From Methanobacteriota archaeon (lineage in GTDB: Archaea > JAADCQ01 > Methanopyri > Methanopyrales > Methanopyraceae): a stretch of DNA of 38,472 nucleotides. A model generated the notes under the pieces. That model worked only from the letters and a program-made list of their open reading frames with translations, did not search any database and was not told the DNA's origin. The DNA is taken from assembly GCA_027064305.1 (NCBI GenBank), contig JAMOPY010000030.1:1-38472 (forward strand), written 5' to 3'. Of this stretch, positions 1-38,472 are shown in pieces. The translations under genes were made by a program, and so were the position numbers. The stretch's first letter is position 1. Each line of letters begins with the position of its first letter.

Positions 1-355
1 TGGCGGGGAGGACGCCCGACATCGCCTGGCCGAGCAGGACCGCCGCGGCCGCCCCTCCCACCGCCGAGTGCAGGGTCGAGGCGACCGGATCGTCGGAGAG
101 CTTGCGTCGGAGCGCCTCCGCCACGGTCAGCTCGCCGATGACGGCGGCAAGGGCGGCCACGTACGGGTGCCCGAGAAGCAGCGTGCCGGCCAGGATACCG
201 GAGACCATGGACGTGGCCGGGATCCCGTATCGCTCCGCGCAGACGCCGGTGACGGCGAGCAGGAACGCGGCGTGGAGGGTCCAGGTCACGGGAAGCAGCG
301 GTAGGAGGAGGGGTGGAAGGGCGGAAAAAAGGGCCCGGTGAACCGCCCTCCCCAA
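1..355 (-). CDS. Hypothetical membrane protein (C-terminus cut off)
   Basis: Open reading frame running off the left edge, about 118 residues visible. Start taken as TTG at 355, placed four bases after a GGTGAG ribosome binding site that overlaps the stop of the upstream PAC2 gene; a GTG at about codon 23 is an alternative. The N-terminus is Leu/Pro-rich and hydrophobic (ALPPLLLPLLP), followed by Ala/Gly/Leu-rich stretches consistent with at least three membrane segments. I do not recognise the family and assign no function. It is the last visible gene of the minus-strand L44e-S27e-aIF2alpha-Nop10-PAC2 run. Confidence 0.55.
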   Translation of the reverse strand, partial: MGRAVHRALFSALPPLLLPLLPVTWTLHAAFLLAVTGVCAERYGIPATSMVSGILAGTLLLGHPYVAALAAVIGELTVAEALRRKLSDDPVASTLHSAVGGAAAAVLLGQAMSGVLPA

Positions 356-360
356 CGACC

Positions 361-1182
361 TCACCCGATGTACCGTAGGTCTTCCTCGGGGTGCCCTTCC
401 TCCACCTCCTGCTGCTGCGCCTGCTGCAGCTCCTCCATGGACGGCATCTCCTCCAGCTGCTGCGAGACCTCCCGCTCGAACTTCTCCGCGCGCTTCCGCA
501 GCGAGTCCGCCTCCACCTCCACGCCCAGAATGTCGGACAGCTTCTCCACCACCGCCATGGCCGCGCGCGGGTCGACCAAGTGCCCCGGCGTCACGCCCAT
601 CAGGCAGGCACCGCGCATGCCCATGAGCTTGCCGAACCCCAGCAGCAGCCCCGAGGCCCCGACGATGTTACCGCCCCCGTTCCCGGTGCGGATCTCCACC
701 CCGTGCTCCTTCAGCAGGTCGACCATCTCCTTGTGCGTGGCCGCCCCGACCACCTTGGGCTCGGAGGGGAAGGTCCCGGTCCCCAGCCCCCCGAGCGTGA
801 AGATGGTCTCCGTTCCGAACTCCTTAACGGTGCTGAGGACCTTGATGGCCACCTCGTGCTGGCCGAGCTCGCCCTGCACCTGCGCCTTGCCCACGAGGAA
901 GATGATGTCCGGCTCGTCCGACCCGTCCGACTCGTACACGTAGAACTCGTTCTTCATGACCTCCACGATCCCGTCCTGATTCACGGAGACCTGGGGCGGG
1001 AAGTAGGGCGAGTACAGCTCCCCGAACTTCTCCGCGCCCAGGTCCTCGATCATGGCCTCCGCCGCGAGCTTGCCCACGTGTCCGATGCCGGGCAGGCCCT
1101 CCACCAGCACGGGTTTCTCCACGTCCGGCTCGAACTCGAGCCGGATGACGGTGCTCCCGCGGGCGAGCTTTAAGAGGTCCAT
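361..1182 (-). CDS. PAC2 family protein (proteasome assembly chaperone-like)
   Basis: 273 residues. The PAC2 family includes eukaryotic proteasome assembly chaperones and archaeal homologues such as PbaB. Visible family features are the N-terminal LVEGLPGIGHVGKLAAEAMIE segment, the glycine-rich LGGLGTG loop and the GLLLGFGKLMGMRG stretch. The Glu/Gln-rich tail (about residues 235-265) should form a charged helix. I chose ATG 1182 because it follows a G-rich ribosome binding site and does not overlap Nop10; a longer frame to 1230 would run through the end of Nop10. It follows nop10, as in many euryarchaeal aIF2alpha operons. Role in proteasome assembly is inference from the family. Confidence 0.85.
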   Translation of the reverse strand: MDLLKLARGSTVIRLEFEPDVEKPVLVEGLPGIGHVGKLAAEAMIEDLGAEKFGELYSPYFPPQVSVNQDGIVEVMKNEFYVYESDGSDEPDIIFLVGKAQVQGELGQHEVAIKVLSTVKEFGTETIFTLGGLGTGTFPSEPKVVGAATHKEMVDLLKEHGVEIRTGNGGGNIVGASGLLLGFGKLMGMRGACLMGVTPGHLVDPRAAMAVVEKLSDILGVEVEADSLRKRAEKFEREVSQQLEEMPSMEELQQAQQQEVEEGHPEEDLRYIG

Positions 1183-1184
1183 CG

Positions 1185-1388
1185 TTACTCCCCCTCCCCC
1201 CTCGGGGGAGGCCCGAACTTCTTGATCCACACCTTCTTTTTTAATCTCCTCCGATACTTACCGTACGGATCCTCCGGGGAGAATCGGGGCGGGTGGGGAA
1301 CCTCCACCTCGCCGCCGCAGTGCGGGCATCGGTCCCGCTGCAGGGTGTACTCGCCGCACTCCTTGCACCGTCGGAGCCGCTTGGGCAC
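1185..1388 (-). CDS. nop10: Ribosome biogenesis protein Nop10
   Basis: 67 residues, the usual archaeal length. Nop10 is a core subunit of the H/ACA ribonucleoprotein that makes pseudouridine in rRNA, binding Cbf5. An N-terminal zinc ribbon (CKECGEYTL, then CPHCGGE) is followed by the conserved PRFSPEDPYGKYRR segment that wraps Cbf5. Start is GTG 1388 after AGGGGTGA at 1393-1400; upstream codons in frame would overlap aIF2alpha. It sits four bases after the aIF2alpha stop, the standard euryarchaeal order. Confidence 0.95.
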   Translation of the reverse strand: MPKRLRRCKECGEYTLQRDRCPHCGGEVEVPHPPRFSPEDPYGKYRRRLKKKVWIKKFGPPPRGEGE

Positions 1389-1392
1389 GCGG

Positions 1393-2199
1393 TCACCCCT
1401 CTTCGATCTCCCGGTGGAACTCGCCCTCCCCACCGTGCTCCTCCACGTACTCGATCGCCTCCCGCGCGGCCTCCCGAACCACCCGCTCCGCCGTCTTGTA
1501 GTCCGGCGCGTCCACCCGGATCCGGTACCGCGGCGCGCCGACGTACTGGACCTCCATCTTCACGTCCTCGTCCTCACCGTACCCCTCGATGCGCTGCAGC
1601 GCCTCCCGGATCACCTCCACCCCGTTCGGGGCCGGGCAGCTCAGGTCCACGTACGCCTCGATCTTCACCCGGCCCGGCTCGATGTTCTCGATCGCCAGCT
1701 CCGCCAGCTTCTCCGCCCACTCCTCCGGGATCCCCGCCTTCAGCAGCGGCTCCGCGCTCTGCTCCGAGGCCGCCCGCTCCAGCGCGTCGTACAGCGACCC
1801 GTACTCCTCGATCAGCCGGTACCCGGCCTCCTCGTACGCCTCGTCCAGGTCCTTCCCCAGCTCCTCCGCCGCCATCTCCAGCAGCTTCTCCGCCCGCTGC
1901 TCCCGCTTCCACTCCTTCAGCTTCTCCTTCCGCTGGTGGTCCGTGACCCGCCGCAGGGACAGGTTCACGTACTTCTTCTTCGGGTTGACCCGGATCACCT
2001 TCGCGACGACCTTCTGCCCCTCCTTCACGTGGTCCCGGATGTTCTTGACCCAGCCGCTCGCCACCTCCGAGATGTGGATGTAGCCCTCCACCTCCGGGTA
2101 CTCGTCCAGCGTGACGAAGGCCCCGTGATCCTCCACCCGCTCCACCGTGGCCATCACGACCTCGCCTTCCTCCGGCAGCTCCGAGAGCTTCCGGGGCAT
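1393..2199 (-). CDS. eif2a: Translation initiation factor aIF2 subunit alpha
   Basis: 268 residues, typical length. It is the alpha subunit of the heterotrimeric aIF2 that delivers initiator Met-tRNA to the small ribosomal subunit. An N-terminal S1 OB-fold (about residues 12-85, with GEVVMATVERVEDHGAFV and GYIHISEV) is followed by the helical middle domain and a C-terminal alpha/beta domain (KIEAYVDLSCPAPNGVEVI). The ATG at 2199 overlaps the stop of S27e (TAATG), so translation is probably coupled. Order L44e-S27e-aIF2alpha-Nop10 is the conserved archaeal operon. Confidence 0.97.
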   Translation of the reverse strand: MPRKLSELPEEGEVVMATVERVEDHGAFVTLDEYPEVEGYIHISEVASGWVKNIRDHVKEGQKVVAKVIRVNPKKKYVNLSLRRVTDHQRKEKLKEWKREQRAEKLLEMAAEELGKDLDEAYEEAGYRLIEEYGSLYDALERAASEQSAEPLLKAGIPEEWAEKLAELAIENIEPGRVKIEAYVDLSCPAPNGVEVIREALQRIEGYGEDEDVKMEVQYVGAPRYRIRVDAPDYKTAERVVREAAREAIEYVEEHGGEGEFHREIEEG

Positions 2200-2438
2200 T
2201 ACTCGAGAACCTCCTTGATCTTCGTCAGCACCCGAGCCTTACCGCCCGTCGGCTTCGCCAGCACCCGACCGCACACGTGGCACCGCACGACCGTGCTCGC
2301 GTTTCCGAAGATCACCTGCTCGTTCCCGCAGTCCACGCACTCTACCCTCAGGAACCGGCTTCGCGGCTGCGGAACCAGATCCGACTCCGTGAACCGCCTC
2401 AACAGCCGCTCCTCCTCCCGCTCGGCCACGGCTCCCAC
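2199..2438 (-). CDS. rps27e: Small ribosomal subunit protein S27e
   Basis: 79 residues. Zinc-ribbon ribosomal protein of the 30S subunit. Cys pairs are [11 protein letters not shown] and [16 protein letters not shown]; the latter is the family signature ending in the basic GGKA motif. The GTG at 2438 is preceded by GAGGAG; a second in-frame GTG at 2429 has an equally good GGGGGTGG site, so the first three residues are uncertain. Lies between L44e (three bases upstream) and aIF2alpha (overlapping). Confidence 0.95.
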
Positions 2439-2441
2439 CCC

Positions 2442-2720
2442 CTACTCCTCGAACTCCAGCGTACCGGCCCGCCAACCCTTCCGCGTGTGCGCCTTACCGC
2501 ACTCCGTGCACCGGTACCGCAGGTCGACCTTCTTAGTGGGTTTCTCCCCGGACGGCTTCGGACGCGGGAAGCCGCCGTAACCCTTCAGGACCCGCTCGAA
2601 CTGCCGCTGACCCCACGCCATCTTCCGCGGCGGCCGCTTCTTGACCTTCTCGATCTCGTGCACCGTGTGCCTCCGGCAGTACGGGCAGTACGTCCGGATC
2701 TTCCGCGGCAGCTTGACCAT
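2442..2720 (-). CDS. rpl44e: Large ribosomal subunit protein L44e
   Basis: 92 residues, normal for the family. 50S protein near the E site. The N-terminus [19 protein letters not shown] and the second cysteine pair CTECGKAH form the split zinc site; the [13 protein letters not shown] and [10 protein letters not shown] segments are also typical. ATG start. Fifteen bases separate it from the GINS-like gene upstream, so both are probably on one transcript. Confidence 0.96.
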
Positions 2721-2735
2721 GCCCGAACGCCCCCG

Positions 2736-3581
2736 TTAACGCACCCTCCTCGCGAACGGGCCTCCCCACCGCTTCCCACGCTCCGACAGGATCCCGGCGG
2801 CCGTCTCACCCACCACCAATAAATCTCCCGCCCGAGCGTCCGGAACCACCGCCCCCGTATCCGGATCCACGAACCGCGGGAGCCGATCCCGCGCTACGCA
2901 CACCTCCAACTCCGGCTCCGGCTCCGCCCGATCCTCCCCGAACTCCAGCCACCCGTCCTCGGACTCCCCTTCCTCCTCCCCGCCCTCGTCCCCGGACTCC
3001 TCCTCCGGGACCGCGTCGAACCCCAGCCCGTCCAGGTACCGCTCCGCCCACTCCCGCACCCGCTCGTCCCACAGCAGCGGGACCAGGAACGCCGCCTCCT
3101 CCGCCAGCAGCTCCGACTCCATCAGCCGGCCCTTCCAGGAGTTCAGCCGGGCGCGCTCCCCGGAGAACCTGACGGCCAGCCAGCTCAGCACGTAGATCCG
3201 GGCGCACGCGTACTTCCCCAGCGCCTTCCGGACCCTCAGCACGTCCTCCCGCCGCTCCTCCAGCTCCTCCTCGAGCGCGCGCAGGATCGCGTCCAGCTCC
3301 CGGTAGCTCCTCACCTCCCCCTCCTCCACCCCGAGGGCGTCCCGGAGCAGGTCCGGGCTCAGCCGGTCGAAGTAGTGGTGGACCAGGCTGAGGAGGAGCT
3401 CCCGCCGGCGCCGGATCTCCCGAGCGTCGTCCTTGGCCGAGATCTCACCCATGCGCGGGTTCGCGTTCTCCCAGGCCTTGTCCACCCGCTTGGCGAAGTC
3501 CACGAGGTCCTCCAGGATGGCCTCCGGGTCCTTTCGCTCGAAGAGCTCTCGGCACGCCTCCCGGGCCTCCGGCACGGTCAA
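2736..3581 (-). CDS. gins51: GINS complex subunit, Gins51-like
   Basis: 281 residues. GINS joins MCM and GAN/Cdc45 in the archaeal replicative helicase. The assignment rests on the layout: an all-helical N-terminal half (A domain) with a basic ARxIRRRRELLLSLVHHYFD helix, a long acidic linker (about residues 195-225), and a short C-terminal beta domain (RFVDPDTGAVVPDARAGDLLVV...ILSERGKRWGG) that resembles the B domain of archaeal Gins51. Start is TTG 3581, seven bases after GGGGGT; GTG 3575 is an alternative. It heads the L44e operon and diverges from L3 with only 26 bases between start codons. The B domain is the main evidence; sequence conservation is modest. Confidence 0.68.
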   Translation of the reverse strand: MTVPEAREACRELFERKDPEAILEDLVDFAKRVDKAWENANPRMGEISAKDDAREIRRRRELLLSLVHHYFDRLSPDLLRDALGVEEGEVRSYRELDAILRALEEELEERREDVLRVRKALGKYACARIYVLSWLAVRFSGERARLNSWKGRLMESELLAEEAAFLVPLLWDERVREWAERYLDGLGFDAVPEEESGDEGGEEEGESEDGWLEFGEDRAEPEPELEVCVARDRLPRFVDPDTGAVVPDARAGDLLVVGETAAGILSERGKRWGGPFARRVR

Positions 3582-3582
3582 T

Positions 3583-3590
3583 CTTTTTAC
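3583..3590 (+). promoter_or_regulatory. Putative TATA box of the L3-L4-L23-L2 operon
   Basis: CTTTTTAC is the only A/T-rich stretch in the GC-rich gap between the divergent GINS and L3 starts. It lies about 20-25 bases upstream of the L3 GTG, which has no clear ribosome binding site. This spacing suggests transcription begins at or near the start codon, giving a leaderless message. Inferred from spacing only. Confidence 0.45.
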
Positions 3591-3607
3591 CCCCGCCCGA
3601 CCGGGCC

Positions 3608-4717
3608 GTGCCCAAGCCGGGGGTGCGCGCGTTGGGTCGCGGAGGACGCAGGAATCCGGGTCGACCGAGGCGCGGCTCGCTGGCGTTCAGCCCGCGCAAG
3701 CGCGCGTCCCGTCCGGTCCCCCGGATCCGCAGCTGGCCGGACGAGGACAAGGTGCGGGTCCAGGGGTTCGCGGGCTACAAGGCGGGCATGACGCACGTGA
3801 TCATGATCGACGACTGGCCGAACAGCCCGACGGAGGGCGAGGAGATCGCGGTCCCGGTCACCGTGCTGGACGCGCCGCCCCTGTACGTCGCGGCCGTGCG
3901 GGCGTACGCGGCGACGCCGGACGGGTACAAGTGCCTGACGGAGGCGTGGGCGGAGCTTCCGGAGGAGCTGGAGATGGACCGCGTCTTCACGGTGCCTAAG
4001 GACGGGACGGCGGGCGACCTGGACGAGATCGAGGAGCTGGTGGACGAGGGCGTCGTGGACGAGATCCGCGTGATCGTGGCGACCCAGCCCAAGAAGGCGG
4101 GCGTGCCGAAGAAGAAGCCGGACGTGATGGAGTACCGGATCGGCGGTCGGGACGTGCGGGAGCGGTTCGAGTACGCGGTGGAGATCCTGGGCGAGGAGAT
4201 TCGGGCCAGCGACGTGTTCGAGGAGGGCGAGATCGTCGACGTCTCCGGCATCACGAAGGGCAAGGGCTTCCAGGGCGTGGTCAAGCGCTGGGGCGTCACG
4301 ATCCAGGACCGGAAGGCCCAGCGGAAGCAGAAGGGCCGGCACGTGGGCTCGATCGGCCCGATCACGCCCTCGCGCGTGCGCTGGACGGTCCCGATGGCCG
4401 GTCAGATGGGGTACCACCAGCGGACCGAGCACAACAAGCGGATCCTGAAGATCGGGGAGAACGGCGAGGAGGTCACGCCGAAGGGCGGCTTCGTGAACTA
4501 CGGCGTCGTGCGCGGGGACTACATCCTGATCCACGGGACCGTGCCCGGCCCGAAGAAGCGCCTGATCCGGCTGCGGCCCGCGGTCCGACCGCCGAAGAAC
4601 GCGCCGAAGGGCGCGCCGGAGATCCTGTACATCAGCCGGACGTCGCAGCAGGGCGTCCGGCCGAAGGCCTCCGAGGAGGACATCCTCGAGCAGTTGGGCG
4701 GCACCGCCAGCGCGTAG
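3608..4717 (+). CDS. rpl3: Large ribosomal subunit protein L3
   Basis: 369 residues, near the archaeal/eukaryal length. Early-assembling 50S protein whose loop reaches toward the peptidyl transferase centre. Typical segments: the basic N-terminal arm with SLAFSPRKRASR, GFAGYKAGMTH, GITKGKGFQGVVKRWG, the KGRHVGSIGPITPSRVRWTVP loop and the AGQMGYHQRTEHNK segment. Starts at GTG 3608 without an obvious ribosome binding site. First gene of the S10-type cluster, followed after 12 bases by L4. Confidence 0.97.
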   Translation: MPKPGVRALGRGGRRNPGRPRRGSLAFSPRKRASRPVPRIRSWPDEDKVRVQGFAGYKAGMTHVIMIDDWPNSPTEGEEIAVPVTVLDAPPLYVAAVRAYAATPDGYKCLTEAWAELPEELEMDRVFTVPKDGTAGDLDEIEELVDEGVVDEIRVIVATQPKKAGVPKKKPDVMEYRIGGRDVRERFEYAVEILGEEIRASDVFEEGEIVDVSGITKGKGFQGVVKRWGVTIQDRKAQRKQKGRHVGSIGPITPSRVRWTVPMAGQMGYHQRTEHNKRILKIGENGEEVTPKGGFVNYGVVRGDYILIHGTVPGPKKRLIRLRPAVRPPKNAPKGAPEILYISRTSQQGVRPKASEEDILEQLGGTASA

Positions 4718-4729
4718 GGGGGTCGCACC

Positions 4730-5512
4730 GTGAAGGTCCCCGTGTTCGACCTGGAGGGCGAGCGGGTGGACGAGCTCGAGCTGCCGGCGTTCTTCGAGGA
4801 GCCCGTACGGAAGGACCTCATCCGACGCGTGGTCCTGGCGTTCCAGGCGAACCGGCGGCAGCCCTACGGCACGGACCCGCGCGCGGGCATGCGCACGAGC
4901 GCGGAGTCGTGGGGCGCGGGCCACGGCGTCGCGATGGTGCCCAGGATCAAGGGCAGCCGGCACCCCGCCGCCGGGCGCGGCGCCCGCGTCGCCCAGACCG
5001 TCGGCGGGCGCAAGGCCCACCCGCCGAAGCCGGAGAAGGACTGGAGCCAGCGGGTGAACCGGCGGGAGAAGCGCGCCGCCCTCCGCTCCGCCCTGGCGGC
5101 CACCGCCAAGCCCGAGTTCGTGGAGGCCCGGGGCCACATCATCGACGAGGTCCCGGAGCTGCCCCTAGTCGTCGTGGACGAGCTGCGGGGGCTGCGGAGG
5201 GCCCGGGAGGTGCGGGAGTTCTTCCAGAACCTGGGCCTCTGGGCCGACGTGGAGCGGGCCAAGCGGAAGCGCCGCATCCGGGCCGGTAAGGGCAAGCGGC
5301 GCGGTCGTCGGTACGTTAAGCCGAAGAGCGTCCTGATCGTCGTGGACGAGTTCGAGGGCATCGAGCTCGGCGCCCGGAACCACCCCGGCGTGGACGTGGT
5401 CCGGGCGATGGAGCTCAACGTCGAGCACCTCGCCCCCGGCACCCACCCCGGCCGGCTGACCGTGTACACGCCCTCCGCGATCGAGGTCCTGGAGGAGCGG
5501 CTGGGCGAGTAG
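4730..5512 (+). CDS. rpl4: Large ribosomal subunit protein L4 (L4e/L1e type)
   Basis: 260 residues. 50S protein whose extended loop lines the exit tunnel. Visible: the N-terminal VPVFDLEGE strand, the loop [20 protein letters not shown] and [20 protein letters not shown], and the C-terminal [19 protein letters not shown] and [18 protein letters not shown] segments of the archaeal family. GTG start after GGGGGGTCG. Co-directional with L3 and L23. Confidence 0.97.
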
Positions 5513-5525
5513 GGGGAACGTCCAC

Positions 5526-5813
5526 ATGGCCAAGCGCCGCGGCCCGCGCATCGAGGACCCGCACGACGTCCTCCTGTACCCGCTGGCGACGGAGAAGGCC
5601 ATGCGCCTGCTCGAGGCGGAGAACAAGCTCACCTTCATCGTCCGACGCGACGCGAACAAGCCGATGATCAAGCGGGCCGTCGAGGAGCTCTTCGACGTCG
5701 AGGTCGAGAAGGTGAACACCCTCATCACGCCCACCGGCGAGAAGAAGGCCTACGTCAAGCTGAAGCCCGAGTACCGGGCCGAGGACGTCGCCGTGGAGCT
5801 GGGCATCCTCTAG
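5526..5813 (+). CDS. rpl23: Large ribosomal subunit protein L23
   Basis: 95 residues. 50S protein at the tunnel exit, a docking point for SRP and nascent-chain factors. Conserved [22 protein letters not shown] and [20 protein letters not shown] segments identify it. ATG start 13 bases after the L4 stop; L2 follows after about a dozen bases. Confidence 0.97.
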
Positions 5814-5826
5814 GGGGGTGCTCCCC

Positions 5827-6558
5827 GTGGGCAAGCGCATCCGACCCCAGCGCCTCGGTCGCGGCTCCCCCACCTACCGGGCCCCCTCGCACCGCTACCG
5901 CGGTCGCGCGGGGCACCGGCCCTACGACAAGAGGGAGAAGGAGGGCAAGGTGGTCGGCAAGGTCGTCGAGCTCCTCCACGACCCCGCCCGGAACGCCCCC
6001 GTCGCCCGCGTGCGCTTCGAGGACGGCGAGGAGCGCCTGGTCCTGGTGCCCGAGGGCACCAAGGTGGGCGACACCATCGAGTGCGGCGTCTCCGCCGAGA
6101 TCAAACCGGGCAACACCCTGCCCCTGGCGGAGATCCCCGAGGGCGTCCCCATCTTCAACATCGAGGGCCGGCCCGGGGACGGCGGTAAGTTCGCCCGCGC
6201 CCCGGGCTGCTACGCGACCATCGTGGCGCACGACGTCGGCCGAACCTACGTCCAGCTGCCCTCCGGCAAGGTTCGCGCCTTCGACCCCCGCTGCCGCGCG
6301 ACCATCGGCGTGATGGCGGGCGGCGGCAAGCGCGAGAAGCCCTTCGTCAAGGCCGGCAAGAAGTACCACCACATGCGCTCGAAGGGCGGCAAGTGGCCCA
6401 AGGTGCGCGGCGTGGCGATGAACGCCGTCGACCACCCGTTCGGCGGCGGCAACCACCAGAGCCCCGGCAAGCCGACGACCGTCGCCCGCGGCGCGCCGCC
6501 CGGGCAGAAGGTCGGACACATCGCGGCCCGGAAGACGGGCCGAGGCGGCCGCCGCTAA
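5827..6558 (+). CDS. rpl2: Large ribosomal subunit protein L2
   Basis: 243 residues. Essential 50S protein near the peptidyl transferase centre. Starts MGKRIRPQRLGRGSPTYRAP like other archaeal L2 proteins; the GTG at 5827 sits seven bases after GGGGGGTG. A frame extending to GTG 5818 adds three residues and is less likely. The C-terminus carries the conserved GVAMNAVDHPFGGGNHQ motif with the His involved in peptidyl transfer studies. Last ribosomal gene here: S19, L22 and S3, which usually follow, are absent. Confidence 0.97.
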   Translation: MGKRIRPQRLGRGSPTYRAPSHRYRGRAGHRPYDKREKEGKVVGKVVELLHDPARNAPVARVRFEDGEERLVLVPEGTKVGDTIECGVSAEIKPGNTLPLAEIPEGVPIFNIEGRPGDGGKFARAPGCYATIVAHDVGRTYVQLPSGKVRAFDPRCRATIGVMAGGGKREKPFVKAGKKYHHMRSKGGKWPKVRGVAMNAVDHPFGGGNHQSPGKPTTVARGAPPGQKVGHIAARKTGRGGRR

Positions 6559-6657
6559 CGCCCCCTCGGACTTCTTTTCCCCCGCGCCCGTCGTCCCCAC
6601 CCGGCGGACGCCCCCGGCCTCCCCGACCGCGCTGTTTCTTCGAGGAGGGGAGCCCGG

Positions 6658-7194
6658 TTGATCGCGATCCTCGTCGACGACGGGTTCGAGGAGCTGGAGC
6701 TGGGCGCGGCGATCAGCGTGCTCTCCCGGGGCGGGCTGAACTGGGAGCTGGTGGGTGTGGAGGAGCGCGCGGAGGGTGCGGGCGGGCTCCGGCTCGACGT
6801 GGACGTCACCGTGTGGGAGGCGAGCGGGGAGCGCTACGAGGCCGTCATCGTCCCCGGCGGGACCTCGCCCACGACGCTCTCGGGCTACCGGCGGTGCCTG
6901 GAGCTGGTGCGGTCGGTGCGCGAGCGGGGGCTGGTCGTGGGCCTGTCCGCGGGCGCGCTGGTGCTGGCGGAGGCGGGCGTGCTGGAGGGGCGGCGGGCCA
7001 CGACCTACCCGGGCCTGGAGGCGGAGCTGCGGACGCGGGGCGCGGAGCCGGTGGAGCGGGGGCTGGTGCGGGACGGGCGGGTGATCACGACCCGCGGGCC
7101 CGCGTTCGCCGTCGACGCGTGCCTGGAGGTGGTGCGGGAGCTCGCGGGCGATCACCTGGCGAACTCGGTCGCCCGACAGCTTATTCTCAAGTGA
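6658..7194 (+). CDS. DJ-1/PfpI family protein lacking the catalytic Cys
   Basis: 178 residues, single DJ-1/PfpI domain. The N-terminal ILVDDGFEELEL contains the conserved Glu (E11/E12), and VIVPGG and the GLVVGLSAGALVL nucleophile-elbow segment are recognisable. At the elbow, where family members have Cys (ICAG or ICHG), this protein has Ser97 (LSAG), and the following conserved THP is TYP. The usual glyoxalase/deglycase or protease chemistry is therefore unlikely; a binding or Ser-dependent role is possible. TTG start after GAGGAGGGG. Its stop overlaps possible starts of the DUF460 gene, suggesting co-expression. Product is assigned by family only. Confidence 0.8.
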   Translation: MIAILVDDGFEELELGAAISVLSRGGLNWELVGVEERAEGAGGLRLDVDVTVWEASGERYEAVIVPGGTSPTTLSGYRRCLELVRSVRERGLVVGLSAGALVLAEAGVLEGRRATTYPGLEAELRTRGAEPVERGLVRDGRVITTRGPAFAVDACLEVVRELAGDHLANSVARQLILK

Positions 7195-7226
7195 GCGCGC
7201 CCTCATCCCCGACAACCCGCGCGCGG

Positions 7227-9224
7227 GTGCGCGGGATCGTGATCGTCGTCGGCGTGGACCTCGTTCGGAAGGACCCGCCCGAGTACGCGATCACCGTGCT
7301 CGAGGACGATGAGGTCGTGCTGCAGCGGCGCCTGTCCCGGGAGGACCTCCTGGACCTGCTTCTGTCCCTGGAGCCCGACGTGCTGGCCGTGGACGACGTG
7401 CACGAGCTCCTGGACGGGCTGGGCGAGCTGCGGGAGCTCGTGAAGGCGCACCCCACCCTGCGCGTGGTGCAGGTGACGGGGTCGCCCGGGGAGCAGCGGT
7501 CGCTCCAGCGGCTGGCCCGGGAGCACGGGCTCCCCGTCCCGGACCCGAAGAGCCCGGAGGAGGAGTCCGAGGCGTGCGCCCGGCTGGCCCGGATGGGCGT
7601 GGGCAGCGAGGTCTTCGTGCTGGAGGACGAGACCCGGATCCGGATCGGCCGGGCGCGCCGGCCCGGGCAGGGGGGCTTCAGCCAGTCCCGGTACGCCCGG
7701 AACCTGCACGCGGCGGTCAAGCGCGCGACCCGGGAGCTCCGCGCGGCGCTGGAGCGGGAGGGGATCGACTACGACCTGAACGTGCGGAGGGCGGAGGGCG
7801 GGTACGCCTCCGCCGAGTTCGTGGTGTACGAGCGCTACGACCGGGTCAAGCCCCTCGTGGACCGCGTGGACACCTCGGAGGTGAAGGTGCGGGTCGAGCC
7901 GGTCCTGAAGGATCGGATCACGTTCCGCGGGGACTCGCACCGGCGGGAGCTGCTCACGGTGGGCGTGGACCCGGGCTCGACGACCGCGGTCGCCGTGCTC
8001 AACGCCGACGGGTCGGTCATCCACCTGGAGAGCTCGCGGAACCTCTCCCCCAGCGAGATCGTGGAGCGGGTGGAGTCCCTGGGCCGTCCGGTGGTCGTGG
8101 CCACGGACGTCTCGCCGGTCCCCACCGCCGTGGAGCGGCTGGCCCGGGCGCTGGGGGCTAAGCTGTACCGGCCCAAGCGGAGCCTCTCGGTGGACGAGAA
8201 GCGGGAGCTGGTGAAGGGCCACCTGGCCAAGCTGGACGAGCGGGTGCGGCCCAAGGACACGCACCAGCGGGACGCGCTCGCGGCCGCGATCAAGGCGTAC
8301 CACACGCTGGTCAAGCCCACGATCGAGAAGGTGGAGCGGCGGGCGCCGGAGGACGCCAAGCGGCGGGACGTGATCAAGGCGGCCGGGTACGTGATCAAGG
8401 GACTCCCGGTCTCCGACGCGCTCAAGATCGTGAGCGAGGAGCGCGAGATCGAGCGCCGGCGCCGGGAGGATCGGGCCCGGGTGGACCGGTACCGGCGCCG
8501 GGTGCGCGCGCTGGAGCGGGAGCTGGAGGCGAAGGAGCGCAAGCTCGAGGAGTACGAGCGCGAGGTGAGGTACCTGGAGCGGCTCGTGAGGCGCCTCAAG
8601 CGGGAGAACCGGGAGCTGCGGGAGCGGCTGGAGTCGCTGCAGGAGCGCATCGACGAGCTCGTGGAGGAGCGCGTGGAACGGCGGCTGAAGGCGAAGGAGC
8701 GGGAGCTGCAGCGCCTCCGCCGGGAGCTCAACCGGGAGAAGTCCCGACGGCAGGAGCTGGAGCGTCGGCTGCGGCGGGCGGAGCGCCTCAACGCCATCCT
8801 CCGCTCGGGCCGGGGCGTCCCGGTGGTCGAGGTGGAGAAGGCCTCCCACGAGGCGCTCTCGGACCTGGAGACGCCCCCGGTGTTCGCCCTCTACGTGCGG
8901 GATCCCAGCGGGATGAGCGAGTCGAACGTCCGGGAGCTGCGGGAGCTCGGGCCCGAGGCCGTGATCGTGCCCGACGAGTCCACCGTGCCGGACCCCGCCC
9001 GGGACGCGTTCCGGGAGCTGGAGCTCCCGCTGCTGGAGGAGGGGAGGGACGTGACCGTCAAGCGCGCCGGCACGCTGGCCCTCGTCGAGTCGGACGAGCT
9101 CCGGCGGGCGATCGAGCGCGTGCGGGAGCGCTGGCGCGAGGAGGAGCGGGAGGAGCGCCGGGAGGAGCTCGTCCGCATCATCGAGGAGTACCAGCGCAAG
9201 CGCCGCGAGCACTTCGCCCGATGA
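7227..9224 (+). CDS. DUF460 / COG2433 RuvC-like protein with long coiled coil
   Basis: 665 residues from the chosen GTG at 7227; GTG 7191 (overlapping the previous stop as GTGA) and GTG 7239 are alternatives. Archaea-specific family predicted to contain an RNase H/RuvC fold. The first ~65 residues (IVVGVDLVRKDPPEYAITVL, VLAVDDVHEL) look like a degenerate copy of the fold. The main copy has GVDPGSTTAVAV (D248), ATDVSP (D294) and HQRDALAAA (D349), fitting a nuclease acidic triad. A charged coiled coil follows (about residues 405-530), then a small alpha/beta C-terminal domain. The function is experimentally unknown; a structure-specific nuclease is inference. The 3' end overlaps the convergent MobA-like gene by 47 bases. 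Confidence 0.85.
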   Translation: MRGIVIVVGVDLVRKDPPEYAITVLEDDEVVLQRRLSREDLLDLLLSLEPDVLAVDDVHELLDGLGELRELVKAHPTLRVVQVTGSPGEQRSLQRLAREHGLPVPDPKSPEEESEACARLARMGVGSEVFVLEDETRIRIGRARRPGQGGFSQSRYARNLHAAVKRATRELRAALEREGIDYDLNVRRAEGGYASAEFVVYERYDRVKPLVDRVDTSEVKVRVEPVLKDRITFRGDSHRRELLTVGVDPGSTTAVAVLNADGSVIHLESSRNLSPSEIVERVESLGRPVVVATDVSPVPTAVERLARALGAKLYRPKRSLSVDEKRELVKGHLAKLDERVRPKDTHQRDALAAAIKAYHTLVKPTIEKVERRAPEDAKRRDVIKAAGYVIKGLPVSDALKIVSEEREIERRRREDRARVDRYRRRVRALERELEAKERKLEEYEREVRYLERLVRRLKRENRELRERLESLQERIDELVEERVERRLKAKERELQRLRRELNREKSRRQELERRLRRAERLNAILRSGRGVPVVEVEKASHEALSDLETPPVFALYVRDPSGMSESNVRELRELGPEAVIVPDESTVPDPARDAFRELELPLLEEGRDVTVKRAGTLALVESDELRRAIERVRERWREEEREERREELVRIIEEYQRKRREHFAR

Positions 9225-9711
9225 CCCGGCGCAGCAGGGCCCGGTACGACCGCAGATCCTCCGGGTGGTCCGCGTCCACCGCCGGAACCTCCACGCCGGT
9301 GGAGCCCAGCCGCCGCAGCAGCCCCCGCACGGACCGCGCCCGGGGCGCCCGACCGTTCGCCCTCAGGAGCATCGGGAACAGCGTGCCCCGGACGTGCCGC
9401 GGCACCGGGTCGCACCGGGCGAAGGCCTCCGGGTCGAACGCCACGTCGCAGGCGGTCACGCACACGAGCTCCCCGTCGAACGCCCGCAGCACGGCCCGCA
9501 CGCCGCCCGCGGGACCCACCCCCTCGTCCCGGATGACCGGACCGTCCCAGCGCGCGTCCCGGACGGGGGCGACCGCGTAGATCTCCTCGCACCCCACCAT
9601 CCGCAGCAACCGCACCGCCCACTCGACTAGCGGCCGCCCCTCCACCGTCACCCAGGGCTTATCACCACCGATCCGCCGACCGCGTCCCCCGATCAGCACC
9701 GCGCCGATCAT
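9178..9711 (-). CDS. mobA: Molybdopterin-guanine dinucleotide guanylyltransferase (MobA-like)
   Basis: 177 residues. MobA-type enzymes transfer GMP from GTP to molybdopterin; methanogens need the cofactor for formylmethanofuran dehydrogenase. The start shows the nucleotide-binding loop (AVLIGGRGRRIGGDKPWV) and VEGRPLVEWAVRLL; later VIRDEGVGPAGGVRAVLRA and VTACDVAFD (metal-binding Asp) match the family. ATG 9711 overlaps the stop of the upstream HTH/zinc-ribbon gene (ATGA), so the two are translationally coupled. The related use as another NTP transferase (for example cobinamide-phosphate guanylyltransferase CobY) cannot be excluded. Confidence 0.75.
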   Translation of the reverse strand: MIGAVLIGGRGRRIGGDKPWVTVEGRPLVEWAVRLLRMVGCEEIYAVAPVRDARWDGPVIRDEGVGPAGGVRAVLRAFDGELVCVTACDVAFDPEAFARCDPVPRHVRGTLFPMLLRANGRAPRARSVRGLLRRLGSTGVEVPAVDADHPEDLRSYRALLRRVIGRSARGACAGTPR

Positions 9712-10001
9712 TCCCCGGACTCCCTCAGCGTTCGCTCGCACTCCGGGCACAGCGGCGCGTTCCGCCGGAGCCTCCGACCGCACCGGGCGCACCTCGGGGG
9801 CCGCAGCAGGATCTCCCTGACCTCGCCCTCGGAGAGGTCGAACAGCCGCGCCAACACGCTTATACGCACGCCCGCCTCGTACAGCTCCCTCACCTGATAG
9901 TCCCGGAAGCGGCGCAGCCGCTCGAGGTAGGACCGCCGAACGGGCTCGTGCCGAGGCGCCCGGAGCCCGCACCGGCTCAGCTTGATCGTCTCACGGGACA
10001 C
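9708..10001 (-). CDS. Small HTH plus zinc-ribbon protein
   Basis: 97 residues. Residues ~36-65 (QVRELYEAGVRISVLARLFDLSEGEVREIL) read as a helix-turn-helix of the sigma-region-4/resolvase type. The C-terminus carries a zinc ribbon with C71xxC74 and C85xxC88. GTG start with GGGGGTG eight bases upstream. It overlaps the MobA-like gene by four bases. A DNA-binding regulator is the simplest reading, but targets and family name are unknown to me. Confidence 0.65.
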   Translation of the reverse strand: MSRETIKLSRCGLRAPRHEPVRRSYLERLRRFRDYQVRELYEAGVRISVLARLFDLSEGEVREILLRPPRCARCGRRLRRNAPLCPECERTLRESGE

Positions 10002-10018
10002 CGGAGGGGCACCCCCGG
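10002..10018. promoter_or_regulatory. Ribosome binding sites for two divergent genes in one 17-base gap
   Basis: The starts at 10001 (minus) and 10019 (plus) are separated by only 17 bases. The plus strand reads GGAGGGG before the TTG of the exchanger gene, and the minus strand reads GGGGGTG before the GTG of the HTH gene. Both ribosome binding sites are thus formed from one near-palindromic G/C block. Any promoters must lie inside the opposite gene. Confidence 0.5.
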
Positions 10019-10984
10019 TTGAGCGTGACGGTGGAGCTGATCGAGGGACTGGCGGAGATCCTCCTCGGATCCTGGGTGTTCACCAACGCCGTGGAGTGGC
10101 TCGGGTACCGGTTCAAGCTACCCTCGGGCTTCCTGGGCAGCTTCGTGGCGGCCGTGGCCACCGCCCTCCCGGAGACCCTGGTCCCCATCGTCGCCCTCCT
10201 CACGGGGTGCCGGGAGGGGGTGGCGATCGGCGCCATCCTCGGCGCCCCACTCATGCTCTCCACCCTGGCCATGGGGATGGGCGGTATCACCGTCGCGCTC
10301 GCCCACGCCCTCGGGTACCGGGACTCCCCCCACGTCCGGTGCGACCAGCTCCGGCTCGACGCGCCGCACTTCCTCGCCGCCTACTCGCTCGCCCTCCTCG
10401 CCACCGTGTTCAACCACCGAACCCTGAGGTGCGCGGTCGCGATCACCCTGCTCCTCCTGTACGCCCGATACCTCCGACGGCTGATGCGGGAGGGCGCGCC
10501 GCCGGAGGCCCCGTCCATCCCGCTGCGGGTGGCGAACCCCGTCGCGGCGGCCGCCCTGGCGGCCCTCCTCATCGTCGCCTCCGTGGCCCTGATGGTCCTC
10601 GGCGCGGAGGGGTTCGCCCGGGGCGTGGAGGCGCTGTCCCTGAGCCTCGGGCTCAGCCCGCTGCTCGTCTCCTCCCTGCTCACCCCGGTGGCCACGGAGC
10701 TGCCGGAGAAGGTGAACAGCGTGATCTGGTACGCCCGGGGCCGGGACCGCCTCGCCCTGGGGAACGTGACGGGGGCCATGGTGTTTCAGGCCACGTTCCC
10801 GGTCTCCATCGGCCTGACGCTCACGGGGTGGAGCCTCTCGACCCGGGACCTGGCGTACCTGGCGGTGCCCATGATCGCCGTGCTGGCGCTCTACGTGCGG
10901 GGTCGTCGGGGCCGGCTGGACTGGCCGAGCATGGTGGCGGTGTCCTTCCTTTACCCCGTCCCCGCGCTGGTCTCGTCGGGTTGA
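10019..10984 (+). CDS. Sodium/calcium exchanger family (CaCA) membrane protein
   Basis: 321 residues, about ten hydrophobic segments in two inverted halves, the usual layout for CaCA antiporters. The two alpha repeats are visible: SFVAAVATALPETLVPIVALLTG in the first half and SSLLTPVATELPEKVNSVIW in the second, each with the conserved acidic residue used for cation binding (LPE). The cytoplasmic loop between them is short and Arg-rich. TTG start seven bases after GGAGGGG. Substrate (Ca2+, Na+ or H+) cannot be told from sequence. Stands alone, followed by a tRNA on the other strand. Confidence 0.85.
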   Translation: MSVTVELIEGLAEILLGSWVFTNAVEWLGYRFKLPSGFLGSFVAAVATALPETLVPIVALLTGCREGVAIGAILGAPLMLSTLAMGMGGITVALAHALGYRDSPHVRCDQLRLDAPHFLAAYSLALLATVFNHRTLRCAVAITLLLLYARYLRRLMREGAPPEAPSIPLRVANPVAAAALAALLIVASVALMVLGAEGFARGVEALSLSLGLSPLLVSSLLTPVATELPEKVNSVIWYARGRDRLALGNVTGAMVFQATFPVSIGLTLTGWSLSTRDLAYLAVPMIAVLALYVRGRRGRLDWPSMVAVSFLYPVPALVSSG

Positions 10985-10995
10985 CCCCGGGCGCC

Positions 10996-11020
10996 TATCG
11001 TTACGATTATTATAACGATC
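10996..11020 (-). repeat. tRNA-trailer element, copy 1 (inverted repeat)
   Basis: 25 bases beginning 7 bases after the 3' end of the CAU tRNA, read on the minus strand. It contains ATCGTTA and TAACGAT arms (7-bp stem) and matches copy 2 at 14021-14045 in 20 of 25 positions, including the run AATCGTAACGATA. A/T-rich in a GC-rich region. Probably a transcription terminator or 3'-processing signal; that function is inference. Confidence 0.7.
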
Positions 11021-11027
11021 CGGGCGG

Positions 11028-11102
11028 TGGGCCCGCCGGGATTTGAACCCGGGACCACGGGGTTATGAGCCCCGCGCTCTGACCGGACTGAGCTGCGGGC
11101 CC
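11028..11102 (-). tRNA. tRNA with CAU anticodon, probably tRNA-Ile2
   Basis: 75 bases, full cloverleaf: acceptor GGGCCCG/CGGGCCC, D arm GCTC/GAGC, anticodon stem CGGGG/CCCCG with loop CTCATAA, variable loop TGGTC, T arm CCGGG/CCCGG with TTCAAAT, discriminator A. No intron and no encoded CCA. G1-C72 rules against an initiator tRNA (A1-U72 in archaea); GGGCCCG with A73 resembles archaeal tRNA-Ile2, whose C34 is modified to agmatidine, but elongator Met is possible. Position 8 is C instead of the universal U; A14 is kept. A TATA-like GACTTTTGAC lies at 11131-11140 on the same strand. Confidence 0.93.
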
Positions 11103-11271
11103 GGGCCCCCGGTACGCCGGCGTTATCGCCGTCAAAAGTCTTGCGCGGATGGGGAGTTCAGCCTTGGGCGACCCGGGGCGCCGGGGATGAGCGGAGGCGG
11201 ACTTCCCGACCGCCCCACTTTCGAACGACTTATGCGGTCGCGGCCCGGGGACGGGCGGGGGTGGGTCGACG

Positions 11272-11586
11272 GTGTCGGAGCCCGTGCGGGAGCTGCTGCC
11301 CGAGCTGATGGGTCGGGTCCGCGAGGAGCTGGAGCCCGGCGAGCTGGCCCGGGCGATCCACGAGGAGCTGGAGCGGTTCGGGGAGGACTTCCGGGACCGG
11401 TACCTGGAGCGGCTCTCCGAGGCGGGGGTGGACGTGGACGAGTACCGGTTCCTGGTCGACGCCGTGTGCCGCTCGGTGGAGCGGGCGCTGAAGGACACGC
11501 GCTGGATCCTGGGCATGGTGGCCGAGCGGAGCTCCGAGCGCCTGCTGGAGCGCCTGGAGGAGCACCTGAAACTGAAGGAGGAGTAG
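11272..11586 (+). CDS. Hypothetical all-helical protein
   Basis: 104 residues, no recognised family. Rich in Glu, Arg and Leu with amphipathic repeats, predicted almost wholly alpha-helical; no Cys pairs, signal or membrane segment. GTG start six bases after GGGGGTGGG, with a TATA-like ACTTATGC at 11228-11235. The next gene starts 12 bases downstream and encodes a similar-sized helical protein, so the two are likely co-expressed and may be partners or diverged duplicates. Confidence 0.7.
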   Translation: MSEPVRELLPELMGRVREELEPGELARAIHEELERFGEDFRDRYLERLSEAGVDVDEYRFLVDAVCRSVERALKDTRWILGMVAERSSERLLERLEEHLKLKEE

Positions 11587-11598
11587 GGGCGGGATCCG

Positions 11599-11991
11599 AT
11601 GGCCGAGCGCCGGATGGTGTCGACGGACGAGGTCCGGGAGCGGCTCCTGGACCGCCTGATGAACCTGTGGTTCGAGGTGTACCTCTCGGAGCGGCTGGAG
11701 GTGGACGAGGACGCGGTGCGCGAGGCGATCGACACCGAGCTGCGGGAGCGCTTCGTGCCCGCCCTGTCCGACCGCGCCTGCGGCCTGCTGGAGGACTACC
11801 TGGAGGAGGAGATGTCGCGGGCGAGCCTCAGCCCGCCGGCGGACCCGGACGAGCTCGAGGAGACGCTGAACCTGGTGCTGGAGGTCGCCGACGAGGTGCT
11901 GCAGGAGGACCTGGAGCGGGTGGCCGAGCGGGCCGCCAGCCGGGCCTCGTCGCTGCTGCAGGACGCGATCCGGCGCGCCCTAACCCGATGA
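11599..11991 (+). CDS. Hypothetical all-helical protein
   Basis: 130 residues, no recognised family. Acidic, helical, with the segment REAIDTELRERF resembling RAIHEELERF of the preceding gene and a C-terminal AERAASRASSLL like AERSSERLLERL there, a weak hint of common origin. ATG start after GGAGTAGGGGCGGG. The 3' end overlaps the convergent trpA gene by 12 bases. Confidence 0.7.
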   Translation: MAERRMVSTDEVRERLLDRLMNLWFEVYLSERLEVDEDAVREAIDTELRERFVPALSDRACGLLEDYLEEEMSRASLSPPADPDELEETLNLVLEVADEVLQEDLERVAERAASRASSLLQDAIRRALTR

Positions 11992-12792
11992 GCGCCGCTC
12001 GTACCCCTCCCGCGCCCCCTCCGCCAGCCGCTCCGCGAGCTCCCTCACGCCCTCCTTCGCCTCCTCCAGGTCCTCCGACTCGTGGATGACGTCGATGAAG
12101 GCGGAGCCCACGATCGCCCCGTCCGCGCCCGCCGCCACGACCTCCCGCACGTGCCACCGCTTCGAGATCCCGAAGCCCACGGCGATGGGCACGTCCACGT
12201 AGCCCCGGACCCAGCGCACCAGCTCGAGCGTCCCCTCGGACAGGTCCTCCCGCGCCCCCGTGACCCCGTACCGGGAGATCACGTACACGAAGCCCGAGGC
12301 CCGCTCCCCGATCCTCTCGAGGCGCTCCTCGGTCGTGGAGGGGGCGACGAGGTAGATCACGTCGAGGTCCAGGTCCCGGGCCACCCGCCACACCTCGTCG
12401 GACTCCTCCACGGGCATGTCCGCGACGAGGATCCCCGATACGCCCGCCTCCGCCGCCGCCTCCAGGTACCGCCGGATCCCGTTCGCGTGCAGCGTGTTGT
12501 AGTAGCACAGGAGCACCACGGGCGCGAAGTCGGCAACCTCCTCCGCGACCTCCAGGCAGTCCCAGGGCGTGACCCCCGCCCGCAGCGCCTCGTCCACGGC
12601 CCGCTGGATCGTCGGCCCGTCCGCGATGGGCTCGGAGAAGGGCACGCCGAGCTCCAGGATGTCCACGCCGCCCCGGCACATCGCCCGGGCCAGCTCGACC
12701 GTCTCCTCCAGCCCCGGGTACCCGCAAGTTAGGTACCCGATCAACGCCCCGCGGCCCTCCCGGTGCACCCGCCGAAAGACCCGCTCGAGCAC
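11980..12792 (-). CDS. trpA: Tryptophan synthase alpha chain
   Basis: 270 residues from GTG 12792, which follows GGGGGA by eight bases; a TTG at 12819 would add nine residues. TrpA cleaves indole-3-glycerol phosphate to indole and glyceraldehyde-3-phosphate. The TIM-barrel enzyme shows EGRGALIGYLTCGYP, the catalytic Glu in ILELGVPFSEP, the catalytic Asp in IADGPTIQRA and the phosphate-binding GFGISKRWHV and GAIVGSAFI loops. No trpB or other trp gene is nearby, unlike in most genomes. Confidence 0.96.
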   Translation of the reverse strand: MLERVFRRVHREGRGALIGYLTCGYPGLEETVELARAMCRGGVDILELGVPFSEPIADGPTIQRAVDEALRAGVTPWDCLEVAEEVADFAPVVLLCYYNTLHANGIRRYLEAAAEAGVSGILVADMPVEESDEVWRVARDLDLDVIYLVAPSTTEERLERIGERASGFVYVISRYGVTGAREDLSEGTLELVRWVRGYVDVPIAVGFGISKRWHVREVVAAGADGAIVGSAFIDVIHESEDLEEAKEGVRELAERLAEGAREGYERRSSG

Positions 12793-12870
12793 GCGCTCGT
12801 CCCCCGGATGATGTGTCAACCGGGTCTACGAGGCGCGACCGATGAAGAGTGGGAGCGGTGGCTGACGGGA

Positions 12871-13833
12871 TTAATCGATCGCGGCTCCCGCCAGCACCCC
12901 GACCGCGTACGCCACGGCGTTGGCCGTCCGCATCGGCTCCGCCGTCGTCGGCCCCAGGTGCACCAGCGCGTCCGCCAGCCGCTTCGCCCGCCGGCTGAGC
13001 CCCTCCCGCTCCGAGCCCACGAGCAGGCACACCCGCTCCCCCGACCGCGCCAGCCGCACCAGCCGCTCCTCCCCCTCCGACCCCGTGGGGTGCAGCCCCA
13101 CCACCACGTCGAACCCCTCCACCGCCCGCTCCAACTCGTCCACCACCCGCAGGTCCACCAGGGACGCCGCCCCCATCTTCTCCCGCGCCCGCTCCAGACT
13201 CTCCCCCCGCGGCCGCACCAGGATCAGCCCACCCAGCCCCAGCGCCGCCGTCACCCGGATCAGGTCCGCGATCTCGTACTCCAGCTCCGGCCGCTCGCAG
13301 CAGACGTACACGTGCCGGAACGCGTCCGCCGGCAACCACCGCCGGCTCGGCTCCCGCAGCGTCGCCGGGGTCACCCCGATCAGGAACCCTTCCCCCGACA
13401 CGTGCACGTCCACGTACCGGTCCGGGTTGTCCAGGTCCACCGAGGCCCCCGTCTCCTCCCGCACCGCGTCCCCCACCGCCTGCGCGAGGTCCCGGGACGT
13501 GTAGGGCAGCGTCTTGTCCAGCCGCCGCGCGTCCACGGCGAACGTCTCGTCCGGACGGATCCGACCCCGCACCGCCTCCCGCGCCCGCTCCACCACGGTC
13601 TCCAGGTCCGGGGAGGACCCCTCCGCCCGCACGAGGATCACCCGCGAGACCTCCGGGAACTCCCGGCGCAGGGCGTCCACGTCCCCCGGTCCCTCCACCA
13701 CCACCCGCAACCGCCGCACGGGCTTCAGCGGGTCCGGGCGCGCCCGCAGCCCCAGCCGCCGCTCGATCTCCCGGGCCACGCGCTCCGTGTCCTCCGGCCG
13801 AACGTCCGGGGTCAGCGTCACCAGCGCCTCCAA
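12871..13833 (-). CDS. THUMP domain protein with SPOUT-like C-terminus (COG1818 type)
   Basis: About 320 residues. The THUMP RNA-binding motif is clear in the middle (SVDLDNPDRYVDVHVSGEGFLIGV). The C-terminal third resembles a SPOUT methyltransferase: LLVGSEREGLSRRAKRLADALVHLG, then PMRTANAVAYAVG, parallel to the SpoU SAM-binding knot. A tRNA-modifying enzyme or RNA-binding protein is likely. Start is uncertain: TTG 13833 has GGGGTG seven bases upstream, but the frame is open to TTG 13872 and GTG 13848. It is transcribed divergently from the neighbouring tRNA-Met gene. It is not the THUMP cytidine deaminase CDAT8, because no deaminase motifs are present. Confidence 0.75.
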   Translation of the reverse strand: MEALVTLTPDVRPEDTERVAREIERRLGLRARPDPLKPVRRLRVVVEGPGDVDALRREFPEVSRVILVRAEGSSPDLETVVERAREAVRGRIRPDETFAVDARRLDKTLPYTSRDLAQAVGDAVREETGASVDLDNPDRYVDVHVSGEGFLIGVTPATLREPSRRWLPADAFRHVYVCCERPELEYEIADLIRVTAALGLGGLILVRPRGESLERAREKMGAASLVDLRVVDELERAVEGFDVVVGLHPTGSEGEERLVRLARSGERVCLLVGSEREGLSRRAKRLADALVHLGPTTAEPMRTANAVAYAVGVLAGAAID

Positions 13834-13853
13834 CGCGGCGCACCCCACGTAAC

Positions 13854-13861
13854 CTTTTTTA
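13854..13861 (+). promoter_or_regulatory. TATA-like element near tRNA-Met and the THUMP gene
   Basis: CTTTTTTA stands out in GC-rich surroundings about 37-44 bases upstream of the tRNA-Met 5' end; a second weaker A-run is at 13870-13874. Read on the other strand (TAAAAAAG) it lies about 20-28 bases upstream of the TTG at 13833, so it could serve the THUMP gene instead. Not decisive for either. Confidence 0.35.
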
Positions 13862-13897
13862 GCCACCCACAAAAGGCGACCGGACGGCCCGCTGGAG

Positions 13898-14015
13898 GCC
13901 GGGGCAGCTTAGCCTGGTAGAGCGCGGGGCTCATAGGGCCCGATGACCCGGGGCGAGGGGGACTCGGGCCTGGGATACCCCGAGGTCCCGGGTTCAAATC
14001 CCGGCCCCGGCACCA
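13898..14015 (+). tRNA. tRNA-Met (CAU), intron-containing, CCA encoded
   Basis: Acceptor GCCGGGG/CCCCGGC, D arm GCTT/GAGC, anticodon stem CGGGG/CCCCG, T arm CCGGG/CCCGG with TTCAAAT, A73 and encoded CCA (14013-14015). After removing a 41-base intron (13936-13976) the anticodon loop is CTCATAA. GCCGGGG with G1-C72 fits elongator tRNA-Met rather than initiator. Base 8 is C, not U, while A14 and the G15-C48 pair are normal, implying C-to-U editing. A 25-base trailer element follows eight bases after A73. Confidence 0.92.
13936..13976 (+). other. Archaeal tRNA intron with canonical bulge-helix-bulge
   Basis: 41-base intron between positions 37 and 38. The splice sites form a textbook motif: loop bases C32-A35 (CUCA) pair with UGGG near the intron's 3' end; the 5' bulge is U36 A37 G and the 3' bulge A U A38, each cut after its second base. 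Intron GGCCCGA pairs with UCGGGCC (7 bp) as the flanking helix. Substrate for the tRNA-splicing endonuclease. Confidence 0.88.
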
Positions 14016-14020
14016 CCGGG

Positions 14021-14045
14021 AACCGTTACGAAAATCGTAACGATA
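14021..14045 (+). repeat. tRNA-trailer element, copy 2 (inverted repeat)
   Basis: Begins eight bases after A73 of tRNA-Met. It contains the perfect inverted repeat CGTTACGA-AAA-TCGTAACG (8-bp stem, 3-base loop) and shares 20 of 25 bases with copy 1 at 10996-11020, in the same orientation relative to the tRNA. Lies 15 bases before the DUF763 start codon. Confidence 0.7.
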
Positions 14046-14059
14046 CGGGGCTGAGGTCG

Positions 14060-15130
14060 TTGCCCCGCGCCGCCGACCTCCGACTGGTTCGCTGCCCCCC
14101 ACCCCGACACTTCCCCGAGATGGTCCGACTCTCCCGCGAGCTCTTCCGCCTCATTGTCGAGGAGCACGGGACCGAGGGCGCCCTCCGCCGCCTCGCCGAC
14201 CCCCGCTGGTTCCAATCCCTCGCCTGCCTCCTGGGCTACGAGCGGGACACCTCCGGCAGCACGACCGTCGTCACCGCCGCCCTCCGCGAGGCCCTGGACC
14301 CCGAGGAGCACGGGCTCACCCTCGTCGGCGGGAAGGGCCGGCTGGGGCTCCGAACCCCGGAGCTCATCCGCGAGCGGGCCGAGGCGCTCGACGTGGACCC
14401 CGAGCCCCTGATCGACGCCAGCCGGCTCGCGGCCAAGTCCGACACGGTCTGCCTGCAGGACGGGCACGACCTCTACCACCACACGATCGCCTTCGACGAG
14501 TCGGGCCGCTGGGTCGTGATCCAGCAGGGGATGAACCCGGAGGCGCGCACCGCCCGCCGGTACCACTGGAGCTGGCGGGAGGCGGAGCGCTTCACCGAGC
14601 GGCACCCCGTGGCCGCCAGCGCGCCCGCCGACGTGCTCTCCCTCCAGGGGGACCGACCGGCCGGGTGTCGCCGGGCGATCCTGGACCTGGTCTCCGAGGG
14701 ACCGGACCGGGTCCTGCGCGAGTGGAGGAGGGTGCGGGCCGCGATCCGCGGGCCCCTGGACCGGTTCCTCGACGCGGACCGCGGGGTGGAGGTGCCGGAG
14801 GGGATCCTGCGCCGCCTGCCGCGCCGGCTGGACCGGGGGGCGCTGGAGCGGCTGTACGAGCGGGACCCCGAGGACTTCACGGACCTCCTGCGAACGCGCG
14901 GGGTCGGACCCTCGCTCACGCGGGCCCTGGCCCTGATCGCGGAGGTGGTGCACGGGGAGGGGCCCGACTACCGGGACCCGGCGGAGTACACGCTCGCGTT
15001 CGGGTGCAAGTCCGGGGACCCGTTCCCCGTGGACCGGGAGCTCATGTCGCTGGCCGCCGAGCTCCTGGAGCGGGTGGACTCGCGCCGGCTGCGCCGGTTC
15101 CTCCGGGCGCGCGGGCCCTCCCAGTCTTAA
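14060..15130 (+). CDS. DUF763 family protein
   Basis: 356 residues. The family (COG1415) is found mainly in archaea and thermophiles and has no established function. Matching features are the N-terminal ADLRLVRCPPPRHFPEMVRLSRE (family ADLPLH..PRWLFERM..L), the WFQSLACLLGYERDTSGSTT segment and the C-terminal DFTDLLRTRGVGPSLTRALALIAEV helix-hairpin-helix-like part. TTG 14060 was chosen because homology begins right after it and GAGGT precedes it. The family's usual first motif (LPLHxG) is altered. It lies 45 bases downstream of the tRNA-Met CCA. Confidence 0.82.
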   Translation: MPRAADLRLVRCPPPRHFPEMVRLSRELFRLIVEEHGTEGALRRLADPRWFQSLACLLGYERDTSGSTTVVTAALREALDPEEHGLTLVGGKGRLGLRTPELIRERAEALDVDPEPLIDASRLAAKSDTVCLQDGHDLYHHTIAFDESGRWVVIQQGMNPEARTARRYHWSWREAERFTERHPVAASAPADVLSLQGDRPAGCRRAILDLVSEGPDRVLREWRRVRAAIRGPLDRFLDADRGVEVPEGILRRLPRRLDRGALERLYERDPEDFTDLLRTRGVGPSLTRALALIAEVVHGEGPDYRDPAEYTLAFGCKSGDPFPVDRELMSLAAELLERVDSRRLRRFLRARGPSQS

Positions 15131-15134
15131 AATA
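15127..15134 (+). promoter_or_regulatory. TATA box for the UPF0200-UPF0201-S4-EndA operon
   Basis: TTAAAATA overlaps the stop codon of the DUF763 gene. It is one of the clearest TATA boxes in the window. Expected transcription start is around 15157, leaving a short leader with GGGGGGTGA just before ATG 15172. Confidence 0.55.
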
Positions 15135-15171
15135 CGGGATTCCGGCGAGGAAAGCCCGGGGGGTGAGCGGG

Positions 15172-15765
15172 ATGCTGATCTGCGTGGTCGGCATGCCCGG
15201 GGCCGGGAAGGGTGAGTTCGTGCGGGTGGCGCGCGAGGAGGGCGTCCCGGTGGTTGTGATGGGGGACGCGGTGCGCCGGGAGGCGCGGCGCCGGGGCCTG
15301 GACGTGGGTGAGACCGCGCGGCGGCTGCGGGAGGAGCGCGGCATGGACGCGGTGGCCCGCCTGGTGGCGGACGAGGTGGAGCGGGAGCTGCGCCGGGTGG
15401 GCGTGGTCGTGGTGGACGGGGTGCGGAACCCGGAGGAGATCGAGTACTTCAAGAGCCGGTTCGGGGAGGAGTCCGTAGTCATCGTGGCCATCCACGCGTC
15501 CCCGGACACGCGGTTCGAGCGGCTGCGGGAGCGGGGTCGCGAGGACGACCCGGAGACGCGGCGGGAGTTCGAGGAGCGGGACGAGCGGGAGCTGGGGTTC
15601 GGCATCGGCGAGGTGATCTCCCGGGCGGACGTGATGATTGTGAACGAGCGGATCAGCCTGGGAGAGTTCCGAGAGAAGTGCCGGTCCGTGCTGCGCTCCC
15701 TGCTGAGGGGTGAGAACCCGCATGATCTCCCGGGTGGTCCTGACAACGTACGTGTACCCCACTGA
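15172..15765 (+). CDS. UPF0200 nucleotide kinase-like protein
   Basis: 197 residues. P-loop protein related to dephospho-CoA and adenylate kinases; function in archaea not settled. The Walker A loop is VVGMPGAGKGEFVRVA at the N-terminus; VVVDGVRNPEEIEYFK and the Arg-rich RFERLRERGREDDPET lid follow, all typical of UPF0200. ATG 15172 lies five bases after GGGTGA; GTG 15163 is an alternative. The last 44 bases overlap the UPF0201 gene, which implies coupled translation. Confidence 0.88.
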   Translation: MLICVVGMPGAGKGEFVRVAREEGVPVVVMGDAVRREARRRGLDVGETARRLREERGMDAVARLVADEVERELRRVGVVVVDGVRNPEEIEYFKSRFGEESVVIVAIHASPDTRFERLRERGREDDPETRREFEERDERELGFGIGEVISRADVMIVNERISLGEFREKCRSVLRSLLRGENPHDLPGGPDNVRVPH

Positions 15766-16216
15766 GGACGAGGAGAAGGTCCTGAAGGCGCTGGGGAACC
15801 TCTTCGACCTGGACCTGTTCGAGAAGGTGGGAGAGGAGCGGCTGGGCGACGTCAAGCGGATCGAGTTCGAGTGCCGGGGCCCGCAGGCCCGGCTCTCCCT
15901 GGGCCGGCTCTACGAGCGGCTGCGGGAGCAGGAGATCCTGGACGCGGCCCGGCGCGTGCTGCGGGAGGGCGTGACCGCGGAGGGCTCCATCCTCTTCCAC
16001 CTCAACAAGCAGGCCGCGTTCGCCAACGCGGTGAGCTTCTCGGAGGGCGGGGAGTCCCCCCTGGGCCCGATCGTCGTGGAGATCTTCCCGAAGGACCCGG
16101 ACGACGTCGACAAGGTGATCGACTGGCTGGCGCCGGAGACGATCGACGGCAAGCCGATCTACGAGGTGAGGAAGCCGCGCGTGCCCAAGCGGGAGGAGGG
16201 CGGGGAGCCGGGCTGA
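15722..16216 (+). CDS. UPF0201 protein (COG1931)
   Basis: 164 residues. Archaeal RNA-binding-like fold family, commonly linked to UPF0200. Signatures are YPTEDEEKVLKALGNLF, LREQEILDAARRVLREG, ILFHLNKQAAFANAVSF and SPLGPIVVEI with IDWLAPETIDGKPIYEV near the end. ATG 15722 is seven bases after GAGGGGTGAG. It shares the TEDEEKVL and nKQ/dKQ segments with the protein at 22782-23243, a distant relative in the exosome operon. Exact role unknown. Confidence 0.88.
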   Translation: MISRVVLTTYVYPTEDEEKVLKALGNLFDLDLFEKVGEERLGDVKRIEFECRGPQARLSLGRLYERLREQEILDAARRVLREGVTAEGSILFHLNKQAAFANAVSFSEGGESPLGPIVVEIFPKDPDDVDKVIDWLAPETIDGKPIYEVRKPRVPKREEGGEPG

Positions 16217-16428
16217 GGGCGCCCGTCGGCGGCCTGAGGCTCGACCAGTTCCTCGTCGCGTCGGGCGTCGCGGAGAGTCGCCGGCGCGCCCGCGAGCTGA
16301 TCAGGCGGGGCCGGGTCCGGGTCAACGGGCGCCGGGTGACCCGGCCCTGGTGGCTCGTGTTCGAGGGGGACGAGGTGCGGGTGGGGGACACGGTCCTGCG
16401 GGTGGTGCTCGATGACGGTAACCGGTGA
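16213..16428 (+). CDS. Small S4-domain RNA-binding protein, apparent CTG start
   Basis: 71 residues, essentially one S4 domain: RLDQFLVASGVAESRRRARELIRRGRVRVNGRRVTRP then FEGDEVRVGDTVL. Resembles stand-alone S4 proteins such as Hsp15/RqcP of bacteria, which bind rRNA or stalled ribosomes. No ATG, GTG or TTG exists in frame before the domain begins; CTG 16213 overlaps the UPF0201 stop (CTGA) and follows the G-rich GGAGGGCGGGGAGCCGGG, so CTG initiation is proposed. Its 3' end overlaps EndA by 17 bases. Function in ribosome or tRNA work is inference. Confidence 0.75.
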   Translation: MRAPVGGLRLDQFLVASGVAESRRRARELIRRGRVRVNGRRVTRPWWLVFEGDEVRVGDTVLRVVLDDGNR

Positions 16429-16918
16429 GCTGCGAGAGGGGAAGGTCCTGGTCCGGAACAAGCGCCAGGCGAACCGGCTCTACTCCTCCATGTACGGCAA
16501 GCCGTCCCGGGAGGGACTCTGGCTCTGGCCCGAGGAGGCGACGTTCCTCTGCGAGGTGGGCCGCTTGGAGGTCAAAAGGGAGGGAGAGAGGCTCACGCTG
16601 GACCGGCTGATCGAGGCGTTCCTGCGAGAGGACCCGCGGTTCCCGGTCCGCTACGCCGTCTACGCGGACCTGCGGCAGCGCGGCTGGAAGCCCAAGCCGG
16701 GTCGTCGGTTCGGCACCGACTTCCGCGCCTTCCGGGGCGAGGACGAGCGGATCGCGGTGAAGGTGCTGCACGAGGAGACCGACGACTTCACGCCCGAGGA
16801 CGTCCTGCGGTGGGTGCGGTCCCTCCGGGGCACCGAGTTCGACCTCGTCGTCGCCGTCGTGGACAACGACTTCGACGTCAACTACTACGAGTTCGAGGAG
16901 CTCACCGGCTCACTCTGA
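16412..16918 (+). CDS. endA: tRNA-splicing endonuclease homologue, likely non-catalytic subunit
   Basis: 168 residues, standard archaeal EndA length. N-terminal domain (GLWLWPEEATFLCEVGRLEV) and C-terminal catalytic-fold domain (RYAVYADLRQRGWKPKPGRRFGTDFRAF, then FDLVVAVVDNDFDVNYYEFEEL) both align with the family. The catalytic Tyr of GxDFRxY is Phe107, no His appears in the usual place about ten residues on, and the catalytic Lys region (VRSLRGTEFD) has no Lys. This suggests the structural subunit of a heteromeric (alpha-beta)2 enzyme that needs a catalytic partner elsewhere. ATG start after GGGTGGTG. It ends overlapping the convergent comD. Confidence 0.85.
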   Translation: MTVTGELREGKVLVRNKRQANRLYSSMYGKPSREGLWLWPEEATFLCEVGRLEVKREGERLTLDRLIEAFLREDPRFPVRYAVYADLRQRGWKPKPGRRFGTDFRAFRGEDERIAVKVLHEETDDFTPEDVLRWVRSLRGTEFDLVVAVVDNDFDVNYYEFEELTGSL

Positions 16919-17407
16919 CGCCCACAGGCGCGGCGTCAGGAACACGCCCACGGGCTCGCCGGCGGACTCCGCCGTCCGCCACGCGCCCTCGATCACGTCC
17001 AGGTCCTCGGGCCGCTCCACCACGTACGTGTGCAGGTTGAGCGCCTCCAGGATCCGGGGCGCGGCCTTCCCCATCCCCACCTGCGCCGGGATGTCCTCGT
17101 GCAGGTAGCCCCGGTGACTCATGAGCATCAGCAGCGGGAGCCGGTAGGTGAGGGTGAGGGAGCAGAGGGCGTTGACCGCGTTCCCGAGCCCCGAGTTCTG
17201 CATGACCAGCGCGGGCCTCTCCCCGGCCAGCGCCGCCCCCGCGCAGATCCCGACGCCCTCCTCCTCCCGGGAGACGCGCACGGTTCTGATGTCCGGGTGC
17301 TCCTCCAGCAGCTCGATCACGCCGCCCAGCAGGGAGCAGGGGAGCCAGCAGGCGAAGGTGATGCCGGCCCGCTCCAGCGCCTCCACGATCCGCTCGTCCA
17401 CGCTCAA
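16910..17407 (-). CDS. comD: Sulfopyruvate decarboxylase subunit alpha (ComD)
   Basis: 165 residues. With ComE it decarboxylates sulfopyruvate to sulfoacetaldehyde in coenzyme M synthesis. This is the pyrimidine-binding half of a thiamine diphosphate enzyme: ACWLPCSLLGG, the catalytic Glu in TVRVSREEEGVGICAGAALAG, and QNSGLGNAVNALCSL with MSHRGY. TTG 17407 follows GGTGAG by five bases. Located two bases after comA on the minus strand, while its partner comE is on the plus strand. Confidence 0.92.
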   Translation of the reverse strand: MSVDERIVEALERAGITFACWLPCSLLGGVIELLEEHPDIRTVRVSREEEGVGICAGAALAGERPALVMQNSGLGNAVNALCSLTLTYRLPLLMLMSHRGYLHEDIPAQVGMGKAAPRILEALNLHTYVVERPEDLDVIEGAWRTAESAGEPVGVFLTPRLWASE

Positions 17408-17409
17408 GG

Positions 17410-18180
17410 CTACTCACCGTCCAGCGCCACGCGACCCATCGTCTCGGCCCGCAGCCCGGCCCGCAGCGTCGCGAGCGGGATGACCTCATCCGGCGGCACG
17501 TTCGCGATGTTCACCTCCGGGCCGAACTTCACGATCAGCTCGAACTGCTGCTCCTTCTCCGGCGCCTCGAACATCACGCGCCGGATCCCGACACCCTTCA
17601 CGATCTCCGACAGGATCCGCACCCGCTCCCGCTTCTCCGCCCCCATCGGCCCGTGCTCCCCGCTCTCCCGCGCCTCCACGATCACGTACTCCGCGCCCGC
17701 CTCCACGCACCGCACCATCCGACCCACCATGTCCGACGGGGACAGGACCGAGTACTCCTCGTCCCGCTTCTTCCCCTCCTCCGCGTACACCGTGAACCCG
17801 TGCTCCCGCGCGAGCTCGATCAGCTCGCACTTCCGCTCGATGGACATCGGGATCATACCGTCCGAGATCTCGACCGCGTTGAACCCCAGCTCGTCCAGCT
17901 CGCTCAGGAAGTCCTCGAACGTGCCCTGGGACACGGCGATCTCCGCCAGCGTGCCGCCCGGGAACACGTCCAGCCCCGCGTCCGCGTACAGCTCCACCTT
18001 CTCCTTCACGATCTCCCGATCGATCAGCCGGGCCGTGCCCCAACCCATCTTCACGCCGGTCACGTACTCACCCGCCACCCTCAAGAACGAGCGCACGAAC
18101 TCCGGGGTCAACCCCTTGTCCAGCATGACCGTGGCACCGTCCACCCTCGGCACCCGGATCGACCGCTCAAACGCCTTCAT
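17410..18180 (-). CDS. comA: Phosphosulfolactate synthase (ComA)
   Basis: 256 residues. Catalyses addition of sulfite to phosphoenolpyruvate, the first step of methanogen coenzyme M synthesis. TIM-barrel family features: VMLDKGLTPEFVRSFLRVAGEYV near the N-terminus, TGVKMGWGTARL, FPGGTLAEIAVSQGTFEDFL, FNAVEISDGMIPM, and VIVEARESGEHGPMG. ATG 18180 chosen at MKAFERSIRVPR, where homology begins. It diverges from comE with a 61-base gap and is followed by comD. Confidence 0.94.
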   Translation of the reverse strand: MKAFERSIRVPRVDGATVMLDKGLTPEFVRSFLRVAGEYVTGVKMGWGTARLIDREIVKEKVELYADAGLDVFPGGTLAEIAVSQGTFEDFLSELDELGFNAVEISDGMIPMSIERKCELIELAREHGFTVYAEEGKKRDEEYSVLSPSDMVGRMVRCVEAGAEYVIVEARESGEHGPMGAEKRERVRILSEIVKGVGIRRVMFEAPEKEQQFELIVKFGPEVNIANVPPDEVIPLATLRAGLRAETMGRVALDGE

Positions 18181-18210
18181 ACGCGCCCCGCCCGGCGCCG
18201 CCGGCCTCCC

Positions 18211-18222
18211 ATCTTTAGTATG
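18211..18222. promoter_or_regulatory. Shared A/T-rich element between comA and comE
   Basis: ATCTTTAGTATG is the only A/T-rich stretch in the 61-base gap between the divergent comA and comE starts. On the plus strand CTTTAGTA is about 20-28 bases before the comE ATG; on the minus strand ACTAAAGA is about 30 bases before comA. One bidirectional TATA region may drive the whole coenzyme M cluster. Confidence 0.45.
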
Positions 18223-18241
18223 TTCCTCCGGGGGTCGTCGA

Positions 18242-18808
18242 ATGCGCCGCATCGAGGCCCTGAGGGTCGTGGGGCGGGTCGCGGACCGGCACGACGCGAT
18301 CGTCACCGTCCACCTCGGCTTCCCGGCCCGGGAGCTGTACCACGCGCACGATCGGCCGCTCAACTTCTACCTGCTCGGCGCGATGGGGCAGTCCTGCTCC
18401 GTCGGCCTCGGCCTCGCGCTGACCACGGAGCGCGAGGTGCTCGCCGTCGAGGGCGACGGCGGCCTCATGATGAACATGGGCATCCTGCCCACGATCGCGC
18501 AGGAGTCCCCGGAGAACTACACGCTCGTCCTCGTCGACAACTCCACGTACGCGACCACCGGCGACCAGCCCACCCCCTCCCACCTCATCGACTGGGAGGG
18601 GGTCGCCCGGGCGCACGGGCTGCGGTACTACGAGGCGGACGACCCGGAGGGGGCCCGGACCGCGCTGGAGCGGGCCCTCGACGCCCGCGGTCCCCGGATG
18701 GTCCGGCTGGAGGTGGAGCCCGGCAACGCGGACGTGCCGCTGATCGACCTCACCCCGGAGGAGATCAAGGTCCGCTTCACCCGGGCGCTCCGGGAGGATG
18801 AGCGTTGA
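18242..18808 (+). CDS. comE: Sulfopyruvate decarboxylase subunit beta (ComE)
   Basis: 188 residues. Carries the thiamine diphosphate-binding half of sulfopyruvate decarboxylase. The metal/cofactor motif is GDGGLMMNMGILPTIA (GDG with the later Asn), preceded by FYLLGAMGQSCSVGLGLAL and followed by DNSTYATTGDQPT. ATG 18242 is about seven bases after GGGGG. The longer frame upstream is antisense to comA and is not real. Its stop overlaps the comC start. Confidence 0.93.
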   Translation: MRRIEALRVVGRVADRHDAIVTVHLGFPARELYHAHDRPLNFYLLGAMGQSCSVGLGLALTTEREVLAVEGDGGLMMNMGILPTIAQESPENYTLVLVDNSTYATTGDQPTPSHLIDWEGVARAHGLRYYEADDPEGARTALERALDARGPRMVRLEVEPGNADVPLIDLTPEEIKVRFTRALREDER

Positions 18809-19827
18809 GGGTCGACCCGCGCGAGCTCCGGGCCTTCGTGGCCGAGGCCCTCTCGAGCGTGGGCGTCCCCCGGCGGGACGCCGAGGTCGCGGCCGAGGCG
18901 ATCGTGGAGGGGGATCTCCGCGGCTTCCACTCGCACGGCGTCCTGCGGCTCCCCGGGTACGTGGAGGGCCTCGAGCGGGGCGCCATCCGCGCCGAGGCCA
19001 CCCTCAGGCGGGTCTCGCGGCGCGGGGCCGTCCTCGTGTACGACGCCGCCCACTCGCTGGGGCACGTGGTGGGGCGTCGGGCCGCCCTGAAGGCCGTGGA
19101 GCTGGCCCGGGAGCATGGGGTGGGGGTGGTGGCGGTCCGGAACGCCTCCCACTACGGGATCGCCGGGTACTACACGACGCTGATCGCCGAGCGGGGGATG
19201 GTGGGGTTCGCCACCTGCGGGACCGAGCCGGCGGTCGCCCCGTACGGGGGCTCTCGGGCCGTGCTGGGGACGAACCCGATCTCCATCGCGCTCCCGCGCC
19301 GGGACGGTCCTCCCATCGTCGTGGACATGGCCACCAGCCGCGTCTCCCGGGGGAAGATCCTGCAGGCGCGGAAGGAGGGGCGCGAGATCCCGGAGGGCTG
19401 GGCCGTGGGCCCGGACGGTGAGCCCACCACGGACCCGGAGCGGGCGCTGGAGGGGGCCCTGCTCCCGTTCGGCGGTCACAAGGGGTACGCGCTCGGGCTG
19501 GCGCTGGAGGTGCTCGCGGGCCCGGCCGTGGGGGCGGCGGCCGGTCGGGAGGTGCGGGGCACGACGGATCCCACGGTCCCGTGCAACAAGGGCGACCTGT
19601 TCGCGGCGTTGGACCTCTCCGCGCTGGTCGACGAGCACGAGTACTTCGAGCGGCTGGAGCGGCTGGTGGCGGAGGTGAAGGAGTCGGGGGAGGAGGTGCT
19701 GCTGCCGGGTGAGCCGGAGTTCCGGCGCCGGGAGCGGGCGCTCCGGGAGGGTCTGCGGCTGCCGGAGGGGTCGGTGCGGGCGGTCCGGGAGGTCGCGGAG
19801 CGGTTGGGGCTGGAGTCCCCGGTCTAG
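18805..19827 (+). CDS. comC: L-sulfolactate dehydrogenase (ComC)
   Basis: 340 residues. Member of the malate/L-lactate dehydrogenase-like family; next to ComA, ComD and ComE the best call is ComC, which oxidises sulfolactate to sulfopyruvate. Visible: [37 protein letters not shown] (catalytic His), [11 protein letters not shown] and [13 protein letters not shown] (nucleotide-binding region) and [21 protein letters not shown] start overlaps the comE stop (TTGA). A malate dehydrogenase role cannot be excluded by sequence. The stop codon shares a CTAG with the convergent leuA gene. Confidence 0.88.
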
Positions 19828-21326
19828 CCCTCCTCCCGCCGCTGGACCAGCCGGTTCACGCCGCTGACGAAGGCCCGGACGCTGGCCATCACGATGTCCT
19901 CGGAGGCCCCGCGGGCCGTGACCACGTTCCCCTCCTCGTCCTCCAGCTTCACGACCACCTCCGCCAGCGCGTCGGTGCCCCCGGTGACCGCCTCCAGCCG
20001 GTACTCCCGGAGCTCCACGTCCAGGCCCAGCTCCTCGATCGCCTCCCGCAGGGCCCGGAGGGCCGCGTCCACGGGCCCCACGCCCGTCGCGGCCGCGCTC
20101 CGCTCCTCGCCCTTCAGGCGCACGCGCACGGAGGAGGTGGGCGTGACCCGATTCCCCGTCATGACGGCCAACTCCTCCAGCCGGACCGCCGCCTCGGACT
20201 CGGGCACCTCGCCCACCACGTCCCGGGCGATCGCCTCCAGGTCCTCCTCGGTCACCCGCTTGCCCTTGTCGCCCAGCTCCTTCACCCGGCGCACGATCTC
20301 CCGCAGCTGCTCCTCGTCCACCTCGATCCCCAGCTCCTCCAGCTTCTTCTTGATCGCGTGCCGGCCCGCGTGCTTGCCGAGCACGATCCGGCGCCGGTGC
20401 CCCACGTCCTCCGGCCGGATCGGCTCGTACGTCTCCGCGCACTTGATCACGCCGTGCGAGTGGATCCCGGACTCGTGCGCGAACGCGTTCTCGCCCACGA
20501 TCGGCGCGTTGGGCGGGACGACCACGCCCGTGAGCCGCTCGACGAGCCGGGACAGCTCGACCAGCATCTCCGTCCTCACGTCCAGGTCGAGCCCGTAGAG
20601 GGCCTTCAGGGCCATGACGAACTGCTCGAGCGACGCGTTCCCCGCCCGCTCCCCGATCCCGTTCACGGTCACGTGCGCCTGCTCCGCGCCCGCCTCCACG
20701 GCGGCCAGCGAGTTCGCCACGGCCAGCCCGAAGTCGTCGTGACAGTGCACGCTCACGGGCACGTCGAGCGCGTCCACGATCCGGCGGACCAGCCGGTACA
20801 TGCGCGGCGGGGTCATCACGCCCACCGTGTCCGGCACGTTGATCCGGTCCGCGCCCGCCTCCACGGTAGCTTTATAAACCTCCAGCAGGAAATCCGGGTC
20901 GGTTCGCGTCGCGTCCTCCGCCGAGAACTCCACCGTCACCCCGTGCTCCTTCGCGTACTCGACCCCCTCCACCGCCCGCTCCAGCGCCTCCTCCCGGCTC
21001 ATCTCCAGCTTGTGCTTCAGGTGGATGTCCGACGTGGCGATGAACACGTGCACGCAGTCCACGCCCGCCTCGACCGCCGCGTCGATGTCCCTCCGGACGC
21101 AGCGCGCCAGCCCGCACACCTCCGCGTCCAGACCCTCGCCGGCGATCGCCTTGACCGCCTCGAACTCGCCCTCGCTCGCCACCGGGAACCCGGCCTCGAT
21201 CGTGTCCACGCCGAACTCGTCCAGCTTCCGCGCGATCGTCAGCTTCTCCTCCTTCGTCAGGCTGACCCCGGGCGTCTGCTCCCCGTCCCGCAGCGTCGTG
21301 TCGAAGATGCGGACCCGCTCCGGCAC
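19824..21326 (-). CDS. leuA: 2-Isopropylmalate synthase family (LeuA type)
   Basis: 500 residues. N-terminal TIM barrel with the [14 protein letters not shown] signature, [11 protein letters not shown] metal-binding motif and [14 protein letters not shown]; then a linker and a C-terminal LeuA-dimer regulatory domain (about residues 365-495). The regulatory domain argues against homocitrate synthase AksA, which is shorter. [11 protein letters not shown] and HCHDDFG favour 2-isopropylmalate synthase over the close relative citramalate synthase (CimA), but that distinction is not certain. GTG start after GGGAGAGTAGG. Convergent with comC. Confidence 0.85.
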
Positions 21327-21390
21327 CCTACTCTCCCAGCAGAAAGGAACGCCCCTCGACCACCGTCAGAACCCCCGAGGGGAGCCGGCG

Positions 21391-22122
21391 TTGGCCCGGG
21401 AGGACCTGAGGAAGGAGCTGGAGCGGCTGATCGACCGCATCGAGGACGCCGAGCTCCGCGACCTCGTTAAGAAGCTTTTGGAGGAGGGCCTCTCGCACGA
21501 GGAGGCGCCCGAACCCATGGACCTCGAGGAGGCCCCCGCCAGCCGCAAGGGGCACCACTCCTACCCGGGCGGCCTCCTGGAGCACACCGTCGCCACCGCC
21601 AAGCTCGCCCTCGCCATGGCGGAGGTCTTCGAGGAGGTCTACGGCGTGCGGGTTGACCGGGACCTCATCCTCGCCGCCGCCCTCCTCCACGACCTCGGCA
21701 AGGCCACCTCCTACGAGGAGGGCGAGGCCGGGTACAAGTACTCCGACTTCGCCCGCCGGCTCGACCACCTCACCGCCGTGACCGCCGAGCTCTACGCGCG
21801 CGGCGCCCCCCTGGAGCTGATCCACGCGGTCGCCGCCCACCACGGCCGGGGCAGCCCCGTCCCCCCGAACACCCCGGAGGCCCTCATCGTGCACCTCGCC
21901 GACAACGCCGACGCCCAGTTCGCGGAGGAGGTCATCCGGGCGGCGCGCGGGATCGTCCGGGCCCGACTGCAGGAGCTGGGTGAGGAGCCCACGGACGAGC
22001 TCGTGGACGCCATCCTCGACCGCCTCACGCCCACCGAGGTGTTCCTGACCCGGGTGCGCGAGGGCCGGGACGCGGTGCGGAGGCTCATCGCCGAGGCGCT
22101 GGAGGAGGTGCGGGAGGAGTGA
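21391..22122 (+). CDS. HD-domain metal-dependent phosphohydrolase
   Basis: 243 residues. The HD motif residues are in order: GHHSYPGGLLEHTVATAKLAL (first His), LAAALLHDLGKATSY (HD pair) and AHHGRGS, then HLADNADAQ (final Asp). Archaeal HD proteins of this type may cleave nucleic-acid or nucleotide phosphodiesters; substrate unknown. TTG 21391 is six bases after GAGGGGAG; upstream frame overlaps leuA and is not used. It precedes the L15e promoter, so it is probably a separate unit. Confidence 0.85.
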   Translation: MAREDLRKELERLIDRIEDAELRDLVKKLLEEGLSHEEAPEPMDLEEAPASRKGHHSYPGGLLEHTVATAKLALAMAEVFEEVYGVRVDRDLILAAALLHDLGKATSYEEGEAGYKYSDFARRLDHLTAVTAELYARGAPLELIHAVAAHHGRGSPVPPNTPEALIVHLADNADAQFAEEVIRAARGIVRARLQELGEEPTDELVDAILDRLTPTEVFLTRVREGRDAVRRLIAEALEEVREE

Positions 22123-22130
22123 GCCTCGGG

Positions 22131-22143
22131 TAAACACTTAAGC
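22131..22143 (+). promoter_or_regulatory. Putative promoter of the exosome superoperon
   Basis: TAAACACTTAAGC lies 38 bases before the L15e ATG in the only sizeable gap (58 bases) upstream of the long plus-strand run to 31229. Expected start about 22165, leaving a short leader with GGGGAGGGGAGC as ribosome binding site. Confidence 0.45.
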
Positions 22144-22180
22144 CCGGGCCGGCGCGGGCGCGGGGAGGGGAGCGGGAACC

Positions 22181-22765
22181 ATGTCCATGTACAAGTACCA
22201 GCGCGAGGCGTGGAAGCGGCCCAAGGACTCGTACGTGGGCGAGCTGCTGAAGAAGCGGCTGCCCAAGTGGCGGAAGGGACCCGCCGTCCAGCGCGTCAAG
22301 CGCCCGACCCGGATCGAGCGGGCCCGCCGGCTCGGGTACCGCGCCAAGCCGGGCTACGTGGTCGTCCGCGTCCGCGTGCCCAAGGGCGGTCGGCGCAAGT
22401 CCCGGCCGAAGAAGGGCCGCCGACCCAAGCGCATGGGTAAGAACAAGTTCTCCCCGGGCAAGAGCAAGCGGTGGATCGCGGAGGAGCGGGCCCAGCGGAA
22501 GTACCCGAACCTGGAGGTGCTGAACTCGTACTGGGTGGGCGAGGACGGCCAGTACAAGTACTACGAGGTGATCATGGTCGACCCGCACCACCCGCAGATC
22601 AAGAGCGACCACCGGATCAACTGGATCTGCCAGAAGTCCCAGAAGGGTCGGGTGTTCCGGGGCAAGACGGGCGCGGGCAAGAAGGCGCGCGGTCTAAGGC
22701 GGCGCGGTAAGGGCGCGGAGAAGGTGCGACCGAGCCTCCGCGCGCACCGGAGGCGCGGTAAGTAA
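22181..22765 (+). CDS. rpl15e: Large ribosomal subunit protein L15e
   Basis: 194 residues, expected length. Very basic 50S protein. N-terminus [19 protein letters not shown] and the segments [63 protein letters not shown] and [15 protein letters not shown] are diagnostic. First gene of the exosome superoperon, as in Methanothermobacter-type genomes. Confidence 0.97.
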
Positions 22766-22781
22766 CGGGGCCCACCGGCGC

Positions 22782-23243
22782 TTGTCCCTCCCCGTCAACA
22801 GCCTCTCCGCCCGGGTGATCGCGCACGCGACGGAGGACGAGGAGAAGGTGCTCGAGGCGCTGTCAAACGTTCTCGGAGGCGTAACGGAGGAGGACGACGT
22901 CGAGATCGAGACCTTCTACGCGGAGGGCCACCACGGGAACCCGATCACGATCTTCCAGGTGCGGCTGACCCGGCGCCCCCACATCGAGCGCGTGCTCGAG
23001 CACTGGCGCAGGCACCTGCCGGAGGAGGAGAAGCGGCGGGTCTGGGAGGAGATCGAGCGCCGCGTGGACGAGCACGGGAACTTCTACATCAGGTTCGACA
23101 AGCAGAGCGCGTACCAGGGGGAGCTCCGGGTATCGGACGCGGACGACGTGGTCCGGGTGAAGCTGAACCTCGAGGCGTACCCGGCGAGCCGGGAGGGCGG
23201 GATCGAGGCCCTGAAACGGCTCGGTATCTTCTCGACCGACTGA
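22782..23243 (+). CDS. COG1325 predicted RNA-binding protein, exosome-operon type
   Basis: 153 residues. Archaeal family with a dsRBD-like or L5-like fold, always near exosome genes. Recognised by ATEDEEKVLEALSNVL near the start, the GHHGNPITIFQVRLTRR strand, and YIRFDKQSAYQGELRV with VRVKLNLEAYP at the end. TTG 22782 is used; its ribosome binding site is weak. Its stop overlaps a CTG proposed as the Rpp30 start. Distant similarity to the UPF0201 protein at 15722-16216. Confidence 0.88.
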   Translation: MSLPVNSLSARVIAHATEDEEKVLEALSNVLGGVTEEDDVEIETFYAEGHHGNPITIFQVRLTRRPHIERVLEHWRRHLPEEEKRRVWEEIERRVDEHGNFYIRFDKQSAYQGELRVSDADDVVRVKLNLEAYPASREGGIEALKRLGIFSTD

Positions 23244-23977
23244 GGCGGGCCGAGCGCTTCGCCCTCCGCGTCCACGTGGACGAGGTCGACCCCCTCCGCA
23301 TGGCCCTCGCCACCGACCGGCTCGGCTACGAGGTCGTCATCCTCACCCTCCGTCTCCGCGCCGAGGATCCCGACCTGGACGAGCTCGAGTGGCTGGCCGA
23401 GGAGACGGCCGAGCTCCGGGACCGCGTCGACGCGCTGGTTCTCCCCGGGTGCCAGCTCGAGGCCGAGGACCCGGGCGCGCTTCGCCGGGCCATCCCCCGC
23501 GTGCGCCCGCTCGTGTACTACCTCGCCGTGGGGGGCGGGCGGCCCGGGATCAACCGGGCCGCGCTCGGCGACACGCGCGTGGACGCGCTCTCCCACCCGG
23601 AGCGGGGCAACCCGCACGCGGGCCTTGGCAAGCACGAGCTCGAGCTCGCCCGGGAGAAGCGCACGTACGTGGAGATCGACCTCGCCCGGCTGCTCCGGCG
23701 GAGCGGGGAGCGCCTCGCCTGGCAGGTCTCGCGACTCCGGGACCTGCTCCGCATGCGCCGGAGGAAGCGCTTCCCGCTGACCGTCGCCCTCGGCGCCCGC
23801 GACCCGCTGGAGCTGCTCCCCGCCCGGCAGCTGGAGGACGTGCTCGACCTGCTGGGCCTGAGCGAGGGGGAGGCCCGGGAGGCGCTGGTGGAGGCCCCGA
23901 GGGAGCTCCTGCGCTGGAACGTGGCCTGCAAGCACGTGTTCGTGGTTCCGGGCGTGGCGGTGGTGGGCCATGGTTAG
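23240..23977 (+). CDS. rnp3: Ribonuclease P protein component 3 (Rpp30)
   Basis: 245 residues from the proposed CTG 23240. Rpp30 is a TIM-barrel protein of archaeal RNase P, which cuts 5' leaders from pre-tRNA, and pairs with Pop5. Core features are LATDRLGYEVVILTLRL, VDALVLPG, AIPRVRPLVYYLAVGG and the late VALGARDPLELLPARQ segment. The first conserved strand (RFALRVHVDEVDP) begins before the first ordinary start, GTG 23276, so the N-terminus needs an upstream non-ATG/GTG/TTG start; CTG overlapping the previous stop (CTGA) fits. GTG 23276 remains an alternative. Overlaps Pop5 by eight bases. Confidence 0.87.
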   Translation: MRRAERFALRVHVDEVDPLRMALATDRLGYEVVILTLRLRAEDPDLDELEWLAEETAELRDRVDALVLPGCQLEAEDPGALRRAIPRVRPLVYYLAVGGGRPGINRAALGDTRVDALSHPERGNPHAGLGKHELELAREKRTYVEIDLARLLRRSGERLAWQVSRLRDLLRMRRRKRFPLTVALGARDPLELLPARQLEDVLDLLGLSEGEAREALVEAPRELLRWNVACKHVFVVPGVAVVGHG

Positions 23978-24443
23978 GCTCACGTCCACCCTGCGTCCCC
24001 GGTGGCGCTACATCGCGTTCAAGGTCTGGTCCGAGCGGCTCGAGCGGCTGGACTTCGACGGGGCGCGGGACCTCGTCCTCCGGGCCCTGCGCGACGTGCT
24101 CGGGCCCGTGGGGATGGGCAAGGTCCGGCCCTGGCTGATGCGGTGGGACGAGGGGCTCCGCGCGGGGATCCTCCGGGTCGAGCGCGGGCGGGAGTCCCGG
24201 GCGCGGGCGGCCCTGTCCCTGTACCGGCGGGATCCCGAGCTGGGGCGGGTGTTTCTGGAGGTCCTGGGCACCTCCGGAACGGTTAAAGGGGCGGAGCGGT
24301 TTCTCTCCCGGGTTCCGCGGTGGGACGTGGAGCGCGTGGGCGACCGGTCCTTCTGGATCTACGAGAACGGCGAGGTGGACGTGGTGGAGGAGGGCCGGGT
24401 TGTCGCGTACACGAGTTACGAGGACCCCGAGCCTGAGGGGTGA
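23970..24443 (+). CDS. rnp2: Ribonuclease P protein component 2 (Pop5)
   Basis: 157 residues. Pop5 forms the catalytic-domain-activating pair with Rpp30. N-terminus [19 protein letters not shown] is typical, and the AILRVERG-like [19 protein letters not shown] and [16 protein letters not shown] segments match archaeal Pop5. The last ~40 residues ([26 protein letters not shown] and acidic tail) extend beyond the usual ~120-residue length. ATG start after GGTGGTGGG. Confidence 0.9.
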
Positions 24444-24448
24444 CGGTC

Positions 24449-25201
24449 ATGCAGCCGGCGCAGACCGCGTACGACCGCGCGATCACCGTGTTCAGCCCCG
24501 ACGGCCGGCTGTTTCAGGTGGAGTACGCGCGCGAGGCGGTCAAGCGCGGCACGACCGCGCTCGGGATCAAGGTGGAGGAGGGCGTGGTCCTCGGCGTGGA
24601 CAAGCGGGTCACCTCCAAGCTCATCGAGCCCGAGTCCATCGAGAAGGTGTACCAGATCGACACGCACATCGGGGCCGCGACCGCGGGCCTCGTGGCGGAC
24701 GCCCGGGTGCTGGTGGAGCGCGCCCGGGTCGAGGCGCAGACCTACCGGTACACGTACGGCGAGCCCATCGACGTGGACGTGCTGGTCAAGTCCATCTGCG
24801 ACCTCAAGCAGGTGTACACGCAGCACGGCGGCGTCCGACCCTTCGGCACCGCGCTGCTGGTCGCGGGCGTGGACACGAAGGGCTGCCGGCTCTTCGAGAC
24901 GGACCCGAGCGGGGCGCTGACCGAGCACAAGGCGACGGCGATCGGGGAGGGCCGCCAGGAGGCGCTGGACGTGTTCGAGGAGGAGTACCGGGAGGACATG
25001 TCCCTGGACGAGGCGGTCGAGCTCGCCGTGCGGGCCCTCTACGAGGCCTCCCGGGAGGAGACGACGGTGGAGAACCTGGAGATCGCCGTGGTGGACGAGG
25101 AGGGGTTCCGCAAGCTCGAGCGGGAGCGGATCGAGGAGGTGTTCCAGCGGGTCGTGGGCGAGGCGGAGTCGGAGGAGTCTGAGGGCGAGGGGGAGGAGTA
25201 A
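24449..25201 (+). CDS. psmA: Proteasome subunit alpha
   Basis: 250 residues. Alpha ring of the 20S proteasome; with beta subunits (not here) and the PAC2-type chaperone at 361-1182 it serves protein degradation. The alpha signature [44 protein letters not shown] (KR signature), and [15 protein letters not shown] are clear; it keeps the N-terminal extension typical of alpha subunits. ATG 24449 follows GAGGGGTGA by five bases; GTG 24440, overlapping the pop5 stop, is less likely. Confidence 0.97.
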
Positions 25202-25202
25202 G

Positions 25203-25925
25203 ATGGCGCGCGTCAGCCTCGATGAGGCCGTCGTGGCCCGGCTGGAGAAGGGCGGGGAGCGGTTCGAGGTCCTCGTGGACCCGGAGGGCGCGCGGAAGCT
25301 CCGGGAGGGCGAGGACGTCGACGTGGAGGAGATCCTGGCCGTCGAGCAGGTGTTTCGGGACGCGCGGAAGGGGGAGCGGGCCTCCGAGCAGGCGATGGAG
25401 GAGGTCTTCGGCACGACCGAGCCGGTGAAGGTCGCGGAGATCATCATCAAGGAGGGTCAGATCCAGCTCACGGCGGAGCAGCGCCGGAAGATGCAGGAGG
25501 AGGTTAAGCGGCAGATCATCCACATGATCGCCCGACGGGCCGTGGACCCGCGCACGGGCGCCCCGCACCCGCCGGAGCGGATCGAGCGGGCGATGGAGGA
25601 GGCGGGCGTGCACATCGACCCCATGAAGAGCGCGGAGGAGCAGGTGAAGGAGGTGATCAAGCAGCTGCGCCCGCACCTGCCGCTGAAGTTCGAGGAGGTG
25701 AAGGTTGCCATCCGCATCCCCGCGAAGTACACGGGCCAGGCCATGGGCGTCGTCCGGGAGTACGGGGACATCGAGCAGGAGGAGTGGCAGCAGGACGGGT
25801 CCTGGATCGCCGTGGTCCGGCTCCCGGCCGGCGTGCAGGACGACTTCTTCGAGCGATTGAACGAGATCACGAAGGGCGACTACGAGAGCAAGATCCTGGA
25901 GCGGGAGAAGGTGGAGGGTCCGTAG
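25203..25925 (+). CDS. sbds: Ribosome maturation protein SBDS (Sdo1)
   Basis: 240 residues, three SBDS domains. N-terminal [27 protein letters not shown] (FYSH domain), [36 protein letters not shown], then the ferredoxin-like third domain ([22 protein letters not shown]). SBDS helps release aIF6 from new 50S subunits. ATG lies one base after the psmA stop, tight coupling in the superoperon. Confidence 0.97.
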
Positions 25926-25928
25926 GCC

Positions 25929-26990
25929 TTGCGTCGGATCGAGGAGCACCTGCGCGAGCTGGTCGAGCGGCCCGCGCCCCCGGGCCGCGAGGACGAGGTG
26001 CGCGAGTACGTGCGCGAGGTCCTCGAGGAGCACTGCGACGACGTGCACGTGGACGTGATGGGCAACGTGATCGGCACGCTCGAGGGCTCCGACTACGAGG
26101 TCATGGTCGCCGCCCACATGGACGAGGTCGGCCTCATCGTCAAGTCCATCACCAAGCAGGGCTTCCTCCGGTTCGCCAAGCTGGGCGGCGTGGACGACAA
26201 GATCCTGCCCGGCAGCCGCGTCGTGATCCTCAACGCGGAGGGCGAGAAGGTCCCCGGGGTCATCGGGACCAAGCCCCCGCACGTGCAGCGGAAGAAGGAG
26301 CGGCGCAAGGTTCCCGAGCACCGGGAGATGTTCATCGACATCGGGGCGTCGGACCGGGAGGAGGCCGAGGAGCTCGTCGGCGTCGGCGACGTGGGCGTCC
26401 TCCAGGGCGAGTTCACCCGGCTGGCCTCCACCCGCGTGAACGGGCGCGGGCTGGACGACAAGATCGGCGTGGCGCTCCTCCTGACGCTCGCCGAGCGGCT
26501 GTCGGAGGAGTGGGACGAGGGGCACCCCACCGTCCACCTCGTCGGGACCGTGCAGGAGGAGGTCGGGCTGAAGGGCGCCCGGACGTCGGCCTTCGAGCTC
26601 TACCCGGACGCGGCCCTCGTGCTCGAGACCGCGGTCGCCGGGGACGTGCCCGGGGTCAAGGAGGCGGAGCTGAAGCTGGGGAAGGGGCCCGCCATCACCG
26701 TCGTGGACGCGAGCGGGCGCGGGCTGATCGCGCACCCGCGGGTCCGCGAGCTCCTCATCGAGACCGCCCGGGAGCTGGACCTCCCGTACCAGCTCGAGGT
26801 GGGTGAGGGCGGGACGACCGACGCGACCGCGATCCACGTCACCCGGGGCGGCGTCCCGGCCGGCGTGATCGGCGTGCCCACCCGGTACCTCCACTCGCCC
26901 GCCGAGGTCCTCGACCTGAAGGACGCCGAGCGCGCGCTCGAGCTCGCCGCGAACGCGATCCCAAGGCTACCGGACCGCGTGCCGAGGTGA
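25929..26990 (+). CDS. M42 family aminopeptidase (TET-type) inside the exosome operon
   Basis: 353 residues, normal for M42. Dinuclear-metal aminopeptidases of this family form dodecameric TET complexes that finish digestion of proteasome peptides. Ligand motifs are visible: AAHMDEVGL (H63), GRGLDDKIG (D176), VQEEVGLKGA (E210/E211) and RYLHSPAE (H322); the position usually held by Asp has Glu233 (VLETAVAGD). TTG start three bases after the SBDS stop; its own stop overlaps the GTG upstream of Rrp4, so it is cotranscribed. It interrupts the normal SBDS-Rrp4 adjacency. Confidence 0.92.
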   Translation: MRRIEEHLRELVERPAPPGREDEVREYVREVLEEHCDDVHVDVMGNVIGTLEGSDYEVMVAAHMDEVGLIVKSITKQGFLRFAKLGGVDDKILPGSRVVILNAEGEKVPGVIGTKPPHVQRKKERRKVPEHREMFIDIGASDREEAEELVGVGDVGVLQGEFTRLASTRVNGRGLDDKIGVALLLTLAERLSEEWDEGHPTVHLVGTVQEEVGLKGARTSAFELYPDAALVLETAVAGDVPGVKEAELKLGKGPAITVVDASGRGLIAHPRVRELLIETARELDLPYQLEVGEGGTTDATAIHVTRGGVPAGVIGVPTRYLHSPAEVLDLKDAERALELAANAIPRLPDRVPR

Positions 26991-26995
26991 GCGCG

Positions 26996-27715
26996 TTGCC
27001 GGAGTACGAGCTGCACGTGGAGGACCGGGAGGTCGTCACCCCGGGCGAGCTGCTGGCCGAGGGGCAGGTCGTGGCCAGCGACGGGACCTACACGGAGGGG
27101 GACCGGGTGTACTCCAAGGTGACCGGCCTCGCCGACATCCAGGGGCGCACGATCCGGGTCATCCCGCTCGCGGGCCCCTACCGGCCCACGCCGGGCGACC
27201 TCGTCGTCGGCGTCGTGCGGGAGGTCCGATTCTCCACCTGGCTCGTCGACATCCGGGCCCCGCTGCCGGCCACCCTGCACGTCTCCAACGCGCTGGAGGA
27301 GGAGGTGGACCTGATCGAGACGGACCTGTCGCGGTACCTCCGGGAGGGGGACGTGATCGCGGCGGTCGTCAAGGAGGTCAACCCGGTCCAGCAGACCGAG
27401 CTCTCCATCCTGGAGGAGGACGCCCCGGTGCGGCTGGGCCGCCTGGAGGGGGGCCGCGTGGTCGACATCGACCCGGTGAAGGTGCCCCGGGTGATCGGGC
27501 GCGAGGGCTCCATGATCCGCATGCTCAAGCGGGAGCTGGAGTGCGACATCATCGTGGGGGCCAACGGGCGGATCTACGTGAGGGCCCGGAAGGAGCCGAA
27601 GAGCCGGCGGGAGGCGCTGGCGGCCCGCGCCCTGCGCGAGATCGAGCGCCGCTCCCACCTGAAGGGCCTGACCGAGTGGTTAAGGTCCAACCTCAGGAGG
27701 CTCGCGCGGTGGTGA
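26996..27715 (+). CDS. rrp4: Exosome RNA-binding protein Rrp4
   Basis: 239 residues. Cap subunit of the archaeal exosome, the 3'-5' RNA degradation complex. Domains: N-terminal beta domain, S1 domain (TPGDLVVGVVREVRFSTWLVDI), and a KH domain with the IGREGSMIRML loop and CDIIVGANGRIYVRA. TTG 26996 lies five bases after GAGGTGA; a GTG at 26987 overlaps the peptidase stop but is less well placed. Directly upstream of rrp41. Confidence 0.96.
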   Translation: MPEYELHVEDREVVTPGELLAEGQVVASDGTYTEGDRVYSKVTGLADIQGRTIRVIPLAGPYRPTPGDLVVGVVREVRFSTWLVDIRAPLPATLHVSNALEEEVDLIETDLSRYLREGDVIAAVVKEVNPVQQTELSILEEDAPVRLGRLEGGRVVDIDPVKVPRVIGREGSMIRMLKRELECDIIVGANGRIYVRARKEPKSRREALAARALREIERRSHLKGLTEWLRSNLRRLARW

Positions 27716-27721
27716 GCGCGC

Positions 27722-28447
27722 ATGCCGGAGGAGGAGCCGGAGCGGTTGATCTCGGAGGACGGGCTCCGGCTGGACGGTCGGAAGCCCGACGAGATGCGAC
27801 CGATCAAGATCCGCGCCGGCGTGCTCAAGCGCGCGGACGGGTCCGCGTACGTGGAGGTGGGCGCGAACCGGATCGTCGCGGCCGTGTACGGGCCCCGGGA
27901 GCTGCACCCACGGCACAAGCAGAAGCCGGACCGGGCCGTGGTGCGGTTCCGCTACAACATGGCCCCCTTCTCCGTGGACGAGCGAAAGCGCCCGGGCCCC
28001 GACCGGCGCTCCATCGAGATCTCCAAGCTGTCCAAGGAGGCGCTGGAGCCGGCGATCTTCACGGAGTACTACCCGCGCACGGCCATCGACATCTTCGTCG
28101 AGGTCCTGCAGGCGGACGCGGGCACCCGGTGCGCCGGGATCACGGCCGCCTCGGTCGCCCTCGCCGACGCGGGGATCGAGATGCGGGACCTCGTCGCCGC
28201 CTGCGCCGCGGGCAAGGTGGACGGTCACATCGTGCTCGACCCCATGTACTACGAGGATGGGCACGGGGAGGCGGACGTGCCCCTCGCCATGATGCCCAAG
28301 GAGGGCGAGATCACCCTCCTCCAGATGGACGGGGACATGACCCCGGAGGAGCTCAAGAAGGCCATCCGGCTGGCCAAGAAGGGCTGCAAGATCATCTACA
28401 AGGAGCAGCGCCGGGCGCTCAAGCGGAAGTACGGGGAGGAGGAGTGA
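27722..28447 (+). CDS. rrp41: Exosome catalytic subunit Rrp41
   Basis: 241 residues. RNase PH-fold catalytic subunit that, in a hexamer with Rrp42, degrades RNA phosphorolytically. Strongly conserved block [34 protein letters not shown] and [30 protein letters not shown] contain active-site residues. The N-terminus has [20 protein letters not shown] after GGTGGTGA. Confidence 0.97.
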
Positions 28448-28460
28448 GGGGACCCGACGC

Positions 28461-29270
28461 TTGCCCCTGGACCAGGACCTGCTCGCCCGGCTCAAGCGGC
28501 ACGAGGTCCTGGAGGCCCTCCGGGCCGGCGAGCGCGTGGACGGCCGCGACTTCGAGGAGTTCCGACCCATCGAGCTCCGCACGGACGTGATCTCCAAGGC
28601 CAACGGCTCCGCCCTCATCCACCTGGGCAACACCCAGCTCGTCGTCGGCGTCAAGCTGGAGGTCGGCACGCCCTACCCCGACACCCCCGACGAGGGCGCC
28701 CTCGCCGTGAACGCCGAGCTCGTCCCCCTCGCCGACCCCACCTTCGAGCCCGGACCCCCCGACGAGAACGCCATCGAGCTCTCCCGCGTCGTGGACCGGG
28801 GCATCCGCGAGTCCGAGATGATCGACCTCAAGTCCCTCTGCATCCAGGAGGGCGAGCACTGCTGGGTCACCTTCGTCGACATCCACGTGCTGGACCACGA
28901 CGGGAACCTCTTCGACGCCTCCCTCCTCGCCTCCGTCGCCGCCCTCCACCGCACCAGAGTCCCCCGGGCCGAGGTCGTGGACGACGAGGTCGAGGTCGAC
29001 GAGACCGAGACGACCCCCCTCGAGGTCCGCGACTTCCCCGTCTCCGTGACCCTCGCCCTCGTGGACGAGCACCTCCTCGTCGACCCCTGCCTGGACGAGG
29101 AGGTCGTCATGGACGCCCGCGTCACCGTCACCGTGACCGAGGAGGGCCGCATCTGCGCGGTCCAAAAGGGCGAGCGCGGCTCCCTCCCCGAGCACCTCCT
29201 CGACGACGCCATCGACCTCGCCGTGAAGAAGGCGGAAGAAATTAGGAGAGTCGTCAAGGCGCAGCTCTGA
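28461..29270 (+). CDS. rrp42: Exosome non-catalytic subunit Rrp42
   Basis: 269 residues, typical. Non-catalytic RNase PH-fold partner of Rrp41; it lacks the catalytic Asp pair but binds RNA. Segments GERVDGRDFEEFRPIEL, GSALIHLGNTQLVVGVKLEVG, LSRVVDRGIRESEMIDLKSLCI and HCWVTFVDIHVLDHDGNLFDASLLA are diagnostic. TTG start 13 bases after rrp41. Codon use here leans to C at third positions (long runs of GACCTC, CTCGTC) as in neighbouring genes. Confidence 0.97.
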   Translation: MPLDQDLLARLKRHEVLEALRAGERVDGRDFEEFRPIELRTDVISKANGSALIHLGNTQLVVGVKLEVGTPYPDTPDEGALAVNAELVPLADPTFEPGPPDENAIELSRVVDRGIRESEMIDLKSLCIQEGEHCWVTFVDIHVLDHDGNLFDASLLASVAALHRTRVPRAEVVDDEVEVDETETTPLEVRDFPVSVTLALVDEHLLVDPCLDEEVVMDARVTVTVTEEGRICAVQKGERGSLPEHLLDDAIDLAVKKAEEIRRVVKAQL

Positions 29271-29294
29271 GCGCGCCCAAGGGGGTGAACCGCG

Positions 29295-29573
29295 TTGGGC
29301 CGCACCCAGAAGGTCGGGCCCGCCGGCCGGTTCGGCCCCCGGTACGGAATGCGCATCCGACGCCGCGTCGCCGAGATCGAGTCCGTCCAGCGCCAGAAGC
29401 ACGAGTGCCCCGTGTGCCACCGACGGGCCGTCAAGCGCGTGGGCACCGGCATCTGGCGGTGCACCAAGTGCGGCGCGGAGTTCGCCGGCGGCGCGTACTA
29501 CCCGGAGACCGAGGCCCAGCGCATGGTGAAGCGCGCCATCCGCAAGGCCCTCGAGGAAGAGGAGGGCCGGTAG
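29295..29573 (+). CDS. rpl37ae: Large ribosomal subunit protein L37Ae (eL43)
   Basis: 92 residues. 50S zinc-ribbon protein: [58 protein letters not shown] start after GGGGGTGAA. Standard position behind rrp42. Confidence 0.97.
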
Positions 29574-29574
29574 C

Positions 29575-29745
29575 ATGCCCGTCTACGGGGAGGAAGAGGA
29601 GGAGAAGTACGAGTACGTCTGCATGCGCTGCGGCAAGCGGGTGCGGCTGAACATCAACGAGGACCCCATCCGGTGCACCCACTGCGGGTTCCGCATCGTC
29701 ATGAAGCCGCGGCACCCGGTACCCAGGAGGTACAAGGCCCGTTGA
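29575..29745 (+). CDS. rpoP: RNA polymerase subunit P (Rpb12-like)
   Basis: 56 residues; starts ATG 29575, one base after the L37Ae stop, and ends TGA 29745. Translation begins MPVYGEEEEEKYEYVCMRCG. A single zinc site (CMRCG and CTHCG) and the basic tail RIVMKPRHPVPRRYKAR match archaeal RpoP, the homologue of Rpb12. Found between L37Ae and the Brix gene exactly as in other euryarchaea. Its stop overlaps the next start (TTGA). Confidence 0.94.
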   Translation: MPVYGEEEEEKYEYVCMRCGKRVRLNINEDPIRCTHCGFRIVMKPRHPVPRRYKAR

Positions 29746-30326
29746 GACCCGCCGCCATCACCACCTCCCAGCGACCCGCCCGCCGCACCCGATCCCTCTG
29801 CCGCGACCTCGAGTGCGCCCTCCCCGACGCCGTCTACATCCAACGGGGCACCAAGAACCTCCGGGACACCGTCCTCGAGGCCCTCGAGAACGACGCGGAG
29901 GTCCTCCTGTACGTCTCCGAGGCCAAGGGCAACCCCGCCCGCCTCACCCTCGTGGACCTCTCCGAGCTCCCCCCGCGCGAGCGCCTTCACTTCACCCTCG
30001 GCGGCGTCAAGCTCCAGCGCGAGTTCCCCCACGACGAGAAGCGCGTCAACGTCGAGGGCACCCTCGCGATCACCACGTCCAAGCGCCCCGTCTCCGGCCA
30101 CGTGAAGGTGGCCGAGGCCCTCGCCGACCTCCTCGGCGTCGAGTTCGTCCCGCGCACGGGCCCCCTTGAGCGCGTGCTCGAGGACGCGCTCGCCGACGCC
30201 CTCCTCGTGATCGAGAGCCACCCCACCCACCTCGGCACGCTCACCTTCTACCGGGGGGACCGGAAGGTCGGCCCCTCCCTCTTCTACCGCCGGTTCGAGC
30301 TCCGAGACCGACGGTTCAGGCTCTGA
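29742..30326 (+). CDS. Brix domain protein, Imp4-like rRNA processing factor
   Basis: 194 residues. Archaeal Brix proteins are thought to act in rRNA processing, like eukaryotic Imp4/Rpf. The N-terminal AAITTSQRPARRTRSLCRDLE, the YIQRGTKNL segment and the second-half TLAITTSKRPVSGHVKVAEALA fit the family. TTG 29742 overlaps the rpoP stop; start is otherwise too early in the unrelated frame. Placed in the conserved rpoP-Brix-Pcc1-prefoldin run. Confidence 0.9.
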   Translation: MRPAAITTSQRPARRTRSLCRDLECALPDAVYIQRGTKNLRDTVLEALENDAEVLLYVSEAKGNPARLTLVDLSELPPRERLHFTLGGVKLQREFPHDEKRVNVEGTLAITTSKRPVSGHVKVAEALADLLGVEFVPRTGPLERVLEDALADALLVIESHPTHLGTLTFYRGDRKVGPSLFYRRFELRDRRFRL

Positions 30327-30345
30327 ACGCGCGGCGGGTCGCCCC

Positions 30346-30618
30346 TTGCACGAGTTCGAGTGCGAGGCGGAGCTCGCGTCGGAGCGGGCCGCCCGCATCG
30401 TCCACGGGGCCGTCCTCCCCGACCTCCGGGCGATGCCGACCCGACGGAGCGAGATCCGGGTCGAGCGCCGGGGTAACAACATACAAATACTCATCAAGGC
30501 CGAGGACGTCCCGGCGCTGAGGGCCTCCGTCACCGGAACGCTCCGCCTCCTGACCGTGTCCGAACGCGTACTGGAGGTCGTGAGGGGGTCGACCGAGGAT
30601 GGCGCAACAGGACGTTGA
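30346..30618 (+). CDS. pcc1: KEOPS complex subunit Pcc1
   Basis: 90 residues. Pcc1 is the dimerising subunit of KEOPS, which makes the t6A modification on tRNAs reading ANN codons. Features: ERAARIVHGAVLPD near the N-terminus, the RSEIRVERRGNNIQILIKAEDVPALRASVTGTLRLL core and the helix carrying the Val-Leu tail. TTG start; 3' end overlaps prefoldin beta by 20 bases. Confidence 0.88.
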   Translation: MHEFECEAELASERAARIVHGAVLPDLRAMPTRRSEIRVERRGNNIQILIKAEDVPALRASVTGTLRLLTVSERVLEVVRGSTEDGATGR

Positions 30619-30961
30619 GCAGCAGGTGGCCCAGCTCCAGCAGCTCCAGCAGCAGCTGAGCTCGATCGTGGCCCAGAAGCAGCAGCTCGAGATGCAGCTG
30701 CGCGAGATCGAGCGCGCGCTGGAGGAGCTGGAGGAGATCGACGAGGACACGAAGATCTACAAGACCGTGGGCGGCCTCCTCATCGAGGCGGACCGGGACG
30801 AGGTGAAGGAGGAGCTGGAGGATCGGAAGGAGACCCTGGAGCTCCGCGTCAAGACGCTGGAGAAGCAGGAGAAGCGGGTGCAGGAGCAGATCGAGAGCCT
30901 GCAGAAGCGCCTCCAGAAGGTCCTGCAGCAGCAACAACAGGCGGGAGGAGGGGCCGCCTAA
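30599..30961 (+). CDS. pfdB: Prefoldin subunit beta
   Basis: 120 residues, an almost continuous Gln/Glu/Leu-rich coiled coil split by a short beta hairpin (DTKIYKTVGGLLIEADRDEV, the family signature). Prefoldin hands unfolded proteins to the thermosome. The Gln-rich tail is longer than the helix needs. ATG start within the pcc1 end. Confidence 0.95.
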   Translation: MAQQDVEQQVAQLQQLQQQLSSIVAQKQQLEMQLREIERALEELEEIDEDTKIYKTVGGLLIEADRDEVKEELEDRKETLELRVKTLEKQEKRVQEQIESLQKRLQKVLQQQQQAGGGAA

Positions 30962-30968
30962 CGCGCCA

Positions 30969-31229
30969 TTGCCCCGTCGGCTCGATCCCCGGAGCGTGGA
31001 AAAAATCCAGGAGGCGGCGTTGCGCGAGCTCTACCGGCTGATTCCCAAGCGGGACCTGGAGGACGTGGACGTACGCGTGGTGATCGACGGCGACGACGTG
31101 GACGTGCGCGTGGAGGTCACCGTGCACCCGCTGAGCGAGCTGTCCGACGGGGAAATCCAGGAGGCGGTGGAAAAAGCCGCGGAGGCCGCGATCCGGGCCG
31201 CGGACGAGCTGATGAAGGGCACCGATTAG
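30969..31229 (+). CDS. DUF3194 family protein
   Basis: 86 residues. Small archaeal protein that follows prefoldin beta in many euryarchaea. RSVEKIQEAALRELYRLIPKRDLEDVDVRVVIDG and the alternating Val/Asp strands followed by a helix match DUF3194. Function unknown. TTG start; its TAG overlaps the stop of the convergent gene at 31226, ending the superoperon. Confidence 0.82.
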   Translation: MPRRLDPRSVEKIQEAALRELYRLIPKRDLEDVDVRVVIDGDDVDVRVEVTVHPLSELSDGEIQEAVEKAAEAAIRAADELMKGTD

Positions 31230-31708
31230 GCGGCCGGGATCTTCGACGCGCCCCTCCTGCCGTTTTTCCCGATGCTGTAGAGGCCCACCAGGGCCGCGAT
31301 CAGCGCGCCCACCAACAGCTGAGCGTTCACGGTGCTACGCTCCGCCGTGTCCGGCTGGCGCAGCCGCTCCTTCAGCCCGCCCGCGGTCTTTTCACCCGTC
31401 TCCTCCCGCGGCTTCGATTCTCGCTTCTCCTCGGTCGTCCGGGTCGATCCCGCCCCCGCCTCGGACCGCACGCTCTCCTCCGACCGCTCGCTCACCTCCT
31501 CCGGACCGCTGGACCGCACCTCGACCCTCTTAACCTCACGCTTGGGCTCGGGGACCGTCGGCTTCACCGCCTCGCTGGGCGGGGTGTTAACCTCCGGCTG
31601 GGACGCGGGCGCGCCCTTACCGGCCTCCGTCGCGGCCGAGGTCACGTCCGCGCCCGCGGCCGGGCCGATGAGCCCGGCGAGCAGGCACAGGATGAGGGCC
31701 GGAACCAC
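31226..31708 (-). CDS. Secreted low-complexity protein with C-terminal membrane anchor
   Basis: 160 residues from GTG 31708, chosen because a signal peptide starts there (MVPALILCLLAGLIGPAAGA) and GGGGGTGG precedes it. The middle is disordered and rich in Glu, Ser, Thr, Pro, Arg and Lys, with repeated SEE/SEA/EKRESK patterns. A hydrophobic segment (LLVGALIAALVGLYSI) and basic tail (GKNGRRG) end the protein. Layout suggests an exported, membrane-anchored surface protein; family unknown. Immediately downstream of the YchF gene. Confidence 0.7.
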   Translation of the reverse strand: MVPALILCLLAGLIGPAAGADVTSAATEAGKGAPASQPEVNTPPSEAVKPTVPEPKREVKRVEVRSSGPEEVSERSEESVRSEAGAGSTRTTEEKRESKPREETGEKTAGGLKERLRQPDTAERSTVNAQLLVGALIAALVGLYSIGKNGRRGASKIPAA

Positions 31709-31730
31709 CAGCGGGGCCCACCCCCGAGGC

Positions 31731-32939
31731 TCACGAGGTCTGGATCTTGACCACGTCCCCGTGCTCGAGCTCGTAGTCCTCACCCACCACCTCTCGCGAT
31801 CCGTCCGGCCTCAGCACCACCGCCCTATTAAAACTCTGCCCGAGATCGGTGTGGATCTTGTAGGCCAGCTCGCGGACCGTGGTCCCCTTCCGCACCAGGA
31901 ACGCGTCCGGCAGCACCCGACCCTCCGAGTCCGAGAGCTTGCTCTCGTTCTCCACCGGGTAAACCAGGATCATCCCGGCCACGTCGAACACGGCCGTGTT
32001 GAGCGCCTCTTGGACGCCCGTCGATCCCCACCGCTCCAGCACCCGCTCCCGGATGAACTCCAGCGCCTCCCGCTGCCGGTCGCTGAGCTCGTCCTCCTTC
32101 AGGACCTCGAAGTCCCCCTCCCCGGGCAGGTACCGGATGAGCCCCCGCTCCGCCGCCCGACGGAGGGCCAGCTCGGCCTCCGCGCACGTGGGCACGACCG
32201 GGTACTCCACCTCGCGCTTCAACCGCTCGATGTACTCCTCCGCGCAGTCCACGTCCGCCTTGTTCGCCGCGATGACCATCGGCTTGTTCACCCGCCGGAT
32301 CTCCCGGGCGAACCGGCGCAGATCCTCCTCCGACCACTCCTCGAGGTTGTCCGGCACCCCCGACTCGTCCAGCGCCCGCTCCACGTCCTCCAGCGAGACC
32401 CCGATCCCCGCCAGCCGCTCCCGCAGCACCTCCGACACCGGCTTCTTCTCCAGGCTCGCCCGCTTCACCGTCCGGTCCCAGTCCCGCGACAGGATGCCCG
32501 CGATCCACTCGTCCAGCTCCCGCTCCAGGAACCGCACGTCCTCGACCGGGTCCCGCGAGCACGGCTCGCACGGGCGCCCCTCCTCGTCCGTCGCCCCCGC
32601 CGCGTCCACCACGTGAATCAGCACCGTCGCCTGCCGGAGATCGTCCAGGAACTGGTTCCCCAGCCCCCGACCCTCGTGCGCCCCCGGCACGAGGCCCGCC
32701 ACGTCGATCAGCTCCACCGGGACGAACCGGCGCCCGTCCACGCACTCGGAGTTGCGCGGGTCGCACTCGACCCCGAACCGCCGGCACGGGCACTCGTCCA
32801 CCACGTGCGCCACGCCCTTATTGGGGTCGACCGTGGTGAACGGGTAGTTACCCGTCTCCACCGGGGACAGCGTCGCGGCCGCGAAGAACGTGCTCTTGCC
32901 CACGTTCGGCTTCCCGACGATGCCCACCTGCACGCCCAA
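31731..32939 (-). CDS. YchF/OBG-type GTPase
   Basis: 402 residues. Translation-associated GTPase (archaeal COG0012-type). G1 loop is GIVGKPNVGKSTFFAAAT, G3 VELIDVAGLVPGAHEGRGLGNQFLDDLR, G4 ANKADVDC; a C-terminal TGS domain (about residues 335-400, AFLVRKGTTVRELAYKIH, RAVVLRPDGSREVVGEDYEL) binds ribosomes. TTG 32939 is used; GTG 32933 would drop two residues. A Cys-rich insertion (CPCRRFGVECDPRNSEC and EGRPCEPC) lies between G2 and the coiled part. Confidence 0.94.
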   Translation of the reverse strand: MGVQVGIVGKPNVGKSTFFAAATLSPVETGNYPFTTVDPNKGVAHVVDECPCRRFGVECDPRNSECVDGRRFVPVELIDVAGLVPGAHEGRGLGNQFLDDLRQATVLIHVVDAAGATDEEGRPCEPCSRDPVEDVRFLERELDEWIAGILSRDWDRTVKRASLEKKPVSEVLRERLAGIGVSLEDVERALDESGVPDNLEEWSEEDLRRFAREIRRVNKPMVIAANKADVDCAEEYIERLKREVEYPVVPTCAEAELALRRAAERGLIRYLPGEGDFEVLKEDELSDRQREALEFIRERVLERWGSTGVQEALNTAVFDVAGMILVYPVENESKLSDSEGRVLPDAFLVRKGTTVRELAYKIHTDLGQSFNRAVVLRPDGSREVVGEDYELEHGDVVKIQTS

Positions 32940-32964
32940 GACCGCTACCCTGGGGGCGTCGACG

Positions 32965-34032
32965 GTGCGCGTGCTAATAGCTTCAGGGGACGGTGGTCAC
33001 CTCACCCGGGCCGTGGCCCTCGCCGAGGAGCTCGAGGACCGGGGCCACGAGGTGGTCTTCGCCGTGAACGAGGACTCCGAGCAGGCCCGGGAGCGGCTGG
33101 ACCGGGCCGGCTTCCGGGAGCGCATCGGCCTACCGCGACCGCGCCGCGTCGGGGACCCCGCCTGGCGCGCCGCCCTCGGGGGCCTGCGCAACCTCCTGCG
33201 CGCCCGACGCGCGCTGGACCGGGTGAACCCGGACCTCGTGCTCTCCACCGGGGCCGGCGTGGCGATCGGACCCATGGTCGCCGGCAAGCTCCGCGGCCTG
33301 CCCGTCGCCCACTACGAGCCCACGGACGTCGTGTCCGTCTCCGGCCGCGTCGCCAAGTACTGCGCGGACCTCATCGGCGTGTGGGACCGGGACCTGAAGG
33401 AGTACTACGGGGACCGGGCCGTGGCCGTCGGCATCGTGCTCCCCAGGGCCTTCGACGAGGCGGACCCGGAGGAGGCCCGGGAGCGGTACGGCCTGGGCGA
33501 GCGGGTGCTGGTGTGGACGACCGGCTCCGGCGGGTACGAGCCCGCGCTGCGCGCGCTGATCACCTGCGCCGAGCAGGGGCTCCTCGAGGACTGGGACGTG
33601 GTGGTGAACACGGGGCGGGCCATGGACCCGGAGCGGCTGAGCCGGAAGCTGGAGGGCCGCTGCCGCCGGGCGGTCGTGCGCCGGTTCTTCCACGACTTCC
33701 CCGCCCTGCTCAAGGCGGCCCGGCTGGTCGTGTGCCTGGGCGGTGCCACCCCCGTCGAGGCGGCCGCGCTCGGGAAGCCGATCGTCGTCCTACCCCGCCG
33801 GGACGTCCTTCGGGACCACCAGTACGTGACGGCCAAGAAGCTCGAGCGGCTGGGCGTCGCCTTCGCGGCGGAGGACGCCGCGGACGAGGAGAGCGTCCTG
33901 CGGGCGGTTCGAAAGGCCCTGGAGGCGGGGGAGGAGCGGTGGCGGGAGATGGGCGAGCGGGGCCGGGAGCTGTTCGGGGGGAACGCCCGCGAAAGGTTCG
34001 TTAGCCTCTGCGAGAGGCTCGCGGCCGGATGA
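32965..34032 (+). CDS. MurG-like glycosyltransferase (GT28 type)
   Basis: 355 residues. GT-B fold similar to MurG/Alg13-14: N-terminal IASGDGGHLTRAVALAEELEDRGHEV acceptor loop; DLVLSTGAGVAIGP; and, at about residue 258, GGATPVEAAALGKPIVVLPRRDVLRDHQYVTAKKLERLGVA donor site. GTG 32965 follows GGGGGC. Methanopyrus walls contain pseudomurein, so a sugar transfer in wall or glycolipid synthesis is an attractive guess, but the acceptor is unknown. Upstream gene is divergent YchF. Confidence 0.83.
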   Translation: MRVLIASGDGGHLTRAVALAEELEDRGHEVVFAVNEDSEQARERLDRAGFRERIGLPRPRRVGDPAWRAALGGLRNLLRARRALDRVNPDLVLSTGAGVAIGPMVAGKLRGLPVAHYEPTDVVSVSGRVAKYCADLIGVWDRDLKEYYGDRAVAVGIVLPRAFDEADPEEARERYGLGERVLVWTTGSGGYEPALRALITCAEQGLLEDWDVVVNTGRAMDPERLSRKLEGRCRRAVVRRFFHDFPALLKAARLVVCLGGATPVEAAALGKPIVVLPRRDVLRDHQYVTAKKLERLGVAFAAEDAADEESVLRAVRKALEAGEERWREMGERGRELFGGNARERFVSLCERLAAG

Positions 34033-34086
34033 GGAGGTCTCCGCACGGCCGAGCCCGGGATGAGGAGCTCCCCCTTTGCCGACGCC

Positions 34087-34527
34087 TCAGACCTCGACGA
34101 CGCGCAGCCCCCGCTCCCTCAGCCGGTCCAGCAGCTCCCGACCCCGCTCACCGCCCACGACCTCGACCTGCACGTACCCCACGTCGAACCGGCCCTGGAC
34201 CCGCAGCCCCTCCCCCTGAAGGTCGAAGGAGAACGAGCGCACCCCGGTCTCGGCCGCGCAGGCGAGCACCTCCTCCGGAATGCTCGGGTCGTCGACGGTG
34301 GCGGAGAGCCGGGGCCGGTCGGAACCGAGCTCGACGATCACGCTAACCCTGGCGTCCTCGGCCTCGATCACGGCCCGGGCCTCGCGACGGTGCCGGGCGG
34401 TGACGCGCGCCTCGGCGCCCTCGAGGGCGTTGAGCGCGCACCTCAGGAGCCCGACCGCGTCCTGTCGCACGGGCCCGGGCACGTCCAGCTCGGTGAGGGT
34501 GAGCTCGAACTCGAGGGTCGCGTCCAC
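34087..34527 (-). CDS. Hypothetical protein
   Basis: 146 residues, GTG start with only a weak G-rich site. The Glu/Val/Arg alternation (LEFELTLTELDV, ARVTARHRREARAVIEAEDARVSVIVELG, LRVQGRFDVGYVQVEVVGG) suggests a beta-rich alpha/beta fold. No motif recognised. A plus-strand frame on the same DNA is Pro/Arg-rich and unconvincing. Downstream of the methyltransferase gene with 54 bases between. Confidence 0.6.
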   Translation of the reverse strand: MDATLEFELTLTELDVPGPVRQDAVGLLRCALNALEGAEARVTARHRREARAVIEAEDARVSVIVELGSDRPRLSATVDDPSIPEEVLACAAETGVRSFSFDLQGEGLRVQGRFDVGYVQVEVVGGERGRELLDRLRERGLRVVEV

Positions 34528-34581
34528 GGGGCCCCGATGACGAGGGAATCCCTTGGTGACCTTGTAATGATCGGTGGGGCC

Positions 34582-35559
34582 TTAGCCGAGGGGCTTGCGG
34601 AGCCGGGCGACGAAGAAGAGCTCCGTGCCGTGCCGGTGGGGGTAGAACCGGGCGCAGGCCTCCCGCACCTCCCGGTCCACGCCGGGTACCCGAAGCCCGG
34701 GCTCGGCCCAGTCGATGTCCACGGGCTCGGGCTCCAGGCCCAGCTCCTCGACCGCGTACTGCACGTTGAGCTCGTTCTCCTCCGGGGAGAACGTGCAGGT
34801 GGAGTAGACGAGGACGCCGCCCGGCTTGAGCACCTCGACGGCGGCCCGGAGGAGGCGCCGCTGCAGGCGGGCGCAGTGCTCGATGTCCTCGGGGTCCCGG
34901 CTGCGCCGCCGGCTGGGGTCCTTGTGGATGACGCCCTCGCCCGTGCACGGCACGTCCAGGAGCACGCGGTCGAACTCCCAGTCGGTTCGGGGCAGGTCGA
35001 GGGCGTTCATGCGCAGGGCGAGGCAGTTCGCCACGCGGCAGCGGTGCAGGTTGCTCTTCAGCTTGCGGACTCGGTCCGGGTCGACGTCGATGGCGATCAG
35101 CGTGCCCTCGTTGCGCATGAGCTGGGCGAGGTGCGTGGTCTTCCCGCCCGGGGCCGCGCACGCGTCGAGCACGCGCTCGCCGGGCCGCGGGTCGAGGACC
35201 ACGGGCGGGACCATCGAGGCCGCGTCCTGCGGCACGTAGTACCCGAGCATGTACTCGAGGGTGGCGCCCAGGGAGATGGGAGGCTCCTCCACCACCCAGA
35301 AGCCCTCGTCGATGGGCTCGGGACAGCGCTCCAGCCTGAAGCCGCGCTTCCCCTCGAGCTGCCTCCGCAGGTCCTCCGGGGTGACGAGGAGGGTGTTGGT
35401 GCGGAGGGCGGGGCGGACGTCGTCAAGGTGCTCCAGGAGCTCTCGGGTCTCCCGGCGCCCCAGGAACCGGAGGTACCGGGCGACCATGTAGGGGCGCAGG
35501 CCGTGCTCCTCGGCGAGGCGGCGGGCCCGCTCGTCCGGTTCGGGCAGGAACACGCGCAT
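34582..35559 (-). CDS. NOL1/NSUN-family RNA 5-methylcytosine methyltransferase
   Basis: 325 residues. SAM-binding motif LDACAAPGGKTTHLAQLM, IDVDPDRVRKLKSNL, LDVPCTGEGV (motif IV, catalytic-cycle Cys) and YSTCTFSPEENE (motif VI, nucleophile Cys) in order. Archaeal members methylate tRNA (aTrm4-like) or rRNA; the target is open. ATG 35559 lies seven bases after the hydrolase stop, so the pair may be an operon linking SAM use to removal of its product. Confidence 0.93.
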   Translation of the reverse strand: MRVFLPEPDERARRLAEEHGLRPYMVARYLRFLGRRETRELLEHLDDVRPALRTNTLLVTPEDLRRQLEGKRGFRLERCPEPIDEGFWVVEEPPISLGATLEYMLGYYVPQDAASMVPPVVLDPRPGERVLDACAAPGGKTTHLAQLMRNEGTLIAIDVDPDRVRKLKSNLHRCRVANCLALRMNALDLPRTDWEFDRVLLDVPCTGEGVIHKDPSRRRSRDPEDIEHCARLQRRLLRAAVEVLKPGGVLVYSTCTFSPEENELNVQYAVEELGLEPEPVDIDWAEPGLRVPGVDREVREACARFYPHRHGTELFFVARLRKPLG

Positions 35560-35566
35560 GGTCGGA

Positions 35567-36841
35567 TCACGTGCCCTCCTTCCAGCTCCTCAGGTACTCC
35601 CGCTGCTCCGGCGTGAGCTCCTCGAGCTCGACGCCCATCGACTCGAGCTTCAGCTCGGCGACCCGCCGGTCGATCTCGGACGGGACCTCGTACACGCCCG
35701 GCTCCATCGACTCGCCCTCCCGCGCCAGCCGCTCGACGGAGAGGGCCTGCAGGGCGAAGCTGATGTCCATGATCTCGATCGGGTGCCCCTCGCCCGCCGC
35801 GAGGTTCACGAGCCGGCCCTCCGCCACGAGGTAGATCCGGCGCCCGTCCGGCATGCGGTACTCCGTGACCAGCCCCCCGCGCCGCTCGACCTTCTCCTCG
35901 CAATGCTCCTCCAGGTACTCCTTGTCGATCTCCACGTCGAAGTGGCCGGCGTTGGCGAGGATGGCCCCGTCCTTCATCCGCTCGATGTGCTCGCCGCGGA
36001 TCACGTCCCGGTTGCCGGTCGCCGTGATGAAGATGTCCCCCTCCTCCGCCGCCCGGTCCATCGGCATGACCCGGAACCCGTCGAACACGGCCTCCATCGC
36101 CCGGATCGGGTCCACCTCCACCACGATCACGTCCGCGCCCAGACCCCGCGCCCGCCGCGCGATGCCCCGACCGCACCAGCCGTACCCGGCGACCACGACC
36201 GTCTTCCCCGCGATCAGCACGTTCGTCGCCCGCATCAGCCCGTCCAGCGCGCTCTGCCCCGTCCCGTACCGGTTGTCCATGAGGTACTTCGTCCGCGCGT
36301 CGTTCACCGCGATCACCGGGAACCTGAGCTTCCCGTCCCGGTGCATGGCCCGGAGCCGCTGCACGCCGGTCGTCGTCTCCTCCGTCGCCCCGATGATCCG
36401 ATCGGCCAGCTCCGGGTGCTCCAGGTGCACCCGGGTGATGCAGTCCGCCCCGTCGTCCACGAGGATATCCGGCTCGTGGCTCAGCACCCGGTCGATGTTC
36501 TCGTAGTACTCCTCCCGCGTCTCCCCGCGCCACGCGTACACGTGCACCCCCTCCTCCACCAGCGCCGCCGCCACCTCGTCCTTCGTCGACAGCGGGTTGC
36601 ACCCCGTGATCGCCACCTCCGCGCCGCCCGCCATCAGCGTCTCCACGAGAACCGCCGTCTTCGCCTCCAGGTGCAGGGTCATCCCCACCGTGAGCCCCTC
36701 CAGCGGCCGCTCCTCCTCGAAGCGCTCCCGGATGATCCGCAGCACGGGCATGTGCTCGCGGGCCCACTCGATCATGTCCCGACCCTTCGGCGCCAGGGAC
36801 GGGTCCCGGATCGCGTACTCACCCTCCTTCACCACGACCAC
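35567..36841 (-). CDS. ahcY: Adenosylhomocysteinase family (S-adenosyl- or S-inosyl-homocysteine hydrolase)
   Basis: 424 residues. NAD-dependent hydrolase that removes the product inhibitor of SAM methyltransferases. In the methanogen Methanocaldococcus jannaschii the enzyme acts on S-inosylhomocysteine after deamination, so the true substrate here is uncertain. Motifs: [60 protein letters not shown], the NAD loop [23 protein letters not shown], and [18 protein letters not shown] 36841. Confidence 0.94.
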
Positions 36842-36860
36842 GCGCTCCCGCCCCCGAGAA

Positions 36861-36869
36861 ATTATAGCC
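36861..36869 (-). promoter_or_regulatory. TATA box of the ahcY-methyltransferase transcript
   Basis: On the minus strand GGCTATAAT is the clearest A/T-rich element upstream of ahcY. It is about 20-28 bases before GTG 36841, so the start would be leaderless or nearly so, although GGGGGCGGGAG also lies between. The remaining gap to the next gene (about 36870-37020) is GC-rich with no gene seen. Confidence 0.5.
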
Positions 36870-37021
36870 GGGACCGGGCCCGGCCGACCGGGGCCCCCGG
36901 CGGGGCGAGGCGGTATTCACCGCGCGATGAACCCCGCCGTCACGATCCCGGTACACCCCGCCCCGTCACGCCCGGGAGCAGGCCGCGACGCCGTCCGTGA
37001 CCGGGCGACCTGGCCGCCGGG

Positions 37022-37030
37022 TACATATTT
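37022..37030 (+). promoter_or_regulatory. TATA box of the secreted M14-like gene
   Basis: TACATATTT, 26-34 bases before ATG 37056, in GC-rich surroundings. GGGGGACGCGGG directly precedes the start codon. Confidence 0.5.
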
Positions 37031-37055
37031 CCTTGCGCACGACGGGGGACGCGGG

Positions 37056-38423
37056 ATGTCCCCTCGACCCACGACCCTCCTCGTCCCACTACTGACCGGA
37101 CTCCTCCTGGGAACGACCGGGGCGACCGCGCTGGAACAGGGCCACCTGAGGGAGACCTACACCGTCACGCTCAACGGCGTCACCTACCGGGTACCCGTCG
37201 ACTACTACGTCTGGAAGAACGGGGACGGACACTTCGTCTGGCTCTCCCTGGGCGTCCATCCGCTCGAGCATCAGGCCCACGAGTGCATGTTCCACGCCGC
37301 CCAGTGGTTCGTGCGGTACTCCGGCGAGTTCCGGGGCACGCTCATCGTCTCCTGGATCCGAATCCCCAAGGAGTACTACACGACCGGCGACCGACAGCGG
37401 GACTACCAGGTCTCCCGCGACCTGGGACAGCTGACGTTCTACCACCACGTGCTGCGCTACGTCCTGCACCCCGAGGAGCTGGGCCGGAAGGTGGGCGTGA
37501 GGCTCACCGGGCGCCCGGAACTCTTCCTCGACGTGCACGCCCACCGACCCTGGTGGGGCGCCTCGGAGTTCATCCTCATCCCGGCCGGCCCCGTCCACGG
37601 GAACGACAACCCGACCTCCTACCGCAAGGCCCTGCAGATCTGCGAGGCGCTGGCCGGCGTGATCGGCGCCAGCGTGGACCCGAACCAGAAGGGTACCTCA
37701 CCTCCCTGGGTCACCGCGCCCGTGGCCCGGGCCGGCATCCCGGCCGCCACCTTCGAGAACGGGTACTACTACCTCGAGCGCGAGATGCCGGCCAACTACG
37801 ACAACTACCGCACGGAGCTCGACAAGGCCCTGCTCGAGGCCCTGTACCTGTACGCGCTCGAGGGCGGCCGCGTGTCGCCCACGCCCGAGGGCTACCGGAA
37901 GCTCGCCCACTGGTACGAGGTCGCGGCCGGGGTCTGGGACCGAACGGCCCGATACCTGGAGCTCGCGGCCGACCAACACCCGGACTACGCGGACGTCCTC
38001 CGGCACCTGTCCGAGCTGGCGCGCCGCATCTCCTCCCTGCTCCGACGGATGTCGGACGAGTGCCGGCAGGTGGCGGCGCTGCTGGAGGCCGGTAACCGCC
38101 GGGAGGCGGCCCGGCTGGTCGACGACCGACTGCTCCCGGAGTACAACGAGGTCAGGCGGCTCTATGCCGAGTACATCGAAGGGTACCGGCGGATCCCGGT
38201 CCGCATCGTCGACGTCGTCCAGCCCCCGAGTAAAACCGAGCGTCCGTGGTGGGAGTGGGTCCTGGAGCAACCGTGGTTCCCGGTGGCGGCCACCGTGGGG
38301 GTGGGCGTGGGCGCCCTCGCGGTCGTGAAACTCGTAAAGACCGGCCCGATACCGATCCTGGGGCTGATAGCTTGCGCGGTGCCGCCGCTGCGGCGATCGT
38401 TGCGCTCCTGCTCGCGGCGCTGA
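37056..38423 (+). CDS. Secreted M14-like zinc hydrolase with C-terminal membrane anchor
   Basis: 455 residues. Signal peptide (about residues 1-25, MSPRPTTLLVPLLTGLLLG). The catalytic pattern of M14 carboxypeptidase/deacylase folds is present: H68-x-x-E71 in SLGVHPLEHQAHE, H161 in LFLDVHAHRPW and the likely catalytic E234 in GIPAATFENGYYY. A helical region (about 255-385) follows, then an acidic/aromatic WWEWVLEQPWF and a C-terminal hydrophobic anchor (VAATVGVGVGALAVVKLV). ATG 37056. Substrate unknown; a cell-surface peptidase or deacylase, perhaps acting on wall peptides, is inference. The family assignment rests on these motifs only. Confidence 0.65.
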   Translation: MSPRPTTLLVPLLTGLLLGTTGATALEQGHLRETYTVTLNGVTYRVPVDYYVWKNGDGHFVWLSLGVHPLEHQAHECMFHAAQWFVRYSGEFRGTLIVSWIRIPKEYYTTGDRQRDYQVSRDLGQLTFYHHVLRYVLHPEELGRKVGVRLTGRPELFLDVHAHRPWWGASEFILIPAGPVHGNDNPTSYRKALQICEALAGVIGASVDPNQKGTSPPWVTAPVARAGIPAATFENGYYYLEREMPANYDNYRTELDKALLEALYLYALEGGRVSPTPEGYRKLAHWYEVAAGVWDRTARYLELAADQHPDYADVLRHLSELARRISSLLRRMSDECRQVAALLEAGNRREAARLVDDRLLPEYNEVRRLYAEYIEGYRRIPVRIVDVVQPPSKTERPWWEWVLEQPWFPVAATVGVGVGALAVVKLVKTGPIPILGLIACAVPPLRRSLRSCSRR

Positions 38424-38472
38424 TCCCGGCCGAATCGCAGGTGCTGCCCCCGCCCCCTCCCGCACCGCCGGC
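38372..38472 (+). CDS. Start of a secreted Pro-rich protein (cut at right edge)
   Basis: Only 33 residues visible. TTG 38372 follows GGGGCTGAT and overlaps the end of the preceding gene by 52 bases. Translation gives a classic signal peptide (MRGAAAAAIVALLLAALIPAES) followed by a proline-rich run ([10 protein letters not shown]). Likely an exported partner or surface protein in the same transcript; nothing more can be said. Confidence 0.5.
   Translation, partial: MRGAAAAAIVALLLAALIPAESQVLPPPPPAPP

Follow-up and report, generated by a model that had tools for sequence, protein, structure and literature searches.

A conserved dyad at the 3' ends of tRNA and other stable-RNA genes in Methanopyrus, a putative DNA-level transcription terminator

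A 25-bp dyad follows every readable tRNA gene in five Methanopyrus genomes. It is also found after almost every other stable-RNA gene and after a minority of protein genes. Its sequence and placement suggest that it is probably a sequence-specific terminator, acting at the level of DNA through a bound protein. The existence of the motif was already known: CGTTA(N)9TAACG has been reported about 10 bp after about half of the tRNA genes of M. kandleri AV19, where it was guessed to be the target of a 3'-maturation enzyme (BMC Genomics 2017;18:27, PMC5217627). The preliminary description knew of no described element of this kind for the group. What we did not find in the literature searched is the universality of the element, its use by other RNAs and by mRNAs, the evidence against a hairpin, and its reading as a terminator.

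Two copies lie in the window, by which we mean the whole stretch of 38,472 nucleotides that was analysed; it is contig 30 of a 1.21 Mb genome in 50 contigs (the source genome, G000). The plus-strand copy, AACCGTTACGAAAATCGTAACGATA at 14021-14045, follows an intron-containing tRNA gene with a CAT anticodon (13898-14012, plus strand; Rfam RF00005, 49.2 bits) and scores 36.8 bits against a matrix derived from tRNA 3' flanks. Its RNA-polymerase-proximal half is 14021-14031, the spacer 14032-14034 and the distal half 14035-14045. The minus-strand copy, read on that strand as GATCGTTATAATAATCGTAACGATA, occupies 10996-11020 (34.4 bits; proximal half 11020-11010, distal half 11006-10996) after a tRNA-Met gene with anticodon CAT and a C at position 8 (11028-11102, minus strand; Rfam RF00005, 68.3 bits). 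This tRNA-Met was the only tRNA that ARAGORN identified in the window, the plus-strand gene having been missed. CCA is encoded at 14013-14015, directly 3' of the plus-strand tRNA. The minus-strand tRNA-Met is followed by CCG, not CCA (window 11023-11027); it is the sole CCA-less case among the readable tRNAs of the source genome, and its element lies 1 nt closer than any other there. As the preliminary description had noted, the two copies agree at 20 of 25 bases, have the same orientation relative to their tRNAs, start 7 nt (minus copy) and 8 nt (plus copy) past the discriminator, and form A/T-rich islands in GC-rich flanks. No other position in the window exceeds 10 bits with the tRNA-flank matrix. 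The maximum in ten random sequences with the dinucleotide statistics of the window was 2.9 bits, against 34 and 37 bits for the two copies, which places them far beyond chance.

We compared the source genome with four others of the same genus, M. kandleri AV19 (G002) among them, detecting tRNA genes with Rfam and reading the 3' flanks of all. The alignment of sequences downstream of tRNA genes in this and related genomes, which the preliminary description had put forward as a check, recovered AATCGTTAYGANNNTCRTAACGATT without gaps in 142/142 readable 3' flanks (23, 31, 31, 31, and 26 per genome). The consensus of the dyad is AATCGTTAYGA-NNN-TCRTAACGATT, in which bases 5, 6, 20, and 21 (GT ... 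AC) are the same in all 142 copies. None of the 143 tRNA 5' flanks in the five genomes contains the element. Its start is at least 8 nt past the discriminator in 127/127 genes that encode CCA and 6-7 nt past it in 11/11 CCA-less genes, two ranges that do not overlap. Measured from the last encoded base, the start is at 5-8 nt in nearly all tRNAs, with a maximum of 13. AV19 contains 34 exact copies of CGTTA(N)9TAACG, and the wider 25-base form is found 6-12 nt past the discriminator in 31/31 of its tRNAs in the matrix set. Conservation is higher in the proximal half, on the polymerase side, than in the distal half. The core has 0.02-0.04 substitutions per site, compared to 0.47-0.59 in the 30 nt downstream, and the element must therefore be under strong constraint. 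In a separate observation, a C was present at position 8 in 119/140 tRNA genes detected across the five genomes. C-to-U editing is known from AV19 tRNAs, and the occurrence of C8 in most tRNA genes of all five genomes means that this editing is probably shared.

The element was first noticed outside tRNA genes after SRP RNA and 5S rRNA, and each RNA family was then searched. All five 5S genes carry it (+7 to +12 nt), as do both SRP RNA genes (2/2, at +11), four of five RNase P RNA genes (+14 to +24), 4/4 16S genes (+77 to +81 nt beyond the mature end) and 3/3 23S genes (+108 to +144 nt beyond the mature end). A weaker copy is found at +6 after the tRNA-Sec gene of AV19. The RNase P RNA gene of G004 (L255; G004:C37:1632-1996) has no element within 250 nt and is the only stable RNA tested that lacks one. 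The 23S gene of G004 (L291) is followed by two overlapping tandem copies, at +108 and +131, offset by 23 bp. The rRNA elements are located beyond the strand of the processing stem, the position expected of a primary-transcript end. For 16S, the distance from stem to element is about 4-8 nt as read by eye, the computed 16S/23S duplex being over-extended into the element. The 16S, 23S, and 5S genes are unlinked in these genomes, each with its own downstream element (L291-L296, L114, L256-L260), and in G001 and G002 an element is also found between the 23S gene and the tRNA gene just upstream of it.

Protein genes account for many of the remaining copies. Counting further copies at a threshold of at least 20 bits gave forty-six, of which thirty-seven have the stop codon of an inward-reading gene within 300 bp. 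Twenty-nine of the thirty-seven are at -11 to +30 bp from the stop, and twenty-eight are at 11-30 bp; only two of the forty-six are inside predicted ORFs. Where a copy has a single inward-reading gene, both orientations are represented, with fourteen in the tRNA-like orientation and eleven in the opposite one. The genes ended by the element include those for McrB (mcrB), a thermosome subunit, rubrerythrin, polyferredoxin, L7Ae, and ArgRS. Most mRNAs lack the element, so it cannot be the sole means of termination. One copy (L104 1562-1586; G000:C25:6161) lies 27 bp past the mcrB stop, with 12 bp between it and the next ORF; it is apparently within the mcr operon, where it could possibly serve as a partial terminator that sets subunit ratios. 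Some strong copies are orphans, lying away from any gene 3' end (L242 1504-1528, at AV19 1104203; L065 514-538; L039 1488-1512; L108 3021-3045), and may sit at the ends of small RNAs that are not annotated. A search for C/D-box sRNAs as their owners, using simple box motifs, gave no convincing case.

The presence of the element after 5S, other rRNA, SRP RNA, RNase P RNA, and mRNA genes identifies it as a gene-end element and not a tRNA-maturation signal, and the Rfam scans and targeted searches of other RNA families rule out a signal confined to tRNAs. The preliminary description had suggested a dedicated tRNA terminator. The 3'-only placement and the use of the element by these other genes support the terminator part of this suggestion well; its restriction to tRNAs does not survive.

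Termination at a T-tract would leave a signature that these flanks do not have. Runs of at least five T within 60 nt occur in 0/142 tRNA flanks, compared to 7/28 in four other archaea, these controls being less GC-rich. From element position 22 to +20, the longest T-run is at most four in all cases and at most two in 105/142, and T5 is not in excess over A5 at gene ends that lack the element.

The element is restricted to Methanopyri. Of the thirty stretches that matched ATCGTTAYGANNNTCRTAACGAT when 84,980 species were scanned, twenty-nine came from the two Methanopyri assemblies corresponding to G003 and G004; the remaining one, in a Crocinitomicaceae assembly, is apparently a chance match. 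Exact matches are thus confined to Methanopyri apart from one chance hit. The strict pattern misses the AV19 copies, which are too divergent. In viral contigs, a shorter pattern gave three exact matches, which is about chance level by estimate.

The symmetry of the element would allow an RNA hairpin, as the preliminary description proposed for both copies. Folding at 37 °C does yield such a hairpin, with an energy of about -9 to -11 kcal/mol, but it is predicted to be unfolded at 98 °C, where the minimum free energy is 0, and the RNA stem is predicted to be unstable above about 85 °C. Methanopyrus, a group of archaea, grows at close to 100 °C. A functional RNA stem should also show covariation between partner positions and a preference for G-U over A-C. 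The counts for pair 9-17 are instead near independence (C-A 46, C-G 34, T-A 34, T-G 20), with C·A "mismatches" commoner than G·U. Genome-stratified odds ratios for pairs 9-17, 10-16, 11-15, and 4-22 are 1.4, 1.0, 0.5, and 2.1 (all |z| < 1.4). Pairs 3-23 and 8-18 are weakly and positively associated (z = 2.2 and 3.1), on the strength of three and two sequences, respectively. Changes on both sides between orthologous tRNAs numbered 3 and 11, against 4.9 and 10.0 expected. The lack of covariation and the unfolding at growth temperature together argue against a functional RNA hairpin. Constraint that acts on the sequence of both halves and not on their pairing is characteristic of a DNA-binding site with two-fold symmetry, and the evidence thus favors a symmetric site on the DNA to which a protein binds. 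Among the genes adjoining the copies examined, none was a candidate for the DNA-binding protein.

In the mechanism that we propose, the two-fold symmetric site, with its invariant GT ... AC within TCGTTAYGA-NNN-TCRTAACGA, would be the target of a sequence-specific protein, probably dimeric, positioned just past the gene end. RNA polymerase coming from the gene would be stopped at the site and then released, probably by a roadblock. Because the site starts 5-8 nt past the last encoded base, the RNA 3' end would fall at the mature end or a few nucleotides from it, with hardly any trailer or none. The bound protein is the likely effector given the symmetry of the site, its use in both orientations, and the absence of both pairing and a U-tract. 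Since RNA polymerase covers DNA well in front of its active site, there is little room for a roadblock 5-8 nt past the CCA. This spacing could be accommodated if the protein contacts mainly the invariant core, which is about 4 nt further on, or if the polymerase partly invades the site.

A factor that may bear on how well such a block would work is TFS, the transcript cleavage factor that rescues stalled polymerase, which is reported from all archaea except M. kandleri (PMC7289017; PMC5715097). We infer that its absence would make the block effective; the reported absence is compatible with a roadblock and no proof of one. The meaning of the loss is not clear-cut, since TFIIS-like subunits can also assist termination, as in the case of Pol III in a reference listed in PMC5715097. 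A bolder version of this proposal, to which we give somewhat less than an even chance, is that in Methanopyri a dedicated DNA roadblock dependent on a protein has taken the place of the archaeal U-tract terminator, or works in addition to it, and sets the 3' ends of all tRNAs, and of nearly all other stable RNAs, very close to the mature ends. Such a system would be the counterpart, in archaea, of Reb1-type termination, and the loss of TFS may have made it possible.

The main rival to a protein-bound DNA site is a terminator that RNA polymerase itself, or aCPSF1/FttA, the general termination nuclease, would read directly in the nucleic acid as a weak A/U-rich island with or without a nascent hairpin, no dedicated DNA-binding protein being involved. 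Such a signal would fit an A/T-rich element amid GC-rich flanks, and a T-run is found immediately 3' of the 23S copies in G001 and G002. Termination of archaeal polymerases at U-rich sequence is also described (PMC7289017, PMC7515710, PMC8716108). However, T-tracts are essentially absent after the tRNAs, and a signal of composition would not be expected to have a strict dyad, an invariant GT/AC, and positions that are Y/R-degenerate but specific. A contribution from a nascent hairpin has against it the absence of compensatory pairing and the open structure at 98 °C. We therefore regard direct reading as unlikely, though a serious competitor. Less probable still is a signal for 3' processing or maturation at the RNA level, with a hairpin that is cut by or recruits a 3'-end enzyme, as envisaged in PMC5217627 and, for maturation, in the preliminary description. 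The close and regular spacing past tRNA ends would suit such a role, and PMC3695527 lists no 3'-trailer precursors and puts 3' processing first. Against it, the element also follows mRNAs, other stable RNAs, and CCA-less tRNAs, it lies 77-144 nt past the mature 16S and 23S ends, and the putative stem has the thermal instability and the excess of A-C over G-U without covariation described above.

A DNA-bound protein need not be a terminator. It could be a boundary or replication-fork barrier that guards the 3' side of heavily transcribed genes against head-on replication or the spread of supercoils, with termination secondary or absent. A dyad at the DNA level would suit this account, and the element favors genes that are presumably highly transcribed (stable RNAs, mcrB, thermosome, rubrerythrin). 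But copies lie between convergent genes and within operons, they are placed 11-30 bp from stop codons as terminators would be, and no dependence on gene orientation was seen; we give a barrier only a small chance. An element with tens of near-identical copies per genome might also be a dispersed repeat, an uptake sequence, or the remnant of a mobile element that is intergenic by accident. This is excluded in practice by its presence in every tRNA 3' flank and no 5' flank, and by the copies being alike only in the 25-bp core, with unrelated flanks. In addition, all thirty-one exact half-sites in the source genome are inside known dyads (the reversed control gave 0). With no single half-sites outside dyads in that genome, an uptake sequence of the Haemophilus USS type, whose pairs serve as terminators, is ruled out.

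On the current view, termination in archaea depends on U-tracts and aCPSF1. If the proposed role as a protein-bound terminator is correct, a lineage in which one palindrome, and no U-tract, closes all tRNA genes and nearly all other stable-RNA genes would stand as a clear exception. A new termination factor could be sought there in a simple system, and the reported absence of TFS in M. kandleri would gain a possible context. In practical terms, a 3' boundary of this kind could expose unannotated small RNAs, and the element could serve as a compact terminator for engineering hyperthermophiles.

Compared with known systems, the element is closest to the motif of PMC5217627, having the same CGTTA(N)9TAACG sequence, the same place, and the same lineage. 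That report covered one species and about half of its tRNAs, with nothing after other RNAs or mRNAs, whereas in the five species compared here the element is found after all tRNAs and almost every other stable-RNA gene; it also read the motif as an RNA signal, against which the pairing evidence presented here argues. With the bacterial intrinsic terminator, a hairpin followed by a U-tract, the element shares an inverted repeat downstream of genes. Unlike that terminator, it is A/T-rich, has no U-tract, stable stem, or compensatory changes, and is predicted to be unfolded at growth temperature. Like the U-tracts of archaeal termination by aCPSF1/FttA, it is found immediately 3' of genes with the same presumed outcome. 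It differs from them in being a specific dyad with no T-rich tract on the coding strand downstream of the gene (no T-tract of at least five after any of the tRNAs) and, in the exact-pattern scan, in its confinement to Methanopyri bar the one chance hit. In yeast, specific DNA-binding proteins are known to terminate transcription as roadblocks (reviewed in PMC10310618), and Reb1 is the comparison for how the element would work, both being short, specific duplex-DNA motifs at gene 3' ends. Unlike the Reb1 site, the Methanopyrus site is a dyad, and it serves tRNA, 5S, rRNA, SRP RNA, RNase P RNA, and mRNA genes in a cell with a single RNA polymerase.
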